This document shows positions 1 through 64,000 of a DNA stretch of 64,000 nt, one piece after another. The position numbers and the translations under genes are program-made. Origin of the DNA: Microbacterium oleivorans. GTDB lineage: Bacteria > Actinomycetota > Actinomycetes > Actinomycetales > Microbacteriaceae. A model generated the notes under the pieces. It searched no databases. It had not been told where the DNA came from and saw only the letters and a list, made by a program, of their open reading frames with translations. Every line of letters starts with the position of its first letter. The first letter of the stretch is position 1. Location: contig NZ_MAYO01000003.1 in NCBI RefSeq assembly GCF_001691565.1, positions 2,035,851 through 2,099,850 on the forward strand, read 5' to 3'.

Positions 1-688
1 GCACCCGGGCCTGGAGATCGAGAGCTGCGCCTCCGGCGGGGCGCGCGTCGACCTCGGGATCCTCGACCGCACCGACCGGATCTGGACGAGCGACTGCCTC
101 GACCCCGTCGAGCGCCTCGAGAACCAGCGCTACACCGCGCTCGTCGTGCCGCCCGAGATGATGGGCATGCACCTCACCACCCCGCACGTGCACTCCACCG
201 GCCGCACCGTGTCGCTCACGATGAGCGGAGCCGTCGCCCTCTTCGGCCACTTCGGCATCGAATGGGACGTCACGACCCTGTCCGACACGGATGCCGCCAC
301 GGTCGGCGCGTGGGTCGCCCTCGCCAAACGGGTCCGCCCCCTCGTCGCCACCGGACGCCTGGTCAACGCGGACGTCGCCGACCCCGGACTCGACGTCCGC
401 GGGGTCGTCGCGGAGGACGCGGCATCCGCCTTCTTCACGATCACGCAGACGCAGACGCTCATCTCGTCGCCGGCCGGTCGCGTGCGACTCCCCGGGCTCG
501 ACGCGAACCGCGTCTACCGCGTGCAGCTCGTCACTCCGGGCGGGATCGTCGAGACCCCCGCGCAGTCGCCGCTCGAGTGGGCGCACCACGACACGGTGCT
601 GAACGGGCGTCAGCTCGCCGTCGTCGGCCTGCGTCCGCCCGTGCAGAACCCGCAGCAGTCGGTCGTCGTGGAGGTCACCGCGATCTGA
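1..688 (+). CDS. Alpha-galactosidase, GH36 family (3' part only)
   Basis: The 5' end lies outside the window; 228 C-terminal residues are visible, reading from base 2. The family hydrolyses terminal alpha-galactosides in the cytoplasm by a retaining mechanism. Near the left edge are the conserved HPGLEIESCASGG stretch and, about 15 residues later, WTSDCLD, whose Asp-x-x-Asp segment carries the acid/base residue in GH36 enzymes. The rest matches the beta-sandwich C-terminal domain. It ends 7 bases before the convergent MerR gene. Only the substrate preference is uncertain, since the N-terminal half of the barrel, with the nucleophile, is not seen. Confidence 0.88.
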   Translation, partial: HPGLEIESCASGGARVDLGILDRTDRIWTSDCLDPVERLENQRYTALVVPPEMMGMHLTTPHVHSTGRTVSLTMSGAVALFGHFGIEWDVTTLSDTDAATVGAWVALAKRVRPLVATGRLVNADVADPGLDVRGVVAEDAASAFFTITQTQTLISSPAGRVRLPGLDANRVYRVQLVTPGGIVETPAQSPLEWAHHDTVLNGRQLAVVGLRPPVQNPQQSVVVEVTAI

Positions 689-694
689 GAGCCG

Positions 695-1063
695 TCAGAT
701 GCGTTCGAGCTGGTCGAGGAACTCGTCGGCCATCTCGACCTGACGGCGGAGCTTCTCGCGCCGAGCCGCAGCCTCGGCGCGGACGCCGTCGAGGCGGGCA
801 CGGCTCTGCGGGTCGTCGGCATCCTCAGCCATCGCGTCGACGACCTCGAGGAGTTCGCGCATCTCGTCGAGGGTGAACCCGAGCGGCTTCATGCGCCGGA
901 TGAGCAGGATGCGGGCGACGTCACCCTCGGTGTAGAGCCGGAACCCGCCGTCGGTGCGCGCCGACGGGGTGACGAGGCCGATCTCGTCGTAGTGACGAAG
1001 GGTGCGGAACGAGAGCCCGGTCCGCTCGGCGACCTCGCCGATGCGCATCGTGTCGTCGGTCAT
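695..1063 (-). CDS. MerR family transcriptional regulator
   Basis: A 122-residue protein with an N-terminal winged helix-turn-helix (MRIGEVAERTGLSFRTLRHY, residues about 6-25), the usual DEIGL wing start, and a long C-terminal helix rich in charged residues (about 75-120) that would form the antiparallel dimer coiled coil. There is no metal-binding Cys pair, so it is not a classical metal sensor. The start is supported by a GGAGGGAA ribosome site. It is divergent from the SulP transporter, and a 21-bp dyad lies between them, so it probably controls itself and that transporter. The effector is unknown. Confidence 0.9.
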   Translation of the reverse strand: MTDDTMRIGEVAERTGLSFRTLRHYDEIGLVTPSARTDGGFRLYTEGDVARILLIRRMKPLGFTLDEMRELLEVVDAMAEDADDPQSRARLDGVRAEAAARREKLRRQVEMADEFLDQLERI

Positions 1064-1087
1064 GCGGTTCCCTCCGAGTGGACAGCA

Positions 1088-1108
1088 AACCTCACGTTAC
1101 GTTAGGTT
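1088..1108. promoter_or_regulatory. Probable MerR operator between merR-like and SulP genes
   Basis: AACCTCACGTTACGTTAGGTT is a dyad with 9 of 10 arm pairs or nearly so (three mismatched positions including the centre). It begins 25 bases before the MerR start codon and 80 bases before the SulP start. MerR-family operators are dyads of this size located in the promoter spacer. That this protein binds it is inferred from position. Confidence 0.6.
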
Positions 1109-1188
1109 TAGTCGTGCGCCATTTGCGCCCCCCTATTCTTCCGCGCCGCCCTCAGGCTTGCGCACGCCCCTCCCCCGACGGAGTCATC

Positions 1189-2697
1189 ATGACCACCACC
1201 GCTCCCGCGCGCCCGCGCATCGAACCGACGGTGCTGCAGGCTCTCCGCAGCCCGCGCCTGCTGACCCGAGAGGTCCTCGCCGGTCTCGTCGTCGCGCTCG
1301 CCCTCATCCCCGAGGCCATCGCGTTCTCGATCATCGCGGGCGTCGACCCCCGGGTCGGGCTCTTCTCGTCGTTCATCATGGCCGTCGCGATCGCCTTCCT
1401 CGGCGGCCGCCCCGCGATGATCACCGCGGCGACCGGCGCCGTCGCGCTCGTCATCGCGCCCGTCGTCCGCGAGTACGGGATGGATTACTTCATCGCGACC
1501 GTCCTCCTCGGCGGGGCGATCCAGATCATCCTCGGGCTCGTGGGCGTGGCGAAGCTCATGCGCTTCATCCCCCGCAGCGTCATGGTCGGCTTCGTCAACG
1601 CGCTCGCGATCCTGATCTTCCTCGCCCAGCTGCCGCAGCTGTTCGGCGACGGCATCCCCTGGCTCGTCTGGCCGCTGCTCGCCGTCGGGCTGGTCGTCCT
1701 CTACGCGATGCCGCGGCTCACCAAGGCCGTGCCCGCGCCCCTGGTCACGATCGTGCTGCTGACCGCGGCCGTCGTCGTTTTCGCGTGGAACGTCCCCACC
1801 GTCGGCGACCAGGGCGAGCTCCCCGAGAGCTTGCCGTCCCTGTTCATCCCGAACGTGCCGCTGGCGCTCGAGACGCTGCAGATCATCGGCCCGTTCGCGC
1901 TCGCGATGGCGGTGGTCGGACTGCTCGAGTCGCTCATGACCGCCAAGCTCGTCGACGACATCACCGACACGCACTCCTCGAAGACGCGCGAATCGCTCGG
2001 CCAGGGCGCGGCGAACATCCTCTCCGGCGCCTTCGGCGGCATGGGCGGCTGCGCGATGATCGGCCAGACGATGATCAACGTGAAGGCATCGGGTGCCCGC
2101 ACCCGCATCTCGACGTTCCTCGCCGGCGTGTTCCTGCTCATCCTCGTGCTGGCGCTCGGCGACGTCGTGGCGATCATCCCGATGGCCGCCCTCGTCGCCG
2201 TCATGATCATGGTCTGCATCGGCACGTTCGACTGGCACAGCATCCGCCCGGCCACGCTCCTCCGTATGCCCAAGAGCGAGACCGCCGTCATGGTCATCAC
2301 GGTCGTCGCAACCGTCTGGACCCACAACCTCGCGATCGGCGTCGTCCTCGGCGTGATCGCCGCGATGATCATGTTCGCCCGCCGGGTCGCGCACTTCGTG
2401 ACCGTCACGCGGACCCTGGATGCCGCGGCATCCACCGCCCACTACGCGGTCGACGGCGAACTGTTCTTCGCCTCGAGCAACGACCTGACGACCCAGTTCT
2501 CGTACCCGGACGACCCGGCGAACGTCGTGATCGACATGTCGCGCTCGCACGTGTGGGACGCCTCGACCGTCGCCGCCCTCGACGCCATCGTGAACAAGTA
2601 CGAGCGGATGGGCACGGCGGTGACGATCGTCGGGTTGAACGACACGGCATCCGCGTTCCACGGCCGACTCAGCGGAAAGCTCGGCGCCGGCGAGTGA
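1189..2697 (+). CDS. SulP family inorganic anion transporter with STAS domain
   Basis: A 502-residue membrane protein. Residues about 25-400 hold 10-12 hydrophobic segments with the SulP signature region near the start ([20 protein letters not shown]). The last about 100 residues form a soluble STAS domain ([29 protein letters not shown]). Family members carry sulfate, bicarbonate or similar anions across the cytoplasmic membrane. I chose ATG 1189 because the open frame upstream (from GTG 1078) covers the MerR operator and lacks conservation. The divergent MerR gene is the likely regulator. The transported anion cannot be told from the sequence. Confidence 0.9.
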
Positions 2698-2776
2698 TCG
2701 GGGGTTGACCGCGGTGCGACAGGCCTGAAGGATGCCGGGGGCGCCCCGCTTCGGAGCGTTCCGACGAAGGGGTCCC

Positions 2777-3847
2777 ATGGCAGAGCCGGCACGATTCGCG
2801 ATCATCGGCACGGGCTGGCGCTCGGAGTTCTTCCTGCGCGTCGCCGCGGCGGCGCCCGAGCGGCTGCAGGCCGTGGGCGTGCTCGCCCGGTCCGACGCGT
2901 CGGCGGCGCGGGTCGCCGGCTGGGACGTGCCAATCCACCGGTCGCTCGACGACCTGCTGGCCGCCAGGCCGGACTTCGTGATCGCGTCGGTGACGTGGCC
3001 CGCGATGCCGGGGGTGATCACCGAGCTCGTGGAGCGCGGTGTCCGCGTGCTCGCCGAGACGCCGCCCGCCCCCGACGCGGACGGTCTGCGGAAGCTGTGG
3101 CACGACGTCGGCACGAGCCGCCTCGTGCAGGTGGCGGAGCAGTACATGCTCATGCCGGGGCACGCCGCCCGACTCGAGGTGGTTCGGTCGGGCGCGCTCG
3201 GCACCGTCGGCGGGGTGCAGGTCTCGTCGACGCACCTGTACCACGCGACCTCGATGATCCGGACGTTCCTGGATGCCGGTATGGCCGAGGCGACCGTGTC
3301 GGCCCGGACCTTCACCGCACCGCTCGTCGATCCGTTGACACCGGCCGGATGGTCGGACGACCTCGCGCCGAAGGAGCGGACGACGACGATCGCGACGCTC
3401 GACTTCGGCGACGGACGGATGGGCCTGTACGACTTCGTCGACAACCAGTGGTGGAACCCCATCCTGTCGCGCCGGATCGTCCTCCGCGGCTCGCACGGCG
3501 AGCTCACCGACGACACCGTGCGCCGGTTCGAGGGCGCCGAGGTCATCACGTCGCCGATCACGTACCGCCGTACGGGTGTCGACCTGAACCTCGAAGGCAA
3601 CGACCTCGTGTCGGCTGCCTTCGAGGGCCGGATCGTCTACCGGAATCCCTGGGTAGGAACGCGGCTGTCGGAGGACGACATCGCCGTCGCGTCGTTGCTC
3701 GAGCTCACCGGACGGTGGGCCCGCGGCGACGGCGCGGAGCCGTATCCGTTGGCCGACGCCTGCCAGGACCACCTGCTCGGTCTCGCGATCGGCGAGTCGG
3801 CGCGGACGGGCGCCGACGTGCGGGTCGCCCGCGACGTGTGGAGCTGA
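2777..3847 (+). CDS. Gfo/Idh/MocA family oxidoreductase
   Basis: A 356-residue protein with an N-terminal Rossmann fold (FAIIGTGWRSEFF, residues about 6-18) and a C-terminal alpha/beta domain typical of sugar and cyclitol dehydrogenases. The usual EKP motif of the family is replaced by ETPPAP at about residue 95, so the catalytic lysine appears to be missing. This argues for a divergent member or a non-dehydrogenase role. ATG 2777 is preceded by GAAGGGG at a good distance; the in-frame codons upstream are unlikely. It stands alone between SulP and VOC genes; the substrate is unknown. Confidence 0.82.
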   Translation: MAEPARFAIIGTGWRSEFFLRVAAAAPERLQAVGVLARSDASAARVAGWDVPIHRSLDDLLAARPDFVIASVTWPAMPGVITELVERGVRVLAETPPAPDADGLRKLWHDVGTSRLVQVAEQYMLMPGHAARLEVVRSGALGTVGGVQVSSTHLYHATSMIRTFLDAGMAEATVSARTFTAPLVDPLTPAGWSDDLAPKERTTTIATLDFGDGRMGLYDFVDNQWWNPILSRRIVLRGSHGELTDDTVRRFEGAEVITSPITYRRTGVDLNLEGNDLVSAAFEGRIVYRNPWVGTRLSEDDIAVASLLELTGRWARGDGAEPYPLADACQDHLLGLAIGESARTGADVRVARDVWS

Positions 3848-3852
3848 CGGGT

Positions 3853-4221
3853 TCAGGCCTTGTCGTGAAGGGTGATCCGGTAGCCGTCCGGGTCGGCGAA
3901 CGTGAACGTCCGGCCGAACGGGCCGTCGATGGGTGCTGCGACGATCTCGTGGCCGTCCGCGGCGAGCGCGTCGTGGATGTCCTGGACGTCGGTCGCGCGC
4001 AGCCAGATCGCAGCGCCCACGCCGGGGTAGGCCGCCGAGGCGAGATCCGTGCCGGGCACGACGTCACGCAGCGCGAAGGCGATCGGCGCGGTGTCGAACA
4101 CGACGGCGTGCGGAGGCCCCGCGGGTGAGCGGACGAGGCCGAGGTAGTGCTCGTAGAAGCGCTGCGAGGCGTCGAGGTCGCTGACCTGCAGGGAGATGAA
4201 GTCGGGTCCGATGGCGGGCAT
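3853..4221 (-). CDS. VOC family protein (glyoxalase/bleomycin resistance fold)
   Basis: A 122-residue protein with two beta-alpha-beta-beta-beta units: FISLQVSDLDASQRFYEHYL at residues 8-27 and the typical end FTFADPDGYRITLHDK. The fold hosts metal-dependent lyases, dioxygenases and drug-binding proteins, so the reaction cannot be named. An AAGGA ribosome site lies about 7 bases before the start. It is divergent from a MarR regulator, with two matching operators in the 59-base gap, so its expression is very likely under that regulator, perhaps responding to an aromatic or electrophilic compound. Confidence 0.88.
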   Translation of the reverse strand: MPAIGPDFISLQVSDLDASQRFYEHYLGLVRSPAGPPHAVVFDTAPIAFALRDVVPGTDLASAAYPGVGAAIWLRATDVQDIHDALAADGHEIVAAPIDGPFGRTFTFADPDGYRITLHDKA

Positions 4222-4236
4222 GAGGCATCCTTTCGT

Positions 4237-4254
4237 GTGTCAGTTATCTGACAC
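4237..4254. promoter_or_regulatory. MarR operator 1
   Basis: GTGTCAG-TTAT-CTGACAC is a perfect 7-bp inverted repeat with a 4-base centre. It lies upstream of the VOC gene, about 15 bases from its start codon. The same core occurs again 28 bases on. Confidence 0.75.
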
Positions 4255-4264
4255 TAGCGAGTGT

Positions 4265-4282
4265 ATGTCAGAATACTGACAT
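4265..4282. promoter_or_regulatory. MarR operator 2, overlapping the MarR start
   Basis: ATGTCAG-AATA-CTGACAT is a perfect 7-bp inverted repeat whose right end runs into the MarR ATG. It contains CAGAAT (4269-4274), which sits exactly 6 bases before the start and may be the -10 of a leaderless promoter. A bound dimer would therefore block the regulator's own transcription. Confidence 0.75.
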
Positions 4283-4724
4283 GGTCCACTCCGACGAGAT
4301 CGATCTGCCGACGTCGCTCGGCTATCTCCTGAAGGAGGCGGCGACCGCGCTGCGGGTCGCGATGGAGGATGCCCTCCGTCCGCTCGATCTGACCGTGACC
4401 GCCTACTCGTGCCTCGAGATCCTCGCGCAGCGGCCCGGATCGTCGAACTCGGATCTCGCTCGGGGCGCCTTCGTGACACGGCAGAGCATGAATGTCCTGT
4501 TGCAGACCCTGGAGCGCGAGGGCCTTGTGACGAAGCCCTCCACCGCGGCGGAGGGTCGCGTCCTGCCGATCACGCTGACCGACGCCGGACTGCAGCGCCG
4601 CGAGCAGGCGAGCGCCGTGGTCAAGACGGTGGAGGATCGGATGCTGGCCGAACTGTCGGCGGCGGAGCGCACTCAGGCGTTCGACGTGCTCACGCGCATG
4701 ACGCGGGCGCTGCGCGAGGCCTGA
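4281..4724 (+). CDS. MarR family transcriptional regulator
   Basis: A 147-residue winged helix protein: dimerisation helices at both ends, the recognition helix in the GAFVTRQSMNVLLQTLERE segment (about residues 68-86), and a wing with the usual GR turn (AEGRVLPITLT). No Shine-Dalgarno sequence precedes the ATG; the start sits inside an operator and 6 bases after a CAGAAT hexamer, so a leaderless mRNA is likely. It is divergent from the VOC gene and convergent on recQ. Autoregulation is strongly suggested by the overlapping operator. Confidence 0.9.
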   Translation: MVHSDEIDLPTSLGYLLKEAATALRVAMEDALRPLDLTVTAYSCLEILAQRPGSSNSDLARGAFVTRQSMNVLLQTLEREGLVTKPSTAAEGRVLPITLTDAGLQRREQASAVVKTVEDRMLAELSAAERTQAFDVLTRMTRALREA

Positions 4725-4730
4725 CCCGGG

Positions 4731-6785
4731 CTACGCGTTCGCGATGACGGCGACGACGGCCTCGCCGTAGGCCTCGCGCTTCTTCGCACCGATGCCGGTG
4801 ATGCCGTCGAGGTCGGCGACCGACGTCGGGCGGTGCTCGGCCAGCGCACGCAGGGTCGCGTCGCCGAAGACGATGTACGCAGGGACGCCCTGCTCACGGG
4901 CCTGCTCGGCGCGCCACGCGCGGAGCGCTTCGAACAGGTCGCGGTCGCCCTCGGGCAGCGCGTCGGCGGCCGACTGCTTCTTCGCGCGGGTCGATCCGCC
5001 GCCGGTGCGCCCGAGGACGTCGCGCCGCAGCGGCACCGGCTCCTCGCCGCGGAGCACCGGCATGCCCGCCTCGCCGACCGCCAGGACGCCGTACTCACCC
5101 TGTGCGACCAGGATGCCGCGCGCCAGGAGCTGGCGGACGACCGAACGCCAGTCCTGCTCGGACAGGTCGTTGCCGACTCCGTAGGTCGAGAGCTTGTCGT
5201 GGCCCTGCTGGCGAATGCGCTCCGTGGAGGCGCCGCGGACGATGTCGATGAGGTGCCCGGCACCGAACGCCTGGTTCCGCTCGCGCTGCAGTCGCACGAT
5301 CGTGGAGAGGAGCTTCTGGGCGGCGATGAGGCCGTCCCAGGTGTCAGGCTTCGTGAGGCAGGTGTCGCAGTTGCCACAGGCATCCGAGGACTGTCCGAAG
5401 TAGCCGAGCAGGTTCTGCCGGCGGCACGAGACCGTCTCGCAGAGGGCGAGCATCGCGTCGAGGTGCTGCCCCATGCGCATCTTGTAGGTGCGGTCGCCGG
5501 GCGACTGGTCGATGAGGCGGCGCTGCTGCACGACGTCGCCGAGGCCGTAGGCCATCCACGCGACGGCGTGCTCGCCATCGCGGCCGGCACGCCCCGTCTC
5601 CTGGTAATAGCCCTCGACAGACTTGGGTAGATCGATGTGGGCGACGAAGCGGACGTCGGGCTTGTCGATACCCATGCCGAACGCGATCGTGGCGACCATG
5701 ACGACGCCGTCTTCGCGCAGGAACCGTGACTGGTGCCGGGCGCGGATCGAGGCATCCAAACCCGCGTGATAGGCCAAAGCGTCGAGACCCTGCGTCCGCA
5801 GGTACTCCGCCGTCTGCTCGACGGACTTGCGGCTGAGTGCGTAGACGATGCCGGCGGAGCCTTCGGGCTGGGAGCGGACGAACTGCACGAGCTGGCGACG
5901 CATGTCGACCTTGGGCTCGATGCGGTACTGGATGTTCGGCCGGTCGAAGCTCGCGACGAAGTGCCGCGCGTCGGGCAGATGCAGGCGCTCGGTGAGCTCG
6001 GTGTGCGTCGCGCGGGTCGCGGTGGCGGTGAGCGCCATGCGCGGGACACCGGGGAACCGCTCGGCGAGGTCGCCGAGGGCGAGGTAGTCGGGGCGGAAGT
6101 CGTGACCCCACTGCGACACGCAGTGCGCTTCGTCGATCGCGATGACGCTGAGCTGCGCGCGCTGCAGGAGCGCAGTCGTCGCGGGGACCGACAGCCGCTC
6201 GGGGGCGACGTAGAGCAGGTCGAGTTCGCCGTCGAGGAGCGCCTGTTCGACGCCCGCGCGCTCCGCCGGGGTCTGCGTCGAGTTGAGGAAGGCGGCGCGG
6301 ACGCCGTTGGCGATGAGCGCGTCGACCTGGTCGTGCATGAGCGCGATGAGGGGGCTGACGACGAGGCCCGTGCCGGGACGCACGAGCGCGGGCACCTGGT
6401 ACGTGATCGACTTGCCGCCACCGGTCGGCATGAGCACGACCGCGTCGCCGCCCGCGATCACGTGCGAGACGATGTCGCCCTGATCGCCGCGGAACGCCGT
6501 GTAGCCGAAGACCTCGGTGAGGACCTTGACCGGGTCGTCGCCGACGTGGTCACGGCGCTCGAGACGCAGGACGGATGCCGAGGGCGCGGCGGGGCGGGCG
6601 GGCTGAGCGCGCGTGGGCGCAACGCGCGTGGGTTCGGCGCGAGTGGCGCGGGCGACCGACGCGGCGTAGTCGTCGTACCGCGGGTCGGGCGGCGGCGGCG
6701 AGTCGAAGTCGTCCGGCGGCGGAACGTCGTCGGGATCCCACACGAGATCGGCGTAGGGGTCGTTCTGCCATCCGCCGTCACTCAC
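4731..6785 (-). CDS. recQ: ATP-dependent DNA helicase RecQ
   Basis: A 684-residue SF2 helicase that unwinds DNA 3' to 5' in recombination and fork repair. After a Pro/Asp-rich N-terminal leader of about 75 residues come Walker A (MPTGGGKSITYQ), the DEAH box (AIDEAHCVSQWGHDF), motif VI (QETGRAGRDG), the RQC zinc site (CRRQNLLGYFG..CGNCDTC) and a C-terminal HRDC domain (about the last 80 residues). GTG 6785 is chosen because TAGGGT lies 7 bases upstream, a leaderless signature, and the open frame further upstream has no family similarity. It ends 6 bases from the convergent MarR gene. Confidence 0.93.
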   Translation of the reverse strand: MSDGGWQNDPYADLVWDPDDVPPPDDFDSPPPPDPRYDDYAASVARATRAEPTRVAPTRAQPARPAAPSASVLRLERRDHVGDDPVKVLTEVFGYTAFRGDQGDIVSHVIAGGDAVVLMPTGGGKSITYQVPALVRPGTGLVVSPLIALMHDQVDALIANGVRAAFLNSTQTPAERAGVEQALLDGELDLLYVAPERLSVPATTALLQRAQLSVIAIDEAHCVSQWGHDFRPDYLALGDLAERFPGVPRMALTATATRATHTELTERLHLPDARHFVASFDRPNIQYRIEPKVDMRRQLVQFVRSQPEGSAGIVYALSRKSVEQTAEYLRTQGLDALAYHAGLDASIRARHQSRFLREDGVVMVATIAFGMGIDKPDVRFVAHIDLPKSVEGYYQETGRAGRDGEHAVAWMAYGLGDVVQQRRLIDQSPGDRTYKMRMGQHLDAMLALCETVSCRRQNLLGYFGQSSDACGNCDTCLTKPDTWDGLIAAQKLLSTIVRLQRERNQAFGAGHLIDIVRGASTERIRQQGHDKLSTYGVGNDLSEQDWRSVVRQLLARGILVAQGEYGVLAVGEAGMPVLRGEEPVPLRRDVLGRTGGGSTRAKKQSAADALPEGDRDLFEALRAWRAEQAREQGVPAYIVFGDATLRALAEHRPTSVADLDGITGIGAKKREAYGEAVVAVIANA

Positions 6786-6792
6786 CCGGTCA

Positions 6793-6798
6793 ACCCTA
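6793..6798 (-). promoter_or_regulatory. Leaderless -10 of recQ
   Basis: TAGGGT on the minus strand, 7 bases before the GTG start of recQ. It decides the start codon, because no ribosome site is present. Confidence 0.55.
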
Positions 6799-6878
6799 GC
6801 CGCGGCATCCGACACGGTCTGCGGATGTGGAGAGCCCCGGCGCTCTTGCGAGGATGGGGAGGAGGGGCGAACGTTTCG

Positions 6879-6945
6879 CGAGACTGCACCCGCGCGACGA
6901 GGATGCGGCGCGTGGGCGCAGTCTCGTCGCACACGTGCAGTCTCG
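6879..6945. repeat. CGAGACTGCA inverted-repeat cluster
   Basis: CGAGACTGCACCCGCGC (6879-6895) pairs with GCGCGTGGGCGCAGTCTCG (6908-6926), giving a hairpin of about 17 pairs with two mismatches; a third copy, TGCAGTCTCG, follows at 6936-6945. It lies in the 216-base gap between the GNAT gene and recQ, which holds no gene. The core resembles the CGAGACTGAATAC termini seen at 13.9 and 23.4 kb. Confidence 0.6.
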
Positions 6946-7001
6946 CCGCCAAGGGACGAGGCGCGGGCGGGGCCCGGATCCGGGGCGAGGCGCAGCGGCG
7001 A

Positions 7002-7574
7002 TCAGCGGGGCGTGAGCTCGCGGACGTACCGACGGCAGACGTGGACGCGCGAGTAGCGGGCACGGAGGTCGGCTTCATCCTCGATGCGACCGCGCACGAA
7101 GGCCGTCACCGGGCTGCTCAGGCCGTCGGGCGTTCGGAACCCTGACGGATCGTCGCCGTCGCCGAGGTAGACGTGGAGGTAACGGGTGGTCTCGAAGAAT
7201 CCATTCCGGCGGTACCAGGCGTTCGCCGCGACGTCCTCTCGAGTCCAGGCATCCAGGGTTCGGACCCCTCTGGCTTCAAGCCCGCGAATCCCCTGGTCAA
7301 GGAGCTGCGTGGCGACGCCGTCATGCTGCCAGCCGGGGAGCACTGCGACGGTGTCGATCGTGGCCTCGACGTCGTCGACCACGATGTCGAGGATGCCGAC
7401 GATCTCGCCGTCACCTGCCGCGGCGACGAGCCCGATCGCACCGTTGGAGAGTTCTGGTCGCGTCTGCTTCACGTCGTCGTAGTACGCGGTGCGCAGGAAG
7501 CTCACAGCTCGGCAGACGACCCAGCCTTCGGCATCCGACTCGCGATACGGCCGGACGGATACGGGTTTCGTCAT
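7002..7574 (-). CDS. GNAT family N-acetyltransferase
   Basis: A 190-residue protein of the GCN5-related acetyltransferase fold. The acetyl-CoA site is visible as VAVLPGWQHDGVATQLLDQG (about residues 82-101), and NAWYRRNGF follows as the usual C-terminal motif. ATG 7574 has an AGAGAGGA ribosome site; the 13 extra in-frame residues upstream look non-coding. The last 45 residues extend past the normal domain. No neighbour hints at the substrate; the gene is followed by a hairpin cluster and then recQ in the same direction. Confidence 0.87.
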   Translation of the reverse strand: MTKPVSVRPYRESDAEGWVVCRAVSFLRTAYYDDVKQTRPELSNGAIGLVAAAGDGEIVGILDIVVDDVEATIDTVAVLPGWQHDGVATQLLDQGIRGLEARGVRTLDAWTREDVAANAWYRRNGFFETTRYLHVYLGDGDDPSGFRTPDGLSSPVTAFVRGRIEDEADLRARYSRVHVCRRYVRELTPR

Positions 7575-7675
7575 GTCGGGATCCTCTCTGGCCAGCCTCA
7601 ACCTGCAGCGCACGACGTCACGGTAACGGGTGCCGGGGGTCGGGCCGTGTCGGAACCGATGTCGGAACCCCCTTC

Positions 7676-7681
7676 TAGTCT
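7676..7681 (+). promoter_or_regulatory. Leaderless -10 of the HNH nuclease gene
   Basis: TAGTCT followed by six bases and the ATG at 7688. A 10-bp direct repeat TGTCGGAACC (7648-7657 and 7660-7669) lies just upstream and may bind a regulator or hold the -35. Confidence 0.6.
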
Positions 7682-7687
7682 GGGACT

Positions 7688-8920
7688 ATGTCCAGCCCTT
7701 CCCCGTATGTCGATGAGGTCCCCGAGGGGATCCCGACGACCCTGGACTGGGTCGTGCTGAGCGCGGACATGGCGACCATCCACGCGGCGCAGCGGTACGC
7801 GAGCATCGTCGAGTTGTGGGATGACGCGATCCGCGCGGCGACCCGGGATGAGGGTGCGTCGGTGCTGGTGGAACGGTCGGTGCGGCTTGAAGTCGCGTCG
7901 GCGTTGCGGATCACCGAGCACGCCGCGGGACGTCTCATGGGGGTCGGGCGGGCGTTGGTGAAGCGGTACCCGGCGGTGTGGGAGGCGATGAGCCACGCGG
8001 ACATCACCGACACGCACGCGGCGATCATCGTCGACGGGCTCGATGAACTCGACGTCGTGCGGGATGACCTCGTCGGTGAGGTGCTGGCGCTGGCGGAGGA
8101 GATGCCGACCGGGCCGTTCCGCCGCGCGGTGCGACGGATCGTGGACCGGGAGCGTGAGGCGGCGATCGCGGAACGTCACTCTGATGCGGTCGCCCGCCGG
8201 CACGTGCGCGTCGAACCCGGTGCGGACGGGATGGCGTGGCTCACCGCGCACCTACCCGCCGTCGAAGCGCACGCGATCCACGGGCGGCTCACCGCTATCG
8301 CGAACACCCTCGATGATGAGCGTTCGCTGGACCAGAAACGTGCCGACGTGTTCGGCGACCTCCTCATCGACGGGGAGACCGAATCCCTTCCCGCCTCTGC
8401 CCGTGGCATCCGTCCGACCGTGGCGATCACGGTCCCCGCGCTCACCCTCCTCACCGGTGACGGCTCGGCCGCGCAGGTCGACGGCGTCGGCCCTATCCCC
8501 CTCGACCGTGCCCGGGAGCTGTGCGGGGCGGCATCCGGGTGGATGCGGGTCCTCACCCACCCCGAGACCGGAGTCGTCCTCTCCGTCGGACGAGAAAGCT
8601 ACCGTCCACCCGCGGATCTGCGACGGCTCGTCGCCTGGCGGGCAGCCCGGTGCATGGCACCCGGATGCGGGATCCCCGCCGACCGGTGCGACCTGGACCA
8701 CACCGTCGACTGGCAGCACGGCGGCGACACCGCATCCGAGAATCTCGCCCCACTCTGCCGAGGCCACCACACCCTCAAACACCGATCCGACTGGCGAGTC
8801 CGAGCCAAACCTGAGGGCGCGCTCGAGTGGACCTCACCCGCCGGGCGGGTCTACCTCGTGCACCCCGAACGACGCATCCCGCAGTTCACCACCGACCCAC
8901 CCGGATACCCGCCGTTCTAG
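7688..8920 (+). CDS. HNH endonuclease with DUF222 domain (13E12-like)
   Basis: A 410-residue protein. Residues about 30-300 are the DUF222 helical region common in actinobacterial 13E12-repeat proteins. The C-terminus holds an HNH nuclease: CMAPGCGIPADRCDLDHTVD gives two Cys and the DH pair, and NLAPLCRGHHTLKH completes the zinc and catalytic residues (about 330-385). These genes occur in many dispersed copies in Microbacterium-type genomes; their role is unknown and a link to mobile DNA is only suspected. No ribosome site precedes the ATG; TAGTCT six bases upstream indicates a leaderless transcript. Confidence 0.9.
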   Translation: MSSPSPYVDEVPEGIPTTLDWVVLSADMATIHAAQRYASIVELWDDAIRAATRDEGASVLVERSVRLEVASALRITEHAAGRLMGVGRALVKRYPAVWEAMSHADITDTHAAIIVDGLDELDVVRDDLVGEVLALAEEMPTGPFRRAVRRIVDREREAAIAERHSDAVARRHVRVEPGADGMAWLTAHLPAVEAHAIHGRLTAIANTLDDERSLDQKRADVFGDLLIDGETESLPASARGIRPTVAITVPALTLLTGDGSAAQVDGVGPIPLDRARELCGAASGWMRVLTHPETGVVLSVGRESYRPPADLRRLVAWRAARCMAPGCGIPADRCDLDHTVDWQHGGDTASENLAPLCRGHHTLKHRSDWRVRAKPEGALEWTSPAGRVYLVHPERRIPQFTTDPPGYPPF

Positions 8921-8998
8921 GGCTGCCTCACCGCACCATCCGCGCCTCGACGATCCCGGGCGTCCCGGGATCCGTCTGCTCCGCGTCCGGTTCGCGGA

Positions 8999-9541
8999 TC
9001 ACGCGGCGCACCATTTCTCGGCCAGAGTGCGGATCACGCTCGCATTTCGGTTCGTCGCGACCCCCAGCAGCGAAGCCGCACCCAACGGGTCGACCGTGCC
9101 GTCCTGATAGCCCGGCTCGAGCAGCGCGTGGGCCGCACGCCCCCGCACCAGCATCCGGCCCTTGTCGGACGCTCTCTCCTCGACAGCCGCGACCTGCGAC
9201 GGCGACAGCTCGTCCTTCAGCAGGTAGACGTAGTGCCGCACGAGCCCGGGGTTCTCGTCATCCAGCGCCCGAGTCTGCTCGGCAAGCGCGCGGAACTCCG
9301 CAGCGGAGAACACGATCGTCGGCACGTCGAAACCTCGGTCCGCTCCGAAGGCCGTCTCCAATGTCTTCTCGACCCGTTCCCGCGACCGCATCCGCGACGC
9401 GAACCGGACATTGCCCGTGTTGATGTGCGTCACGACCTCCTCGAACCCGACACTCTCGACGACACGGCGGATGTCCTCCTTCGGGAACACCCGCTTCGCA
9501 CCGAGGTTGATCGCCCGCAAGAAGGCCAGATACGTCGTCAC
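8999..9541 (-). CDS. DUF1697 domain-containing protein
   Basis: A 180-residue protein recognised by its start (YLAFLRAINLGAKRVFPKED), the VVTHINTGNVRF segment at about residues 36-47, and a C-terminal RN-x-S-V-I-R-T-L region. The family has a ferredoxin-like fold and no known function. GTG 9541 lies six bases after CAGACT, which fits a weak leaderless -10. It diverges from the PNPOx gene with only 53 bases between starts, so the two promoters must be back to back. Confidence 0.86.
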   Translation of the reverse strand: MTTYLAFLRAINLGAKRVFPKEDIRRVVESVGFEEVVTHINTGNVRFASRMRSRERVEKTLETAFGADRGFDVPTIVFSAAEFRALAEQTRALDDENPGLVRHYVYLLKDELSPSQVAAVEERASDKGRMLVRGRAAHALLEPGYQDGTVDPLGAASLLGVATNRNASVIRTLAEKWCAA

Positions 9542-9594
9542 CCGCCCAGTCTGCCCGGACCGGCCGACACCCCGCGAGGGAGCAGGATGAAGAC

Positions 9595-10137
9595 ATGAAC
9601 GAGCTCACGCGCTGGCTTCGCGACCAACCGTCCCTCATCGGAACACCGCCGCCCCTCGATCTGTCCGACCTCCCGGCCGACCCTCACGACCTCTTCGACC
9701 GCTGGATCCGCGCCGCCGCCGACGCCGGCATCCCCGAAGTGCGTGCCGCGACCCTCGCGACGGCGGATGCCGCCGGCCGCCCGGACGCACGGACCCTCAT
9801 CCTCAAGGGCGTCAGCGCCGACGGGTGGGAGTTCGCCGGCCCGCGCTCCTCCGCGAAGGGGCGCCAGCTCGCCGACAACCCCGCCGCCGCACTGAACTTC
9901 TGGTGGCAACCGGTCATGCGCGCGGTGCGCGTGCGCGGAACCGTGCACGAGGCCGCACCAGCCGAAAGCGCGGCCGACATCGCCGGCAGCCCCGCCGGTG
10001 CACTCCTCGAACCCGGCGAATGGGCGCTCTGGCGTCTCGTCCCCGAGCGCATCGAGTTCTGGCAGGGCTCGCCCGACCGCCGCCACGCCCGCATCGTCTT
10101 CACCCGCGACGGCGACGACTGGGCCCGCGAGGCCTAG
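9595..10137 (+). CDS. Pyridoxine/pyridoxamine 5'-phosphate oxidase-like flavoprotein
   Basis: A 180-residue PNPOx-fold protein. The FMN/PLP region reads DARTLILKGVSADGWEFA (about residues 61-78), then SSAKGRQLADNP and VRVRG, and near the end PERIEFWQGSPDRRHAR. True PdxH enzymes have R-L-H-D-R and finish with R-L-x-P; here the Asp is Ala and the protein stops at WAREA, so the last active-site residues are absent. It may be a divergent oxidase or another FMN enzyme. Its TAG stop overlaps the TAG stop of the convergent helicase in the single tetramer CTAG (10134-10137). Confidence 0.8.
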   Translation: MNELTRWLRDQPSLIGTPPPLDLSDLPADPHDLFDRWIRAAADAGIPEVRAATLATADAAGRPDARTLILKGVSADGWEFAGPRSSAKGRQLADNPAAALNFWWQPVMRAVRVRGTVHEAAPAESAADIAGSPAGALLEPGEWALWRLVPERIEFWQGSPDRRHARIVFTRDGDDWAREA

Positions 10138-12632
10138 AGCCTCACGACCTCGGTCACCCGCACGACCGCAGCGCCCTCCTCGACGGATGCCTCGAGGTCG
10201 ACCTCTGCGCGGATCCGCCAGTCGTGGTCGCCGGCCGGATCGTCGATGATCTGCTCGACGCGCCATATGCCGTTCACGGCATCCGACTCGTCGAACACAC
10301 ACAGGGCGGGACTGCGCGCGGCGCCGCCTGTCAGGATCTCGTCGTGATCGTCGAAGTACCGGTCGAGGATCTCGGGCCAACCGGCATCCGGATCCAACTC
10401 GACCAGCGCGTCGTCGTTCTGCAGCGCGGCGAGCTGCACACGCCGGAACATCTCGTTGCGCACCAGCACGACGAACGCGCGCCGGTTCGCGATGATCGAC
10501 GGCGGCGCGGGCGGAACGACCGGCGCCTCGGGATCGGCGGCCGGGTTGATGAGCGCGTTCCACTCGTCGACGAGACTCGAGTCGACCTGACGCACCAACT
10601 CACCGAGCCACTCGATGAGATCGAGCAACTCGTCGGTGCGCGCCTCGGCGGGCACCGTCTGCCGGATCGCCCGGTACGCGTCGGACAGGTACCGCAGCAC
10701 CAGGCCCTCGCTCCGCCCCAGTTGGTAGAACGACACGAACTCGCCGAACGACATCGCCCGCTCGAACATGTCGCGGACGACCGACTTCGGCGACAGCTCG
10801 AAGTCCCGCACCCACGGCTGACTCGACGCGAACGTCTCGTACGCCTGCGCCAGCAGCTCCGCGAGCGGCTTCGGCCACGTCACCGACTCGAGCAGCTCCA
10901 TGCGCTCGTCGTACTCGATGCCGTCGCGCTTCATCGCGCCGACCGCCTCGCCGCGCGCCTTGTACTCCTGCTGCGACAGGATCGCGCGCGGATCGTCGAG
11001 CGTCGACTCGATCACGCTCACCACGTCGAGCGCGTAATGACCCGTCCCGGTCTCGCTGTCGTCCGGGGACAGCAGGTCGATCGCGGCGAGCGCGAACGGC
11101 GACAGCGGCTGGTTGAGCGCGAAGTTGGGCTGCAGGTCGACGGTGAGACGGATGCCGTCGACATCGGCCACGACGATGTCCGCCGCCGTGAGGGTGCGGA
11201 ACAGCGCGATAGCCCGGCGGGCCAGCTCGTACTGCCGGGCGCGCGGCTCGTGGTTGTCGAAGACGAGGGAGCGGACGTTCGCGAAGACGTCGCCGCCGCG
11301 ACCGATCAGGTTGATGAGCATCGCCGAGGTCAGCTTCAGCTGAGGCGACAGCGGCTCGGGCTCCGCCGCGACCAGACGCTCGAAGGAGCCCTCGCCCCAG
11401 TTCACGACGCCCGTCGGCGCCTTCTTGCGGACGATCTTCTTGCGCTTGGCGGCATCGTCCCCGGCCTTCGCGAGAGCGACGGCGTTCTCGATCTCCCACT
11501 CCGGGGCCAGCACGACGACGCTGCCGTGTGTGTCGTACCCCGCCCGCCCTGCGCGTCCGGCGATCTGGTGGAACTCACGCGCCGAGAGCTGGCGCATCTT
11601 CGTCCCGTCGTACTTCGACAGCGCCGTGATCAGCACGGTGCGGATGGGCACGTTGATGCCGACGCCGAGGGTGTCGGTGCCGCAGATCACGCGGAGAAGC
11701 CCGCGCTGCGCGAGCGTCTCGACGAGCCGCCGGTAGCGCGGCAGCATCCCGGCGTGATGGACGCCGATGCCGGCGCGCACCAGCCGCGACAGCGTCTTGC
11801 CGAATCCGGTCGTGAACCGGAACCCGCCGATGGCGTCGGCGATCTCGTCGCGCTGCTCGCGGGTCGTGAGCTTCACGCTCGACAGCGCCTGCGCCCGCTC
11901 GAGCGCCGCGGCCTGCGAGAAGTGGACGATGTAGACCGGCGTCTCGCGGTTCTCGAGCAGCCCCTCCACCACCTCGTGCACGGGCCGCCGGGCGTAGGAG
12001 TAGTCGAGCGGCACCGGGCGCTCGACGCCCGCGATGTGCGCGACCGCTCGCCCGGTGCGGCGTTCGAGGTCGGTCTTGATGGCCGTGACGTCGCCGAGGG
12101 TCGCCGACATCAGCAGGAACTGCGCCTTCGGGAGGAGCAGCAGCGGCACCTGCCACGCCCATCCGCGGTCGGGGTCGCCGTAGTAGTGGAACTCGTCCAT
12201 CACGACCTGGTCGATCTCTGCGTCGGGGCCGAGGCGCAGTGCGACGTTCGCCAGGATCTCGGCGGTGCAGCAGATGATCGGCGCGTCGGGGTTCACCGAC
12301 GAATCGCCCGTGACCATGCCCACGGCATCCGGTCCGAAGATGTCGACGAGAGCGAAGAACTTCTCGCTGACGAGGGCTTTGATGGGAGCCGTGTAGTACG
12401 TGCGGCCGCCGCGGGCGAGGGATGCCGCGTGTGCCGCGACCGCGACGAGGGACTTGCCCGTGCCGGTCGGCGTCGCGAGGATCACGTGCGATCCGGACGC
12501 GAGCTCGAGGACGGCCTCGTCCTGCGCGGGGTACAGGTCGATGCCGCGCTCGATCGTCCACTCGAGGAAGCCCTCGTAGACGGCGTCGGGGGTCGACCCC
12601 GCCGGAATGAGGTCCCGGAGCGTCGAGGTCAT
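10134..12632 (-). CDS. Ski2-like DEAD/DEAH-box helicase with DUF3516-type C-terminus
   Basis: An 832-residue SF2 helicase. Walker A is ATPTGTGKSL (about residue 42), motif II is DEFHYYGD, motif III SATLGD, and motif VI QIAGRAGRAGYD. The C-terminal 400 residues carry no known nucleic-acid module but match the DUF3516 region of actinobacterial helicases as I recall it. RNA is the likely substrate, by family. ATG 12632 is six bases after CAGACT, a leaderless arrangement; the six extra codons upstream cover that promoter. It is convergent with the PNPOx gene, sharing 4 bases. Confidence 0.88.
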   Translation of the reverse strand: MTSTLRDLIPAGSTPDAVYEGFLEWTIERGIDLYPAQDEAVLELASGSHVILATPTGTGKSLVAVAAHAASLARGGRTYYTAPIKALVSEKFFALVDIFGPDAVGMVTGDSSVNPDAPIICCTAEILANVALRLGPDAEIDQVVMDEFHYYGDPDRGWAWQVPLLLLPKAQFLLMSATLGDVTAIKTDLERRTGRAVAHIAGVERPVPLDYSYARRPVHEVVEGLLENRETPVYIVHFSQAAALERAQALSSVKLTTREQRDEIADAIGGFRFTTGFGKTLSRLVRAGIGVHHAGMLPRYRRLVETLAQRGLLRVICGTDTLGVGINVPIRTVLITALSKYDGTKMRQLSAREFHQIAGRAGRAGYDTHGSVVVLAPEWEIENAVALAKAGDDAAKRKKIVRKKAPTGVVNWGEGSFERLVAAEPEPLSPQLKLTSAMLINLIGRGGDVFANVRSLVFDNHEPRARQYELARRAIALFRTLTAADIVVADVDGIRLTVDLQPNFALNQPLSPFALAAIDLLSPDDSETGTGHYALDVVSVIESTLDDPRAILSQQEYKARGEAVGAMKRDGIEYDERMELLESVTWPKPLAELLAQAYETFASSQPWVRDFELSPKSVVRDMFERAMSFGEFVSFYQLGRSEGLVLRYLSDAYRAIRQTVPAEARTDELLDLIEWLGELVRQVDSSLVDEWNALINPAADPEAPVVPPAPPSIIANRRAFVVLVRNEMFRRVQLAALQNDDALVELDPDAGWPEILDRYFDDHDEILTGGAARSPALCVFDESDAVNGIWRVEQIIDDPAGDHDWRIRAEVDLEASVEEGAAVVRVTEVVRL

Positions 12633-12685
12633 CCCTCGAGTCTGCCCCACCGACGGCGGGACGGCGGCACACGACCGAGCACGCG

Positions 12686-13885
12686 TCAGGGCATGTCCGC
12701 CTTCGCGGCGAGCACGCGTGCCGCGGCCGCGTCGACCTGGGCGGCGAACTGGGGGTCGGCCTTCGCCTTCGCGAGCACCGCGTCGTACATCGCGGGGAAC
12801 ACCGACGGCTTCGCCGACACGAGCACGACGTCGACGCCGGCCGAGATCGCCTTCACGGCGCGGTCGGCCGGCGACCAGGCCGAGACGGCGACCGCCGCCG
12901 ACAGGTCGTCCGAGAACACCACGCCGTCGAAGCCGACCTCGCTCCGCAGGAGTCCGACGACCTTCGGCGAGAACACGGCCGGGGTGGATCCGTCGATCCG
13001 GTCGTAGATCGCCGACGAGACCATCACCGCCGACGGGCCCGCCGCGACGAGGGGACGGTAGACGTCGACGTCCGGGCCGTCCCGCGTCACCGTCGTGTCG
13101 ACGACGTCGGCCGTGGTGTCGGTGTTCGCGGACACGTGGCCGAGGCCGGGGAAGTGCTTGAACGTGGGGAGGATGCCGGCGCCCCGCATCCCCTCGGCGA
13201 AAGCCCCCGCCTTGTCGGCGACGGTCGACGCGTCGTAGCCGTACTGCCGTCCATAGCCGCCGATCGGCGGGTTGTCGAAGCGCGTCGCCTTGCTCGTGAC
13301 GATGTCGGCGACGGGAGCGAGGTCGAGGTTCACTCCCGCATCGGCGAGCTCACGCCCCCACGCCCCGGCCTTCGCCTGGAGCTGGTCGGAAGGCAGGTCT
13401 GCCTGGCGGATGCCGTAGGGCATCGCGTCGAACCCCGGTCCCCGCAGCACCTGGACCTCGCCTCCCTCCTGGTCGGTCGCGACCCAGAGCGGCAGGTCCG
13501 GCTCGGCGAGCGAGGTGAACCGCGACACGACGCTCGCCGTGGCCGCCACCCCGCCCGTCGACCGTCCGCTCAGGAAGATGCCGCCGGCGTGCCGGTCGCG
13601 GACGGCCGCCAGGGTGCCCGGCGACGCCGCGGTCGCGGGGGTCCCGACCATGAAGAGCTGACCGACACGCTCCTCGAGGCTGAGCGCGTCCAGCGCGTCC
13701 GGCGTCGGGACCGCCGAGGGCGACGCGGCGGGAGAGGACGCCGGCGGGGACGCCCCCGGAGAGGGTGAGACAGACGGCGACGAAGCTGACGGTGGCGGGG
13801 ACCCCGTGGGAGAGGGGGCGCACCCTGCAAGGATCGACGCGGCCATCGCCATGGCGAGCACGGACCATCTCCACGACCGACGCAC
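12686..13885 (-). CDS. GH3 family glycoside hydrolase lipoprotein (beta-N-acetylhexosaminidase-like)
   Basis: A 399-residue secreted lipoprotein: basic start, hydrophobic core and lipobox LAGC at about residues 19-22, then a 40-residue Ser/Pro-rich linker. The catalytic domain has KHFPGLGHVS (about residues 243-252), the NagZ-type loop position, and FSDDLSAAV with the nucleophile Asp (about residue 323). It is a single-domain member of NagZ length, so cleavage of N-acetylglucosaminides, probably cell-wall muropeptides outside the membrane, is the best guess. GTG 13885 follows CAGAAT by six bases. Confidence 0.88.
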   Translation of the reverse strand: MRRSWRWSVLAMAMAASILAGCAPSPTGSPPPSASSPSVSPSPGASPPASSPAASPSAVPTPDALDALSLEERVGQLFMVGTPATAASPGTLAAVRDRHAGGIFLSGRSTGGVAATASVVSRFTSLAEPDLPLWVATDQEGGEVQVLRGPGFDAMPYGIRQADLPSDQLQAKAGAWGRELADAGVNLDLAPVADIVTSKATRFDNPPIGGYGRQYGYDASTVADKAGAFAEGMRGAGILPTFKHFPGLGHVSANTDTTADVVDTTVTRDGPDVDVYRPLVAAGPSAVMVSSAIYDRIDGSTPAVFSPKVVGLLRSEVGFDGVVFSDDLSAAVAVSAWSPADRAVKAISAGVDVVLVSAKPSVFPAMYDAVLAKAKADPQFAAQVDAAAARVLAAKADMP

Positions 13886-13931
13886 ACCGACATTCTGCGC
13901 CTGCTCCGGCCGTTGTGCGCCGGGGCCCGGT

Positions 13932-14030
13932 GTTCCGTATTCAGTCTCGACGGATACTCATAAGGACGTGCCACACCGGATCGCCGGGCATCCGCCCGTC
14001 ATAGGTCGGCACCGAGACTGAATACCGAAC
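13932..14030. repeat. REPIN-like element, copy 1
   Basis: GTTCCGTATTCAGTCTCG (13932-13949) and CGAGACTGAATACCGAAC (14013-14030) are inverted copies with one mismatch in 18 bases, about 63 bases apart. The inner sequence is not shared with the copy at 23.34 kb. The element lies in the 242-base gap between the GH3 lipoprotein promoter and the symporter end; the gap holds no gene. Confidence 0.75.
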
Positions 14031-14080
14031 GCGTGTCAGCGAACACCGAACACGTGTCAGCGAACATCGAACACGTGGCG
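14025..14080. repeat. 21-bp tandem repeat
   Basis: CCGAACGCGTGTCAGCGAACA (14025-14045) is followed by CCGAACACGTGTCAGCGAACA with one change (14046-14066) and by a partial third unit, TCGAACACGTGG. It starts within the right terminus of the REPIN-like element, so it may have grown from it. Confidence 0.7.
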
Positions 14081-14127
14081 AGGCGCACCGGATCGCCCGG
14101 CACGCGCTCTCGCCGACGCCGCCCGCC

Positions 14128-15585
14128 TCAACTCCTCCCCGGCGTGTGCAGCCTCGCGAGGTAGGCGCCCGCGCGCACGGGCGCGCCGGAGCGATCGGTG
14201 AGCGATACGACGACCGAGACGGCGGTCGCGAGGGGAATGGTCCACGCGGCGGGCTGCGCGAGTAGCGGAGCGGCCATGCCGACCCCGCCGACCGCCGCGT
14301 GCACGAGGAACGCGAGCCCGCACGCGACCGCGCCGATCACCATGCCCGCCACCGCGCCGCGGGCCGTCAGGCGCGACCACCAGATCGACAGCAGCAGGAC
14401 GGGCGACAGAGCGGATGCCGCGAACACGAACACGGCGCCGACCGAGGCCACGAGTCCCGCCGGCTGGGTCAGCAAAGCGATGGCGAGCGGGACGAGGGCC
14501 ACGAGCAGGGCGGACAGCCGGAACGAGCGGACGGAACCGCTGAACACGTCCTGGCTGATGACGCCGGCGAGCGAGACCGTGAGTCCCGCCGACGTCGCGA
14601 GGAAGGCGGCGAAGGCTCCCGCGACCACGAGGGCGGTGAGCAGTTCCCCGACGAACCCGGGGAAGACCCGTGCGGGCAGGACGAGCGCGACGGTGTCGGC
14701 GAGGCCCGGTCGGGCGAGGTCGGGCGCCACGATCCGCGCGAGCAGACCGATCACGCTCGAGACGGCGTAGAAGACGCTCACCATCACGATGACGAGGACG
14801 GTCGTCCGCCGCGCCGAACCGCCGGTGGGGCTCGTGTAGAACCGAACCAGCACGTGGGGAAGACCCATCGTGCCGAGGAGCAGTGCGAGCAGGAGCGACC
14901 CGGCGGCGTAGGCGTCGAGACCCGAAGGGCCCGCCTCGGCCGGGAAGACGACGAGCGGATCGATGTCTCTCGCGCCCCCGCCGACGGCGAAGGCGATGAG
15001 TACGGCGGGCACGAGCAGGGCGGTGAGCTTCAGCCAGTACTGGAACGCCTGCACGTACGTGATCGCCCGCATCCCGCCGGCGGCGGCCGCCGCCGCGACG
15101 AGGACCGCCACGAGCACAGCGCCGACCCACGGCGGGATGTCGGCCACGACCTGCAGCGTGATCCCTGCGCCGTGGAGCTGCGGCACGATGTACAGCCACC
15201 CGATGAGCAGGCACGCGGCGCTCGTCACCCGTCGCGCCCGTCTCGATTCCAGTCGCGCCTCGATGAAGTCCGGGATCGTGTAGGCGCCGCTGCGACGAAG
15301 AGGTGCCGCGACGAACAGCAGTACGAGCAGGTAGCCGGCGGCGTATCCGATGGGGAACCAGAACCCCTCGGCGCCGCTCAGCAGGACGAGTCCCGACAGG
15401 CCGAGGAACGTCCCGGCCGAGAGGTACTCCCCGCTGATCGCGGAGGCGTTCCAGACGGGCCTGACGGTGCGGGATGCCACGAAGAAGTCGCTCGTGGTCC
15501 GCGAGATACGCAGGCCGTACGCACCGATGAGCGTCGTCGCGCCGACGACGAGCGCGACGGCGACGAGGTCGAGGACGGCGTTCAC
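14128..15585 (-). CDS. Sodium:solute symporter (SSS; ActP/MctC-type monocarboxylate carrier)
   Basis: A 485-residue permease with about 13 membrane segments. The SSS signature is seen as GAEGFWFPIGYAAGYLL (about residues 68-84), with GWLYIVPQLHGAGITLQ further on. ActP and MctC relatives import acetate, propionate or pyruvate with Na+. GTG 15585 overlaps the stop of the DUF485-like gene by four bases (GTGA), which shows translational coupling and mirrors the yjcH-actP pair of other bacteria. It is the last gene of the kinase-regulator operon, so its expression and the signal it imports are probably linked. Confidence 0.87.
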   Translation of the reverse strand: MNAVLDLVAVALVVGATTLIGAYGLRISRTTSDFFVASRTVRPVWNASAISGEYLSAGTFLGLSGLVLLSGAEGFWFPIGYAAGYLLVLLFVAAPLRRSGAYTIPDFIEARLESRRARRVTSAACLLIGWLYIVPQLHGAGITLQVVADIPPWVGAVLVAVLVAAAAAAGGMRAITYVQAFQYWLKLTALLVPAVLIAFAVGGGARDIDPLVVFPAEAGPSGLDAYAAGSLLLALLLGTMGLPHVLVRFYTSPTGGSARRTTVLVIVMVSVFYAVSSVIGLLARIVAPDLARPGLADTVALVLPARVFPGFVGELLTALVVAGAFAAFLATSAGLTVSLAGVISQDVFSGSVRSFRLSALLVALVPLAIALLTQPAGLVASVGAVFVFAASALSPVLLLSIWWSRLTARGAVAGMVIGAVACGLAFLVHAAVGGVGMAAPLLAQPAAWTIPLATAVSVVVSLTDRSGAPVRAGAYLARLHTPGRS

Positions 15586-15950
15586 CGCTCGTCCTCCTCG
15601 CGGAGCGCACGGTAGCGCCGCTCGTTGCGATTCGCGCCGCGGACGTAGAGGATCGCGAACCCCGCGATCGCGGGGTAGAACCCGAACGCGTGCAGCAGCC
15701 ACGACAGCGGCACGCCGAACCACACGATCTGATCCAGCTCCGGGATCAGCGTGAGCGCGCCGTACAGGACGAGCACCACCACGACGAACCCGAACAGCGT
15801 GCCGAGCGCGAGGCGCAACTGCGACCGCCGCAACGCCCGCGCGTACGCAGCCTCGACGTCGTCGACGGGCGCCCCCGGGAGGGCGATCCCGCGGGTCGGT
15901 GCGCCGGGCTTTCCGGCGCCTGCCGAGACGCGGACGCGGCCCGCGCTCAC
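15582..15950 (-). CDS. DUF485-like small membrane partner of the symporter
   Basis: A 122-residue protein with a Gly/Pro-rich N-terminal 30 residues, a cytoplasmic helix (DVEAAYARALRRSQLRL, residues 30-46) and two membrane segments (about 47-68 and 76-100), ending in a charged tail. The size, topology and place directly before an SSS symporter match YjcH/DUF485 proteins, whose exact role with ActP is unknown. GTG 15950 overlaps the stop of the LytTR gene by four bases, so I reject the longer open frame. Similarity is judged by topology and context more than by motif. Confidence 0.7.
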   Translation of the reverse strand: MSAGRVRVSAGAGKPGAPTRGIALPGAPVDDVEAAYARALRRSQLRLALGTLFGFVVVVLVLYGALTLIPELDQIVWFGVPLSWLLHAFGFYPAIAGFAILYVRGANRNERRYRALREEDER

Positions 15951-16666
15951 GCGCCGCTCCGGCCGATCAGCGCCTCCCGCACGAGCGGCACGAATCGGCG
16001 GCTGACGGGGAGCGCGGTGTCCCCGACCCACACGGCGGGTTCGGCACCCGAGAGGCGTACCTCGGTGACGGATGCCGCCCGCACGAGGAACGAGCGATGG
16101 ATCCGGACGAAACCGGCATCCGCCCATCGCGTCTCGAGCTCGGAGATCGGGATGCGGACGAGGTGCCCCGCGTCGCCGTCGGTCTGCAGCCTCGTGTAGT
16201 CGCCTTCCGCCCGCACCCAGCGGACGTCGCGGCGGTGGACGAAGCGGACGGTCGCACCGACCGTGACGGGCAGGACCTCGTCGCCGTCCACGGGTCCGTC
16301 GGTCACGACGATCCGGTCGACGGCACGGCGCAGGCGATCGGCCCGGACCGGCTTCAGCAGGTAGTCGAGCGCTCGCAGCTCGAACGCGTCGACGGCGTGC
16401 GCGTCGTCCGCGGTCACGAAGACGACAGCCGGCGGGGACGCCAGCGCGCTCAGCGCGGTCGCGAGGTCGAGACCCGACAGCCCCGGCATGTGGATGTCGA
16501 GGAACGCCGCCGCGACCTGGCGCTCCGTCAGCAGCCGCAGCGCGTCAGCGCCGGACGAGGCCGTGACCACCTCGCCGATCCGCTCATCTGCGCGCAGGAG
16601 GAAGGCGAGCTCGTCGAGCGCCGGCTTCTCGTCGTCGGCGACGAGGACGTCGATCATGGCGGTCAC
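15947..16666 (-). CDS. LytTR-family response regulator
   Basis: A 239-residue regulator. The receiver has the acidic pair D11/D12, the phospho-acceptor Asp57 in AFLDIHMPG, T in FVTADD and K in YLLKPV. The C-terminal LytTR domain (about 130-235) includes VRWVRAEGDYTRLQT and FVRIHRSFLV. LytTR proteins bind direct repeats about 21 bp apart and usually activate. GTG 16666 overlaps the kinase stop as GTGA; ATG 16657 is the alternative start. With the LytS-type kinase upstream it forms a complete two-component pair; likely targets are the flanking transporters. Confidence 0.92.
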   Translation of the reverse strand: MTAMIDVLVADDEKPALDELAFLLRADERIGEVVTASSGADALRLLTERQVAAAFLDIHMPGLSGLDLATALSALASPPAVVFVTADDAHAVDAFELRALDYLLKPVRADRLRRAVDRIVVTDGPVDGDEVLPVTVGATVRFVHRRDVRWVRAEGDYTRLQTDGDAGHLVRIPISELETRWADAGFVRIHRSFLVRAASVTEVRLSGAEPAVWVGDTALPVSRRFVPLVREALIGRSGA

Positions 16667-17850
16667 CTCAGCCCTGCCGATTCGTGATGCGGCTGCGACT
16701 TCGGCACGCGCATCCGCACCAGGGTACCGGCGCCCGTGTTCGTCTCGACGACGAGCCCGCCCTCGGCGCCGTAGAGCTGTCGGAGCCGGGTGTCGACGTT
16801 CCGGAGCCCGACGTTCGCCGCGTCGCCGGTGCGTGTCAGGAGCGCGTGCAGTTCGTCCGGATCCATGCCCGCCCCGTCGTCCTCGACCGTGATCTCGGTG
16901 TGGGTCGCGGCATCCTCCGATGCGATGAGGATCGTCCCGCCGCCCTCCCCCGGCTCGAGCCCGTGCCGGACGGCGTTCTCGACGAGCGGCTGCACCGACA
17001 GGAACGGGATGACGGTGGCCAGCGTCTCGGGCGAGATCCGCAGCGTCACGGTGAGGCGGTCGCCGAAGCGCGCCCGCTCGAGTTCGAGGTAGGAGTGGAT
17101 GCTGCGGAGTTCCTCTGCGAGCGTCGTGAACTCGCCCTGGCGTCGGAACGAGTAGCGCGTGAAGTCGGCGAACTCCAGCACCAGTTCGCGTGCGCGAGGC
17201 GGATCGGTCGTGATGAACGAGGCGATCGCGGTGAGCGCGTTGTAGATGAAGTGCGGCGAGATCTGCTGCCGGAGCGCCCGCAGGTCTGCTTCGGCGAGCG
17301 CCGCGCGCGAGGCATCCAACTCCCCGAGCGTCGCCTGCGCGGCGCACCACTCGGCGACCTCCCCCGCCGCGCGGACGAGAGCGGCCCGGACGGGCGCGGC
17401 GAAGGCGACGAGCACACCCGCGACGGCACCGTCCACGCGGATCGGTGCGCCGACGGCCTCGAGCCCGTCCCCGCCATCGGCGCGGGGGAAGACGCGGCGC
17501 TTGCCGGTCTCGGCGACCTGCGCCGCGATGCGGCGAGCCGCGGCATCCAATCCCTCGGACTGGCCGTCACGCGCGACGATCACGTCGCCGACCACGAGAG
17601 CCACGGCTGTGCTGCCGAGGACGGCCCGCAGGTGCCGCGCCGCGCGGGCGACGTCGGGGGTCGCGAGACCGCCCCGCAGGTAGGGCGCCGCGAGGCTCGC
17701 CTGATGCAGCGCTCGGTAGGTGGCCTCCTCGGCCTCGCTGCCGAGCCCTCCCGCGCCGCGCGCGTAGCGCCGGGCGAACATCAGCAGGGCGGACAGCACG
17801 ATGCCGCCGACCACGCCGAGCAGGGCGGCGAGGACGACGGCATCGGTCAT
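16663..17850 (-). CDS. LytS-type sensor histidine kinase
   Basis: A 395-residue kinase of the His_kinase (LytS/BtsS) family. One membrane segment (residues 4-26) is followed by a GAF-like region (about 70-170) and the H-box LRQQISPHFIYNALTAI with the phospho-accepting His (about 205), then the ATP-binding domain (VQPLVENAVRHGL, DDGAGM). It lacks the multi-pass 5TM-Lyt sensor of LytS and BtsS, so the signal is probably read in the cytoplasm by the GAF-like domain. Its own leaderless promoter (TAGGCT) lies in the 23-base gap after yjiX. Confidence 0.9.
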   Translation of the reverse strand: MTDAVVLAALLGVVGGIVLSALLMFARRYARGAGGLGSEAEEATYRALHQASLAAPYLRGGLATPDVARAARHLRAVLGSTAVALVVGDVIVARDGQSEGLDAAARRIAAQVAETGKRRVFPRADGGDGLEAVGAPIRVDGAVAGVLVAFAAPVRAALVRAAGEVAEWCAAQATLGELDASRAALAEADLRALRQQISPHFIYNALTAIASFITTDPPRARELVLEFADFTRYSFRRQGEFTTLAEELRSIHSYLELERARFGDRLTVTLRISPETLATVIPFLSVQPLVENAVRHGLEPGEGGGTILIASEDAATHTEITVEDDGAGMDPDELHALLTRTGDAANVGLRNVDTRLRQLYGAEGGLVVETNTGAGTLVRMRVPKSQPHHESAGLR

Positions 17851-17856
17851 GCGACG

Positions 17857-17862
17857 AGCCTA
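17857..17862 (-). promoter_or_regulatory. Leaderless -10 of the kinase operon
   Basis: TAGGCT on the minus strand, exactly six bases before the kinase ATG and just after the yjiX stop. It would give the kinase-regulator-DUF485-symporter group an internal promoter independent of cstA. Confidence 0.6.
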
Positions 17863-17873
17863 GATCGCGGGCG

Positions 17874-18110
17874 TCAGCAGCAGCGGGCGCCCGGGTTGCG
17901 GTCCTGGTCGTCCATCTTCTGACGCCAGAACTGCCGTTCGGTCATCGGCGCCTCGTCGGGGTGCACCCGGCGGTGGTGCGCGACGTAGGTCGCGTACGCC
18001 GTGTCGCCCATGAGGGTGGTCATGTACCAGCGGATGCCGCGGCCCACCCGCACGACGAGGTCGAGCATCGCCCGCATCGGCGTCACCGCGGCATCCGTCC
18101 GAACACTCAT
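17874..18110 (-). CDS. yjiX: YbdD/YjiX family protein
   Basis: A 78-residue protein that usually follows cstA-type genes. Typical features are the aromatic-basic start (GRGIRWYMTTLMGDTAYATY, residues about 23-42) and the end HPDEAPMTERQFWRQKMDDQ. It finishes RNPGARCC, with a C-terminal Cys pair that is common in the family. The function is unknown; it is thought to assist the CstA transporter. AAGAAGG precedes the ATG, and cstA ends 16 bases upstream, so the two are in one transcript. Confidence 0.9.
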   Translation of the reverse strand: MSVRTDAAVTPMRAMLDLVVRVGRGIRWYMTTLMGDTAYATYVAHHRRVHPDEAPMTERQFWRQKMDDQDRNPGARCC

Positions 18111-18126
18111 GTCAGTGCCTTCTTCC

Positions 18127-20388
18127 TCAGTGCCTGTTCGCGGCGCGCTCGTCGGCGAGGAGCGGCTCCCACTGCTTCTCGAGCTCGCGCTCGGAGGCGG
18201 TGCCGATGAACCCGGCGGGGGCGAAGCGGCGCGAGGCGACCGGCTCGTCCTCGTGGTTCTCGCCGCCGCCGCGGCGGATCGCGGCGATCGTGACGACCAC
18301 GGCGGCGATGATCACGATGATGGCGAGGACGACGAACACGATCGACAGGGTGCCCTGCACGAAGGTGTTGCGGATGACGGCCTCCATGACCTTCGGCTCG
18401 CCGAGTTCCGTGTTCCCGGCGGCGAGCGCGTCGCGGTATCGGAAGTGGTTCGACCAGTATCCGATCGCCGGGTTCGGCGAGAAGATCTTGTAGGCCGACG
18501 CGGTGATCGTCACGACCGCCGCGAACGCCAGCGGCAGGGCGACGATCCAGAGCCACCGCACGTACGACGGGCCGCGCTTGGCGATGATCGCGAGGACCAC
18601 GGCGAGCGCGATCGCGGCGAGCAGCTGGTTGGCGATGCCGAACAGCGGGAAGAAGGTGTTGATGCCGCCGAGCGGGTCGGTCACCCCGAGGATGAGGATC
18701 GCGCCCCAGCCGGCGACCATGATCGCCGTCGTGATCCAGACACCCGGACGCCACGACACGTCGCGGAACTTCGGGACCCAGTGGCCGATCGAGTCCTGCA
18801 GCATGAAGCGCGCGACGCGGGTACCGGCATCCACCGCCGTGAGGATGAACAGCGCCTCGAACATGATCGCGAAGTGGTACCAGAACGCCATCATCGCGGG
18901 ACCGCCGAGGGCCTGGTGCATGATGTGCGCGAGACCCAGCGCCAGGGTCGGCGCCCCACCGGTGCGCGAGACGATCGACTCCTCGCCGACCGCCGCGGCC
19001 GTACTCGTGAGCATGTCGGGGGTGAGGTTCACCCCGGTGATACCGAGCGAGTTCACGAAGGCGACGGCACCCTCCACGGTGCCCATCGTCGACGCGGCCG
19101 ACGCGTTCATCGCGTAGTAGATCCCCTGGTCGATCGAGATCGCGGCGACGAGGGCCATGATCGCGACGAAGGACTCCATGATCATGCCGCCGTAGCCGAT
19201 GAAGCGCGTCTGGCGCTCCTTCTCGACGAGCTTCGGGGTCGTGCCCGAGGAGATCAGCGCGTGGAATCCCGAGAGGGCGCCGCACGCGATCGTCACGAAC
19301 AGGAACGGGAAGAGGGGACCGGCGAACACCGGCCCGGTGCCCTCGAGGGCGAAGTCGGTGACGGCGGGAACGGTGATCTCGGGGCGGACGAGGACGATCG
19401 CGCCGGCGAGCATCACGATGACGCCGATCTTCATGAACGTCGAGAGGTAGTCGCGGGGGGCGAGCAGCAGCCAGACGGGGAGGACGGCGGCGATGAAGCC
19501 GTAGATGATGATGCCCCACGCGATGACGCTGCGGTCGAGGTGCAGGAACTCCTGGCCCCATGCGGTCTCGGCGACCCAGCCGCCGGCGACGATCGCGCCG
19601 ATGAGCAGGACGAAGCCGATGATCGAGACCTCGGTGACCTTGCCGGGGCGGAGGTACCGCAGGTACAGGCCCATGAAGAGGGCGATCGGGATGGTCATCG
19701 ACACCGAGAAGACGCCCCAGGGGCTCTCGCCGAGCGCGTTGACGACGACGAGGGCGAGGATCGCGACGATGATCAGCATGATCAGCAGCGACGCGACGAT
19801 CGCGGCGGTGCCGCCGATCTTGCCGAGCTCCTGGCGAGCCATCTGGCCGATCGTCCGGCCGCCGCGGCGCATCGAGAAGAAGAGCACCGTGTAGTCCTGG
19901 ACAGCACCGGCGAGCACGACGCCGACGATGATCCAGATGGTGCCGGGGAGGAAGCCCATCTGTGCCGCGAGCACGGGACCGACGAGCGGGCCCGCGCCGG
20001 CGATGGCGGCGAAGTGGTGACCGTAGAGCACGCGACGGTCGGTCGGAACGTAGTCCTTGCCGTCCTGCTTCACCTCGGCGGGCGTGGCGCGACGGTCGTC
20101 GGGGCGCAGCAGGTGCTTCTCGATGACCTTCGAATAGAAGCGGTAGCCGATCAGGTAGGTCGCGACGGCCGCGAATACGAACCAGATCGCGTTGACGGTC
20201 TCACCGCGGACGATCGCGAGCATCGTCCAGCCGAGGCCGCCCGCGAGGGCGATGAGCGCCCAGATGACGATCTTCAGCGGCGTCCAACGGCTGTCCTTCG
20301 TCTTCTGCTCCTCGGTGAGGGCGACGGGGGGAAGTGAGGGATCGGGTTCGAGCGTGGCGGCCTTGCCGCGGCGCGACGGTGCAGACAT
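18127..20388 (-). CDS. cstA: Carbon starvation protein CstA (peptide/pyruvate transporter family)
   Basis: A 753-residue protein with about 16-18 membrane segments, an N-terminal cytoplasmic tail of 40 residues and conserved CstA motifs (YGHHFAAIAGAGPLVGPVLA at about 118-137, GALSGFHALISSGTT, and FPLFGIANQLLAAIAL). The family includes CstA (peptides, pyruvate) and BtsT/YjiY (pyruvate:H+ symport). AAGGAG precedes ATG 20388; the longer open frame upstream covers the promoter. A TACCCT hexamer (20425-20430) with no good -35 and 21-bp direct repeats further upstream suggest an activated promoter, plausibly under the LytTR regulator of this locus. Confidence 0.93.
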   Translation of the reverse strand: MSAPSRRGKAATLEPDPSLPPVALTEEQKTKDSRWTPLKIVIWALIALAGGLGWTMLAIVRGETVNAIWFVFAAVATYLIGYRFYSKVIEKHLLRPDDRRATPAEVKQDGKDYVPTDRRVLYGHHFAAIAGAGPLVGPVLAAQMGFLPGTIWIIVGVVLAGAVQDYTVLFFSMRRGGRTIGQMARQELGKIGGTAAIVASLLIMLIIVAILALVVVNALGESPWGVFSVSMTIPIALFMGLYLRYLRPGKVTEVSIIGFVLLIGAIVAGGWVAETAWGQEFLHLDRSVIAWGIIIYGFIAAVLPVWLLLAPRDYLSTFMKIGVIVMLAGAIVLVRPEITVPAVTDFALEGTGPVFAGPLFPFLFVTIACGALSGFHALISSGTTPKLVEKERQTRFIGYGGMIMESFVAIMALVAAISIDQGIYYAMNASAASTMGTVEGAVAFVNSLGITGVNLTPDMLTSTAAAVGEESIVSRTGGAPTLALGLAHIMHQALGGPAMMAFWYHFAIMFEALFILTAVDAGTRVARFMLQDSIGHWVPKFRDVSWRPGVWITTAIMVAGWGAILILGVTDPLGGINTFFPLFGIANQLLAAIALAVVLAIIAKRGPSYVRWLWIVALPLAFAAVVTITASAYKIFSPNPAIGYWSNHFRYRDALAAGNTELGEPKVMEAVIRNTFVQGTLSIVFVVLAIIVIIAAVVVTIAAIRRGGGENHEDEPVASRRFAPAGFIGTASERELEKQWEPLLADERAANRH

Positions 20389-20424
20389 GGGCGACTCCTT
20401 CGGGCGCGTCTTTGCGTACACGCC

Positions 20425-20430
20425 AGGGTA
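20425..20430 (-). promoter_or_regulatory. Possible -10 of cstA
   Basis: TACCCT on the minus strand, about 37 bases before the cstA start. No clear -35 is visible 17 bases upstream, which fits a promoter needing an activator. Confidence 0.35.
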
Positions 20431-20458
20431 GGAAGACGGATGCCGCGGCCCGGGGCGC

Positions 20459-20512
20459 TCGAGCGGCGTATGCGACGAGCGGCGCGGCCCGTGCGACGAA
20501 CGGCGCGGTTCC
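20459..20512. promoter_or_regulatory. 21-bp direct repeats upstream of cstA (candidate LytTR sites)
   Basis: TGCGACGAGCGGCGCGGCCCG (20471-20491; one base beyond a 20-mer) is followed directly by TGCGACGAACGGCGCGGTTCC (20492-20512), with a partial third copy, CGAGCGGCGTA, at 20460-20470. A 21-bp period puts the units on the same helix face, as for LytTR-type sites. Binding is an inference. Confidence 0.5.
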
Positions 20513-20582
20513 CGGTTGTCCAGTCCTGGCGAGGAGGTACTCGCCGCACATACGGTTGACCCACACGACAGAGGGAGTCCCC

Positions 20583-20891
20583 GTGGCACACGACGCCGCA
20601 CCGACGGTCACGCGCAACGACGAGAAGAACCGCTACGAGATCCACGTCGACGGAGCGGTGGCCGGCTACACGCTCTTCACGACCGACGACGCGGGCCGCA
20701 CCGTGATGCCCCACACCAAGGTCGACCCGGCGTACAAGGGCCAGGGCCTCGGTTCGACCCTCGTCGCGGACGCCCTGTCGGACCTCGCCCGCCGTGGCGA
20801 CGAGGTCGTGCCGCAGTGCCCGTTCGTCGCGGGCTACCTCGCCGAGCACGAGGTCCCCGGCCTCGCGGTCGCCTCGCCCGACGCGGAGTGA
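20583..20891 (+). CDS. Small GNAT-like N-acetyltransferase (YjdJ type)
   Basis: A 102-residue single-domain acetyltransferase of the short GCN5-like group. After RNDEKNRYEIHVDGAVAGYT come the acetyl-CoA loop VDPAYKGQGLGSTLVADAL (about residues 52-70) and the CPFVAGYLAEH end typical of this group. GTG 20583 has GAGGGAG at a good distance; the upstream open frame covers the intergenic repeats. The substrate is unknown. It is followed after three bases by the pirin gene, so the two are probably co-transcribed. Confidence 0.87.
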   Translation: MAHDAAPTVTRNDEKNRYEIHVDGAVAGYTLFTTDDAGRTVMPHTKVDPAYKGQGLGSTLVADALSDLARRGDEVVPQCPFVAGYLAEHEVPGLAVASPDAE

Positions 20892-20894
20892 GGA

Positions 20895-21869
20895 ATGACC
20901 CGCCTCGACGCCGACCCGACCGAGACCGTCGACGCCCCGGCATCCTGTGACGGCCCCCGAGCGCTCCTGCTGACGGCGCGCGAGGTTCCGCTCGGGGGCG
21001 TCCGCGGCATGCAGGTGCACCGCGCCCTGCCGCAGCGCGAGCTGCCGATGGTCGGCGCGTGGTGCTTCCTCGACCGGTTCGGGCCGCAGGTGACGACCAT
21101 GCGCGTCGAACCGCACCCGCACATCGGGCTGCAGACGGTCACGTGGCCGTTCGCCGGCGAGACCCGCCACCGCGACACGATCGGCTCCGACGTCGTCATC
21201 AAGCGCGGGCAGCTGAACATCATGACCAGCGGCGCAGGCATCGCCCATTCCGAGTACTCGATGGGCGACGAGCCCACCGTCACCGACGCCCTCCAGCTCT
21301 GGGTCGCGCTCCCCGAGTCCCGCCGCCACGGCGGCCCCGACTTCGAGCGACACACCGACCTGCCCGTCGTGGACCTGGGCGATGGGGCGGCGGCCGTCGT
21401 CGTGGTCGGCGAGCTCGCCGGCATCCCCTCTCCTGCCACCATGTACACGCCGATCGTCGGCGCGGAGGTGTTCATCCCCGGCGGGACCCGCGTGCGGATA
21501 CCGCTGAACCCCGCGTGGGAGCACGCCCTCGTCGGAGTCGACGGCTCCCCCGTCGTCCACGCCGCCGATGAGGAGTCGGTGACGCTCGGCGACCACGACC
21601 TGCTCTATCTCGGCCTCGCGCGCGACGTCATCGAGGTCGAGGCGCCGACCGACGTCACCGTGTTCGTGCTCGGCGGCGAGCCCTTCGAGAGCGACATCGT
21701 CATGTGGTGGAACTTCGTCGGCCGCAGCCACGACGAGATCGTCGCCGCACGCGAGGAGTGGGAGGCGGATTCGCCGCGCTTCGGGCACGTCGTCACCCAC
21801 GGCGACGAACGGATCCCCGCACCGCCGCTGCCGACCGTGCGCCTCACGAAACGTCGCCGGCGGCTCTAG
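20895..21869 (+). CDS. Pirin family protein
   Basis: A 324-residue bicupin. The metal-binding N-terminal cupin has HPHIGLQTVTW (about residues 75-85), GSDVVIKRGQLNIMTSGAGI and a later HSE, matching the His/His/His/Glu iron site of pirins. Bacterial pirins act as quercetinases or as redox-responsive partners of other proteins; which applies here is unknown. It begins three bases after the small acetyltransferase and ends 48 bases before the ECF operon, whose leaderless promoter lies in that gap. Confidence 0.9.
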   Translation: MTRLDADPTETVDAPASCDGPRALLLTAREVPLGGVRGMQVHRALPQRELPMVGAWCFLDRFGPQVTTMRVEPHPHIGLQTVTWPFAGETRHRDTIGSDVVIKRGQLNIMTSGAGIAHSEYSMGDEPTVTDALQLWVALPESRRHGGPDFERHTDLPVVDLGDGAAAVVVVGELAGIPSPATMYTPIVGAEVFIPGGTRVRIPLNPAWEHALVGVDGSPVVHAADEESVTLGDHDLLYLGLARDVIEVEAPTDVTVFVLGGEPFESDIVMWWNFVGRSHDEIVAAREEWEADSPRFGHVVTHGDERIPAPPLPTVRLTKRRRRL

Positions 21870-21904
21870 CCCTTTTGCACGGCCGGGCCCGGTCCGGCCG
21901 CGGA

Positions 21905-21910
21905 TAGCCT
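21905..21910 (+). promoter_or_regulatory. Leaderless -10 of the ECF operon
   Basis: TAGCCT, seven bases before the GTG start of the S component. The 48-base gap has no room for a thiamine riboswitch. Confidence 0.5.
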
Positions 21911-21917
21911 TGGATCC

Positions 21918-22472
21918 GTGGCCCGAACCCCCTTCCTCTCCACACGCGTCCTGCTCGTGTGCGCGGCGCTCGGGGTCGCCACGGGGCTGCTCGGCGGCGT
22001 CGCCGGGGCCGTCACACCCGTCGTCCTCGCGGTGGCGCCGTGGGCGTACGGACTCGTCCTCGGCTCGCACGTGCTGCCCGGGATCATCGCGCAGCAGGTG
22101 TTCCGGATGCCGCTCGTCGCCCTCACGACGCACGTCCTGGCCGCGCTCGTCGCCAGCGCCGTCAACCCGGCGTGGATCTGGCGCTTCGTCGGAACGGCGC
22201 TGCTGTTCGGCGCGATCCAGGAGGGCGTGGCCGCCCTCACCCGCTATCGCTCGTGGGGAGCGTGGCGCTTCTTCGCCGCGGCGCTCGTCATCGGCGTCCT
22301 CGTCGCCGCCGTCGTCTTCGCGGCCGCCGACCTCGGCAAGCTCGCCGTGTGGGCCCAGATCGCCTACCTGGTCATCGCCCTCGCCGGCCCGATCCTCTGG
22401 ACGGCCGCGGGACTCGCCCTCGGCGAGCGCCTGCGCCGGGCGGGCGTCGCCCGCGGAGTCAGGACCGGCTGA
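21918..22472 (+). CDS. ECF transporter substrate-binding S component (YkoE type)
   Basis: A 184-residue hydrophobic protein with five to six membrane segments that, by family, binds a vitamin precursor. The gene order S, fused ATPase, T equals YkoE-YkoD-YkoC, which imports the thiamine pyrimidine HMP in Bacillus relatives. The HVLPGIIAQQVFRMPLVAL stretch (residues about 51-69) is the region most like YkoE. The start is GTG, with no ribosome site but a TAGCCT seven bases upstream. The ligand is inferred from family and gene order only. Confidence 0.8.
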   Translation: MARTPFLSTRVLLVCAALGVATGLLGGVAGAVTPVVLAVAPWAYGLVLGSHVLPGIIAQQVFRMPLVALTTHVLAALVASAVNPAWIWRFVGTALLFGAIQEGVAALTRYRSWGAWRFFAAALVIGVLVAAVVFAAADLGKLAVWAQIAYLVIALAGPILWTAAGLALGERLRRAGVARGVRTG

Positions 22473-22473
22473 C

Positions 22474-24267
22474 GTGACCGACGACCCGGCGCCGCTGCTG
22501 CATCTGCGGGGCGTCGCGATCACCCATGACGGAGCGGATGCCGCAGCCCCGGCATCCGCCTCGTTCGACGTCCGCCCGGGTGAGGTCGTTCTGCTGCTGG
22601 GTCCGAGCGGATCGGGCAAGTCGACACTCGCGCTCGCGACCAACGGGCTGATCCCGCAGGCCGTGCCGGCGCGGCTCGAGGGCACCGTCGCGGTGCGCGG
22701 CCTGTCGACCCGCGAGACGCCGGTCGCAACCCTCGCCCGTCACGTCGGTATGGTGTTCCAGGATCCCGACGCGCAGTTGGTGACCGGGAGCGTCTTCGAC
22801 GAGGTCGCCTTCGGCCCCGAGAACCTGCGGATGCCGGGAGCCGATGTCCTCGCTCGCACCGAGCAGGCACTGCGTCGAGTCGGACTGTGGGACAGACGCA
22901 CGGAGAACCCCGACCGACTGTCGGGCGGCGGCAAGCAGCGGCTCGCGATCGCCTGCGCGCTCGCGATGGGGTCCGAGCTGCTCGTCCTGGACGAGCCGAC
23001 CGCCAACCTCGACCCGGCCGGCATCGAGGCCGTCTACGAGGCGCTCGCGCTCGTCGCGACCGAGGGACGCTCGATCCTGCTCGTCGAGCACAATCTCGAC
23101 GCTGCGGTCGAGATGGCCGACCGGGTCGTCGTGCTCGACGCCGAGGGGTGCACGATCGCCGACGGCGGCGTCGACGAGGTGCTCCGCGAGCGTGCCGACG
23201 AGCTCGATGCCCTCGGCGTCTGGCTGCCCGTCTCGACGATGGCCGCGCTCGCGCTGCGACGGGCGGGCTGGGACCTGCCGCGGCTGCCGCTCACCCCGGC
23301 GGAACTGACCGTGTCGCTCGAGGCTGCCGAGGCGCCGATGCCGTATTCAGTCTCCGCCGAAGAAGAGGATGCGACGTCCGCGGTCGTTCCGCCGAACGCC
23401 GGCAGCTTCACACGCCACGCCGAGTCCTCGAGACTGAATACCGAACAGTCGGCGAGGGAAGACCACCCGGCGGTCGAGGTGCGCGGTCTGACGCTCCGGC
23501 GCGGGCGGCGGACGGTGCTGCACGACGTCGACCTGACGATCGGGGCGGGCGAGTTCGTCGCCGTCGTCGGCGCGAACGGCGCCGGCAAGACGACGCTCGT
23601 GCAGGCGGTCGCCGGCGTTCTCACCCCGCCCCGCGGCACCGTGCGAGTCGACGGTGCGGACCCCGCGACCATCGCGCTCCGCGACCTGTCGCGGCGGATC
23701 GGCTTCGTCTTCCAGAACCCCGAGCACCAGTTCATCGCCCACACGGTGTTCGACGAGCTCGCCCACGGCCTGCGCGGTCGCGGACTCGACCCGGACGAGA
23801 TCCGCGCCCGCACCACCGACATGCTCACCCGTTTCGGCCTCGAGGCGAAGGCCGACGTGCACCCGTTCCTGCTCTCGGGCGGCCAGAAGCGGCGCCTCTC
23901 CGTCGGCACGGCGCTCATCGCCGGGGCCCCCGTGCTGGCCCTCGACGAGCCGACCTTTGGGCAGGATCGCGCCCGGGCCGACGACCTGCTGCGGCTGCTC
24001 CGCGATCTGAACGACGCGGGTACGACGGTCATCGTCGTCACGCACGACATGCAGCTGGTCGCCGAGTACGCCGAGCGCACCGTCGTCGTGCACGACGGTC
24101 GGATCCGAGCGGATGCCGCGACCCGCGACGTCTTCGCGGATGAGGCCCTGCTCCACGAGGCGGGGCTGCGGCGCCCGCCTCTGCAACAGGCGCTGCGGGG
24201 CGTCATCCGGCATCCGCAGCTCGCGGGGATCACCGCTCTCCGCGATCTCGCCGGGGGACGCGGATGA
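22474..24267 (+). CDS. ECF transporter ATPase, two fused ABC domains (YkoD type)
   Basis: A 597-residue protein with two ATPases. Domain 1: Walker A GPSGSGKST (about 44-52), Q-loop FQDPDAQ, signature LSGGGKQRLA, Walker B LLVLDEPTANLD, H-loop VEHN. Domain 2: GANGAGKTTL (about 368-377), FQNPEHQ, LSGGQKRRLS, VLALDEPTFGQD, VVTHD. All key residues are present in both. The linker (residues about 290-325) is encoded by a REPIN-like inverted repeat inserted in frame. GTG 22474 begins one base after the S gene stop, and the end overlaps the T gene by four bases. Confidence 0.93.
   Translation: MTDDPAPLLHLRGVAITHDGADAAAPASASFDVRPGEVVLLLGPSGSGKSTLALATNGLIPQAVPARLEGTVAVRGLSTRETPVATLARHVGMVFQDPDAQLVTGSVFDEVAFGPENLRMPGADVLARTEQALRRVGLWDRRTENPDRLSGGGKQRLAIACALAMGSELLVLDEPTANLDPAGIEAVYEALALVATEGRSILLVEHNLDAAVEMADRVVVLDAEGCTIADGGVDEVLRERADELDALGVWLPVSTMAALALRRAGWDLPRLPLTPAELTVSLEAAEAPMPYSVSAEEEDATSAVVPPNAGSFTRHAESSRLNTEQSAREDHPAVEVRGLTLRRGRRTVLHDVDLTIGAGEFVAVVGANGAGKTTLVQAVAGVLTPPRGTVRVDGADPATIALRDLSRRIGFVFQNPEHQFIAHTVFDELAHGLRGRGLDPDEIRARTTDMLTRFGLEAKADVHPFLLSGGQKRRLSVGTALIAGAPVLALDEPTFGQDRARADDLLRLLRDLNDAGTTVIVVTHDMQLVAEYAERTVVVHDGRIRADAATRDVFADEALLHEAGLRRPPLQQALRGVIRHPQLAGITALRDLAGGRG
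23341..23446. repeat. REPIN-like element, copy 2, inside the ECF ATPase gene
   Basis: CCGTATTCAGTCTC (23341-23354) and TCGAGACTGAATACCGAAC (23428-23446) are inverted relative to each other; the right end is identical to the right end of copy 1 over CGAGACTGAATACCGAAC. The insert keeps the reading frame and encodes the linker between the two ATPase domains. Confidence 0.75.
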
Positions 24268-25058
24268 CCCTCGACCCCTACGCGGACGGGCCGCCTGGCT
24301 TCCTCGCTCGCACCTCGCCCCTCGCGAAGCTCGCCGCGCCGCTCCCCGCGATGATCGTGCTCGTCGTCGCGCGCGACCTCGTCACGCCGCTCGTGTTCCT
24401 CGCGCTCGCGTACCTGCTGATCATCGTCGGCAGGCGGATGTCGGGGCGCGTCGCCGCGCTGCTGTTCCTCGGCATCCCGATCGGCGCGGTGATCATGGGT
24501 CTCGCGCTCGGGCTGTGGGTCGATGCGGGGCTCGTCGACGACACCCCCGCCGTCCTCCGGATCGGCGCGTGGACCCTGCACGCCGGCGCGATCGAGGCGG
24601 GTCTCGCGACGGGCGCGCGGCTCGCCGCGATCCTCGCGCTCGGCCTGATCGCGGGCCTCACGACGACGGGGCCCGACCTCGTCCGCGCGGCGGTGCAGCA
24701 GCTGCGCGTGCCGTACCGCATCGGGTACGCGGCACTCGCGGCGATCCGCTTCGTGCCCAGATTCGGCTACGAGCTCGAGCTGATCCGTCAGGCGCATCGC
24801 GTGCGGGGCGCCCACGGCGGGCGCGGGCCCGTCGCCGCGGTCGCACGCTGGTCCGGGTACGTCGTGCCGTTGCTGGCCGGGGCGATCCGGCACGCGGAAC
24901 GCGTCGCGCTGGCGATGGATGCCCGAGCGTTCGGCGCGCACCCCGATCGCACCGAGCGGCACCTGCTGCCGTGGCGCCGGCGCGACACCGTCTTCGTCGT
25001 GGCGTTCTGGGCCGTGTCTGCGGTGGTGCTCGCGGCTCTGTTCCCCTGGGGGCTCTGA
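24264..25058 (+). CDS. ECF transporter transmembrane T component (YkoC type)
   Basis: A 264-residue membrane protein with five to six segments. The coupling motif of the family is visible as ALAMDARAFGAH (about residues 211-222); an earlier FELIRQAHRVRG-like segment (ELELIRQAHRVRG, about 171-183) provides the other ATPase-contact helix. It links the fused ATPase to the S component. The ATG overlaps the ATPase stop as ATGA. With its two partners it makes a full solitary ECF transporter. Confidence 0.9.
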   Translation: MTLDPYADGPPGFLARTSPLAKLAAPLPAMIVLVVARDLVTPLVFLALAYLLIIVGRRMSGRVAALLFLGIPIGAVIMGLALGLWVDAGLVDDTPAVLRIGAWTLHAGAIEAGLATGARLAAILALGLIAGLTTTGPDLVRAAVQQLRVPYRIGYAALAAIRFVPRFGYELELIRQAHRVRGAHGGRGPVAAVARWSGYVVPLLAGAIRHAERVALAMDARAFGAHPDRTERHLLPWRRRDTVFVVAFWAVSAVVLAALFPWGL

Positions 25059-25201
25059 CCGCCCCCGACCGCCTGAAATCAGGTCTCGTGCGGCGCGGAA
25101 CTCCGGTGCTACTGTGAGGCACCCTTCCCGCGAGGCCGGCACTCCCGAGGTCACCGGTCGCACCCCGCGCGGGGCCGGTTCGCGTTTCTGAGGAGGCCCG
25201 C

Positions 25202-26746
25202 GTGACCACGACACCCGTTCACCTGACCCGGCCGGACGGCAAGGGTCTCGCCGCCGGCACGCTCGGCCTCTGGGGGTCGACCGTCATCGGTCTCGCCTCG
25301 ACGGCGCCGGCCTACTCGCTCGTCGCGACGCTCGGTTACGTGGTCATCGCCGTCGGCGCGCAGGCGCCGATCGCGTTCGTCATCGCCTTCATCCCGATGC
25401 TGCTCATCGCCTTCGCCTACCGCGAGCTCAACAACGCCGTCCCGGACTGCGGCACGGCGTTCACGTGGGCGACGAAGGCGTTCGGCCCGTGGGTCGGCTG
25501 GATGGGCGGCTGGGGCGTCGCGATCGCCGGCATGATCGTGCTCGCCAACCTCGCTCAGGTCGGGTCGGTGTACTTCTGGGCGCTCCTCGGGCAGGAGTTC
25601 GAGGAGCAGAACGACTGGCGCATCATCCTCGTCGCCGTCCTCTTCATCGCCGCGATGACCTGGATCTCGTGGCGCGGCGTGGAGATCGGCGAGCGCATCC
25701 AGAACGTGCTGCTCGGCATCCAGTACCTCGCCCTCATCGTCTTCGTGATCGCCGCGCTCACGCAGTTCTTCACCGGCGGTGCGCCAGATGCGACGCCTTT
25801 CAGCTGGGAGTGGCTCAACCCGTTCGCCTTCGGCGACTGGGACGGTTTCGTCCAGGCGATCCTGCTGGCGATCTTCATCTACTGGGGCTGGGACACCTGC
25901 CTCGCCCTCAACGAGGAGACGAAGGACCCGAAGCGCATCCCCGGACTCGCCGCCCTGCTCACCTGCGTCCTCCTGCTCGTCACGTACGTCTCGGTCACGA
26001 TCGCGGCGATGATGTACGCGGGCCTCGGCGAAGAGGGCGGCGGGCTCGGCAACCCCGAGAACGCCGACGACTTCTTCCTCGGCATCCGCGACGGACTGCT
26101 GGGGCCGTGGGGCTGGCTGCTGGTGGTCGCCGTGCTGATCTCGGCGGTCTCGTCGACGCAGACGACGATCCTCCCGACCGCCCGCGGCACCCTCGCGATG
26201 GGCGTCTACCGGGCCCTGCCCGCCAAGTTCAAAGACGTCCACCCCGACTACCGGACCCCGTCGTTCTCGACGCTCGTCATGGGTGTCGTCGCGATCGTCT
26301 ACTACGTCGTGATGACGACGATCAGCGACGCGATCCTGCAGGACACGATCCTCTCCCTCGGCCTGGCGATCGCCTTCTACTACGCCATCACGGGGTATGC
26401 GTGCGTCTGGTACTTCCGGGCCGACCTCTTCCGCTCCGCCCGCGACTTCTTCTTCAAGGGACTGTTCCCCCTCATCGGCGCACTCATGCTGACGTACGCG
26501 TTCATCCAGTCGGCGATCGACATGCTCGCGCCCGACTACAGCTACTACGGCACGCTGCTCGGGGTCGGCTCGACGTTCGTGGTCGGCATCGGCGCGCTCG
26601 CGCTGGGCGCGGTCCTCATGGTCGTCTGGTTCTTCTTCCCCCGGGCCAAGCGCTTCTTCCGCGGCGAGAGCCTCAACCGCGACACCCCCGTCCTCGTCCC
26701 CGACGACACGAGCTCCCTCCCCCGTTCGATCGACGGCGGCATCTGA
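25202..26746 (+). CDS. APC superfamily amino acid permease
   Basis: A 514-residue carrier with 12-14 membrane segments. The APC start motif GLWGSTVIGLASTAPAYSL (residues about 20-38) and the following charged helix (AYRELNNAVPDCG) are typical of the actinobacterial APC group. GAGGAGG precedes GTG 25202. The saccharopine-dehydrogenase-like gene follows after 22 bases, so the imported compound is probably the substrate of that enzyme, perhaps lysine or another diamino acid. A C-terminal tail of about 35 residues is cytoplasmic. Confidence 0.88.
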   Translation: MTTTPVHLTRPDGKGLAAGTLGLWGSTVIGLASTAPAYSLVATLGYVVIAVGAQAPIAFVIAFIPMLLIAFAYRELNNAVPDCGTAFTWATKAFGPWVGWMGGWGVAIAGMIVLANLAQVGSVYFWALLGQEFEEQNDWRIILVAVLFIAAMTWISWRGVEIGERIQNVLLGIQYLALIVFVIAALTQFFTGGAPDATPFSWEWLNPFAFGDWDGFVQAILLAIFIYWGWDTCLALNEETKDPKRIPGLAALLTCVLLLVTYVSVTIAAMMYAGLGEEGGGLGNPENADDFFLGIRDGLLGPWGWLLVVAVLISAVSSTQTTILPTARGTLAMGVYRALPAKFKDVHPDYRTPSFSTLVMGVVAIVYYVVMTTISDAILQDTILSLGLAIAFYYAITGYACVWYFRADLFRSARDFFFKGLFPLIGALMLTYAFIQSAIDMLAPDYSYYGTLLGVGSTFVVGIGALALGAVLMVVWFFFPRAKRFFRGESLNRDTPVLVPDDTSSLPRSIDGGI

Positions 26747-26768
26747 CCGCCCGAAAGGAACCCTCCGC

Positions 26769-28013
26769 ATGCGCATCCTCATCATCGGCGCGGGCGGTGT
26801 CGGCAGTGCTGCCGCCCGCATCCTCCGCCGCCGCGACTTCTACGAGGCCGTCGTCATCGCCGACTACGACCCGGCCCGCCCGCAGGCGCTCGTGGACGAG
26901 CTCGGCGACGAGCGGTTCGCCGCCGCGCAGGTGGATGCCTCGAGCGCCGAGTCCGTGGCATCCCTCATCCGCGAGCACTCCGCGACCCACGTGCTGAACG
27001 CCGTCGACCCGCGGTTCGTCATGCCGATCTTCGACGGCGCGTTCGAGGCCGGGGCGACGTACCTCGACATGGCCATGAGCCTGTCGCAGCGGCATCCGGA
27101 GCGCCCGTACGAGGAGGTGGGCGTCAAGCTCGGCGACGCGCAGTTCGCGAAGGAGCAGGAGTGGACGGATGCCGGGCGTCTGGCGCTCGTCGGGATCGGC
27201 GTCGAGCCGGGCCTGTCGGACGTGTTCGCCCGGTACGCGGAGGACGAGCTGTTCGACGAGATCGACGAGCTGGGCGTCCGCGACGGGGCGAACCTCGTCG
27301 TCGCGGGCTACGACTTCGCGCCGTCGTTCTCGATCTGGACGACGATCGAGGAGTGCTTGAACCCGCCCGTGATCTACGAGGAGGGGAAGGGGTGGTACGT
27401 CACCGAGCCGTTCAGCGAGCCGGAGGTGTTCGACTTCCCCGACGGGATCGGACCGGTCGAGTGCGTCAACGTCGAGCACGAGGAGGTGCTCCTCATGCCG
27501 CGGTGGACGAAAGCGAAGCGGGTGACGTTCAAGTACGGCCTCGGCGATGAGTTCATCGAGGTGCTGAAAGTTCTGAACAAGCTCGGCCTCGACAAGACCG
27601 ACCCGCTGACCGTGAAGGGGGTGCAGGTCTCGCCGCGCGACGTCGTGGCGGCGGCCCTTCCCGACCCCGCCACGATCGGCGACAGGATGAGCGGCAAGAC
27701 GTGCGCCGGCGTGTGGGTGACGGGCACCGGCAAGGACGGGCAGGCGCGCTCGACGTACCTGTACCACGTGGCCGACAACGAGCAGACGATGCGCGAGGAC
27801 AACTCGCAAGCCGTCGTCTGGCAGACGGCGATCAACCCCGTGATCGCGCTCGAGCTGCTCGCCCGCGGCACCTGGTCGGGCACGGGCGTGCTCGGTCCCG
27901 AGGCATTCGACGCGAAGCCGTTCCTCGAGCTGCTCGCCGCACCGAAGCCCGAGGGCTACGGCTCGCCGTGGGGTATGCGGGAGCAGCCGCATCCCGTACC
28001 GTCCGAGGCCTGA
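26769..28013 (+). CDS. Saccharopine dehydrogenase family protein
   Basis: A 414-residue NAD(P)-dependent enzyme. The Rossmann start MRILIIGAGGVGSAAARIL is at residue 1; the catalytic domain follows (ALVGIGVEPGLSDVFARYA, about 142-160) and the protein has the length of saccharopine and carboxynorspermidine dehydrogenases. The family forms or splits a secondary amine between an amino acid and a keto compound. Co-transcription with the APC permease suggests use of an imported amino acid or polyamine. GAAAGGAA is the ribosome site. The precise substrate is open. Confidence 0.87.
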   Translation: MRILIIGAGGVGSAAARILRRRDFYEAVVIADYDPARPQALVDELGDERFAAAQVDASSAESVASLIREHSATHVLNAVDPRFVMPIFDGAFEAGATYLDMAMSLSQRHPERPYEEVGVKLGDAQFAKEQEWTDAGRLALVGIGVEPGLSDVFARYAEDELFDEIDELGVRDGANLVVAGYDFAPSFSIWTTIEECLNPPVIYEEGKGWYVTEPFSEPEVFDFPDGIGPVECVNVEHEEVLLMPRWTKAKRVTFKYGLGDEFIEVLKVLNKLGLDKTDPLTVKGVQVSPRDVVAAALPDPATIGDRMSGKTCAGVWVTGTGKDGQARSTYLYHVADNEQTMREDNSQAVVWQTAINPVIALELLARGTWSGTGVLGPEAFDAKPFLELLAAPKPEGYGSPWGMREQPHPVPSEA

Positions 28014-28020
28014 ACGACGG

Positions 28021-28077
28021 CGAGGTCCCGATCCGGCCGGGAAACGGGCGCGCATACCCGGCCCGATCGGGACTTCG
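28021..28077. repeat. 57-bp hairpin repeat, copy 1 (possible bidirectional terminator)
   Basis: CGAGGTCCCGATCCGGCCGGG (28021-28041) pairs with the segment 28057-28077 at 19 of 21 positions, with a 15-base loop beginning AAACG. It sits between two convergent genes, 8 bases from one stop and 9 from the other. A near-identical element is at 37.27 kb. Confidence 0.8.
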
Positions 28078-28086
28078 AGGCCGGTG

Positions 28087-29097
28087 TCAGCTCAGGTCGA
28101 CGGCGACCGACACGCCCTCGGTCGCCGAGCGCTGCGCGGCGTCGGCGAGCAGCAGCGCTGCGCGGCCGTCGTCGAACGTCGGGCTCGCTGACTCCTCGCC
28201 GCGCACGAGCTTCAGGAACTCGGCGAGCTCGGCCCGGTACGAGGGGGTGTAGCGGGTGACCATGGATGCCTCGAACGGCGCACCGGCCGCGACGCCGTGC
28301 GCGTTGGACAGGCTCACGAGGCTCGTGCCCTGGTTGGCGACGGTGAGGTCTCCCTCGCTGCCGTAAGCCTCGATGCGCTGGTCGTAGCCTGTCGTGCTGT
28401 GGCGCGAGTTCACGATGGTGACGAGCGCACCCGAGGCGGACTTGAGGATCGCGGTCGTCGTGTCGAAGTCGCCGTGCTCGCGGGCGCCGTCGTCGAAGGT
28501 CGTCGTGCCGAAGGCGGTGACCTCCACGATGTCGGGCAGAAAGTAGCGCGCCATGTCGAAGTCGTGGATCGTCATGTCGCGGAAGATGCCGCCTGAGACG
28601 GCGACGTACGAGGCCGGGGGCGCCGAGGGGTCGCGGCTGATGATCGTCAGCTGCTCGAGCCGGCCGATCTCGCCCGCGGCGACGCGGTCGCGGGCGGTGC
28701 GGAAGCCGGGGTCGAAGCGCCGGTTGAACCCGAGCGCGACGGGAACGCCGGCCGCGACGACGACGGGGCGCAATGCCTCGACGCGGGCGATGTCGAGGTC
28801 GATCGGCTTCTCGCAGAGGACCGGGATGCCGGCTTCCACCGCGGCGCGGATCAGGTCGACGTGCGTGGGGGTCGGCGAGGCGACGAGCACGGCGTCGACC
28901 TCGCCCGAGGCGAACACCTCGGCGGGATCGGTCGTGGTCTTCCCGCCATACTGGGCGGCGAGGCGCTCGGCACCGTCGATGAACGGGTCGGCGATCCACG
29001 CCAGCTCGGCATCGGGTGAGGCGGCGATGCTCGCGGCGTGCACCTGGCCGATGCGTCCGGAGCCGAAGAGTCCGAAGCGGACGGGAGTGGCGGTCAT
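28087..29097 (-). CDS. iolG: Myo-inositol 2-dehydrogenase
   Basis: A 336-residue Gfo/Idh/MocA enzyme oxidising myo-inositol to scyllo-inosose with NAD+. The Rossmann motif GLFGSGRIGQVHA is at residues 9-21, the EKP motif with the catalytic Lys at CEKPIDLD (about 96), and the conserved GGIFRDMTIHDFDMARY segment (about 168-184) holds the Asp/His pair. It is the last gene of the iol operon, 30 bases after iolE. Unlike the orphan Gfo/Idh gene at 2.8 kb, all catalytic residues are present. Confidence 0.92.
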   Translation of the reverse strand: MTATPVRFGLFGSGRIGQVHAASIAASPDAELAWIADPFIDGAERLAAQYGGKTTTDPAEVFASGEVDAVLVASPTPTHVDLIRAAVEAGIPVLCEKPIDLDIARVEALRPVVVAAGVPVALGFNRRFDPGFRTARDRVAAGEIGRLEQLTIISRDPSAPPASYVAVSGGIFRDMTIHDFDMARYFLPDIVEVTAFGTTTFDDGAREHGDFDTTTAILKSASGALVTIVNSRHSTTGYDQRIEAYGSEGDLTVANQGTSLVSLSNAHGVAAGAPFEASMVTRYTPSYRAELAEFLKLVRGEESASPTFDDGRAALLLADAAQRSATEGVSVAVDLS

Positions 29098-29127
29098 GTC
29101 GTTCCTGTTCGTCGAGGGGGTTCGGGG

Positions 29128-30045
29128 TCAGACCCAGGCGCGCAGGGCGTCGCGGTTGGTGACCTGATCGATGGAGCGGGCGGTGACGAAGGCGTCGAGG
29201 GCGACGTCGGGGCCGTTGAGCACGTCCTGCTCGACGACGACCCAGCCCTCGTACCCGCGGGCGTCGAGGGCGGTCATGACGGCGGCGAGGTCGATGTCGC
29301 CCTGACCGAAGGCGACGAACGAGCCGCCCGACCAGACCTCCGGCATCCCGCCCCCGGCGGCGAGCACGCGGCCGAGCGCGGCGAGGTCGACGTCCTTGAG
29401 GTGCAGGTGGTTGATGCGGTCGCCCCAGCGCTCGACGGCGGCGAGCGGATCGCCGCCCGCGATGAAGAGGTGGCCGGTGTCGAGGGTCAGGTCGACGTCG
29501 GTGTCGGCGACGAACCGGTCGATCTCGTCCGGCGACTCGACGAAGGTCCCCGCGTGGTGGTGGAACGTCGGCTCGAAGCCCGCGTCGCGGACGATGCGCG
29601 CGGCGCGGGCGACGTTGTCGGTGAGGCGTCCCCAGGCATCCGCGTCGAGCCGGTCGACCTCGGCGCCGCGACCCGGCGCACCACGGCGGAGCGACGACCC
29701 GTCATCGGCGAGCGTCGGAAGCGGCAGCGGGCCCGCACCGGCGTCGGCACCCGCCGAGAACTGCCGGAGCGCGGCGCGCAGGTCGGGGAGGGCGGCGGCG
29801 AAGGCCTCGTCGTCCGAGAACGGCAGCTGCACCCAGCCGCCCGCGAGCCCGAGACCGAACCGCTCGAGGCGGTCCCGGAGGGCGGCGTCCTCGCCGAGGA
29901 AGCCGAGGGGGCCCAGGTCGATGCCGGCGTAGTCGCTCTCGGCGAGGATCTCCATCATCGCGTCGGGCGAGATCGTCTCGGCGCCCTCGGGCGTCAGCTC
30001 GAACACGCCGAAGCTGACCGGTGCGCCGGCGACTGTCGCCTTCAT
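29128..30045 (-). CDS. iolE: Inosose dehydratase-like sugar phosphate isomerase/epimerase
   Basis: A 305-residue TIM-barrel protein of the xylose-isomerase-like group. It starts APVSFGVFELTPEG, has FHHHAGTFVESPDEID (about 167-182), DLTLDTGHLFIAGGDP with metal ligands, and INHLHLKDVD near the end. IolE removes water from scyllo-inosose to give the diketone used by IolD. ATG 30045 overlaps the iolD stop as ATGA, so the two are translationally coupled. The residues and context agree with IolE, though other enzymes of this fold are similar. Confidence 0.88.
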   Translation of the reverse strand: MKATVAGAPVSFGVFELTPEGAETISPDAMMEILAESDYAGIDLGPLGFLGEDAALRDRLERFGLGLAGGWVQLPFSDDEAFAAALPDLRAALRQFSAGADAGAGPLPLPTLADDGSSLRRGAPGRGAEVDRLDADAWGRLTDNVARAARIVRDAGFEPTFHHHAGTFVESPDEIDRFVADTDVDLTLDTGHLFIAGGDPLAAVERWGDRINHLHLKDVDLAALGRVLAAGGGMPEVWSGGSFVAFGQGDIDLAAVMTALDARGYEGWVVVEQDVLNGPDVALDAFVTARSIDQVTNRDALRAWV

Positions 30046-31967
30046 GGCCGACCTCCGCCGAGGAGCGGGCGCTGCGCGGCGCGTTCGCCGACGTAGGCCT
30101 CGCGGGCCTGCTGCGTGGACTCGATGGTCGAGACCTCCGGAACGGGCACGTCCCACCACCCGGCGCCATCGGGTGCGTAGACGAGCGGATCGCTGTTGAT
30201 GTGGATGAACGTCGACCGATCGGATGCCTTCGCGGCGGCGACGGCGGCGGTCAGGTTCGCCGCGGCATCCGGTCCTTCGGCGATCTCGACCACATCGAGG
30301 CCGTAGCTGCGGGCGTTCATCGCGAGGTCGACGGGGAGGATGTCGCCGCCCTGGAAGTTCTTCGCGGCGGGGTCGTACGTGCGGTACTGCGTGCCGAAGC
30401 GCTGCGACCCGACCGTCTCGGAGAGGTGGCCGATCGAGGCGAAGCCGTGGTTCTGGATGAGGACGACGATGATCTTGATGCCCTCGGCGACAGCCGTCAC
30501 GAGCTCGCTGTTGAGCATCAGGTACGACCCGTCGCCCACCATGACGATGACGTCGCGGTCGTCGCCCGCGGCTTCGAGACCGCGCTTCGCGCCGAGGCCG
30601 CCGGCGATCTCGTACCCCATGCACGAGAAGGCGTACTCGACGTGGTAGCCGAGCGGATCACGCACCCGCCACAGCTTGTGGAGGTCGCCGGGGAGGGATC
30701 CTGCCGCCTGCACGATGACGTCGCGCGGGTCGGTCGCCGCGTGCACGGCGTGGATGATCTCGGGCTGGCCCGGGCGGTCCGCGCCCGACGGAGCGAACGC
30801 GCGGTCGACGATCTCGTCCCACTCCGCCTTCTGCCGGGCGATCCGCTCGGCGTGGTCCGGCGCGACGCGGAAGCCCTCGAGCTCGCGCGCGAGCGCGACG
30901 AGCGCTTCGCGGGCGTCGGCGACGACGGGCAGCTCGGAGCCGTGCTTGTAGGCGTCGAAAGCGGCGACGTTGATGTTGACGAAGACGACGTCCGGGTTCT
31001 GGAACGCGGTCCGCGACGCGGTGGTGAAGTCGCTGTACCGGGTCCCGATTCCGATGACGACGTCCGCCTCGGCCGCGAGCCGGTTGGCGGCGAGCGAGCC
31101 GGTCGCACCGACGCCGCCGAGGTACTGCGGGTGGTCCCAGGCGAGGGAGCCGCCGCCGGCCTGCGTCGTGCCGACCGGGATGCCGGTGGCCTCCACGAAG
31201 GCGCGGAGCTGCTCCTCGGCCTCGGAGTAGATGACCCCGCCACCGGCGACGATGAACGGCCGCTGCGCCGAGAGGATCGCGGCGACCGCGCGCTCGAGCG
31301 GGCCGCGCTCGGGGAGCGGACGGCGGATGTGCCACTCGCGGTCCTGCAGGAACTCGATCGGCACGTCGAGCGCCTCGGCCTGCACGTCCTCGGGCAGGGC
31401 GATCGTGACCGCACCGGTCTCGGCGGGATCGGTGAGGACCCGCATCGCGGCGAGCGCGATGGAGTACAGCTGCTCGGGCCGCTGCACGCGGTCGAAGAAC
31501 TTCGAGAGCGGGCGGAAGGCGTCGTTGACCGTCAGCCCGATGTCCCACGGCTGCTCGAGCTGCTGGAGCACCGGGTCGGCGACGCGGGTCGCGAACGTGT
31601 CGCTCGGCAGGAGCAGCGCGGGAAGTCGGTTGGTCGTCGCGAGAGCCGCTCCCGTGAGCATGTTGGTCGCGCCCGGACCGACGGATGCCGCGGCCGCATA
31701 CGTGCCGCGGCGGCGATGCATGCGGGCGTAGCCGACGGCCTGATGCACCATCGCCTGCTCGTTTCGCGCCTGGTGGTACGGCATGAGGTCGGGGTCGTGC
31801 ACGTTCAGCTGCGTGAGCGCCTGCCCGATGCCGGCGACGTTGCCGTGCCCGAAGATCCCGAAGACGCCGGGGATCGTGCGCTCGCGCACGTCGCCGTCGA
31901 CCGTCCACTGGTGGGCCAGGAACTCGATGAGCGCCTGGCTGACCGTCATCCGCTTCGTCTCTGCCAT
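30042..31967 (-). CDS. iolD: 3D-(3,5/4)-trihydroxycyclohexane-1,2-dione hydrolase, ThDP-dependent
   Basis: A 641-residue thiamine-diphosphate enzyme that opens the inositol-derived ring to 5-deoxy-glucuronate. It has a pyrimidine-binding domain at the N-terminus (PGVFGIFGHGNVAGIGQAL, about 34-52), a central domain (SLAANRLAAEADVVIGIGTR), and the ThDP motif GDGSYLMLNSELV with its later QNHG (about 515-545). The ATG shares one base with the iolB stop (TGATG). A second ATG at 31949 (MTVSQAL) is an alternative start. It is the longest gene of the operon. Confidence 0.92.
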   Translation of the reverse strand: MAETKRMTVSQALIEFLAHQWTVDGDVRERTIPGVFGIFGHGNVAGIGQALTQLNVHDPDLMPYHQARNEQAMVHQAVGYARMHRRRGTYAAAASVGPGATNMLTGAALATTNRLPALLLPSDTFATRVADPVLQQLEQPWDIGLTVNDAFRPLSKFFDRVQRPEQLYSIALAAMRVLTDPAETGAVTIALPEDVQAEALDVPIEFLQDREWHIRRPLPERGPLERAVAAILSAQRPFIVAGGGVIYSEAEEQLRAFVEATGIPVGTTQAGGGSLAWDHPQYLGGVGATGSLAANRLAAEADVVIGIGTRYSDFTTASRTAFQNPDVVFVNINVAAFDAYKHGSELPVVADAREALVALARELEGFRVAPDHAERIARQKAEWDEIVDRAFAPSGADRPGQPEIIHAVHAATDPRDVIVQAAGSLPGDLHKLWRVRDPLGYHVEYAFSCMGYEIAGGLGAKRGLEAAGDDRDVIVMVGDGSYLMLNSELVTAVAEGIKIIVVLIQNHGFASIGHLSETVGSQRFGTQYRTYDPAAKNFQGGDILPVDLAMNARSYGLDVVEIAEGPDAAANLTAAVAAAKASDRSTFIHINSDPLVYAPDGAGWWDVPVPEVSTIESTQQAREAYVGERAAQRPLLGGGRP

Positions 31968-32875
31968 CAGGATCGGCCTTCCTCGTTCGGGTACGGGAGT
32001 CGCGGATCGATCCGCTGATCCGCCCAGGTGTCGCGGACCCACGCGTGCGCGGAGTCGTCGCTGATGAGCCACGCCCGGTCGGGGTCGGGCCCGGCCATGA
32101 CGTTCAGGTAGTAGAGGTCGTACCCCGGCGCCGCGACGGCGGGGCCGTGGTAGCCGTAGGGCACGAGGGCGATGTCGCCCGTGCGCACCATCGCGTTGAT
32201 GTCGATCTCGCCGGCGGGTGAGGAGTAGGTGCTGAACATCCCGAACGCGGTGTCGGCGGATGCCGCGGACCCCGCCGCCGGCGCGGACTCGAAGTAGTAG
32301 ATCTCCTCGAGGCGCGACTCGTGCCCGGGAATGTGTTCGTCGTGCTTGTGGGGCGGGTAAGACGACCAGTTGCCCTCGGGGGTGATCACTTCGCAGACGA
32401 TGAGGCGGTCGGCATCCAGCGCCTGCGGCGTCCCGAAGTTGTGCACCTGGCGGCTCGACGATCCCGCCCCGCGGAGCTCGACCGGGGTCTCGGCGGCGGC
32501 GATGTACCGCCACGGGTGGCGGACGGATGCCGGGGCCTCTGCGACGGCCACGCGGCCGCGTCCCGTGAGCGTCGCCGTCCGTCCGACCGGCAGGTAGAGC
32601 ACGTCGGTCGGGCCGTCGAAGACCGACCGACGCCCCTGCAACGTCGTTCGTGCACTGTCGTCGCCGTCTGAATGGTCGACCTCGAACGAGCCCGCGAGCG
32701 GCACGATGATGCGCTCGACATCGGTCTCGGTGAGCTCCACCCGGTCGCCCGCACCGAGGTCGGCGACACGGATGCCGGTGTGCTGCCAGCCGGGGGTGTC
32801 CCGTCCGACGACGCTCTCCCAGCCGCCGTCGGACAACTCGCCGCGGCGGTGGAACCAGGTGTTCTCGATGCTCAT
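31967..32875 (-). CDS. iolB: 5-deoxy-glucuronate isomerase
   Basis: A 302-residue bicupin that isomerises 5-deoxy-D-glucuronate to 2-deoxy-5-keto-gluconate. The metal site is seen as SSYPPHKHDE (about residues 166-175) followed by EEIYYFE (about 187-193), the typical IolB pattern, and YGYHGPAVAAPGYDLYYLN near the C-terminus. It lies 39 bases downstream of the mmsA-like gene and overlaps iolD by one base. Length and motifs are normal for the family. Confidence 0.92.
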   Translation of the reverse strand: MSIENTWFHRRGELSDGGWESVVGRDTPGWQHTGIRVADLGAGDRVELTETDVERIIVPLAGSFEVDHSDGDDSARTTLQGRRSVFDGPTDVLYLPVGRTATLTGRGRVAVAEAPASVRHPWRYIAAAETPVELRGAGSSSRQVHNFGTPQALDADRLIVCEVITPEGNWSSYPPHKHDEHIPGHESRLEEIYYFESAPAAGSAASADTAFGMFSTYSSPAGEIDINAMVRTGDIALVPYGYHGPAVAAPGYDLYYLNVMAGPDPDRAWLISDDSAHAWVRDTWADQRIDPRLPYPNEEGRS

Positions 32876-32914
32876 CTTCGCGCTCTCGGGGTGCCGCCGC
32901 CGGGCGGCGTGCGA

Positions 32915-34456
32915 TCAGGTGTTCTGGGGGAAGCCGAGGTTGATGCCGCCGTGCTCGCCGAGGGCACGCGTGGCGGGGTCGAGCCACCGGCTGGTGATCG
33001 CCTTCTCCCGGGTGAAGAAGTCGAACCCGTGGACACCGTACGCTTTCGCGTCGCCGAACAGCGACTTCTTCCAGCCGCCGAACGAGTGGTAGGCGACGGG
33101 GACGGGGATCGGCACGTTGATGCCGATCATGCCGACCTGCACCTCGTGCTGGAACCGCCGGGCGGCGCCGCCGTCGTTGGTGAAGATCGCCGTCCCGTTG
33201 CCGAACTCGCCCGAGTTGATGAGCGCGAGGCCCTCGTCGTAGCTCTCGACGCGGACGACCGACAGGACCGGCCCGAAGATCTCCTCGGTGTAGGCCCGGG
33301 AGGTCGTCGGGACGTGGTCGAGGAGGGTCGGACCGAAGAAGAACCCGTCCTCATGACCGTCGACCGTGAACCCGCGGCCGTCGACGACGACCGTCGCGCC
33401 GTCCGCCTCGGCGATGTCGACATAGGAAGCCACCTTGTCGCGGTGGACGTCGGTGATGAGCGGGCCCATGTCGGGCTCGACGCCGTCCTGGCCCGCGCCG
33501 TTGCCGATGCGGAGCTTCGCGATCCGCTCGGTCACCTTGGCGATCAGCTCGTCGGCGACGGGCTCCACTGCCAGGACGACGCTGATCGCCATGCACCGCT
33601 CGCCCGCCGCGCCGAAGCCGGCGTTGACCGCCTGGTCGGCGACGAGGTCGAGGTCGGCGTCGGGGAGGACGAGCATGTGGTTCTTCGCGCCGCCGAGGGC
33701 CTGCACGCGCTTGCCGTTCCGCGACGCGGTCTCGTAGATGTACTGCGCGATCGGCGTCGAGCCGACGAACGAGATCGACTGCACGACCGGGCTGTGGAGC
33801 AGCCCGTCGACAGCGAGCTTGTCGCCCTGCAGGACGGTGAAGACACCGGCGGGCAGGCCCGCCTCGGCCCACAGCTCGGCGAGCCAGAGGGCGGCGGACG
33901 GGTCCTTCTCGCTGGGCTTGAGGACGACCGCGTTACCGGCCGCGATCGCGATCGGAGCGAACCACAGCGGCACCATGACGGGGAAGTTGAACGGCGAGAT
34001 GACGCCGACGACGCCGAGGGGCTGCTTGATCGAGTAGACGTCGACGCCGGTCGACGCGTTCTCGGAGTAGGCGCCCTTGATGAGGTGCGGGAACCCGGTC
34101 GCGAGCTCGACGACCTCCTGGCCGCGCAGGATCTCGCCCATGGCGTCGGAGACCACCTTGCCGTGCTCGCTCGTGATGAGCTCTGCCAGCTCGCCCTTGC
34201 GCGCATTCAGCAGCTCACGGAACGCGAAGAGCACGGTCTGGCGCTTCGCGATCGAGAACGCGGACCACAGCCGGAAGCCGGCGTCGGCCGCAGCGATCGC
34301 CTCGTCGATCTCGGCCTGATCGGCCAGAGCGACCTCGGCCTGCACCGCGCCCGTCGCCGGGTTGTAGACGGGAGCCGTCCGGCCGCTCGTCGACGCACGG
34401 TGCGAACCGCCGATCCAATGGCCGATGACGCGGGTGCGGGGGGAGGAGGTGCTCAT
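32915..34456 (-). CDS. iolA: CoA-acylating methylmalonate-semialdehyde dehydrogenase
   Basis: A 513-residue aldehyde dehydrogenase of the MmsA/IolA class that converts malonate semialdehyde, the end product of inositol breakdown, to acetyl-CoA. It shows VVGVISPFNFPVMVPLWFAP (about 146-165), FVGSTPIAQYIYE, and the nucleophile Cys in GAAGERCMAIS (about 290-300), with the E-to-N change near LGGAKNHMLVLPDAD typical of MmsA. ATG 34456 overlaps the upstream stop as ATGA. The gene precedes iolB by 39 bases. Confidence 0.92.
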   Translation of the reverse strand: MSTSSPRTRVIGHWIGGSHRASTSGRTAPVYNPATGAVQAEVALADQAEIDEAIAAADAGFRLWSAFSIAKRQTVLFAFRELLNARKGELAELITSEHGKVVSDAMGEILRGQEVVELATGFPHLIKGAYSENASTGVDVYSIKQPLGVVGVISPFNFPVMVPLWFAPIAIAAGNAVVLKPSEKDPSAALWLAELWAEAGLPAGVFTVLQGDKLAVDGLLHSPVVQSISFVGSTPIAQYIYETASRNGKRVQALGGAKNHMLVLPDADLDLVADQAVNAGFGAAGERCMAISVVLAVEPVADELIAKVTERIAKLRIGNGAGQDGVEPDMGPLITDVHRDKVASYVDIAEADGATVVVDGRGFTVDGHEDGFFFGPTLLDHVPTTSRAYTEEIFGPVLSVVRVESYDEGLALINSGEFGNGTAIFTNDGGAARRFQHEVQVGMIGINVPIPVPVAYHSFGGWKKSLFGDAKAYGVHGFDFFTREKAITSRWLDPATRALGEHGGINLGFPQNT

Positions 34457-35370
34457 GACGGGTCCTTCGCGAGGAGTGAGGAGTGGACGAGGCCGGCGGC
34501 GATGTCGACCGCCGCAGCGGTGTCGCCGTCGGGCGGGTAGAGGAGGGTCCGGCCGACCGTGAGTCCGCGGACGCCGGGAAGCGCCAGCGCATCCTGCCAC
34601 GAGGCGAACGTCTCGTCGGGGTCGTCGCCGGAGTCGCCGCCCAGGAGCAGCGTCGGCAGCGTCGTGGCCGCCATGACGCGCTCCATGTCGGGCACGACCG
34701 GGAGCTTCATCCAGGTGTACGCGCTCGATCCGCCGAGACCCGACGCGATCGCGACCGACAGGACCACGGCATCCGTCGACAGGTCGTTGACGATGCGGCC
34801 GTCGCGCCACGTGCTCATGAACGGCTCCAGCATGATCGGGATGCCGGCGCCCGCCGCCGCGGTCACGGCATGCGCCGTCGCCTCGAGGGTCGCCGCCGTC
34901 GCCGGGTCGCCCAGGTTGATGCGGACGAGCGCCTTCGCGAAGTCGAGGTTCGCCGAGATCATGGATTTCACGTCGTAGGCGCCGTAGCGGTCGTCCATCT
35001 CGAACGAGGCGCCGCGCAGGCCGCCGCGGTTCATCGACCCGACGACGATCTTGCCGTCGAGCAGGCCCAGGGCGGCGAGATCGTCGATGATGTCGGGCGT
35101 GCCGAGGACGCCGTCGACACCGGGGCGGCTGAGCGCGATGGCGAGGCGCTCGATCAGCTCGTAGCGGTCGGCCATGGCCGTGGCATCCGACCCGACCGCC
35201 AGTGCACCGCGGGCCGGGTGATCCGCGGCGACGATGAACAGGCGACCGTCGCCGGAATCGAGGTGTCTGCGGGTGCGCGTCGCGACGGCGTGACGGATCG
35301 CCTCGGGGTCGAAGGCCCGCAGCTCACGCAGACGCGCGAAGGCGGCCTCGCTGATGACTCGGTCGCTCAT
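34453..35370 (-). CDS. Cgl0159-like (beta/alpha)8 protein, probable deoxy-keto-gluconate-phosphate aldolase
   Basis: A 305-residue TIM-barrel protein of the group named Cgl0159 after the corynebacterial iol cluster. Seen are FIVAADHPARGAL (about 45-57), VVGSMNRGGLRG and the barrel end LLLGGDSGDDP. Because no other aldolase is present between iolC and iolA, it most likely takes the role of IolJ: splitting 2-deoxy-5-keto-6-phosphogluconate to dihydroxyacetone phosphate and malonate semialdehyde. This is inferred from position and fold. It overlaps both neighbours by four bases (ATGA). Confidence 0.78.
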   Translation of the reverse strand: MSDRVISEAAFARLRELRAFDPEAIRHAVATRTRRHLDSGDGRLFIVAADHPARGALAVGSDATAMADRYELIERLAIALSRPGVDGVLGTPDIIDDLAALGLLDGKIVVGSMNRGGLRGASFEMDDRYGAYDVKSMISANLDFAKALVRINLGDPATAATLEATAHAVTAAAGAGIPIMLEPFMSTWRDGRIVNDLSTDAVVLSVAIASGLGGSSAYTWMKLPVVPDMERVMAATTLPTLLLGGDSGDDPDETFASWQDALALPGVRGLTVGRTLLYPPDGDTAAAVDIAAGLVHSSLLAKDPS

Positions 35371-36329
35371 GCCGCGCTCCCCGCACTCAGGATCGCCTCG
35401 ACCTCGTCGGCCGTCGGCATCGCCGTCGAACATTCCAACCGCGACGCGACGATGGCGCCGGCCGCGTTCGCGAAGCGCAGGATCCGCTCCAGGTCCCAGC
35501 CGAGCAGCAGGCCGTGGCACAGAGCGCCGCCGAACGCGTCGCCCGCACCGAGCCCGTTGACCACGTCGACAGGGTGCGGGGGTGCGACGACGGTCTCGTC
35601 ACGGGTCTTCGCGAGCACGCCCTCGGGCCCCTGCTTCACGATCGCGAGCTCGACACCGCGCTCGAGCAGGGCGTCGGCGGCCCGCATCGGGTCGGTCTCG
35701 CCGACGGCGACCTCGCACTCCTCGCGGTTGCCCACGGCGACCGTCACGTGCTCGAGGGCGGCGGACACCTGCGCACTCGCTTCGGCCGGGTCGGGCCAGA
35801 ACATGGGCCGGTAGTCGAGGTCGAGGATCGTGTGACGGGCGCGGCCGCGGCGACGCAGGGCGTCGAGGTGGGTGGACCGGCTGGGCTCCTGGCTGAGCCC
35901 GGTGACGGTGAGCCAGAAGATGGATGCCTCGGCCAGCACGTCGCCCGGCAGCTGGTCCGGCGTCACCTCGAGGTCGGGAGCCTTCGGCTCGCGGTAGAAG
36001 TACAGCGGGAAGTCGTCGGGCGGGAAGATCTCGCAGACGGTCAGCGGCGTCTTGTACGTGGGGTCGACCGCGACGAGAGCGGGATCGACCGAGAGGCGGT
36101 CGAGTTCGGCGCGGAGGTATCGGCCGAACGGGTCGTCGCCGACACGGGAGACGAGCGACACGTCATGTCCGTAGCGGGCAGCCGCGACGGCGACGTTCGC
36201 GGCGCTGCCGCCGAGGAATTTGCCGAAGGACGAGACCTCTTCGAGTCCCACACCGATCTGCAGCGGGTAGATGTCGACGCCGAGACGTCCGAGCGACAGG
36301 ACCTCCGGGGCAGCGGCGCGAGAGGTCAT
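35367..36329 (-). CDS. iolC: 5-dehydro-2-deoxygluconokinase
   Basis: A 320-residue PfkB/ribokinase-type sugar kinase that phosphorylates 2-deoxy-5-keto-gluconate. The N-terminal pattern GKFLGGSAANVAVAAARYG (about 34-52) and the C-terminal VVNGLGAGDAFGGALC (about 255-270), with the catalytic Asp, are both intact. It is the first gene of the iol operon. ATG 36329 follows GCAGG; the longer open frame runs into the operator region and is rejected. It is divergent from a GntR-type regulator. Confidence 0.92.
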   Translation of the reverse strand: MTSRAAAPEVLSLGRLGVDIYPLQIGVGLEEVSSFGKFLGGSAANVAVAAARYGHDVSLVSRVGDDPFGRYLRAELDRLSVDPALVAVDPTYKTPLTVCEIFPPDDFPLYFYREPKAPDLEVTPDQLPGDVLAEASIFWLTVTGLSQEPSRSTHLDALRRRGRARHTILDLDYRPMFWPDPAEASAQVSAALEHVTVAVGNREECEVAVGETDPMRAADALLERGVELAIVKQGPEGVLAKTRDETVVAPPHPVDVVNGLGAGDAFGGALCHGLLLGWDLERILRFANAAGAIVASRLECSTAMPTADEVEAILSAGSAA

Positions 36330-36360
36330 CCTGCGGTCGTGTTTCGAGGCGCGAACATGT

Positions 36361-36433
36361 CCTAACAATATCACATGGATAAATCCGGGGTCCAGGTGTG
36401 ATGTGCCGTTAGCCTGACACGTGATGTTGTCGG
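36361..36433. promoter_or_regulatory. Divergent iol promoter region with GTGATRT boxes
   Basis: CCTAACAATATCACATGG (36361-36378) read on the minus strand resembles CACGTGATGTTGTCGG (36418-36433) at about 13 of 16 positions, in opposite orientation; a third GTGATGT lies between at 36398-36404. This 152-base gap between iolC and the GntR gene is the likely binding region for that regulator. Confidence 0.5.
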
Positions 36434-36481
36434 TACAAATGCCGATGACACCCGATATCCATGACAAGGAGTGTGAGGGCT

Positions 36482-37243
36482 GTGGTCGACGCCGACACCT
36501 ACTGGCCCGCGGAACTCTTCGCCGACCTGGACCGAACCGGCCCCGTACCGCTGTACTTCCAGGTCTCCAGCCGGCTCGAAGCCGCCATCCACTCCGGCGC
36601 GATCCCCGCCGGCGGCCGCCTGGAGAACGAGATCGCGATCGGCCAGCGCCTCGGCCTCTCCCGCCCCACGATCCGCCGCGCGATCCAGGAGCTCGTAGAC
36701 AAGGGACTGCTCGTCCGGCGCCGGGGCATCGGCACGCAGGTCGTGCAGGGTCAGGTGACGCGAGCGGTCGAACTCACGAGCCTCTACGAGGACCTGAGGA
36801 ACTCCTCGCACGTTCCCGCGACCCGCGTCCTGGGTCACGAGGTGGTGCCCGCCTCCGAGGTGGTCGCGCAGAGCCTGGGACTGAGCGTCGGCGACGACGT
36901 CGTCTTCGTGCGGCGCCAGCGCAGCACCGACGGCGTCCCGGTCGCGGTGCTCGAGAACTACCTGCCGCCCGAATTCGCCGACATCACCCGAGAACAGCTC
37001 GAAGCGCACGGGCTGTACGAGATCCTCCGCGCCCGCGGCGTGACGATCCGCGTCGCCAAGCAGAAGATCGGCGCGCGCAGCGCGACGGGCGACGAGGGCG
37101 ACCTGCTCGACATCGAGTCCGACGGCCCGGTGCTGACGATGGAGCGCGTCGCGTTCGACGACTCCGGCCGCGCGTTCGAGTACGGGCACCACTGCTACCG
37201 CCCCGACCTCTACAGCTTCGAGACGACGCTCGTCGCCAAGTAG
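36482..37243 (+). CDS. GntR family regulator (HutC/UTRA type), probable inositol regulator
   Basis: A 253-residue regulator. The winged helix (about residues 15-85) contains NEIAIGQRLGLSRPTIRRAI and GLLVRRRGIGTQV; the C-terminal 160 residues are a UTRA ligand domain (VPVAVLENYLPPEF, FEYGHHCYRPDLYSF). GTG 36482 is preferred because AAGGAG (36466-36471) lies 10 bases upstream; an in-frame ATG at 36461 would include that site. Its divergent position beside iolC and the boxes in the gap indicate control of the iol operon, as for IolR-type GntR proteins of other actinobacteria. Confidence 0.88.
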   Translation: MVDADTYWPAELFADLDRTGPVPLYFQVSSRLEAAIHSGAIPAGGRLENEIAIGQRLGLSRPTIRRAIQELVDKGLLVRRRGIGTQVVQGQVTRAVELTSLYEDLRNSSHVPATRVLGHEVVPASEVVAQSLGLSVGDDVVFVRRQRSTDGVPVAVLENYLPPEFADITREQLEAHGLYEILRARGVTIRVAKQKIGARSATGDEGDLLDIESDGPVLTMERVAFDDSGRAFEYGHHCYRPDLYSFETTLVAK

Positions 37244-37271
37244 GCACGCCCCGCCCCGCGCCTGACGCAGC

Positions 37272-37328
37272 CGAGGTCCCGATCGGGCCGGGAAACGTCG
37301 CATCGTTTCCGGCTCGATCGGGACCTCG
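37272..37328. repeat. 57-bp hairpin repeat, copy 2 (possible bidirectional terminator)
   Basis: CGAGGTCCCGATCGGGCCGG (37272-37291, arm continuing to 37297) pairs with 37304-37328 at all but one position plus a one-base bulge; the loop is TCGCAT. It lies between the convergent GntR and acyl-CoA dehydrogenase genes. The left arm matches copy 1 at 28.02 kb except for one base. Confidence 0.8.
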
Positions 37329-37338
37329 CGTGTCCGGG

Positions 37339-38502
37339 TCAGCGCTTGCCGGCGATCCGGCGCGACACGATGTCGCGCATGATCTCGTTCGTCCCGCCGT
37401 AGATGCGGTGCACGCGGGCGTCGAGGAAGGCGCGGGCGATCGGGTACTCCATGATGTAGCCGTAGCCGCCGTGCAGCTGGACGCAGGCGTCGAGCACCTC
37501 CCACTCGCGCTCGGTCGCCCAGAACTTGACCTGGGCGGCATCCTCGGCCGACAGCTTGTTCTCGCCGTAGAGCGCGATCGCGCGGTCGATGTAGGCCCAC
37601 ATGACGTCGACCGTCGTGACGAGGTCGGCCATGGCGAAGCGCGTGTTCTGGAAGTCGATGATCCGCTGGCCGAATGCCTCGCGGTCTTTCGTGTAGGCGA
37701 TCGTCCATTCGACACCCGCCTGCGCGGCGGCCGCACCGGCGACACCGATCGACAGGCGCTCGAGCGGCAGGTTCATCATCAGCTGGACGAAGCCCTTGCC
37801 CTCCTCACCGCCGATGAGGTTCGCGTCGGGGACGAAGACGTCGGTGAAGCTGAGCTCGGCGGTGTCGTGCCCCTGGAAGCCCATCTTGTGCAGCTTCTTG
37901 CCGTGGTCGAACCCGGCCATGTCGGACTCGAGCAGCAGCAGCGAGAACGCGTCGGGCCGGTTGCCCTCCCCCGTCTTCACGAAGACGACGAAGATGTCGG
38001 CCGTCGTGCCCGACGAGATGAACGTCTTCGCGCCGTTGACGATGTACCCGCCGTCGGTCTTCTTCGCGGTCGTCGAGATGCCGCGGAGGTCCGACCCCGC
38101 GCCGGGCTCGGTCATGGCCAGCGCGCCGAGGACCTCGCCGGTCGCCATCCGAGGGAGCCACTTCTCCTTCTGCTCCTGCGTTCCCATGTGCACGAGGTAC
38201 GGGACGGCGAGGTCGTCCTGGATGCCGAAAGCGCCGGCGAGCGAGCCCGCACCGGCGCGGATGATCTCCTCGTTGACGACCGTCCGGAAGCGATAGTCCT
38301 GCAGCATGCCCGCGCCGCCGAACTCCTCGGGAACGCTCAGGCCGATGACGCCGGCCTCACCCGCCGCGAGCATCGTCGCGCGGTCGATCTCACCCGCGGC
38401 ATCCCACTGTTCGCGCTTCTCGTTCGTGACGTAGCGCTTGACGAACTCCTTGACGACGTCGCGGAACGCTTCGTGGTCCTCGTCGTAGATGTTCCGCTCC
38501 AT
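37339..38502 (-). CDS. Acyl-CoA dehydrogenase, long-chain (LCAD)-like
   Basis: A 387-residue FAD enzyme that desaturates acyl-CoA. The substrate/FAD motif is GALAMTEPGAGSDLRGI (about 128-144), then the C-terminal VQLHGGYGYIMEYPIARAF and HRIYGGTNEIM. In medium- and short-chain enzymes the last motif carries the catalytic Glu (YEGT); here it is Gly, and a Glu is found in NLPLERLSI (about 247), as in LCAD. A long or branched substrate is likely. ATG 38502 is chosen since the longer open frame is antisense to the AraC gene. No electron-transfer partner is nearby. Confidence 0.87.
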   Translation of the reverse strand: MERNIYDEDHEAFRDVVKEFVKRYVTNEKREQWDAAGEIDRATMLAAGEAGVIGLSVPEEFGGAGMLQDYRFRTVVNEEIIRAGAGSLAGAFGIQDDLAVPYLVHMGTQEQKEKWLPRMATGEVLGALAMTEPGAGSDLRGISTTAKKTDGGYIVNGAKTFISSGTTADIFVVFVKTGEGNRPDAFSLLLLESDMAGFDHGKKLHKMGFQGHDTAELSFTDVFVPDANLIGGEEGKGFVQLMMNLPLERLSIGVAGAAAAQAGVEWTIAYTKDREAFGQRIIDFQNTRFAMADLVTTVDVMWAYIDRAIALYGENKLSAEDAAQVKFWATEREWEVLDACVQLHGGYGYIMEYPIARAFLDARVHRIYGGTNEIMRDIVSRRIAGKR

Positions 38503-38697
38503 GCGCGGACCCCCCTTCGTGTCGCGCGACGCTGCGCTCGTGGGCGGCGTCGCCGGCATCCACTGTACGCGCCCCGTGGGATTGAATGCCAGGGTGAGCG
38601 CGACTGAGTGCCGCGGCGCGGCATCCGATCGTTCCGGTCCGCAGAAGTCGGGCGTGACCCGGGCGCGAAGATGAGAGTGGATGCCGGAGGAGGAACC

Positions 38698-39561
38698 GTG
38701 ATCAGCGCACTGACCCGCGTCGTCGAGCACATCGAGGCGCATCTCGGCGACGAGCTCGACATCGGCGCCGTGGCCCACGAGCACGGCACGACCGAGTACC
38801 ACCTGCGTCGGATGTTCTCGTCGCTCGCCGGGATGCCGCTGTCGGAGTACGTCCGGCGTCGGCGGATGACGGTCGCGGCGAGCGACCTCGTCGGGTCCGA
38901 GGACCTGCTGACGATCGCGGTGCGCTATGGCTACGGCTCGACCGAGGCGTTCGCCCGCGCGTTCCAGGCCGTGCACTGCGCCCCGCCGTCTGCCGTGAGG
39001 CGAGACGGCGGCCCCCTCCGCACACAACCGCAGCTCAGGTTCCGCCTGACCGTAGAAGGGAGCAGCCCCATGGACACCCGTATCGTCGACCACCCCGCTT
39101 TCCGCCTCATCGGGCACGCCGCACGCGTGCCACTGATCCACCGCGGGGCGAACCCCGCCATCCAGGCGCACATCGCGTCGCTGCCACCCGCCGAACACGC
39201 TCGCTTGAAGGGGCTGAGCGATACCGAGCCCGCCGGGCTGCTGCAGGTGAGCGACGGCGTCGACCCCGACTATGCGGAGGGGACCGAGCTGACGTATCTG
39301 CACGGGGTCGCGCGCGCCGCGGAAAGCTCCGTGCCGCCGGATCTCGACGTCATCGAGGTCCCCGCGGGCACCTGGGCGGTGTTCCGCTCGAGCGGGGCAT
39401 ACCCCGATGCGCTGCAGACGGTGTGGGCGGCGACGGCGACAGACTGGTTCCCGGCGAACCCGTGGCGGCTGCGCCCCGGGCCGTCGATCGTCTCGGTGCT
39501 CGAACGTGCCGATGACTTCTCGACGGCGACGTGCGAACTGTGGCTGCCGGTGGAGCGGTAG
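38698..39561 (+). CDS. AraC family regulator with GyrI-like effector domain
   Basis: A 287-residue protein: an N-terminal double helix-turn-helix (residues about 5-105; GTTEYHLRRMFSSLAGMPLS, AVRYGYGSTEAFARAFQ) followed by a GyrI-like small-molecule-binding domain (about 125-285; VIEVPAGTWAVF, YPDALQTVWAA). This N-HTH arrangement is like Rob/SoxS-type drug-responsive activators. GTG 38698 has GGAGGAGG upstream. It is divergent from the acyl-CoA dehydrogenase (195-base gap with no obvious dyad) and convergent on the VanY-type gene. Confidence 0.87.
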   Translation: MISALTRVVEHIEAHLGDELDIGAVAHEHGTTEYHLRRMFSSLAGMPLSEYVRRRRMTVAASDLVGSEDLLTIAVRYGYGSTEAFARAFQAVHCAPPSAVRRDGGPLRTQPQLRFRLTVEGSSPMDTRIVDHPAFRLIGHAARVPLIHRGANPAIQAHIASLPPAEHARLKGLSDTEPAGLLQVSDGVDPDYAEGTELTYLHGVARAAESSVPPDLDVIEVPAGTWAVFRSSGAYPDALQTVWAATATDWFPANPWRLRPGPSIVSVLERADDFSTATCELWLPVER

Positions 39562-39563
39562 CC

Positions 39564-40520
39564 TCAGCCGTAGTCAGGCGCCGGCTCGAGGCTGAAGAAC
39601 TCCTCGAGCGTGTGGAAGCCGCCGTCGGCGTACGCGGCGGCGAGTTCGCGGCCGACGAAACGCAGGTGCCACGGTTCGGCGGAGTATCCCGTGGTGGCGG
39701 TGTGCCCCTCCTCATAGCGGACGATGAAGCCGTACCGCCAGGCGTTCGCGACGATCCACTCGGACTGCGGGGTGCCGCCGAAGCCATCGTGGTCGCCGCA
39801 TCCGGAATCGCACGCGACCACGTCGACCGCGAGTCCGGTCTGGTGCTCGCTGTGGCCGGGGCGGGCGCTGCGGAGGTCGGCCGCGGCCTTGCCCCGGTTG
39901 GCGACATGGCGGTTGTAGGTCTCGACCTGGAAGTCATAGGGGCGGAAGCCGCTGCTGACACCGATCGTGCCGGCGCCGGCGGCGCGAACGTCCGCCGAGA
40001 GCTCGTCGAGCGCGGCGGCGGTCTGGTCGAGCAGCCACCCGCCCGCGACGATGCGCGTGCTCTGCGGTCGCGCCTGCGGCGTGGGCCAGTGATCGATCGG
40101 TTCGAGCGCGTGGCGCTTGTTCGCAACGACCCAGATGCGACCCGCCTCGTGGAGATCGACGCAGGGCGCCTCGCCCGCGGCGACGGCAGCTCGGAACGGC
40201 TCGCCACCCCCGAAGGCGGCGATCACGTTGGCGTCGGAACCCTCCGCGAGCGCCGAGACCACGGCATCCGTCTCGCAGATCGGCCGGGTCGCTTCTGCGG
40301 GGTCGGCGGCAGGCGGGGAGGACACGGCAACGGGTGACGACGCGGCCGGAACGGGATCGGATGCCGGGTCTGCGACGGCGTCGTCGGGCGCGATCGCCCG
40401 GGAGACGACCACGACGAGCGTGACGATCAGGGCGGTGGTGAGCGTCAGGAGCACGAGCGCTCGGCGCTGACGGCGCCTGCGGAGCACCTGCCGCCGGGCG
40501 GCGCTCCTCGTCTCAGACAC
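39564..40520 (-). CDS. D-alanyl-D-alanine carboxypeptidase, VanY family (M15B)
   Basis: A 318-residue membrane-anchored peptidase. Residues 4-17 are Arg-rich, 20-43 form one membrane anchor, then a 35-residue Ala/Ser/Pro linker. The catalytic domain carries all zinc and catalytic motifs: SSGFRPYDFQ, HSEHQTGLAVDV (two zinc ligands) and EPWHLRFVG (third ligand with the base Glu). It trims the terminal D-Ala of peptidoglycan stems outside the membrane. GTG 40520 is preferred over ATG 40541: GAGACT lies six bases upstream of it, a leaderless -10, and no ribosome site serves the ATG. Confidence 0.88.
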   Translation of the reverse strand: MSETRSAARRQVLRRRRQRRALVLLTLTTALIVTLVVVVSRAIAPDDAVADPASDPVPAASSPVAVSSPPAADPAEATRPICETDAVVSALAEGSDANVIAAFGGGEPFRAAVAAGEAPCVDLHEAGRIWVVANKRHALEPIDHWPTPQARPQSTRIVAGGWLLDQTAAALDELSADVRAAGAGTIGVSSGFRPYDFQVETYNRHVANRGKAAADLRSARPGHSEHQTGLAVDVVACDSGCGDHDGFGGTPQSEWIVANAWRYGFIVRYEEGHTATTGYSAEPWHLRFVGRELAAAYADGGFHTLEEFFSLEPAPDYG

Positions 40521-40580
40521 CTGCCCAGTCTCGCAGTCCATCTCTCGCGTTCCCGGTGTTCGACCACTCCGCGTGTGTCG

Positions 40581-40609
40581 TTGACAGTATTTCGAAGATG
40601 TGTTCGAAT
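40581..40609 (+). promoter_or_regulatory. Promoter with LexA-type SOS box
   Basis: TTGACA (40581-40586), 17 bases, then TCGAAT (40604-40609) and six bases to the ATG. Between -35 and -10 lies TCGAAG-ATGT-GTTCGA (40592-40607), one mismatch from the actinobacterial SOS box TCGAAC-N4-GTTCGA. LexA binding would cover the -10. Confidence 0.75.
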
Positions 40610-40615
40610 GTGGAG

Positions 40616-41674
40616 ATGCGTTGGCAGGGTCAGAACATCACGGCGGTCGACGAGGCCGCGCTGCCCGGCCTCGAGTCCATGGGTGGACTCGTCCGCTCGG
40701 TCGCGACGCCGGAGTTCGCGGGGATGACCTTCCACGAAGTCGTCGCGAAGTCCGCGCTCAACCACGTGCCGAGCGGATCGGCGATGCCGTTCTCCTGGTC
40801 GGTGAATCCCTATAGGGGGTGCCAACATGCATGTGCCTATTGCTTCGCGCGCAACACGCACACCTACCTCGACCTCGACGCCGGCGCGGACTTCGACTCT
40901 CAGATCGTCGTCAAGGTGAACGTGGCGGAGGTGCTCGCCCGCGAGCTCGCCAAGCCGTCGTGGCGACACGAGCCCGTCGCTCTCGGGACCAACACCGACC
41001 CGTATCAGCGGGCCGAGGGACGCTACCGGCTGATGCCGGGAATCATCGACGCCCTCGCGTCGAGCGGCACACCGTTCTCGATCCTCACCAAGGGCACGCT
41101 GCTGCGCCGCGACCTGCCGCTGCTGACGGATGCCGCGACCCACGTCCCGATCCACATCGCCATGTCGATCGCGATCCCCCACGAACCGCTGCGGCAGCTC
41201 CTCGAGCCGGGAGCCCCGTCGTTCCAAGCCCGGCTCGACACGGTGAGGGCCGCGACCGATGCCGGGTTCTCGGTGACGGTGTTCCTCATGCCGATCGTCC
41301 CGCACCTGACCGACGGGGTCGACGTCCTCGACGATGCGATCCGTCGGATCGCGGCATCAGGTGCTCGTCGGGTCGTCTTCGGCGCGTTGCACCTGCGGCC
41401 GGGCGCGAAGGAGTGGTTCTGGCAGTGGCTGGAACGCGAGTGCCCGGACCTCGTGCCGGCCTACCGCGGCCTCTACCCCGGCGTCTCCGTGTCGGCACCG
41501 AAGGGCTATCGGTCGTGGCTGTCGGCGCGGGTGCGCCCGCTGCTGCGACGACACGGCCTGCATGGAAGGCTCGAGGAGGAGGACGCCCCGCCGCGCGGAA
41601 TGGGCCAGGTGCGGACCACGGGGCCGGTCATGAAGACCGCGACCCGGGAACAGGCATCCGCGATGCTGTTCTGA
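40616..41674 (+). CDS. Rv2578c-family radical SAM protein
   Basis: A 352-residue radical SAM enzyme. The cluster motif is CQHACAYC (about residues 70-77, Cys-x3-Cys-x2-Cys) preceded by WSVNPYRG; GTNTDPYQ and LTKGTLLRRD follow as in SPL-like radical SAM proteins. The reaction is unknown; related proteins include the spore photoproduct lyase group, so a DNA-repair role is possible. The SOS box in the promoter supports induction by DNA damage; I recall the mycobacterial homologue being in the LexA regulon. ATG 40616 is six bases after the -10. Confidence 0.88.
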   Translation: MRWQGQNITAVDEAALPGLESMGGLVRSVATPEFAGMTFHEVVAKSALNHVPSGSAMPFSWSVNPYRGCQHACAYCFARNTHTYLDLDAGADFDSQIVVKVNVAEVLARELAKPSWRHEPVALGTNTDPYQRAEGRYRLMPGIIDALASSGTPFSILTKGTLLRRDLPLLTDAATHVPIHIAMSIAIPHEPLRQLLEPGAPSFQARLDTVRAATDAGFSVTVFLMPIVPHLTDGVDVLDDAIRRIAASGARRVVFGALHLRPGAKEWFWQWLERECPDLVPAYRGLYPGVSVSAPKGYRSWLSARVRPLLRRHGLHGRLEEEDAPPRGMGQVRTTGPVMKTATREQASAMLF

Positions 41675-41675
41675 T

Positions 41676-42101
41676 TCAGGCGTCCGGGATCAGGCGCTTG
41701 CCGAGGACCGAGGTGGCGTCGCGGACGTAGCCGATGGCGTCGTAGAAGTCGGTGACGGCGTCGTTCCCCTCACGGACCATGAGCATCACCTTCGGGCAGC
41801 CGAGCGCCTCGAGTCGACGTTCGGCCTCGGCGACCAGCATCCGCCCGGTGCCCTCGCCGCGGCGCTCCGGGTCGGTCGCGAGGTAGTACAGCCAGCCCCG
41901 GTGGCCGTCGTACCCGGCCATGACCGAGCCGACGACGCGATCGCCGTCGGCCGCGACGAGCAGGAGCTCCGGCCAGACGGCGCGGGCTCGCGCAATGTCG
42001 CGGTGCGGGTCATTCCACGGACGCGTCAGGCCTGTCGCATCCCACAGGGACACGACCTGCCCGACGTCGGGATCACCGAGGGGGCGGATGACGATCGGCA
42101 T
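41676..42101 (-). CDS. GNAT family acetyltransferase (YpeA-like)
   Basis: A 141-residue single-domain acetyltransferase. The acetyl-CoA motif is DPERRGEGTGRMLVAEAERR (about residues 77-96), followed by VMLMVREGNDAVTDFYDAIG, the usual C-terminal pattern of the YpeA group. TAGGGT lies exactly six bases before the ATG, indicating a leaderless transcript. It converges on the radical SAM gene with one base between stops. The substrate is unknown. Confidence 0.88.
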   Translation of the reverse strand: MPIVIRPLGDPDVGQVVSLWDATGLTRPWNDPHRDIARARAVWPELLLVAADGDRVVGSVMAGYDGHRGWLYYLATDPERRGEGTGRMLVAEAERRLEALGCPKVMLMVREGNDAVTDFYDAIGYVRDATSVLGKRLIPDA

Positions 42102-42107
42102 CCGCCC

Positions 42108-42113
42108 ACCCTA
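42108..42113 (-). promoter_or_regulatory. Leaderless -10 of the YpeA-like gene
   Basis: TAGGGT on the minus strand, six bases before the ATG at 42101, located in the 22-base gap after the DEAD-box helicase. Confidence 0.55.
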
Positions 42114-42123
42114 GTGAGCGATC

Positions 42124-44142
42124 TCAGGCGTCGACGTTCGCGGCCTGACGACCCGTGATCTCTTCGAGCACATCGTCGCCGGCGCGCGCCTCGTCGAACG
42201 GCGCGTCGATCTCGGCACGCTCGAGCATCTCGGTCATGCGCCGACGACGCTGACGCGTGATCAGCGTGACGACCGTTCCCGCGCGGCCCGCGCGGCCGGT
42301 GCGGCCGGAGCGGTGCGTATACGTCTTGTACTCGTCGGGTGCGTCGGCCTGGACGACCAGGTCGATGTCGTCGACGTGGATGCCGCGGGCCGCGACATCG
42401 GTCGCGACGAGCACGTTCACCTTGCCGTCGGTCAGGCGCTGCAGGTTGCGTGTGCGCTTGGCCTGGTTCAGGTCGCCGTGGAGGGCGACGGCGGCGATCC
42501 CGGCATCCTCGAACTGCTCGACGAGCATCTCCGAGTAGGCGCGCGTACGGGTGAAGACGAGCGTCTTGCCGTCGCGGTCGACGAGCGACGTGAGGATCTC
42601 GGCCTTGTCGCGGTGGTCGATCACGAGTACGCGGTGGTCGATCGTGCTGGTCTCCTGGGTTTCGCCGGCGACCTCGTAGACGGCCGGGTTCACGAGGAAC
42701 TCGTCGACGAGCGCGGCGACCTCGCGGTCGAGCGTGGCGGAGAAGAGCAGCTTCTGCGCGTCGTCCTGCACGAGGCGCAGGATGCGCTGCATCGGCTCGA
42801 GGAAGCCCAGCTCGCTCATGTGGTCCGCCTCGTCGAGGACGACGATGCCGACCTCGGACAGGTCGAGCTTGCCCTGCTTCTCGAGGTCCTCGATGCGGCC
42901 AGGGGTGCCGATGACGATGTCGACGCCCTTCTTGAGCGCGCCGACCTGACGGCCCTGCGGGACGCCGCCGTAGACCTGCGTCGTGAACAGGCCCACGCTC
43001 TGCGCGAGCTCCTGCACGGTGCGGTCGATCTGCAGTGCGAGCTCGCGCGTCGGCGCGAGGATCAGCGCCTGCGGCGAACGGCCCCAGGCGCGGCGCTTGC
43101 CGGCCTGTCCGCGCAGCACGCGCTCGACGAGCGGAGCGCCGAAAGCGATCGTCTTGCCCGAGCCGGTGCGGCCACGGGCGAGGACGTCGCGGCCGTCGAG
43201 GATCGGACGGACGGTGGCCGCCTGGATCGGGAACGGGCTCGTGGCGCCGAGGCCCTCGAGGGTCCGGACGATGTTCTGGCCGAGGCCGAGGTCGCTGAAC
43301 GAGGCCTGCTCGACGGATGCGGCATCCACCGCTTCGGCCTGCAGCCGCTCGTGCACGACGTCGACGTGGTCCTGGTGCGCCTTCGACTTCTCGTCGGCGT
43401 TCCAATCCGACCGGTTCGCGCGCTCATCGCGGCGGGGACGGTCATCCCGGCGGGGACGGTCATCACGACGCGGACGGTCGTCGAACGACCGAGCCGGACG
43501 CTCGTTCCGGTCGAAACGGGGACGCTCCGTCCGGTCGTCACGACGCGGACGGTCGTCGAACGAGCGGGCGGGACGCTCGCTCCGGTCGAAACGGGGACGC
43601 TCGGTCCGGTCATCACGACGCGGACGGTCATCGAACGACCGAGCCGGACGCTCGTTACGGTCGAAACGCGGACGCTCGGTCCGGTCATCACGACGCGGAC
43701 GGTCATCGAACGAACGCGCGGGGCGGTCGTTGCGGTCGAAGCGCGGACGCTCGGTCCGGTCATCACGACGCGGACGGTCATCGAACGACCGAGCCGGACG
43801 CTCGTTCCGGTCGAAACGGGGACGCTCCGACCGGTCGAAGCGCGGGCGCTCGCCCTCGGCGTCGCGACGCGGACGGTCGTCGAAGCCACGGTCGCCTCGG
43901 GCGTTCGAGCGGATGCCGCGGGCCTCGGCCCGGCCGGCGCGATCCTGCTCCGTCCAGCGGCCCTTGGCGGGTGCCGATTCCTCGGCGGCGCGGAAGCCGC
44001 GGTGCTTGGGGCTCTTGCTGCCGGTGGTCCCGGCGGAGGCCTGACCCGGGCGACGCTTCGCGTCCTGGTAGGAGGTCTTCTTGCCGTAGCGGGGTTCGAA
44101 GTTCTGCGCGCGGCCGCCGGCCGGCTTCTTGTTCTTGGGCAT
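42124..44142 (-). CDS. DEAD-box RNA helicase with Arg/Asp-rich repeat N-terminus
   Basis: A 672-residue protein. The first 250 residues are basic and disordered, with five tandem 25-residue repeats (residues 106-230, consensus start ERPRFDRNERPARSFDDR). The helicase core follows: Q-motif region near 300, Walker A GRTGSGKT (323-330), PTRELA, the DEAD box VVLDEADHM, SATLDRE, and HRSGRTGRAGRAG. Such enzymes remodel rRNA or mRNA, often in the cold. RD/RG-rich tails in relatives usually follow the core; here the tail precedes it and may drive RNA binding or phase separation. The leader upstream has a small hairpin at 44241-44262. Confidence 0.9.
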   Translation of the reverse strand: MPKNKKPAGGRAQNFEPRYGKKTSYQDAKRRPGQASAGTTGSKSPKHRGFRAAEESAPAKGRWTEQDRAGRAEARGIRSNARGDRGFDDRPRRDAEGERPRFDRSERPRFDRNERPARSFDDRPRRDDRTERPRFDRNDRPARSFDDRPRRDDRTERPRFDRNERPARSFDDRPRRDDRTERPRFDRSERPARSFDDRPRRDDRTERPRFDRNERPARSFDDRPRRDDRPRRDDRPRRDERANRSDWNADEKSKAHQDHVDVVHERLQAEAVDAASVEQASFSDLGLGQNIVRTLEGLGATSPFPIQAATVRPILDGRDVLARGRTGSGKTIAFGAPLVERVLRGQAGKRRAWGRSPQALILAPTRELALQIDRTVQELAQSVGLFTTQVYGGVPQGRQVGALKKGVDIVIGTPGRIEDLEKQGKLDLSEVGIVVLDEADHMSELGFLEPMQRILRLVQDDAQKLLFSATLDREVAALVDEFLVNPAVYEVAGETQETSTIDHRVLVIDHRDKAEILTSLVDRDGKTLVFTRTRAYSEMLVEQFEDAGIAAVALHGDLNQAKRTRNLQRLTDGKVNVLVATDVAARGIHVDDIDLVVQADAPDEYKTYTHRSGRTGRAGRAGTVVTLITRQRRRRMTEMLERAEIDAPFDEARAGDDVLEEITGRQAANVDA
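43453..43827 (-). repeat. 75-bp coding tandem repeat (5 units) in the DEAD-box gene
   Basis: Five units of 25 codons with few changes (N/S and E/D exchanges), flanked by partial copies and by a six-residue RRDDRP repeat. The DNA is nearly identical between units, so copy number may vary. Confidence 0.85.
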
Positions 44143-44240
44143 GCGTGTGCTTTCTGAGTTCTCGCACGAAACAGCGCCGTGCGCCACGCACGGTGATACC
44201 CGGACTTCCGTCGGCCGGGGGCCATTCCAGTTACTGGTTC

Positions 44241-44262
44241 CGAAACCGCGGATCGGGTTTCG
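44241..44262. other. Small hairpin in the leader of the DEAD-box gene
   Basis: CGAAACC (44241-44247) pairs with GGTTTCG (44256-44262), eight-base loop. The 232-base gap between the helicase and epimerase starts holds nothing else I recognise apart from the epimerase -10. Confidence 0.3.
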
Positions 44263-44362
44263 AGATCGGCCCCGAGGACTACACAGGATGCCCGCGCACA
44301 GCGCGGCGTCCTCCGCCGACGGATTCACGATACCCGCCCCACCTGTGAAGCGGCCGCGCGGA

Positions 44363-44368
44363 TACGCT
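44363..44368 (+). promoter_or_regulatory. Leaderless -10 of the aldose epimerase gene
   Basis: TACGCT followed by six bases and the ATG at 44375; no ribosome site is present. Confidence 0.5.
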
Positions 44369-44374
44369 GGCCGC

Positions 44375-45283
44375 ATGGCCGCCGACCCCACCGGAACCCG
44401 CTTCAGCCTCCACGCCGCCGCTGTCTCGGCGGAGATCACCGAAGTGGGCGCCGCCCTCCGCGCGCTGCGCGTCGGCGGCGTCGACCTCGTCCCGGACTAC
44501 CCCGACGACACGCCGACCCCGGCGGCGTGCGGCATCGTGCTCGTGCCGTGGCCGAACCGCATCCGCGACGGCCGCTGGGAGGACGACGGCGAACTCCGCC
44601 AGCTCGCCATCACCGAACCGAAGTTCGGCAACGCGTCGCACGGACTTCTGCGGTTCGCGCCCTACCGGGTGCAGGAGCAGACGGATGCCGCCCTCACTCT
44701 GCGGGCCGACGTCTTCCCGCAGTCGGGGTACCCGTACCACCTGGAGAACCGCGTGACCTACGAGCTCGTCGAGCACGGCCTGCTCGTCACGCACGCGATC
44801 ACGAACGTCGGCGCGGGAGACGCGCCCGTCGCCGTCGGGACGCACCCCTACTTCCGGATCTCCGACGTCGACACGGCAGATCTCTCGCTGCAGCTCGAGG
44901 CGCGAACGTGGTTCCGTCTCGACGAGCAGAACATCCCCATCGCCGAGGAGCCGATCGACGAAGCACACGACCTGAGCTCGCCGCGCCGCGTCGGCGACCT
45001 GTCGCTCGACGTCGCGTTCGCCGGGCTCCCCCGCCACGACGGTCGTATCGAGGCTCACCTCGTTGCGCCCGACTCCCGCCGCCTCACGGTGTGGGCGGGC
45101 GAGGGGTTCGAGTACATGCAGGTGTTCACGACCGACCGCTTCCCCGGCCACGACCTCGCGGTCGCGATCGAGCCGATGACCGCACCCGCCGACGCGTTCA
45201 ACTCCGGACGAAGCCTCCGCCGGCTCGCTCCCGGCGAGACCTGGACGCTCGAATGGGGCGTCGACCTCGCCGAGGCCGACTGA
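44375..45283 (+). CDS. Aldose 1-epimerase family protein
   Basis: A 302-residue beta-sandwich protein of the galactose mutarotase fold. Visible are VPWPNRIRDGRW (about residues 55-66), NASHGLLRF with the catalytic His (about 88), VGTHPYFRI (about 152) and FEYMQVFTTDRFP (about 247), with the family's conserved acidic residue in VAIEPMTAPADAFNSG. It interconverts sugar anomers or a related sugar epimer. A TACGCT hexamer six bases before ATG 44375 indicates a leaderless mRNA, which fixes the start within the longer frame. It ends three bases before the convergent RND gene. Confidence 0.9.
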   Translation: MAADPTGTRFSLHAAAVSAEITEVGAALRALRVGGVDLVPDYPDDTPTPAACGIVLVPWPNRIRDGRWEDDGELRQLAITEPKFGNASHGLLRFAPYRVQEQTDAALTLRADVFPQSGYPYHLENRVTYELVEHGLLVTHAITNVGAGDAPVAVGTHPYFRISDVDTADLSLQLEARTWFRLDEQNIPIAEEPIDEAHDLSSPRRVGDLSLDVAFAGLPRHDGRIEAHLVAPDSRRLTVWAGEGFEYMQVFTTDRFPGHDLAVAIEPMTAPADAFNSGRSLRRLAPGETWTLEWGVDLAEAD

Positions 45284-45286
45284 CCC

Positions 45287-48200
45287 TCACTCCTCGCGCC
45301 GAGGCTCCTCCGCGGCCTGCTCATCCGCGATCGTCTCGTCGACCACCGGGGCCGCGGGGACGGGCTCGTCCATCGGGATCTCCACGTCCGGAGCCTCCTC
45401 GATGACGAGGGCCGTGTCGACGGCTGCCGCGCCGGTGACGGCAGCGGATGCCGCATCCCGCCGCGCCCGCCGCGTGAGCGGAGCCTGGCTGCCCGCCGAC
45501 GCCTCGGACACCGGGACGACGTCACCGCGCTTGGCGGCGCGACGCTCTTTGGCGCCTTCGACGAGGTTGTAGAGGGCGGGGAGGACCAGCAGCGTCAGGA
45601 TGGTCGAGGACACGAGGCCGCCGATGACGACGATCGCGAGCGGCTGCGAGATGAACCCGCCGTGCCCCGTGATCCCGAGCGCCATGGGTGTGAGCGCGAA
45701 GATCGTCGCCAGTGCCGTCATGAGGATGGGCCGCAGACGGCGAGCGCCGCCGGCGAGGACCGCCTCGGGAGTCGACAGACCCTTCTCCCGGTACTGGTTG
45801 ACGAGGTCGATGAGGACGATCGCGTTCGTCACGACGATGCCGACGAGCATCAGCACACCGATGAGCGAGGCCACGCCGAGGGGTACACCCGAGACGATCT
45901 GCAGGAGGATCGCGCCGGTCGCCGCGAAGGGCACCGAGACGAGCAGCAGAATCGGCTGGCGGAGCGACTTGAACGTCGCGACCATCACGATGTACACGAT
46001 CAGGATGGCGGCGAGGATCGCGAGGCCCAGCTGCGCGAAGGCATCCTGCTGCTGCGTCACGACGCCGCCGACCTCCGCGTCCGCACCCTGCGGGAGCTTC
46101 GCATCGGCGAGCGCTGCGGTCACCGTGGCGCTCGCGGCGTTCAGGTCGTCGCTCGCGGGGGTGACCGTGACGGTCGCGGTCCGCTGGCCGCGCTCGCTCG
46201 TGATCGAAGAGGGCCCCTCGGACTGCTCGACCGTCGCGACCTCGTCGAGGCGGATGAGTCCCGATGCACTCGCGATCTCGAGTCCGCGGAGCTTCGCGAT
46301 GGTGTCCGGGATCTCAGCGGCCTTGAGATAGACGGTCAGGGTCGAGTCGTCGATCTCGACCGTGCCGATCTGGCGCGGCTGCATCGTGTTGGCGACGAGA
46401 CCGCCGACCGCGACCTCCGACAATCCCAGCTCGGCCGCCTTGTCGCGGTCCACGGCGACCGAGACGAAGGGGAGGGATGCCGACAGGTTCGAGTCGACCT
46501 GGTCGACGCCTTCGGCGTCCTTCAGTGCCGTGACGACCTTGTCGGTCGCGTCGCGGAGGACACCGGCGTCCGGCGCGGTGATGTCGACCTCCACGTCACT
46601 CGATCCGAAGCCGCCCTGCGCGGCCGCGACGGTGATCTCGCCGGCATCCGTCACGTCGGCGACGGCCTTCTGCACGTCCGTGCGGATCTGCTCCTGATCG
46701 GCGTCGGGGTCGGTCGTGATCGAATACGTGATGCCGGTGCCGCCGCCCGAGAAGGCGTCGCGGAGCGCGGAACCGGTGGAGCCGATCGAAGTCTGCACGG
46801 TGTCCACGCCGGTGACGTCGAGGAGGACCTCCTCGACGCGCTTCGCGGCGGCGTCCTGCGCGTCCAGGCTCGCGGTCGCACCGATGTCCTGGCGAACGGT
46901 GAAGGTGTTCTGTCCCGAGTCGCCGAGGAAGTTGACCTTCATGAGCGGAGCCGCGGCGATGGTCCCGCCCAGGACGACGACGGCGAGGAGGAGAGTGACC
47001 ACGGAATGCCGGAGCGTCCAACGGAGGACGGGGAGGTACGACTTCTGCAGGCGGCTCGGCGGCGCGGCGGGGTCTTCGGGGTCGATGGCGCGACCAGCGG
47101 CATCCAGGACCGGCTTGCCCGGCCGCAGGAACCAGTACGCCAGCACGGGCACGATCGTGAGGGCGACGAAGAGCGACGCGAGCATCGCGATGGTGACGGT
47201 CAGCGCGAACGGCCGGAACAGCTCGCCGGTGAGGTCGCCGACGAACGCGATGGGGAGGAACACTGCGACGGTCGTGAGAGTGGATGCCGTGATCGCCGAC
47301 GCCACCTCGCGAACCGCCAGGCGGATCGAGGCGAGCTTGTCGGCATCGCCGACGTAGTGCCGCTTGATGTTCTCGATGACGACGATGGAGTCGTCGACGA
47401 CGCGGCCGATCGCGATCGTCAGCGCGCCGAGCGTGAGGATGTTGAGCGAGTAGCCGAACGCCTGGATCCCGATGAACGTGATGAGCACGCTCGTCGGGAT
47501 CGAGATGGCGGTCACGAGGGTCGAGCGCACCGACAGCAGGAAGACCAGGATGACGACGACGGCGAAGGCGAGGCCGAGCAGACCCTCCTGGGCGAGGGCC
47601 TCGATCGACTGCTCGATGTAGGGCGCCTGGTCGAAGACCACCGTCACGGTCGCGCCGTTGCCGAGGTCGTCCTTGATCCTGGACAGCGAATCGCGGACGA
47701 GGTGCGAGACGTCGACCGTGTTGGCCGCGGGCAGCTTCGTGATCGAGACGGTGAGTGCCGCCTCGCCGTCGACGCGCGAGATCGAGGTCACCGGGTCGGT
47801 GTCGAGGACGACCTTCGCGACGTCACCGATCGTGACATCGCCGGCGGCGATCTGGTCTGCGTTGGTGGGCACGAGCGGGAGATCTGCGATCCCGTCTACG
47901 GAGTCGAGCTTCGTACCCGTCTGCACGGTGAGGGTCTGGTCGCCCTCGGAGACGGTGCCGCCGGGGAACAGCTTGCCGTTCTGGTCGAGCGCATCGGTGA
48001 TCGCCGTCTGGGTGTAGCCGGCTGCGGCCAGCTTCTCCTGGTCGGGCGTGATCGTGACGCGCGAGGTGCGGCCACCGACGATCTGCGCCGCGGCGACTCC
48101 GTCGAGATCCTCGATGTCCGGGATCACGGCGTTCTCGAGCCGGTCCTGCACAGCGGTCTCATCGCTGTAGCCGGTCACGGCGATCGAGATGACCGGCAGG

Positions 48201-48601
48201 TCATCGGTCGAGAATGCGAGCACGTTGGTGTCGAGGTCGTCGGGCAGCGAATCGAGACGGTTGATCGCCTGGAGGATCTTCTGCTCAGCCGTTGCGAGGT
48301 CGGTGCCGTAGGCGAAGGATGCCTGGACGATCGACGCGTTCGTCGTGCTCGTCGAGGTCGTGGACTCCAGGTCGGGGACAGCCTGGATCGCCTGTTCGAT
48401 CGGGGTCGACACATCGTTGTTCACGACGTCGGGCGACGCTCCCGGGTAGGTCGTCAGGATCGACAGCTGCGGCAGCTGGATCGGCGGGATCAGCTCCTGC
48501 TTGAGGCTCGTGAGCGCGAGGCCTCCGAAGATCGCCGCGACGATCGTGATGAGGGCGATGAGCGCACGGTTCTTGAGGCTCAGGACGGCGAGGTGAGACA
48601 A
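45287..48601 (-). CDS. RND (HAE1/MMPL-type) efflux permease
   Basis: A 1104-residue pump with 12 membrane segments in two halves and two large outer loops. Motifs include LTLGALTIAIGRVVDDSIVV (about 391-410; proton-relay Asp pair) and GVASLIGVLMLVGIVVTNAIV with PILMTALATIFALTPMAL in the second half. The last 80 residues are a cytoplasmic acidic, Pro-rich tail. No membrane-fusion or outer-membrane partner is nearby, as expected in a single-membrane cell, so it may extrude lipids or drugs alone. The start is TTG 48601; no in-frame ATG or GTG lies close upstream. Confidence 0.9.
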   Translation of the reverse strand: MSHLAVLSLKNRALIALITIVAAIFGGLALTSLKQELIPPIQLPQLSILTTYPGASPDVVNNDVSTPIEQAIQAVPDLESTTSTSTTNASIVQASFAYGTDLATAEQKILQAINRLDSLPDDLDTNVLAFSTDDLPVISIAVTGYSDETAVQDRLENAVIPDIEDLDGVAAAQIVGGRTSRVTITPDQEKLAAAGYTQTAITDALDQNGKLFPGGTVSEGDQTLTVQTGTKLDSVDGIADLPLVPTNADQIAAGDVTIGDVAKVVLDTDPVTSISRVDGEAALTVSITKLPAANTVDVSHLVRDSLSRIKDDLGNGATVTVVFDQAPYIEQSIEALAQEGLLGLAFAVVVILVFLLSVRSTLVTAISIPTSVLITFIGIQAFGYSLNILTLGALTIAIGRVVDDSIVVIENIKRHYVGDADKLASIRLAVREVASAITASTLTTVAVFLPIAFVGDLTGELFRPFALTVTIAMLASLFVALTIVPVLAYWFLRPGKPVLDAAGRAIDPEDPAAPPSRLQKSYLPVLRWTLRHSVVTLLLAVVVLGGTIAAAPLMKVNFLGDSGQNTFTVRQDIGATASLDAQDAAAKRVEEVLLDVTGVDTVQTSIGSTGSALRDAFSGGGTGITYSITTDPDADQEQIRTDVQKAVADVTDAGEITVAAAQGGFGSSDVEVDITAPDAGVLRDATDKVVTALKDAEGVDQVDSNLSASLPFVSVAVDRDKAAELGLSEVAVGGLVANTMQPRQIGTVEIDDSTLTVYLKAAEIPDTIAKLRGLEIASASGLIRLDEVATVEQSEGPSSITSERGQRTATVTVTPASDDLNAASATVTAALADAKLPQGADAEVGGVVTQQQDAFAQLGLAILAAILIVYIVMVATFKSLRQPILLLVSVPFAATGAILLQIVSGVPLGVASLIGVLMLVGIVVTNAIVLIDLVNQYREKGLSTPEAVLAGGARRLRPILMTALATIFALTPMALGITGHGGFISQPLAIVVIGGLVSSTILTLLVLPALYNLVEGAKERRAAKRGDVVPVSEASAGSQAPLTRRARRDAASAAVTGAAAVDTALVIEEAPDVEIPMDEPVPAAPVVDETIADEQAAEEPRREE

Positions 48602-48690
48602 CGAGGGCCCATTTCCACGGTGCAGGTGAAGGGTGCGGGGACGGGCGCAAGTATTTCACGCTCATCAGCCCCTGAGGCTGGGAACCGTGG

Positions 48691-49653
48691 TCAGGCGAGG
48701 ATGAGCGTGCGGATGGCTGATTCGGGCGACACCGTGGTGTCGAGCACCACACCCCGCCGGTACCGATCGAAGACCCTCGGGTCGATGTACGAACTCCGCG
48801 CGACGGAGGGAGTGTTGCCGAGCGCTTCGGCGGTGACCTTCACGGCGAGCACCTCGGCCCGCTTGAGGTCGCTCTTCTTCGCCGCCGGACCGATCTGGGC
48901 GAGCGCTTCCGCCGCGGTGATCGTGCCGCGAAGAGTGCGGAAGTCCTTGGCAGTGAAGGTTCCACCGGTCATCGACCGGACGTAGAGATTCACGTCCCGG
49001 GGGCTGAGCGCCACGCGCCGACGCCCGCGCAGGTAGGCGAGGAGGGGCGAGCTGGGACGACCTCCCACGAGCAGTTCGATCGCCGCCGCGAGGTCGACGT
49101 CGTCGACCTCCATCTCCTGTCGCTGTCCGCTCTTGCCGGGGAACCGCAGCGCGACGACGGTGCCGTCGACCACGGCGTCCCGTCGGATCAGTGTCGTGAG
49201 CCCGCGGCTGCCGTGCTTGACGAGGTATCGCTCGGCTCCCACGCGCGGGGCGGCGAGGTCGAGGAGCCGGAACGCCGCAGCGAGGACGCGCTCCTGGTCG
49301 ATGTCCTCCCGCCGGAGCGACGTGGTGACTCGCCCGCGGGCACGCGGCAACGCCTCGGCGAGCTGCAGCGCGCGAGCGTACTTGCCCTTGTCCCGGCCGG
49401 CGGTCCACTGCGGGTGGTAGCGGTACTGGACACGCCCGGCCTCATCCACGCCGGTCGCCTGGACGTGGCCGTTCGCGTCGGCGCAGATCCACACGTCCTG
49501 CCACGCGGGCGGCAGGACGAGCGCGCGGACGCGATCGGCTTCCGCCTTCGGGAGGGGGGCGCCGTCGGCATCCACGTAACGGAACCCGGTGCCCGAACGC
49601 ATCCGGCGGTAGCCGAGGTCGACGCCCGGCCGCACGCGCGTGAGTCGTGGCAC
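48691..49653 (-). CDS. DNA topoisomerase IB (poxvirus-like)
   Basis: A 320-residue enzyme that relaxes supercoils by a 3'-phosphotyrosyl intermediate. Residues 1-80 form the N-terminal cap (GFRYVDADGAPL, RVRALVLPPAWQDVWIC); the catalytic domain holds YLVKHGSRGLTTLIR, GKSGQ, the TAKDFRTLRGT segment and the nucleophile Tyr in VARSSYIDPRVFD (about 293). Arg/Lys/Arg/His catalytic positions appear intact. GTG 49653 starts one base after the stop of the small Rho-N-like gene, so the two are one operon. Confidence 0.9.
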   Translation of the reverse strand: MPRLTRVRPGVDLGYRRMRSGTGFRYVDADGAPLPKAEADRVRALVLPPAWQDVWICADANGHVQATGVDEAGRVQYRYHPQWTAGRDKGKYARALQLAEALPRARGRVTTSLRREDIDQERVLAAAFRLLDLAAPRVGAERYLVKHGSRGLTTLIRRDAVVDGTVVALRFPGKSGQRQEMEVDDVDLAAAIELLVGGRPSSPLLAYLRGRRRVALSPRDVNLYVRSMTGGTFTAKDFRTLRGTITAAEALAQIGPAAKKSDLKRAEVLAVKVTAEALGNTPSVARSSYIDPRVFDRYRRGVVLDTTVSPESAIRTLILA

Positions 49654-49654
49654 G

Positions 49655-49924
49655 TCAGTGCGATCGGAGCAGGTCGATGAGCTCCGCCTTGCGGGCGCGG
49701 GAGTACCCGCTGAGCCCGAGCTCCTTCGCCCGCGCACGCAGGTCGGCCACCGTCCAGTCCTCGTAGTCGCCGGCCTTGCCGCCGCGCTTCCCGACCGCTT
49801 TCCGACCGTCGCGGGCAGCGGCGTTGGAGATGCGCGCGGCCTTCTCCTTCGACGCTCCGTCGGCGCGGAGCTCTTCGTAGAGCTCGGGGTCTTTCAGGCT
49901 GTTCGAGCCGCGTCCTGCCGGCAT
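49655..49924 (-). CDS. Small basic protein with Rho-N/SAP-like C-terminus (DUF7218-like)
   Basis: An 89-residue protein. The N-terminal part (SLKDPELYEELRADGASKEK, residues 9-28) is the pattern of short proteins found across actinobacteria; the C-terminal 38 residues (WTVADLRARAKELGLSGYSR, then KAELIDLLRSH) form a helix-extended-loop-helix like the Rho N-terminal or SAP domain, which binds nucleic acid. Direct coupling to topoisomerase IB suggests a DNA-binding helper. No function is known to me. Confidence 0.83.
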   Translation of the reverse strand: MPAGRGSNSLKDPELYEELRADGASKEKAARISNAAARDGRKAVGKRGGKAGDYEDWTVADLRARAKELGLSGYSRARKAELIDLLRSH

Positions 49925-50109
49925 GATGCATCCGCCTCACGTGTCGATCGCGGGCAAGGATCGCCCGCGTGCGGCCACGTTATGTCACCGTAGGGCCGAC
50001 CTGTCAAGGGCCTGTGATCACCTGAAAGAACGCTGATAACAATGTCAGGACGCACACCCGCGTCACCCCCGCTCCGGCGGACAACGGAGACAAACAGAGG
50101 GAGCCTCCA

Positions 50110-50268
50110 ATGAACCTCGCACTCATCATCATCATCGTGATCGCCATCGTGCTGGCGATCGTGGGTGGCATCACGGAAGGCCTCCAGTTCCTGCTGTGGG
50201 TCGCCATCATCGTCGGTGTCATCGCTCTGATCGCCTTCTTGCTGCGAGTGCTGCGCAAGAACACATGA
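50110..50268 (+). CDS. Small two-segment membrane protein (52 residues)
   Basis: An open frame of 52 residues with a strong AGGGAG ribosome site seven bases before the ATG. It begins MNLALIIIIVIAIVLAIVGG, a first membrane segment (residues 3-20), has a short polar turn (TEGLQF) and a second segment (28-44), then ends LLRVLRKNT with a positive tail. A 185-base gap upstream holds TAACAAT (50035-50041) as a possible -10, and a strong hairpin terminator follows. The shape is that of small stress-response membrane proteins. Function unknown. Confidence 0.7.
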   Translation: MNLALIIIIVIAIVLAIVGGITEGLQFLLWVAIIVGVIALIAFLLRVLRKNT

Positions 50269-50323
50269 CCGTCTGACGCGCTCCCCCAGGCGTGTCAGCG
50301 GCGCTCTCCCCCAGGAGCGCAAC

Positions 50324-50357
50324 GAGGCCCCCTCCCGTTCACGGTCGAGGGGGCCTC
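50324..50357. terminator. Bidirectional hairpin terminator
   Basis: GAGGCCCCCTC (50324-50334) pairs perfectly with GAGGGGGCCTC (50347-50357); the loop has a further CCG/CGG pairing. It stands between the convergent 52-residue gene and the TipA-type regulator. No T-run follows, as is common at high GC. Confidence 0.75.
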
Positions 50358-50375
50358 ATCATGTGCGGCATCCGA

Positions 50376-51131
50376 TCATCCGCCGACGTGGTGGCGAAGC
50401 GCCTCGCGGACGAACGACGCACCGGCCGTCCCGCCGTAGTTCGCACCGAAGCGGTCATCGGTCACGTACATGTCGGCGAGTCCGAGCACGTAGCCCCGGA
50501 TGTCACCGCCGTCGGCCGCCGGCGTGCCCGGGATGCCGCGCAGCCACGCCACGTGCCGCGCGGCGAGCTCCTGCGCTTCGGCCGAGTCGGGTCGGATGCC
50601 GCGTTCCGCCGCGTCCGCCCATTCCTGAGCGAGCTCGGCGGTCTCGTCCTGCCATCGCTTCTTCTGCGCGGACGGCAGGCCCCGCCACCACGCGTCGGAT
50701 CGCGCGTAAGCATCCGCTCCCCATCTCGAGGTCACCTCCTCGCGGTGGACCGTGTGGTCGAAGCCGTCGAACATCTTCTCTGCCATGGGTTCCTCTCCCT
50801 GTCGTCTCGCGTCGAGGGTCGACGCGACCGCGGCGATCTGCCGCCGGATCCGTTCCTGCTCGGCCTCGAGCCACCCGAGGTGGGCGGTCAGCGCCGCCTC
50901 CTCCGGGACGTCCTCCGCGAGGACCTCGGCGATGCGGGGCAGCCCGAGGCCCAGTTCCCGCAGCAGCAGGATGCGCTGCAGGCGGCGCAACCCTGCGGCG
51001 TCGTAGAACCGGTAGCCGCTCGCCCCCGCCCGAGAGGCAGGCAGCAGACCGATCTGGTCGTAGTGCCGGAGGGTCCGGCTCGTCGTCCCGGCAAGCCGGG
51101 CGAGCTGTTGGATCGACCATTCGTTCGTCAT
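50376..51131 (-). CDS. MerR family regulator, TipA type (TipAS domain)
   Basis: A 251-residue regulator: the N-terminal MerR winged helix (WSIQQLARLAGTTSRTLRHY, residues about 4-23), a coiled coil (about 75-115) and a C-terminal TipAS-like helical domain (about 125-250; GADAYARSDAWWRG, AERGIRPDSAEAQELAARH) that binds drugs or peptides in TipA. ATG 51131 is used; the 30 extra residues upstream would be encoded by the operator. A perfect 15-bp dyad just upstream indicates autoregulation. No obvious target gene adjoins except the DUF4097 operon on the other side. Confidence 0.9.
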   Translation of the reverse strand: MTNEWSIQQLARLAGTTSRTLRHYDQIGLLPASRAGASGYRFYDAAGLRRLQRILLLRELGLGLPRIAEVLAEDVPEEAALTAHLGWLEAEQERIRRQIAAVASTLDARRQGEEPMAEKMFDGFDHTVHREEVTSRWGADAYARSDAWWRGLPSAQKKRWQDETAELAQEWADAAERGIRPDSAEAQELAARHVAWLRGIPGTPAADGGDIRGYVLGLADMYVTDDRFGANYGGTAGASFVREALRHHVGG

Positions 51132-51148
51132 GACCATCACGGTAGGAG

Positions 51149-51163
51149 TTGACGCTGCGTCAA
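51149..51163. promoter_or_regulatory. TipA-type MerR operator
   Basis: TTGACGC-T-GCGTCAA is a perfect dyad 18 bases upstream of the regulator's start, in the typical position for the promoter spacer, and is like operators of other MerR/TipA autoregulated genes. Confidence 0.7.
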
Positions 51164-51199
51164 GGTCAAGTCCCGTCGTGATCGAGATCTCGACACTCG

Positions 51200-51239
51200 A
51201 GATATATCGTGTTATGTTCACCTACAACGCGATATATCT
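51200..51239. promoter_or_regulatory. PadR-type operator of the DUF4097-padR operon
   Basis: AGATATATCGTGTTAT (51200-51215) is inverted as ACAACGCGATATATCT (51224-51239), 14 of 16 paired, eight bases between. Each arm holds the palindrome GATATATC, the two centred 30 bp (three turns) apart. The AT-rich arms stand out in 70% GC DNA and would cover the promoter. Confidence 0.7.
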
Positions 51240-51267
51240 TGATTCGCGCTCATCCGCAGGAGACAAC

Positions 51268-52119
51268 ATGACTCTCGAGAAATGGCTGGTCCAGCCCGGG
51301 GAGACCCGCGTCATCGATCTCGACGGCATCCGTCGACTCAAGGTCGGGCTCGTCGGAGGGCAGATCGACGTCGTCGGGCACGACGAGCCCGGCGTCCGGA
51401 TCGAAGTCCATTCGGTCACCCAGAAGGAACTCCGCATCGAGGCCCAGAACGGCGCGATCGAGATCGATCACGCCCAACTGCGCTGGGACAACTTCCTGAC
51501 CTCGTTCCGCAACTTCGGCAGCGGCGGCCCCCACGCCGAGATCAGCATCGCCGTCCCCCGCGACGTGGCCCTGACCCTCGGCGTCGTGAGCGCGAGCGCC
51601 CTCGTCGCCGGTCTCACCACCGACGCGAAGCTCAACACCGTCTCGGGCGACATCATCGTCGACGGCCTCACCGGAGACGTGACGGCGAACTCCGTCTCGG
51701 GTGACGTCCAGATGCGCGGTCTCACGGGCACCCTCAACGCCAACGCCGTGTCGGGAGCCATCACGGCCGCCGGGACGATTCGTACGGCCTTCGCCGACAC
51801 GGTCAGCGGCGCGGTGCTGATCGACTCGACCGGGCCGACGCAGAACGTCTCCTTCAACACGGTCAGCGGGGCCGCGACACTGCGCCTCGACGAGTCGGTG
51901 GCCGCGAAGTACACCCTCCGCACCGTGAGCGGCAAGCTCAACGTCGACGGAATCGACCGCTCCCAGAGCGGAATCGGCTCCACCTACACCGGCACAGTCG
52001 GCGAGCTGAGCGGCTCGTTCGCAGAGGTCCGCGCCAACACGGTTTCGGGCGACGTCACCGTCATCCGACGCGTCAGCGCGGCCATCGCCGACGACGCTCC
52101 GATCCGCGAGGAGAGCTGA
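51268..52119 (+). CDS. DUF4097 family beta-strand repeat protein
   Basis: A 283-residue protein built of repeated short beta strands, with the motif (T/S)VSGD or TVSG repeating about every 20 residues from residue 125 (LNTVSGDIIVDG, ANSVSGDVQMRG, ANAVSGAI, ADTVSGAVL, FNTVSGAATL, LRTVSGKLNV, ANTVSGDVTV). It has no signal peptide or membrane segment. The family is often paired with PadR regulators and membrane proteins; its job, perhaps an adhesin-like or sensing beta-helix, is unknown. CAGGAGA precedes ATG 51268, and padR follows after one base. Confidence 0.88.
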   Translation: MTLEKWLVQPGETRVIDLDGIRRLKVGLVGGQIDVVGHDEPGVRIEVHSVTQKELRIEAQNGAIEIDHAQLRWDNFLTSFRNFGSGGPHAEISIAVPRDVALTLGVVSASALVAGLTTDAKLNTVSGDIIVDGLTGDVTANSVSGDVQMRGLTGTLNANAVSGAITAAGTIRTAFADTVSGAVLIDSTGPTQNVSFNTVSGAATLRLDESVAAKYTLRTVSGKLNVDGIDRSQSGIGSTYTGTVGELSGSFAEVRANTVSGDVTVIRRVSAAIADDAPIREES

Positions 52120-52120
52120 C

Positions 52121-52723
52121 ATGCCCCCCGTCTTCTCCCACGGCGACCTGCGCATCTACCTGCTGAGCCTCCTCGACGAAGCCCCGCGCCACGGCTACGA
52201 CCTGATGCAGGCGCTGTCCGACCGCACCGGGGGCACCTACACTCCCAGCGCCGGCACCATCTACCCGCGTCTGTCCAAGCTCGAAGAGGAAGGTCTCGTC
52301 ACCAAGTCCGTGGACGGACGGAAGACCGTCTACGAGATCACGGATGCCGGTCGTGCCGAGGTCTCGTCGCGGACGGGCGACCTCGCCGGGATCGAGGCCG
52401 GACTCGCCGACAGCGTGCGGCTCATCGCTGACGAGGTGCGCGCCGGCGTCCGCGAGGCGATGCGCAGCCTCCAGGCGGACCTCGCCGCGGCCTCGCAGAC
52501 CACAGGCCATCCGTCGCCGACCCCCGCACCCGATCCGCGCGCAGCCGCCCGCGAACAGGTGCGGCGCGCGGACGAACTGCTGGCGGAGTTCCGTGCCGAG
52601 CTCCGGGCCGACCTGCGCAGCCACGTCGCGCGGGGCGGCGACCTCGCGGCATCCGTCATCGACGAGCTGAAGAGCGCGCTCGACGAGGCGGCCGAGGCCG
52701 TACGGCGTGCGACGCGGGGCTGA
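52121..52723 (+). CDS. PadR family transcriptional regulator
   Basis: A 200-residue regulator. The winged helix (residues about 5-85) has the family hallmarks LLSLLDEAPRHGYDLMQAL, SAGTIYPRLSKLEEEGLV and a wing with GRKTVYEIT. The C-terminal 110 residues are longer than usual and mostly helical, with an Ala/Pro linker, for dimerisation. It is co-transcribed with the DUF4097 gene, and an extended AT-rich dyad lies in front of that operon, so autorepression is likely. It converges on the universal stress gene with no base between the stops. Confidence 0.9.
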   Translation: MPPVFSHGDLRIYLLSLLDEAPRHGYDLMQALSDRTGGTYTPSAGTIYPRLSKLEEEGLVTKSVDGRKTVYEITDAGRAEVSSRTGDLAGIEAGLADSVRLIADEVRAGVREAMRSLQADLAAASQTTGHPSPTPAPDPRAAAREQVRRADELLAEFRAELRADLRSHVARGGDLAASVIDELKSALDEAAEAVRRATRG

Positions 52724-53320
52724 TCAGCCGCCGGGCCAGAGTTCCTCGGGCCAGCTCTGCTTCTCAGGTCCGTTCTGCTTTTCAGGCTCGTTCTGCTTTT
52801 CAGGCCACGGATCCTCGTCGTCGCGCGCCGGTTCGCCGATGGGCACGACGAGGATCGGTCGCGGTTGGCGGTGGGCCAGGCGGGCCGCGACGGACCCCGT
52901 GAAGAACTCGCGGATCGATTCACCGATGCCGCGCTTGCGCGTCCCTACGACGATCAGGCGCGCGTCGGTCCGTTCGGCCAGATCCTTCATCGCCAGAGCA
53001 GGGTCACCGGCGAGCATCTCGAGCTGCCAGGCGATGTCCACGCCGCCCAACGCGCGCGTCGCCTCGTCGCGCAGCTGCGTTTCGAGCGCTTCGCCGGGGA
53101 TCGCGTCCAGGTTTATCGGCGCGGTGTGCACGTAGCCGTCGGGGTCCTCGTAGGAGACGAACCGCGTCACGTCGACATGGGTGACCAGCAGCGGCGCGCC
53201 GTGCATCCGGGCGTACTGCGCCGCTTCACGCAGCACCCGGGAGGACTGACCGGGCACGATCCCGGCGATGACGGGTCGGTGAGGGCGACGGACCGTGGAC
53301 TGCGACTCGGCATCGGTCAT
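52724..53320 (-). CDS. Universal stress protein (UspA family)
   Basis: A 198-residue Usp. It has the N-terminal strand VIAGIVPGQSSRVLREAAQYA, a middle region with EMLAGDPALAMKDLAERTDA, and the ATP motif VVGTRKRGIGESIREFFTGS (about 124-143) followed by VAARLAHRQPRPILVVP. The last 30 residues are a Pro/Glu/Lys/Gln tail made of a tandem six-residue repeat, PEKQN(x). Its function is stress tolerance by ATP binding, by family. An AAAGG ribosome site precedes the ATG. Stops of this gene and padR are adjacent. Confidence 0.88.
   Translation of the reverse strand: MTDAESQSTVRRPHRPVIAGIVPGQSSRVLREAAQYARMHGAPLLVTHVDVTRFVSYEDPDGYVHTAPINLDAIPGEALETQLRDEATRALGGVDIAWQLEMLAGDPALAMKDLAERTDARLIVVGTRKRGIGESIREFFTGSVAARLAHRQPRPILVVPIGEPARDDEDPWPEKQNEPEKQNGPEKQSWPEELWPGG
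52755..52808 (-). repeat. 18-bp coding tandem repeat in the Usp gene tail
   Basis: Three units on the plus strand: CTCTGCTTCTCAGGTCCG, TTCTGCTTTTCAGGCTCG, TTCTGCTTTTCAGGCCAC. They encode the repeated EKQ-containing hexapeptide near the C-terminus. Confidence 0.8.
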
Positions 53321-53468
53321 GGCGGATCACCTTTCCTGGATCCCCGCCCGCGAGGGCGGCGTGAACGCTCCGTGGTACCCTGAATGCTACTCTTCCCGGC
53401 CTCTGCCGGACTGTGACTGCGTCGGGCTGCCGGACCAAGCCCGCACTCGTGAAATGAGGGGGTTACGC

Positions 53469-53678
53469 ATGGGGCGTGGCCGTCAAAAGGCGAAGAACAC
53501 CAAGATCGCCCGTGAGCTGAAGTACGACACCTACAGCTTGAACATCAACGCGCTCGAGCGTGAGCTCGGCGCGCCCGGTGACGAGCAGTACGAGGACAAG
53601 TGGGCCGATCAGTACGACGATGAGGACGACGAGGACGACGAGTCCGAATCCCCCTCCCCGTCACTCGAGAAGGCCTGA
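53469..53678 (+). CDS. DUF3073 domain-containing protein
   Basis: A 69-residue protein that starts MGRGRQKAKNTKIARELKY, then NINALERELG, and ends with an acidic Asp/Glu/Ser tail. This is the whole pattern of DUF3073, conserved in actinobacteria and usually beside purM, as it is near here. Function unknown; the basic start and acidic tail suggest nucleic-acid or ribosome contact. GAGGGGG lies eight bases before the ATG. The longer open frame upstream covers the 148-base intergenic region. Confidence 0.9.
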   Translation: MGRGRQKAKNTKIARELKYDTYSLNINALERELGAPGDEQYEDKWADQYDDEDDEDDESESPSPSLEKA

Positions 53679-53692
53679 CCTCCCGGTCGCAC

Positions 53693-54925
53693 TCACCACG
53701 ATCCGTGGCGCTGTTCCCACTCCTGTTCGACCGTCTTCCGTCGTGCGATCACGAGGCCTGCGGGAATCGCCAGAACGGACATCACGCACAGAAGTGCGAG
53801 GGCGCCGACCCATGAGTCGGTCGCGTCGTGCAGGAGTCCGACGCTGAGCGGCATCACCGACGTCGCGCCGTAGCCCAGGCTCTGCACGAACGAGCTCAGG
53901 GCGACGGTGGCGTCATGGCCGCGCGAGCGGAGGCCGACGAGTACAAGCACGATCGGGAACAGCATCGGTGCCGTGCCCAACAGCGTCACCCACAACCACG
54001 GTGCCGCCGCCGGTGCGAGGATGAGACCCAGCGAACCGGCGATCCCGCACCCTGATGCCACGGCGAACAGCGGCATGACCATTCCCGTTCGGGCGACGAG
54101 AGCCGGGACGATCAGCGATGCGGGAAGCCCCATCAGCGCGAACAGCGACAGCATGACGCCGGCGACCGCCGGTGTCACCCCCGCGGTGTCGACGAGGATT
54201 CGCGGGAGCCACGCGAACGACACGTAGGCGATCGTGCTCGAGGCGAAGAACGCGACGACGAGCGCCCAGGGCGTCGCCAACCGCCACATTCGACCGAACA
54301 CCCGCTGGCTGACGCCTTCGACCTCGCGGTCGGCCGACGCCGCCGAGCGCGAGCGGAGAAGGATGACGATCCACGGAATGACGCCGGCGGCGGCGAACAC
54401 GGTCCACAGCCCCAGGGAGGAGCGCCACCCCGCGGCATCCGCGATCGGCACCGCCACCAGCGGCGGAGTGAAGCTCGAGAGCGCCATCGTCGTCGTGTAG
54501 ACCGTGGTCATCAGGCCGAGCCGGTCGGAGAAGTAGCGCTTGGCGAGCGCGGGCAGCATGACGTTCCCGACGCCGACGCCTGCGAAGATGATCGCCGATC
54601 CGACGAGGAGCCCGGCGGCGTTCGGGGCGAGAGCGCGGGTCGCGAGACCGATCGACATGACGACGAGCGCGAGCAGCGTCGTCCGTTCCACCCCCAGCCG
54701 TCGATCGATCCCGGCGGCCGTCAACCCGAACACGGCGAAGCACAGCGGCGGGACGGTGCCGATGAGGCCCGCCACCGCGGCGGGCACCGCGAAGTCCTTC
54801 TCGATGAGGGTGTAGAGCGGCGAGAGCGATGCCACCGCCGAGCGCAGGGAGAACGCCAGCAGGACGATGCCGAGGAGGGCGAGGGCACGTCCTCGCCACA
54901 GGACGTTCGGGGTCGTGGAGGTCAA
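53693..54925 (-). CDS. MFS transporter, CynX/NimT type
   Basis: A 410-residue carrier with 12 membrane segments. Signature parts are the start LALLGIVLLAFSLRSAVASL (about 12-31), PPLCFAVFGLTAAGIDRRLG with the loop 2-3 pattern, GVGNVMLPALAKRYF (about 115) and the loop PASLIVPALVAR. Members export or import cyanate, nitroimidazole or other small molecules. I place the start at TTG 54925 since it overlaps the purF stop as TTGA, and the longer frame is antisense to purF. It is transcribed with purF, so a purine-related substrate is conceivable, but no more than that. Confidence 0.85.
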   Translation of the reverse strand: MTSTTPNVLWRGRALALLGIVLLAFSLRSAVASLSPLYTLIEKDFAVPAAVAGLIGTVPPLCFAVFGLTAAGIDRRLGVERTTLLALVVMSIGLATRALAPNAAGLLVGSAIIFAGVGVGNVMLPALAKRYFSDRLGLMTTVYTTTMALSSFTPPLVAVPIADAAGWRSSLGLWTVFAAAGVIPWIVILLRSRSAASADREVEGVSQRVFGRMWRLATPWALVVAFFASSTIAYVSFAWLPRILVDTAGVTPAVAGVMLSLFALMGLPASLIVPALVARTGMVMPLFAVASGCGIAGSLGLILAPAAAPWLWVTLLGTAPMLFPIVLVLVGLRSRGHDATVALSSFVQSLGYGATSVMPLSVGLLHDATDSWVGALALLCVMSVLAIPAGLVIARRKTVEQEWEQRHGSW

Positions 54926-56385
54926 GACTCCTGCGTGCCTTCGACCCAGGCGAGGTACTCGTCGCTGACCGTCCCGGTGACGTAGCGGCCGTCGAAGCAG
55001 CTCATGTCGAGGTCCTCGACATCGGGCGCGCCCTCGAGGATCGCCGCCTTCAGGTCGTCGATCTCCTGGTAGACGAGATAGTCGCAGCCGAGCTCCTCGG
55101 CGATCTCGGGGATCGTCCGGTTGTAGGCGACGAGTTCGTGACGCGACGGCATGTTGATGCCGTAGACGTGCGGGAAGCGGATGGGGGGCGCGGCGGAGGC
55201 GAACGTCACCGACTTGGCACCGGCATCGCGCGCCATCTGGATGATCTCGCGCGACGTGGTCCCGCGCACGATCGAGTCGTCGATCAGGAGGACGTTCTTG
55301 CCCTTGAACTCGGTCGACATCGCGTTGAGCTTCTGACGCACGCTCTTCTTGCGGATCGCCTGACCCGGCATGATGAACGTCCGGCCGATGTAGCGGTTCT
55401 TGTAGAAGCCCTCGCGGTACTCGATGCCGAGCTTGCGCGCGACCTGCATCGCGGCGGGACGCGAGGAGTCCGGGATCGGCATGACGACGTCGATCGAGCC
55501 TTCGGGGGTGTACTTCGCGATCGTGTCGGCGAGGCGCTCTCCCATCCGCAAGCGCGCCTCGTACACCGAGATGCCGTTCATGACCGAGTCGGGACGGGCC
55601 AGGTAGACGTACTCGAACGAGCACGGCACGAGCTTCGGGCTCGGGGCGACCTGCTGCGTGAAGAGGTTGCCGTCGAGGTCGATGAAGACGGCCTCGCCGG
55701 GCTCGACGTCGCGGACGACCTCGAAGCCGCCGTTCTCCAGGACAAGGGACTCGGATGCCACGGTCCACTCGTACCGGCCGTTCTCGGCCTGGCGGGTGCC
55801 GAGGATCAGGGGACGGATGCCGAAGGGGTCGCGGAAGGCGAGGAGTCCGTACCCGGCGATCAGAGCGATGGCGGCGTAGGAGCCCTCGACGCGCTGGTGC
55901 ACGCGGGTGACGGCCTCGAAGATCTGCTCGTGATCGAGCTCGAGACCCGAGATGACCGTCTGCAGCTCGTTCGCGAGGACGTTGACGAGCAGCTCGGTGT
56001 CGGAGCTCGTGTTGAGGTGACGACGGTCGGTGCGGAAGAGCTCCTCGGTGAGCTCACGCGTGTTCGTGAGGTTGCCGTTGTGGACGAGGACGATGCCGTA
56101 GGGAGCGTTGACGTAGAAGGGCTGCGCCTCTTCTTCGTTCGACGCCGTGCCCTTCGTCGCGTACCGGACGTGACCGAGGCCGATCGTGCCGAGCAGCGCC
56201 CGCATGTCGCGGGTCCGGAATGCCTCGCGCACCATGCCGCGGTTCTTCGCGATGTGGAAGATGCCGCTGGATTCGGCCGTGGCGATGCCGGTCGAGTCCT
56301 GACCGCGATGCTGCAGCAGCAGGAGGGCGTCGTAGACCTCTTGGTTGGCGGGTCCCTGAGCGACGACGCCGACGATTCCGCACAT
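54922..56385 (-). CDS. purF: Amidophosphoribosyltransferase
   Basis: A 487-residue enzyme making phosphoribosylamine from PRPP and glutamine, the first step of purine synthesis. The glutaminase nucleophile is Cys2 (MCGIVGVV), with no propeptide; HRGQDSTGIA and GHVRYATKGT follow. The PRPP site is VLLIDDSIVRGTTSREI (about 353-369). It is nine bases after purM and overlaps the MFS gene by four. The family often carries an FeS cluster; the C-terminal Cys of LGCDYL and SCFDG would fit that. Confidence 0.95.
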   Translation of the reverse strand: MCGIVGVVAQGPANQEVYDALLLLQHRGQDSTGIATAESSGIFHIAKNRGMVREAFRTRDMRALLGTIGLGHVRYATKGTASNEEEAQPFYVNAPYGIVLVHNGNLTNTRELTEELFRTDRRHLNTSSDTELLVNVLANELQTVISGLELDHEQIFEAVTRVHQRVEGSYAAIALIAGYGLLAFRDPFGIRPLILGTRQAENGRYEWTVASESLVLENGGFEVVRDVEPGEAVFIDLDGNLFTQQVAPSPKLVPCSFEYVYLARPDSVMNGISVYEARLRMGERLADTIAKYTPEGSIDVVMPIPDSSRPAAMQVARKLGIEYREGFYKNRYIGRTFIMPGQAIRKKSVRQKLNAMSTEFKGKNVLLIDDSIVRGTTSREIIQMARDAGAKSVTFASAAPPIRFPHVYGINMPSRHELVAYNRTIPEIAEELGCDYLVYQEIDDLKAAILEGAPDVEDLDMSCFDGRYVTGTVSDEYLAWVEGTQES

Positions 56386-56394
56386 TGGTGTAGC

Positions 56395-57507
56395 TCAGTC
56401 CGTTTCTGCGTAGGAGCCGACCAGGCGCACAGCGCCGCCGTCGACGCCCTTCGCGCCCTGCTCGTAGTCGCCGGCCGGCAGCGCCGCATCCGACACCGTC
56501 CCGACCTGCCAGGTATGGATGCCCTCCGCCGAGAGGGTGGATGCCGCGGCGTCAGCGGCCTCGGCCGAGACGACTGCGAGGAAGCCGATGCCGAGATTCC
56601 AGGTGCCCTCGGTCTGCTCCAGCGACAGCCCGCCGATGTCGGCGAGGACGCGGAAGACCGGCGACGGCGACCATGTGGAGCGGTCGACGTCGACCCAGGT
56701 GCCGACGGGCAGCACGCGTGCGAGGTTCGCCGCGATTCCGCCGCCCGTCACGTGGCTGAGCGAGTGGATCGCGCCGGGGTGCGCGTCGATCGCGCGCAGC
56801 AGCGGCGATGTGTAGAGGCGCGTCGGCTCGAGGAGCTCCTCGCCCCACGTGCGGCCGAAGTCGGCGGCGTTGTCGCCGTAACCGATGCCCGCGTTCGCGA
56901 TGATGTGCCGGATGAGCGAGTAGCCGTTGGAGTGGGGACCGCTCGAGGCGAGTGCCAGGACGACGTCGCCGGAGCGGACGCGGTCGGCGCCGAGGACGGC
57001 ATCCGCTTCGACGACACCCGTCGCGGCTCCCGCGACGTCGTAGTCGTTGATGCCGAGGAGCCCGGGGTGCTCGGCGGTCTCACCGCCGACGAGCGCGGTT
57101 CCCGTGGCGGAGCAGCCGTCGGCGATGCCGCGCACGATGTCGGCGATGCGCTCGGGGAACACCTTGCCCGTCGCGATGTAGTCGGTCATGAAGAGCGGCT
57201 TCGCCCCGACCACGACGATGTCGTCGACGACCATGCCGACCAGGTCCTGGCCGATCGTGTCGTGCTTGTCGATCGCCTGCGCGATGGCGACCTTCGTGCC
57301 GACACCGTCGGTCGAGGTCGCGAGCAGCGGCTTGGCGTAGCCGAGCAGAGCGGATGCGTCGAAGAGGCCTGCGAAGCCGCCCACACCCCCGAGGACCTCA
57401 GGGCCCTGGGTGCGACGGACGGCCGATTTCATCAACTCGACGGCGAGGTCTCCCGCCGCGGTGTCGACGCCGGCAGCGGAATAGGGATCGGTGGGAGTCG
57501 AGGCCAC
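56395..57507 (-). CDS. purM: Phosphoribosylformylglycinamidine cyclo-ligase
   Basis: A 370-residue ATP-dependent enzyme closing the imidazole ring (fifth step) to give AIR. Typical motifs are YSAAGVDTAAGD (about 9-20), LLATSTDGVGTK (about 61-72), DLVGMVVDDIVVVGAKPLF and HVTGGGIAANLARVLP (about 253-268). GTG 57507 is chosen over GTG 57513: TAGGCT ends exactly six bases before it, as for many genes here. purF follows after nine bases. Confidence 0.95.
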   Translation of the reverse strand: MASTPTDPYSAAGVDTAAGDLAVELMKSAVRRTQGPEVLGGVGGFAGLFDASALLGYAKPLLATSTDGVGTKVAIAQAIDKHDTIGQDLVGMVVDDIVVVGAKPLFMTDYIATGKVFPERIADIVRGIADGCSATGTALVGGETAEHPGLLGINDYDVAGAATGVVEADAVLGADRVRSGDVVLALASSGPHSNGYSLIRHIIANAGIGYGDNAADFGRTWGEELLEPTRLYTSPLLRAIDAHPGAIHSLSHVTGGGIAANLARVLPVGTWVDVDRSTWSPSPVFRVLADIGGLSLEQTEGTWNLGIGFLAVVSAEAADAAASTLSAEGIHTWQVGTVSDAALPAGDYEQGAKGVDGGAVRLVGSYAETD

Positions 57508-57513
57508 CCGCAC

Positions 57514-57519
57514 AGCCTA
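57514..57519 (-). promoter_or_regulatory. Leaderless -10 of purM
   Basis: TAGGCT on the minus strand, six bases before GTG 57507. It touches the alternative GTG 57513, which is therefore unlikely to be used. Confidence 0.6.
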
Positions 57520-57580
57520 CCGGCCACCGGACCGCGTGATCCGCCATCGACGCCGAGGGACGCCGACCACAGGCGGGCCA

Positions 57581-57586
57581 TAGGAT
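57581..57586 (+). promoter_or_regulatory. Leaderless -10 of the unknown gene at 57.6 kb
   Basis: TAGGAT followed by six bases and the ATG at 57593; divergent from the purM promoter 62 bases away. Confidence 0.55.
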
Positions 57587-57592
57587 GTCGCC

Positions 57593-58201
57593 ATGAGCGG
57601 GGCTGAACGGCCCGAATGGGTCGTACGGGAGGACGCGAGCACGACGGTGCTCGTCGCGCTGTACGTGCGCCAGGCGCTCGGCATCCGTGCACCCGAGGAG
57701 CTCCCCCACCTGCGGGGCGCCCCCGCCGCGCAGCCCGTCGACGACGATGACGCGGCCGTGCTGCAGCGGCAATGGCTCGCGTACTGGGCGATGTCGGTCG
57801 AGCCGCAGGCGCACCCGTCCCCCGTCCCGCTCGATCTGGTCGACGGGTTCGAGACGCTCGCCGTGCTTCCCGTCGAAGGATTCGACGAGCTGCGGGCCGC
57901 CATGGCTCCGCTGGCGGAGGATGCCGTCGCGTACGCGAACTGGGCGAGCGATCGCTACGCCGCGCAGGCCCGTTCGGGCTCGTCCAGCAGCTACCGCGCC
58001 TACGCCAGTGCGATCGCCGAACACGAGCGGCGCGTCGGTCGGCGGGCGCACTCGTTCGAACTCAACGTGCAGGTGCTCCCGCTGACGCAGCGGGGCGTGT
58101 GGTGGATCGGTTCGCTCACGATCGCCGTCACCGATGGGCTCCGCGGAGACGTTGCGGCGTTCGATCCGGCGATTCAGCCGATCATCGCAGAACTCGCCTG
58201 A
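57593..58201 (+). CDS. Conserved hypothetical protein next to purM
   Basis: A 202-residue soluble protein I do not recognise. It opens with WVVREDASTTVLVALYVRQAL, has an acidic stretch (QPVDDDDAAVLQRQW), a Tyr/Ser-rich middle (RSGSSSSYRAYASAIAEHER, about 126-145) and ends with a beta-strand pair (ELNVQVLPLTQRGVWWIGS). There is no signal peptide, Cys pair or enzyme motif. A leaderless -10 gives the start. It is divergent from purM and converges on a membrane-protein gene with no bases between stops. Confidence 0.75.
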   Translation: MSGAERPEWVVREDASTTVLVALYVRQALGIRAPEELPHLRGAPAAQPVDDDDAAVLQRQWLAYWAMSVEPQAHPSPVPLDLVDGFETLAVLPVEGFDELRAAMAPLAEDAVAYANWASDRYAAQARSGSSSSYRAYASAIAEHERRVGRRAHSFELNVQVLPLTQRGVWWIGSLTIAVTDGLRGDVAAFDPAIQPIIAELA

Positions 58202-58519
58202 TCACTCCGCGTCGTCGACGCGTTCCCGCTCGATGCGCACCGTCGTGCTCCGACGGCCGAGCACGCGGTCGAAGACGAGCGCGACGACGCCGCCGAGCGC
58301 CACACCGGCCGGCACGCAGCCGAGCAGCAGGAAGCCGAAGACCTGGCTCTGCGAGTAGGTCGCGCCGGTGTTCTCGCTGATCTGACCGTCACCGAACGCG
58401 TACGTCAGGATGAGGGCGACGACGATGCCGAGTGCCGCCCCCGCGGCGAAGAACGCGGCGAACCGAGGAGTGCGCCGCAGCTGCGCGGACTCGACGTTCG
58501 TTTCGGAATGCTCGGCCAT
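58202..58519 (-). CDS. Small membrane protein, unknown
   Basis: A 105-residue protein with a polar N-terminal 20 residues, two membrane segments (about 23-45, starting FAAFFAAGAALGIVVALILT, and 64-88) and a basic tail (RRSTTVRIERERVDD). It has Gly-rich helices but no motif I can name. ATG 58519 follows GACAAT by six bases, a leaderless arrangement; the longer frame lies within other sequence. The HtaA-like gene ends upstream 22 bases away, so a shared transcript is possible. Confidence 0.75.
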   Translation of the reverse strand: MAEHSETNVESAQLRRTPRFAAFFAAGAALGIVVALILTYAFGDGQISENTGATYSQSQVFGFLLLGCVPAGVALGGVVALVFDRVLGRRSTTVRIERERVDDAE

Positions 58520-58541
58520 GAGTCCATTGTCCACCCCCGCC

Positions 58542-59294
58542 TCACGGACGCGGGTCGTCGACCATCTCCGGCTGCGCCGTACGAGCGCTGTTCCGCTTGC
58601 GCCGCTGCACCGATCCGACCGCCAGGAGCGCCGCGAGGAGCGCCGCGATCCCCACGACGACGACGGGAACCAGGATGCCGGTGCCCCCGGCGTCCTCCTT
58701 GTCATCCGCCGGCGACGCCGCGACCTCAGCGGGATCAGCGGTGGTGCAGGTGGCCACGACCGTCAGGTCGAGCGTGCCGCCCGAGCCGGACCAGAGGACC
58801 TCGCGCCCCTCCGGGGTGAGCTCTGTCGCGGCACCCACGCCGTCGAGGTTGACGGTGTCGTCCGACTCGGAGACCGCAGCAGCGCGGAAGTCGATCGTCG
58901 CCACCGGCGCCTGGGGCATCTGATCGGCACCGTCGGCCTGCACGTCGAAGAGCAGGGATCCCTTCTCGCCGTCGACGACGAGCGTCGGTGCCGAAAGGGT
59001 GGTCTTCACACCGGCCGCGCTCGTGAAGACCAGGGAACCGTCGAATCCGACGCTGCCGGCCGGAGCGACCGGCTCGAGGACGCCCTTCCCGCCGTCGAAT
59101 GTGAGGGCGCCGTCGGCGGTGGCGACGGAACCCGTCGCCCGCACGTCGGCGGCACCGGCATCCCACACGACCTTCGCCTCCGTCACCGTGCAGGTGCGAG
59201 GGGCGGCATGAGCGGGGCCCGCGCCGACCAGGGGAACGGTCGCGGCGAGGGCGATCGCGAGGATCGCGGTCGCCCCGAGGTGTCGTGCCTGCAT
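58542..59294 (-). CDS. HtaA-like domain surface protein
   Basis: A 250-residue exported protein. A signal peptide (residues 1-30, ending PAHA-AP), a beta-rich domain (about 35-190) with the HtaA pattern (VGFDGSLVFTSAAGVKTTLS, APTLVVDGEKGSLLFDV), a short acidic spacer, one membrane segment (about 208-230) and a basic tail (QRRKRNSAR). HtaA domains of corynebacteria bind haem at the cell surface, but the axial ligand Tyr/His is not obvious here. GAGAGGAA precedes the ATG. No haem ABC transporter adjoins it. Confidence 0.75.
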   Translation of the reverse strand: MQARHLGATAILAIALAATVPLVGAGPAHAAPRTCTVTEAKVVWDAGAADVRATGSVATADGALTFDGGKGVLEPVAPAGSVGFDGSLVFTSAAGVKTTLSAPTLVVDGEKGSLLFDVQADGADQMPQAPVATIDFRAAAVSESDDTVNLDGVGAATELTPEGREVLWSGSGGTLDLTVVATCTTADPAEVAASPADDKEDAGGTGILVPVVVVGIAALLAALLAVGSVQRRKRNSARTAQPEMVDDPRP

Positions 59295-59327
59295 GCGGTT
59301 CCTCTCCGCAGGAGATCGTACCGGCGG

Positions 59328-59798
59328 CTACGGGACTCCCAGGTCCTGGCGCGAGACCGAGGATGCGGGCGCGTCCAGCATCGGTCGCAGGGCGGTGGCG
59401 ACCGCTCGGGTGCGCTCGCGGTCCTCGCCGAACCACTCCTCGCTCGCTACGACGACAGGCCATGCCTCGGCCAGCAACGTCGACCCCTGCGCCGTGAGCC
59501 CCAGCCGGGAGTGCCGGCCGCGACCGGGCGCGGTCCGGCGCTCGATCAGGCCTCTGTTCGTCAGGCCGGCGAGCAGCGGCGTGACGCTCTGCGGCCGGAT
59601 GCCGACCGCGCGGGCGAGGTCGGCCTGGCTGAGACCGTCCGCCGCCGCCAGCTGAGACAGGGCACCGAACTCGACAGGCGTGAGCTGCAGCGGCGCGAGG
59701 GCTTCGCCGAGTCGGCGCGCGATCTCGCGCGCGGCGCGGACGACGGTCCAGGCGGTGATCGCATCGATCTCATCGCGGGTGACGGGCTTGACGGACAT
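59328..59798 (-). CDS. MarR family transcriptional regulator
   Basis: A 156-residue winged-helix protein (FGALSQLAAADGLSQADLAR, about 44-63; recognition helix IRPQSVTPLLAGLTNRGLI; wing TAPGRGRHSRLGLT). ATG 59798 lies six bases after TATCCT, so it is leaderless, and the longer frame would run into the operator. It is divergent from an NmrA-like gene with a dyad in between, and so probably represses that gene and itself. Confidence 0.9.
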   Translation of the reverse strand: MSVKPVTRDEIDAITAWTVVRAAREIARRLGEALAPLQLTPVEFGALSQLAAADGLSQADLARAVGIRPQSVTPLLAGLTNRGLIERRTAPGRGRHSRLGLTAQGSTLLAEAWPVVVASEEWFGEDRERTRAVATALRPMLDAPASSVSRQDLGVP

Positions 59799-59804
59799 GG
59801 GTTC

Positions 59805-59810
59805 AGGATA
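59805..59810 (-). promoter_or_regulatory. Leaderless -10 of the MarR gene at 59.8 kb
   Basis: TATCCT on the minus strand, six bases before the ATG. The position of its -35 (about 59828-59833) lies inside the dyad operator. Confidence 0.55.
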
Positions 59811-59826
59811 GGTATCGTTGTCGAGT

Positions 59827-59840
59827 ATCAGAAATCTGAT
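59827..59840. promoter_or_regulatory. MarR operator between marR-like and NmrA-like genes
   Basis: ATCAG-AAAT-CTGAT is a perfect dyad just before the AGGAGGA of the NmrA-like gene. It shares the core CAG-N4-CTG with the two MarR operators at 4.2 kb. Confidence 0.65.
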
Positions 59841-59853
59841 TCTAGGAGGATTG

Positions 59854-60732
59854 ATGGGAAACATCGTCGCAGTGACCGGCGCGACCGGGGACGTCGGCGG
59901 CAAGACCTTGTCACTTCTGCACGCGGCGGGAGTCCCGGTGCGGGCGATCGTCCGCAGGCAACGCCAGGCGAACGCCTTCGCGGCGCGCGGGATCGACGCC
60001 CGCGTCGCCGATCTCGGCGATCCGCACGCGCTGACCCGCGCGCTCGAGGGCGTCGATCAGCTCTTCCTCGTCACCGCGGTCTCGCCGGAGCAGGCGGAGC
60101 ACGGCGCTGTCGGGGTGGCCGCCGCTCGAGCCGCGGATGTGCGCGCGATCGTGCACCTGTCCGCGTCCGACGCCGCCGAGGATTCCCCGCTCCCCTGGGC
60201 TGCCGCCATCTGGACGACCAACGAGCTCGTGCGTGCGAGCGGACTGGCGTGGACGATCCTCCACGCATCGGGGTTCATGTCCAACCTGACGTCCTCTGCC
60301 CCGGCACTGCGGCGCGGCTTCCTGCCGCAGACGATGGGCGACGGCCGCATCCCGTGGATCGACACCGCGGACATCGCCAGGGTCGCGGCACGCGTCCTGC
60401 AGGACGGCGTTCACCAGGGAGCAGAGCACGTCCTCACCGGACCCGAGCTCCTTGACGGCCGCGCTCTTGCGCGTGCCCTCAGTCGCGGACTCGGGCGCGA
60501 GGTCCGCTACGTCCACCTGCCCAGCCGAGTGTTCGCCGGAATGCTCAGACTGACCGGCATGCCGACCTGGTTCGCCGAGGGCCTGCGCCAGCAGTTCGGA
60601 CGCGTCGCACGCCGAGCGATGGACGGCATCGACCTGCGCACCGACGACGTCGAGCGTCTCACCGGACACCCGGCGCGATCGGTGACGGCGTGGGCGCGGG
60701 ACAACCGCGCGACCCTGCTCGGGATGGGCTGA
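59854..60732 (+). CDS. NmrA-like NAD(P)-binding protein
   Basis: A 292-residue atypical short-chain dehydrogenase. The NAD(P) site is NIVAVTGATGDVGGKTLSLL (residues 3-22); RAIVRRQRQAN gives the NADP-preferring basic residues; VHLSASDAAEDSPLP and ETDIA-like WIDTADIARVAARVL follow. It lacks the full Tyr-x3-Lys pair, as NmrA and QorB types do, so it may sense redox or reduce a quinone. AGGAGGA precedes ATG 59854. It is divergent from the MarR regulator that probably controls it. Confidence 0.87.
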   Translation: MGNIVAVTGATGDVGGKTLSLLHAAGVPVRAIVRRQRQANAFAARGIDARVADLGDPHALTRALEGVDQLFLVTAVSPEQAEHGAVGVAAARAADVRAIVHLSASDAAEDSPLPWAAAIWTTNELVRASGLAWTILHASGFMSNLTSSAPALRRGFLPQTMGDGRIPWIDTADIARVAARVLQDGVHQGAEHVLTGPELLDGRALARALSRGLGREVRYVHLPSRVFAGMLRLTGMPTWFAEGLRQQFGRVARRAMDGIDLRTDDVERLTGHPARSVTAWARDNRATLLGMG

Positions 60733-60737
60733 GCGAC

Positions 60738-61622
60738 TCAGCGTCCCAGCGGTGCGAGGCTGGGGTGTTCCGCGACGGCGTCGGGACCGTACGTCATCAG
60801 GACCGTGATGACCGCCGCCGCCGGAACCCCCGGCCCGTGCAACATGAGCGGCTCAGCTGAGTCGAACTGGCATACGAGCGACCATTGTTCGACCTCGGGG
60901 TAGACCGCCGTCATCGCCCCGTAGTCGAAGCTCAGCCACTGTCCATTGGCATGGCAGATCAGCCTCTGGTTCGATGCGATCAGTCGCACACCCTGGTGTT
61001 CGCGCCACTGCGCGGCCGCGGCGGCCTCGGCTGCGGAGCGTCGTGCAGCGTTGCCCGCCGCGGTGACGGCGAGACCGGCCGCGACGAAGAGAGGATGACC
61101 GAAGAAGAAGCCCCCCGATTGCGCGTACGAGACGTTCTGACCGTAGAAGCGGGCGTAGGTGGCCGCTGTGTCGACGAAGAAGACCTCGTTCGGGCGGGGA
61201 ATCACGTCCCACACCCGGATCTGCGGCGGCACCTGATGGGCGGCGAGCGTTGCGCGCAGCTGCGACGTGTCCGCCCACGCCCGAGCGAACTGCTCCTGCT
61301 GTGCGCGATCAGCGAGTTCAGCGCGGTTGTATCTTCCCGTTGCGTGCCGGCGATCACGCCTCCACCCGCTCACGGCTTTCACAACGCCGACGATGAAGAA
61401 CACCAGGGCAATGAGTGGAAGCAGGAAAGCCAGTCCCAGAAGGCCGAGAGCCGCAAGGGAGGCGCCGACATCGGCCGGATCATCGGGGTCGACCTCCGAA
61501 CTGATCGCCGCAGTCCACGAGATGAACACGACGTATGCGAGCACGCCGAGGATCAGAGGCACCACCCAGCTCAGATGCCTTCGCACGCGGCCGGAACGAC
61601 GCTTCCCCTCGAACTCTCCCAC
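60738..61622 (-). CDS. Membrane-anchored hypothetical protein
   Basis: A 294-residue protein not assigned to a family. A basic start (GKRRSGRVRRHL) is followed by two membrane segments (about 15-37 and 52-82) and a soluble domain of about 200 residues with an Ala-rich helix (AARRSAAEAAAAAQWREH, about 198-215) and beta-rich end (RLICHANGQWLSFDYG). This last part resembles domains that compute a value from a stored setting, but no motif is decisive. GTG 61622 lies six bases after AAGACT. It converges on the NmrA-like gene, five bases away. Confidence 0.72.
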   Translation of the reverse strand: MGEFEGKRRSGRVRRHLSWVVPLILGVLAYVVFISWTAAISSEVDPDDPADVGASLAALGLLGLAFLLPLIALVFFIVGVVKAVSGWRRDRRHATGRYNRAELADRAQQEQFARAWADTSQLRATLAAHQVPPQIRVWDVIPRPNEVFFVDTAATYARFYGQNVSYAQSGGFFFGHPLFVAAGLAVTAAGNAARRSAAEAAAAAQWREHQGVRLIASNQRLICHANGQWLSFDYGAMTAVYPEVEQWSLVCQFDSAEPLMLHGPGVPAAAVITVLMTYGPDAVAEHPSLAPLGR

Positions 61623-61677
61623 GGCGCCAGTCTTGCATTCCGCGACGACGTGATCGTCGAGCTCTCCACAATGACCA

Positions 61678-62031
61678 TCAGGGCCGGAGCGGAAGGAGGC
61701 CGTCGAGGTTGGCCCGCACGCCCGACGCGCGGACGGAGCCGGTCGCGACGGCGTCGGCCCAGGCCGTCTGGCCGGTGGCGAGCGCGATCCAGGTCGCGGC
61801 ATCCGTCTCGATCACGTTCGGCGGAGTGCCCCGCGTGTGACGCGGCCCCTCGACCACCTGCACGGCACCGAAGGGCGGGACGCGGACCTCGACGGAGTTG
61901 CCGGGCGCCTTCTCGACGAGCAGCTGCAGGAGATAGCGGACCGCGGTCGCGAGGTCGGTGCGCGCCGCGGAGCCTGCCGCGACGGCGGCGAGCGCGTCGC
62001 GGCCGTCTCCGGTGCTGATCGTGCGGGCCAT
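61678..62031 (-). CDS. Sterol-carrier-like protein (SCP_3, mycobacterial SCP type)
   Basis: A 117-residue protein with the actinobacterial SCP_3 pattern: RYLLQLLVEKAPGNSVEVRV (about 28-47), PPFGAVQVVEGPRHTRGTPP and the end ATWIALATGQTAWADAV. It belongs to a family of small lipid-binding-fold proteins found beside purine genes in actinobacteria; the role is unclear. ATG 62031 lies seven bases after TACGGT (a leaderless -10); GTG 62040 is the alternative. It is divergent from purD. Confidence 0.87.
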   Translation of the reverse strand: MARTISTGDGRDALAAVAAGSAARTDLATAVRYLLQLLVEKAPGNSVEVRVPPFGAVQVVEGPRHTRGTPPNVIETDAATWIALATGQTAWADAVATGSVRASGVRANLDGLLPLRP

Positions 62032-62038
62032 GGATGCC

Positions 62039-62044
62039 ACCGTA
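62039..62044 (-). promoter_or_regulatory. Leaderless -10 of the SCP_3 gene
   Basis: TACGGT on the minus strand, seven bases before ATG 62031; overlaps the alternative GTG 62040. Confidence 0.45.
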
Positions 62045-62063
62045 ACGCGCGAGCGCCGCTCGG

Positions 62064-62069
62064 TAGTCT
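62064..62069 (+). promoter_or_regulatory. Leaderless -10 of purD
   Basis: TAGTCT, six bases before GTG 62076. The same hexamer and spacing occur at the HNH gene (7676-7681). Confidence 0.6.
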
Positions 62070-62075
62070 GGCGGG

Positions 62076-63347
62076 GTGAAGATCCTGGTCCTCGGCTCGG
62101 GCGCGCGCGAGCACGCCATCATCCTCGCTCTGGTCGCCGAAGGCGCCGGGCACGAGATCTTCGCGGCCCCCGGCAACGCCGGAATCGCCGCGGACGCGAC
62201 GCTCGTCGCCGACCTCGATCAGAACGATCCCGCAGCCGTCACCGCCTTCGCGAACGAGCAGCACATCGACCTCGTCGTGATCGGCCCCGAAGCGCCCCTC
62301 GTCGCGGGCGTGGCCGATGCGCTGCGCGAGCGCGGCATCCCCGTGTTCGGACCGGGCAAGGCCGCGGCGCAGATGGAGGGGTCGAAGGCGTTCGCGAAGC
62401 GGATCATGGATGCCGCCGGTGTCCCGACCGGCCGCGCGGCGCGCGCGCAGACCCGCGACGAGGTCGCCGCCGCGATCGACGAGTACGGCGCCCCCTACGT
62501 CGTGAAGGCCGACGGGCTCGCTGCCGGCAAGGGCGTCATCGTCACGTCCGACCGCGACGCGGCTCTCGCCCACGCCGACACCTACCTGCCGGGCGGGCCC
62601 GTGCTCGTCGAGGAGTTCCTCGCCGGCCCCGAGGTCTCGCTCTTCTTCCTCAGCGACGGCGACACCGTCCGCGCACTCAGCCCCGCGCAGGACTTCAAGC
62701 GGGCACTCGACGGCGACGAGGGCCCCAACACGGGCGGCATGGGCGCCTACTCGCCCCTCCCCTGGCTCGCCGAGCGGTTCGGCAGCGAAGAGGCGTTCGT
62801 CGCGCAGGTGACCGCGGAGGTCGCCGAGCCCGTCATCCGTCAGCTGGATGCCGAGGGCACCCCCTTCATCGGACTGCTTTACGCCGGGCTCATCCTGACT
62901 GACGCCGGCGTGAAGGTCATCGAGTTCAACGCTCGGTTCGGCGACCCCGAGACGCAGGTCGTCCTCCCCCGCCTGACGAGCCCGCTGTCACAGCTGCTGC
63001 TCGCCGCCGCGAGCGGCACGCTCGAGTCGGAGCCCGCTCCCGAGTTCTCAGCCGAGGCGGCCGTCACCGTCGTGCTGGCGAGCGAGGGATACCCCGAGCA
63101 GCCGCTTACGGGTCGGCCTCTCACGGGAACGGATGCCGCGGCATCCATCGACGGCGTCCACCTCGCCCACGCCGCGACGAAGAACACCGACGGCGGCCTC
63201 GTCGCGACCGGTGGCCGCGTGCTGAACGTCGTGGCCCTCGGCGCGGATCTCGCCGACGCGCGCGGCCGGGCGTACGTCGCCCTCGAGCACATCTCGCTCG
63301 AGGGGGCGCACTACCGCCGCGACATCGCCCTCAGCGCCTCGCAGTGA
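62076..63347 (+). CDS. purD: Phosphoribosylamine-glycine ligase
   Basis: A 423-residue ATP-grasp enzyme joining glycine to phosphoribosylamine, the second purine step. The N-domain starts [29 protein letters not shown] and [15 protein letters not shown] (about 68-82) follow; the ATP-grasp part holds [14 protein letters not shown] (about 145-158), [11 protein letters not shown] and [12 protein letters not shown] (about 285-296). The GTG start follows a leaderless -10. The last codons (LSASQ and stop) are part of a 20-bp tandem repeat that runs to the next gene. Confidence 0.95.
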
Positions 63348-63421
63348 CCCTCAGCGCCTCGCAGTGACCTTGAGCGCTTCGCCGTGACCTTCAACGCTTC
63401 GCCGTGACCTTCAACGCTTCG
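63330..63421. repeat. 20-bp tandem repeat at the purD/MFS gene ends
   Basis: Units start at 63330, 63350, 63370, 63390 and 63410: CTCAGCGCCTCGCAGTGACC twice, TTGAGCGCTTCGCCGTGACC, TTCAACGCTTCGCCGTGACC, then a 12-base partial. The first unit contains the purD stop and the last the stop of the convergent MFS gene. Confidence 0.8.
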
Positions 63422-64000
63422 CGAGGTGCGCGGGGCGACGGAGGAACAGCACCATCACGACGCCGAGCGCGATGACGCCGGCCGGGAGCAGCATGGCCTG
63501 GCCCATGGCGGTCGAGAATCCCTCGGCGACGGCCGGCGGCATCCCGCCACCGCCTCCGAAGTCGCCGCCCGCGGCATCGACGGCACCGGGCAGGTTCGCC
63601 TCGAGGCGCGCCTGCATGACCGCGGCGATCGCGGCCGACCCGATGACCGAACCGATCGTCCGCGTCGTGTTGTAGATGCCCGAGCCCGCGCCCGCCTGCT
63701 GCGGCGGCAGGTTGCGGGTCGCGGTCGTCGCGAGCGGACCCCACATGCCGGCGTTCGCGACACCGATGATCGCCGACGGGATGAGCAGCAGGAGGACAGG
63801 CGCCTCCGTGTTCATCAGGAGCACGTAACCGACGAGACCGACCACCATGAGCGAGAGTCCGGGCACGAGGAGGACGCGCGGGTCGACGCGGTCGAGGATG
63901 CGGCCGGCGAAGGGCGCGAGGACGCCCGACAGCACCGCCATCGGAATGAGGAGCAGTGCGGACTCGGTCGGGGTGAGGCCGCGCGCGAGCTGCGTGAAGA
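63411..64000 (-). CDS. MFS transporter, DHA2-type drug efflux (5' part outside the window)
   Basis: The C-terminal 196 residues of a 14-segment-type exporter; the frame is open to the window edge. Visible are FTQLARGLTPTESALLLIP and VLAPFAGRILDRVDPR, the loop with the conserved Gly/Asp/Arg pattern, NAGMWGPLATTATRNLPPQQ, AGSGIYNTTRTIGSVIGSA (motif C-like) and a Gly-rich extracellular loop. By family it exports drugs in exchange for protons. It converges on purD through a 20-bp tandem repeat. Internal ATG 63941 is not the start. Confidence 0.88.
   Translation of the reverse strand, partial: FTQLARGLTPTESALLLIPMAVLSGVLAPFAGRILDRVDPRVLLVPGLSLMVVGLVGYVLLMNTEAPVLLLLIPSAIIGVANAGMWGPLATTATRNLPPQQAGAGSGIYNTTRTIGSVIGSAAIAAVMQARLEANLPGAVDAAGGDFGGGGGMPPAVAEGFSTAMGQAMLLPAGVIALGVVMVLFLRRPAHLAKR

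Follow-up and report, generated by a model that had tools for sequence, protein, structure and literature searches.

In the 64-kb stretch of Microbacterium oleivorans DNA analysed here (the window), a 111-bp element bounded by inverted arms lies in frame within a fused ECF-transporter ATPase gene, and belongs to a family of paired-arm elements (class 1) found across the genus Microbacterium. We propose that class-1 elements are REPIN-like satellites of a homing-type nuclease bearing a DUF559/MTES_1575 domain, which would be responsible for their movement, and we put the probability of this reading at a little over one half (about 0.56).

The element occupies positions 23337..23447. Its left arm, ATGCCGTATTCAGTCTC (23337..23354, plus strand, facing inward), is the weaker, with a matrix score of 22.5 against a maximum of 33.6, and its right arm, GAGACTGAATACCGAAC (23430..23447, minus strand), scores 29.2; a weak match to the central palindrome CGCGNRWTYNCGCG lies at 23381..23394 (12 of a maximum of 16 on an ad hoc score), giving arm-to-dyad distances of 51 and 60 bp. 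A sibling element of 101 bp at 13931..14031 is situated between two minus-strand genes that, read by eye, appear to encode a symporter and a glycosidase-like protein. The original prediction held that the inverted termini found at 13.93-14.03 kb recur at 23341-23446, and both GTATTCAGTCTC pairs are indeed present, at 13937-13948 (plus)/14014-14025 (minus) and 23343-23354 (plus)/23430-23441 (minus), with the predicted coordinates right to within a few bases. When the 64-kb window was scanned with an 18-bp weight matrix at the thresholds used, 13931-14031 and 23337-23447 were the sole inward pairs, and the same scan found no outward-facing pairs in it. The two elements carry the same 17-18 bp inverted arms and have unrelated interiors, in agreement with the earlier view that the termini are shared and the interiors are not.

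The ATPase gene (22474..24267, plus strand), which we take to be YkoD, is a single open reading frame of 597 amino acids, and the element, translated as MPYSVSAEEEDATSAVVPPNAGSFTRHAESSRLNTE, keeps the frame in the linker between its two ATPase domains, as had been predicted. It is preceded by an open reading frame on the plus strand (21918..22472) that matches no NCBIfam family and is presumably a YkoE-like S component, and followed by an ECF T component (24264..25058, plus strand) with a weak CbiQ match under the NCBIfam cut-off. Other inverted structures were observed in the window: a 69-bp inverted element at 6878-6946, with ends GCGAGACTGCA and TGCAGTCTCGC and nested inner repeats, is possibly another arm class, and the inverted repeat CGAGGTCCCGATCGGGCCGGGAA, with an 11-nt loop, lies at 37272-37328.

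That the terminal motif is repeated genome-wide was borne out in the 2.92-Mb window genome. A search with the class-1 arm GTTCCGTATTCAGTCTC, allowing up to three mismatches, gave 17 matches, sixteen of which form eight inward pairs while the remaining one is paired with a more degenerate arm, and the pattern read backwards gave none; a profile model recovered 18 matches, that is, nine elements read on both strands. For each of four single perfect cores (L001-L004) a degenerate partner arm was found. Three copies in this genome are intragenic and in frame, residing in the ECF ATPase, in another ABC ATPase that by eye reads as a putative ABC-F protein, and in an N6/N4 DNA methylase, where the copy lies in the linker after DPPFNTG. 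The in-frame linker copy, first described as unusual, is not a one-off, and in other species the corresponding linkers hold elements with different arms.

The architecture of the family was defined by scanning a collection of named genomes with GTATTCAGTC N(54-84) GACTGAATAC, which gave 86 stretches. Lengths were tallied first in 80 of these, containing 85 matches (L124-L129 were left out there and included in later analyses). Fifty-nine of the 85 matches are high in GC and nearly all from Microbacterium (one, of 78 bp at L092, is from another genus), with core lengths of 88 (n = 40), 87 or 89 (8), 76 (7), 98 (2), 75 (1), and 78 bp (1). The other 26 matches, low in GC and mainly from Flavobacterium, have lengths spread over 76-104 without a peak; as candidate family members they were rejected, since they look like another, tandem-type repeat. 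The Flavobacterium genomes (low-GC loci among L048-L123) carry CAGTCTCAGT/GACTGAATACTGAGAC tandem-type repeats that are apparently unrelated to the Microbacterium elements.

In 39 aligned copies of 88 bases, the arms and the central palindrome on the dyad are held in common, together with a faint CG signal three bases inward of either arm, and the remaining interior is near background. Among 120 de-duplicated elements, 82 are 100 bp long, 16 are 99 or 101, nine are 87-89, six are 110-112, and two are 102 and 107; the five longer elements overlap further half-sites. Judged by the best-matching centre, the dyad divides the 82 copies of 100 bp 50/50 in 70 cases and 60/40 in three. The long copies (110-112 bp) have arm-to-dyad distances of 50-51 plus 60-61 in six of six, and the short copies (87-89 bp) distances of 39-41 plus 47-49 in six of nine, the other three having no convincing centre. 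Class-1 lengths are therefore stepped by approximately 11 bp (about 88, 100, and 111 bp), a spacing close to one helical turn, which suggests that a protein complex grips both arms from the same side of the double helix.

In 25 pairs of copies at the same locus (pairs of unequal length or with a spacer identity of 0.45 or less were left out), identity was 776/900 in the arms, 246/349 in the centre, 842/1264 in the spacer, and 855/1500 in the flank, an arm-versus-spacer contrast that is overstated because the copies were picked by their arms. The pair L101/L105 is an exception, its spacers being more alike than its arms. Symmetric complementarity of the class-1 spacer was 371/962, or 0.386, against 0.390 with shuffled partners, and indicates no hairpin. 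An RNA element was considered as a candidate and rejected, as the spacer is not complementary and no Rfam model matched in the window at the gathering threshold. By inspection, the class-1 arm has no internal stem, and some arms of other classes (AACTCCGGAGAT) hold a short palindrome. Within the arms 89.5% of cells are paired, compared with 87.3% after shuffling, and the covariation score, which relatedness of the copies can also produce, was reached in 2 of 500 shuffles. At many loci A is weakly favoured at position +20 beyond the arm, and some copies have TAGGCT-like boxes nearby that are perhaps neighbouring promoters.

Class-1 profile matches are present in at least 58 of 295 genomes of the genus (E <=0.01), with no more than 13 candidates scored in any one genome. 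At E 0.1, two-strand matches number 18 in the window genome, 10 in G015, 26 in G127, 20 in G223, 23 in G160, 22 in G185, 39 in G204, and 71 in G317. Local tandem arrays with units of approximately 157 and 194 bp, each with an element bearing CAACTCAGTCTG-type arms, were observed in G317 (L180, L181), and contigs of about 70% GC titled Stenotrophomonas maltophilia P13 (L046, L081, L120) carry class-1 matches under a title that looks wrong. Many class-1 copies occupy orthologous loci across species, a pattern more like retention than active spread. A search for a common gene beside the elements yielded many orthologous loci and no one function; one of these loci led to the DUF559 gene described below.

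The chromosomal positions of the elements bear on a different interpretation, in which a structural protein bridges the arms at sites of chromosome architecture, such as the known Noc, SlmA, and P1 parS sites, and position rather than mobility is what matters. Among the matches listed, elements lie toward the origin in G223 (10/10 within 1.0 of 1.86 Mb), G160 (10/10 within 0.9 of 1.80), G185 (10/10 within 0.97 of 1.71), and G015 (4/4 within 0.44 of 1.46 Mb), that is, within roughly 50-57% of the half-chromosome in the first three and within 30% in G015. We nevertheless consider an architectural role very improbable: the listed sites of G317 extend to 1.18 of 1.90 Mb, on the dnaA contig of the window genome two copies lie about 1.25 Mb away from that gene, the class is recorded in at least 58 of the 295 genomes, the bias toward the origin may stem from old, conserved loci in that region, and the association with nuclease genes would be left unexplained.

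The intragenic copies were compared across species. ECF ATPase matches were found in 157 of 198 genomes. In 30 aligned orthologues the ECF ATPase linker is hypervariable and is not conserved as protein. In G167, the nearest relative (88% identical), and in two others the linker is 17 codons (51 bp) shorter and lacks the 111-bp element; as the gap is 51 bp and not 111, the linker alignment with these three nearest relatives reveals no clean empty site. The linker of an uncultured species contains a class-1 element of 87 bp, likewise in this frame (VPYSV..RLNTE). This agreement in frame between two distant species is what would be expected if the ECF ATPase conserved these residues as a protein motif and their likeness to the repeat were coincidental, an idea to which we give almost no credence given the hypervariability of the linker and the presence of the same DNA between genes and in the methylase, where part of it is read in a different frame (VRIQS..LNTE). 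The methylase copy recurs at the equivalent position in G015, M. memoriense, an uncultured species, G121, and G223, and weakly in G204 and G134, and the remaining species have other arms or none there.

A class-agnostic test of these linkers, accepting inverted ends of any arm sequence that scored at least 11.5 on a home-made score, detected such ends in 15 of the 28 ECF ATPase linkers that could be used, versus 3 of 72 control segments from the same gene, with 0.4 expected from codon shuffles; one of the 15 positives is G167, at the threshold and with different arms. Inverted ends were likewise detected in 9 of 30 methylase linkers versus 1 of 90 controls (0.7 expected), and AACTCC...GGAGTT arms are present in the linker at 7 of the 30 methylase loci. 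Variable linkers are repeated landing sites for inverted-end elements. A peptide repeat resembling S-L-S-E-R-G-T-S-E-T-K-R or V-V-E-R-A-K-R-D-E-T, with DNA like GGTCGTTGAGCGAGC and sometimes occurring twice, was also noticed in the ECF linkers of L208, L210, L211, L215, L220, and L221.

The candidate partner of class 1 is encoded at the trpS locus, where in six species at least two class-1 elements surround a gene of about 280 amino acids located in the nei-trpS interval and, in most cases, adjacent to a GNAT gene. This gene codes for a DUF559/MTES_1575 nuclease domain, and an element is often found directly upstream of it. Among nine small nucleases scanned, DUF559 exceeded the Pfam cut-off in eight, and AbiEi_4 matched three, one of them over the cut-off, so that a putative N-terminal AbiEi-type winged helix is weakly supported. 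A structure model of modest quality (pLDDT 61) gave I-Bth0305I as its best Foldseek match (3r3p; probability 1.00, TMt 0.75, E 0.053), followed by 3hrl, which was also matched by sequence (E 0.001). Residues E183, D210, E220, D222, and H227 are kept in 16 aligned paralogues and are likely to be catalytic. As modelled, the partner protein has the fold and active-site residues of an EDxHD/Vsr-type nuclease, and nuclease activity is predicted for it.

The association of these genes with paired arms extends beyond class 1. We defined a sandwich as an inverted-end element within 400 bp on each side of a gene, with arms sharing at least 11 nt, and applied this definition to 110 PF18741 places in 16 genomes (genes of 150-520 amino acids, with a few targets, L305 and L354, mis-called). 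Twenty of 88 callable nuclease genes of the genus are sandwiched, compared with 1 of 376 control genes (Fisher p 9e-15), in counts for which species are not independent samples and which depend on a home-made gene finder and home-made inverted-repeat scores; 68 of the 88 fail the test. The test and its cut-off were chosen after the first cases, and a fresh set, made up of loci from the order's other genera, shows a smaller excess (4 of 33 callable among 70 loci versus 1 of 376; Fisher p 2e-4). The lone control sandwich (L181) proved to be the DUF559 nuclease gene of G317 itself, which had remained among the controls because DUF559 homologues were excluded by means of an older database. With a cut-off of 9 nt, 28 genus genes, five genes of other genera, and three controls are sandwiched; an initial run at this cut-off had given 25/93 versus 2/122 with unequal flanks and some mis-called targets, and was repeated with equal flanks. 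Sandwich arms are gene-specific, and their elements are often present two to four times at a single fixed length, for example three of 75 bp in the window genome and, elsewhere, three of 68, two of 82, and four of 79. In L335 and L393 the flanking copies have nearly identical interiors, which suggests copying of whole elements whose interiors decay later. Matches to PF18741 occur in 72 of 79 genomes of the order, the best-scoring being large proteins of another type. We found no report linking DUF559/MTES_1575 to repeats in the open-access literature, outside of which subscription papers and preprints mostly lie.

Elements adjoining a gene for a DNA-binding protein could also be its operators. 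AbiEi antitoxins are autoregulators, and winged-helix nucleases might autoregulate in the same way, with the paired arms serving as looped binding sites and the scattered copies as a small regulon. The weak AbiEi-like matches, a helically phased spacing compatible with looping, and the frequent placement of an element just upstream of the nuclease gene would all agree with this. The sandwiches, however, place an element downstream of the nuclease gene as well, and 115 elements assigned by a home-made gene finder are in mixed contexts (39 convergent, 36 tandem, 26 divergent, nine intragenic, and five at edges); intragenic copies and local tandem arrays would be odd for operators, and we regard this explanation as unlikely.

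Correspondence between arm class and nuclease was examined locus by locus. The trpS-locus nuclease has class-1 flanks in G018, G167, G201, G223, G127, and an uncultured species. In G063/G122 and G186 the nuclease is flanked by AACTCCGGAGAT and AACTCCTC, and the same arms are also dispersed there. At the trpS locus of other genomes, G317 has CAACTCAGTCTG arms, the window genome has three 75-bp copies with GTGCCGTTCTCCGGA arms, and G160 has AACTCC-type arms, yet class 1 is dispersed in G160; no flanking arms were detected at the trpS locus of G015. In their N-terminal part the six class-1 nucleases are 46-66% identical to one another, versus 37-46% to the protein of the window genome. The nuclease of G185 is as close to the class-1 proteins (51-57% identical) but lacks a class-1 sandwich, which counts against class matching. 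None of the seven PF18741 hits in the window genome has a class-1 element within 18 kb. Because the trpS-locus nuclease of this strain carries the GTGCCGTTCTCCGGA class, the class-1 copies in the window look orphaned; they are probably orphans, and their partner in this strain seems to have been lost or replaced.

Dispersed copies have been demonstrated for a few arm classes only. At the loci examined, AACTCC-type inward pairs have spans of 73, 74, or 86 in 9 of 11 cases, against 0, 0, 0, 0, and 2 for five control motif pairs. The pattern AACTCC N(60-76) GGAGTT occurs in 132 of 149 genomes, with up to 73 copies per genome versus 0 to 4 for the reversed pattern, many genomes having just one to three copies and hardly exceeding the control. 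The bases 3' of AACTCC depend on the species (GGAGA, TCMGA, ACGGA, or TGCAA). For 11 of 19 sandwich arms no further match was found in the 18 to 169 kb of same-genome sequence scanned; the trpS class of the window strain had no further copy in 169 kb of same-genome sequence, overlaps and window included, and a looser scan of the window for this class gave matches at chance level.

The mechanism that we envisage assigns recognition of the arms, as an inverted pair, to the N-terminal winged helix of the nuclease; a multimer gripping both arms on one DNA face would account for the helical steps in length. Cleavage by the nuclease followed by host repair would then copy or move the element, in the manner proposed for RAYTs acting on REPINs. 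Such a system would have the nuclease gene as its single-copy centre and the dispersed elements as non-autonomous satellites, with in-frame copies surviving where the protein tolerates a variable linker. As regards movement, the comparisons made here revealed no excision, clean empty site, or target duplication.

REPINs are described, in the accessible text of the sources, as inverted pairs of short conserved ends at a set spacing around a less conserved spacer, located mostly between genes, and the RAYT transposase gene is flanked by the same REP repeats (PMC3116915, PMC3733652). Class-1 elements resemble them in having two conserved inverted ends at constant spacing (fixed lengths with steps of about 11 bp), in being dispersed mostly between genes, and in the flanking of an enzyme gene by the same repeats. 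They differ in that the partner is a predicted nuclease of Vsr/EDxHD fold and not a Y1 transposase, in that the class-1 end is by inspection not a REP palindrome and the spacer forms no hairpin, and in the central palindrome and helical-turn length steps of class 1. The Y1/RAYT transposase family (Y1_Tnp, PF01797) was found in 0 of 22 genomes and in 5 of 14 control genomes. On this ground membership of the RAYT/REPIN family was rejected; of the original description as REPIN-like, the paired inverted ends stand and the REPIN membership does not, and the REP-associated transposase expected elsewhere in the genome seems to be replaced by the DUF559/MTES_1575 nuclease.

Terminal inverted repeats, small size, dispersal, and an occasional intragenic location would equally suit MITEs mobilised by another transposase, to which the nuclease genes would be passengers or preferred targets. 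Class-1 interiors, however, are not shared between copies, orthologous ones excepted, and neither the helical-step lengths nor the gene-specific arms on both sides of nuclease genes would be explained; a few other classes, with interiors shared between flanking copies (L335, L393), are a MITE-like exception. A search for Y1_Tnp, the one family covered, identified no transposase for the elements. We judge a MITE origin improbable, and much less likely than satellites of the nuclease.

Other known systems share single features with these elements. CGTC REPs are tagged stem-loops for which, in the accessible text of the source, no dedicated transposase or enzyme was found and which lack a flanked Y1 partner (PMC3733652); both they and the Microbacterium elements are dispersed palindromic repeats without a flanked Y1 gene, whereas the latter are two-armed and linked to a nuclease. 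MTES_1575 is described, in the part of the source available, as a Vsr-type restriction endonuclease domain in a large HEPN-fusion protein (PMC3710099). The trpS-locus proteins resemble the EDxHD homing endonuclease I-Bth0305I and Vsr-like DUF559/MTES_1575 domains in predicted nuclease fold and in acidic and histidine residues, and, unlike those examples, stand alone as small proteins that probably begin with a winged helix, their genes having paired-arm flanks. Rickettsia palindromic elements, of approximately 150 bp, are reported in the accessible text to lie in frame in unrelated protein genes (PMC10969869). The Microbacterium elements are likewise in frame in unrelated genes (ECF ATPase, ABC ATPase, and N6/N4 methylase) but have class-1 interiors that are unrelated between copies and are mostly intergenic. 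To our knowledge, no enzyme is known for the Rickettsia elements.

More broadly, the odds seem to us about even that these findings represent a second, independently evolved REPIN-like world, in which winged-helix nucleases of EDxHD/Vsr fold would drive paired-arm satellites whose arms are specific to each paralogue and change with it, old classes being orphaned and layered in the genome and protein linkers serving as recurrent landing pads. Our reading would give a widespread and little-studied nuclease family a function and a selfish life-style, and it offers a way to test whether partnerships between REPIN-like satellites and an enzyme arose more than once. The many replicate classes offer material for studying how DNA recognition and target repeats change together. 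Furthermore, repeat-element DNA, best known in this role from Rickettsia, can make variable linkers of conserved proteins in free-living bacteria; if the proposal is true, these elements help to write protein linkers across the genus.
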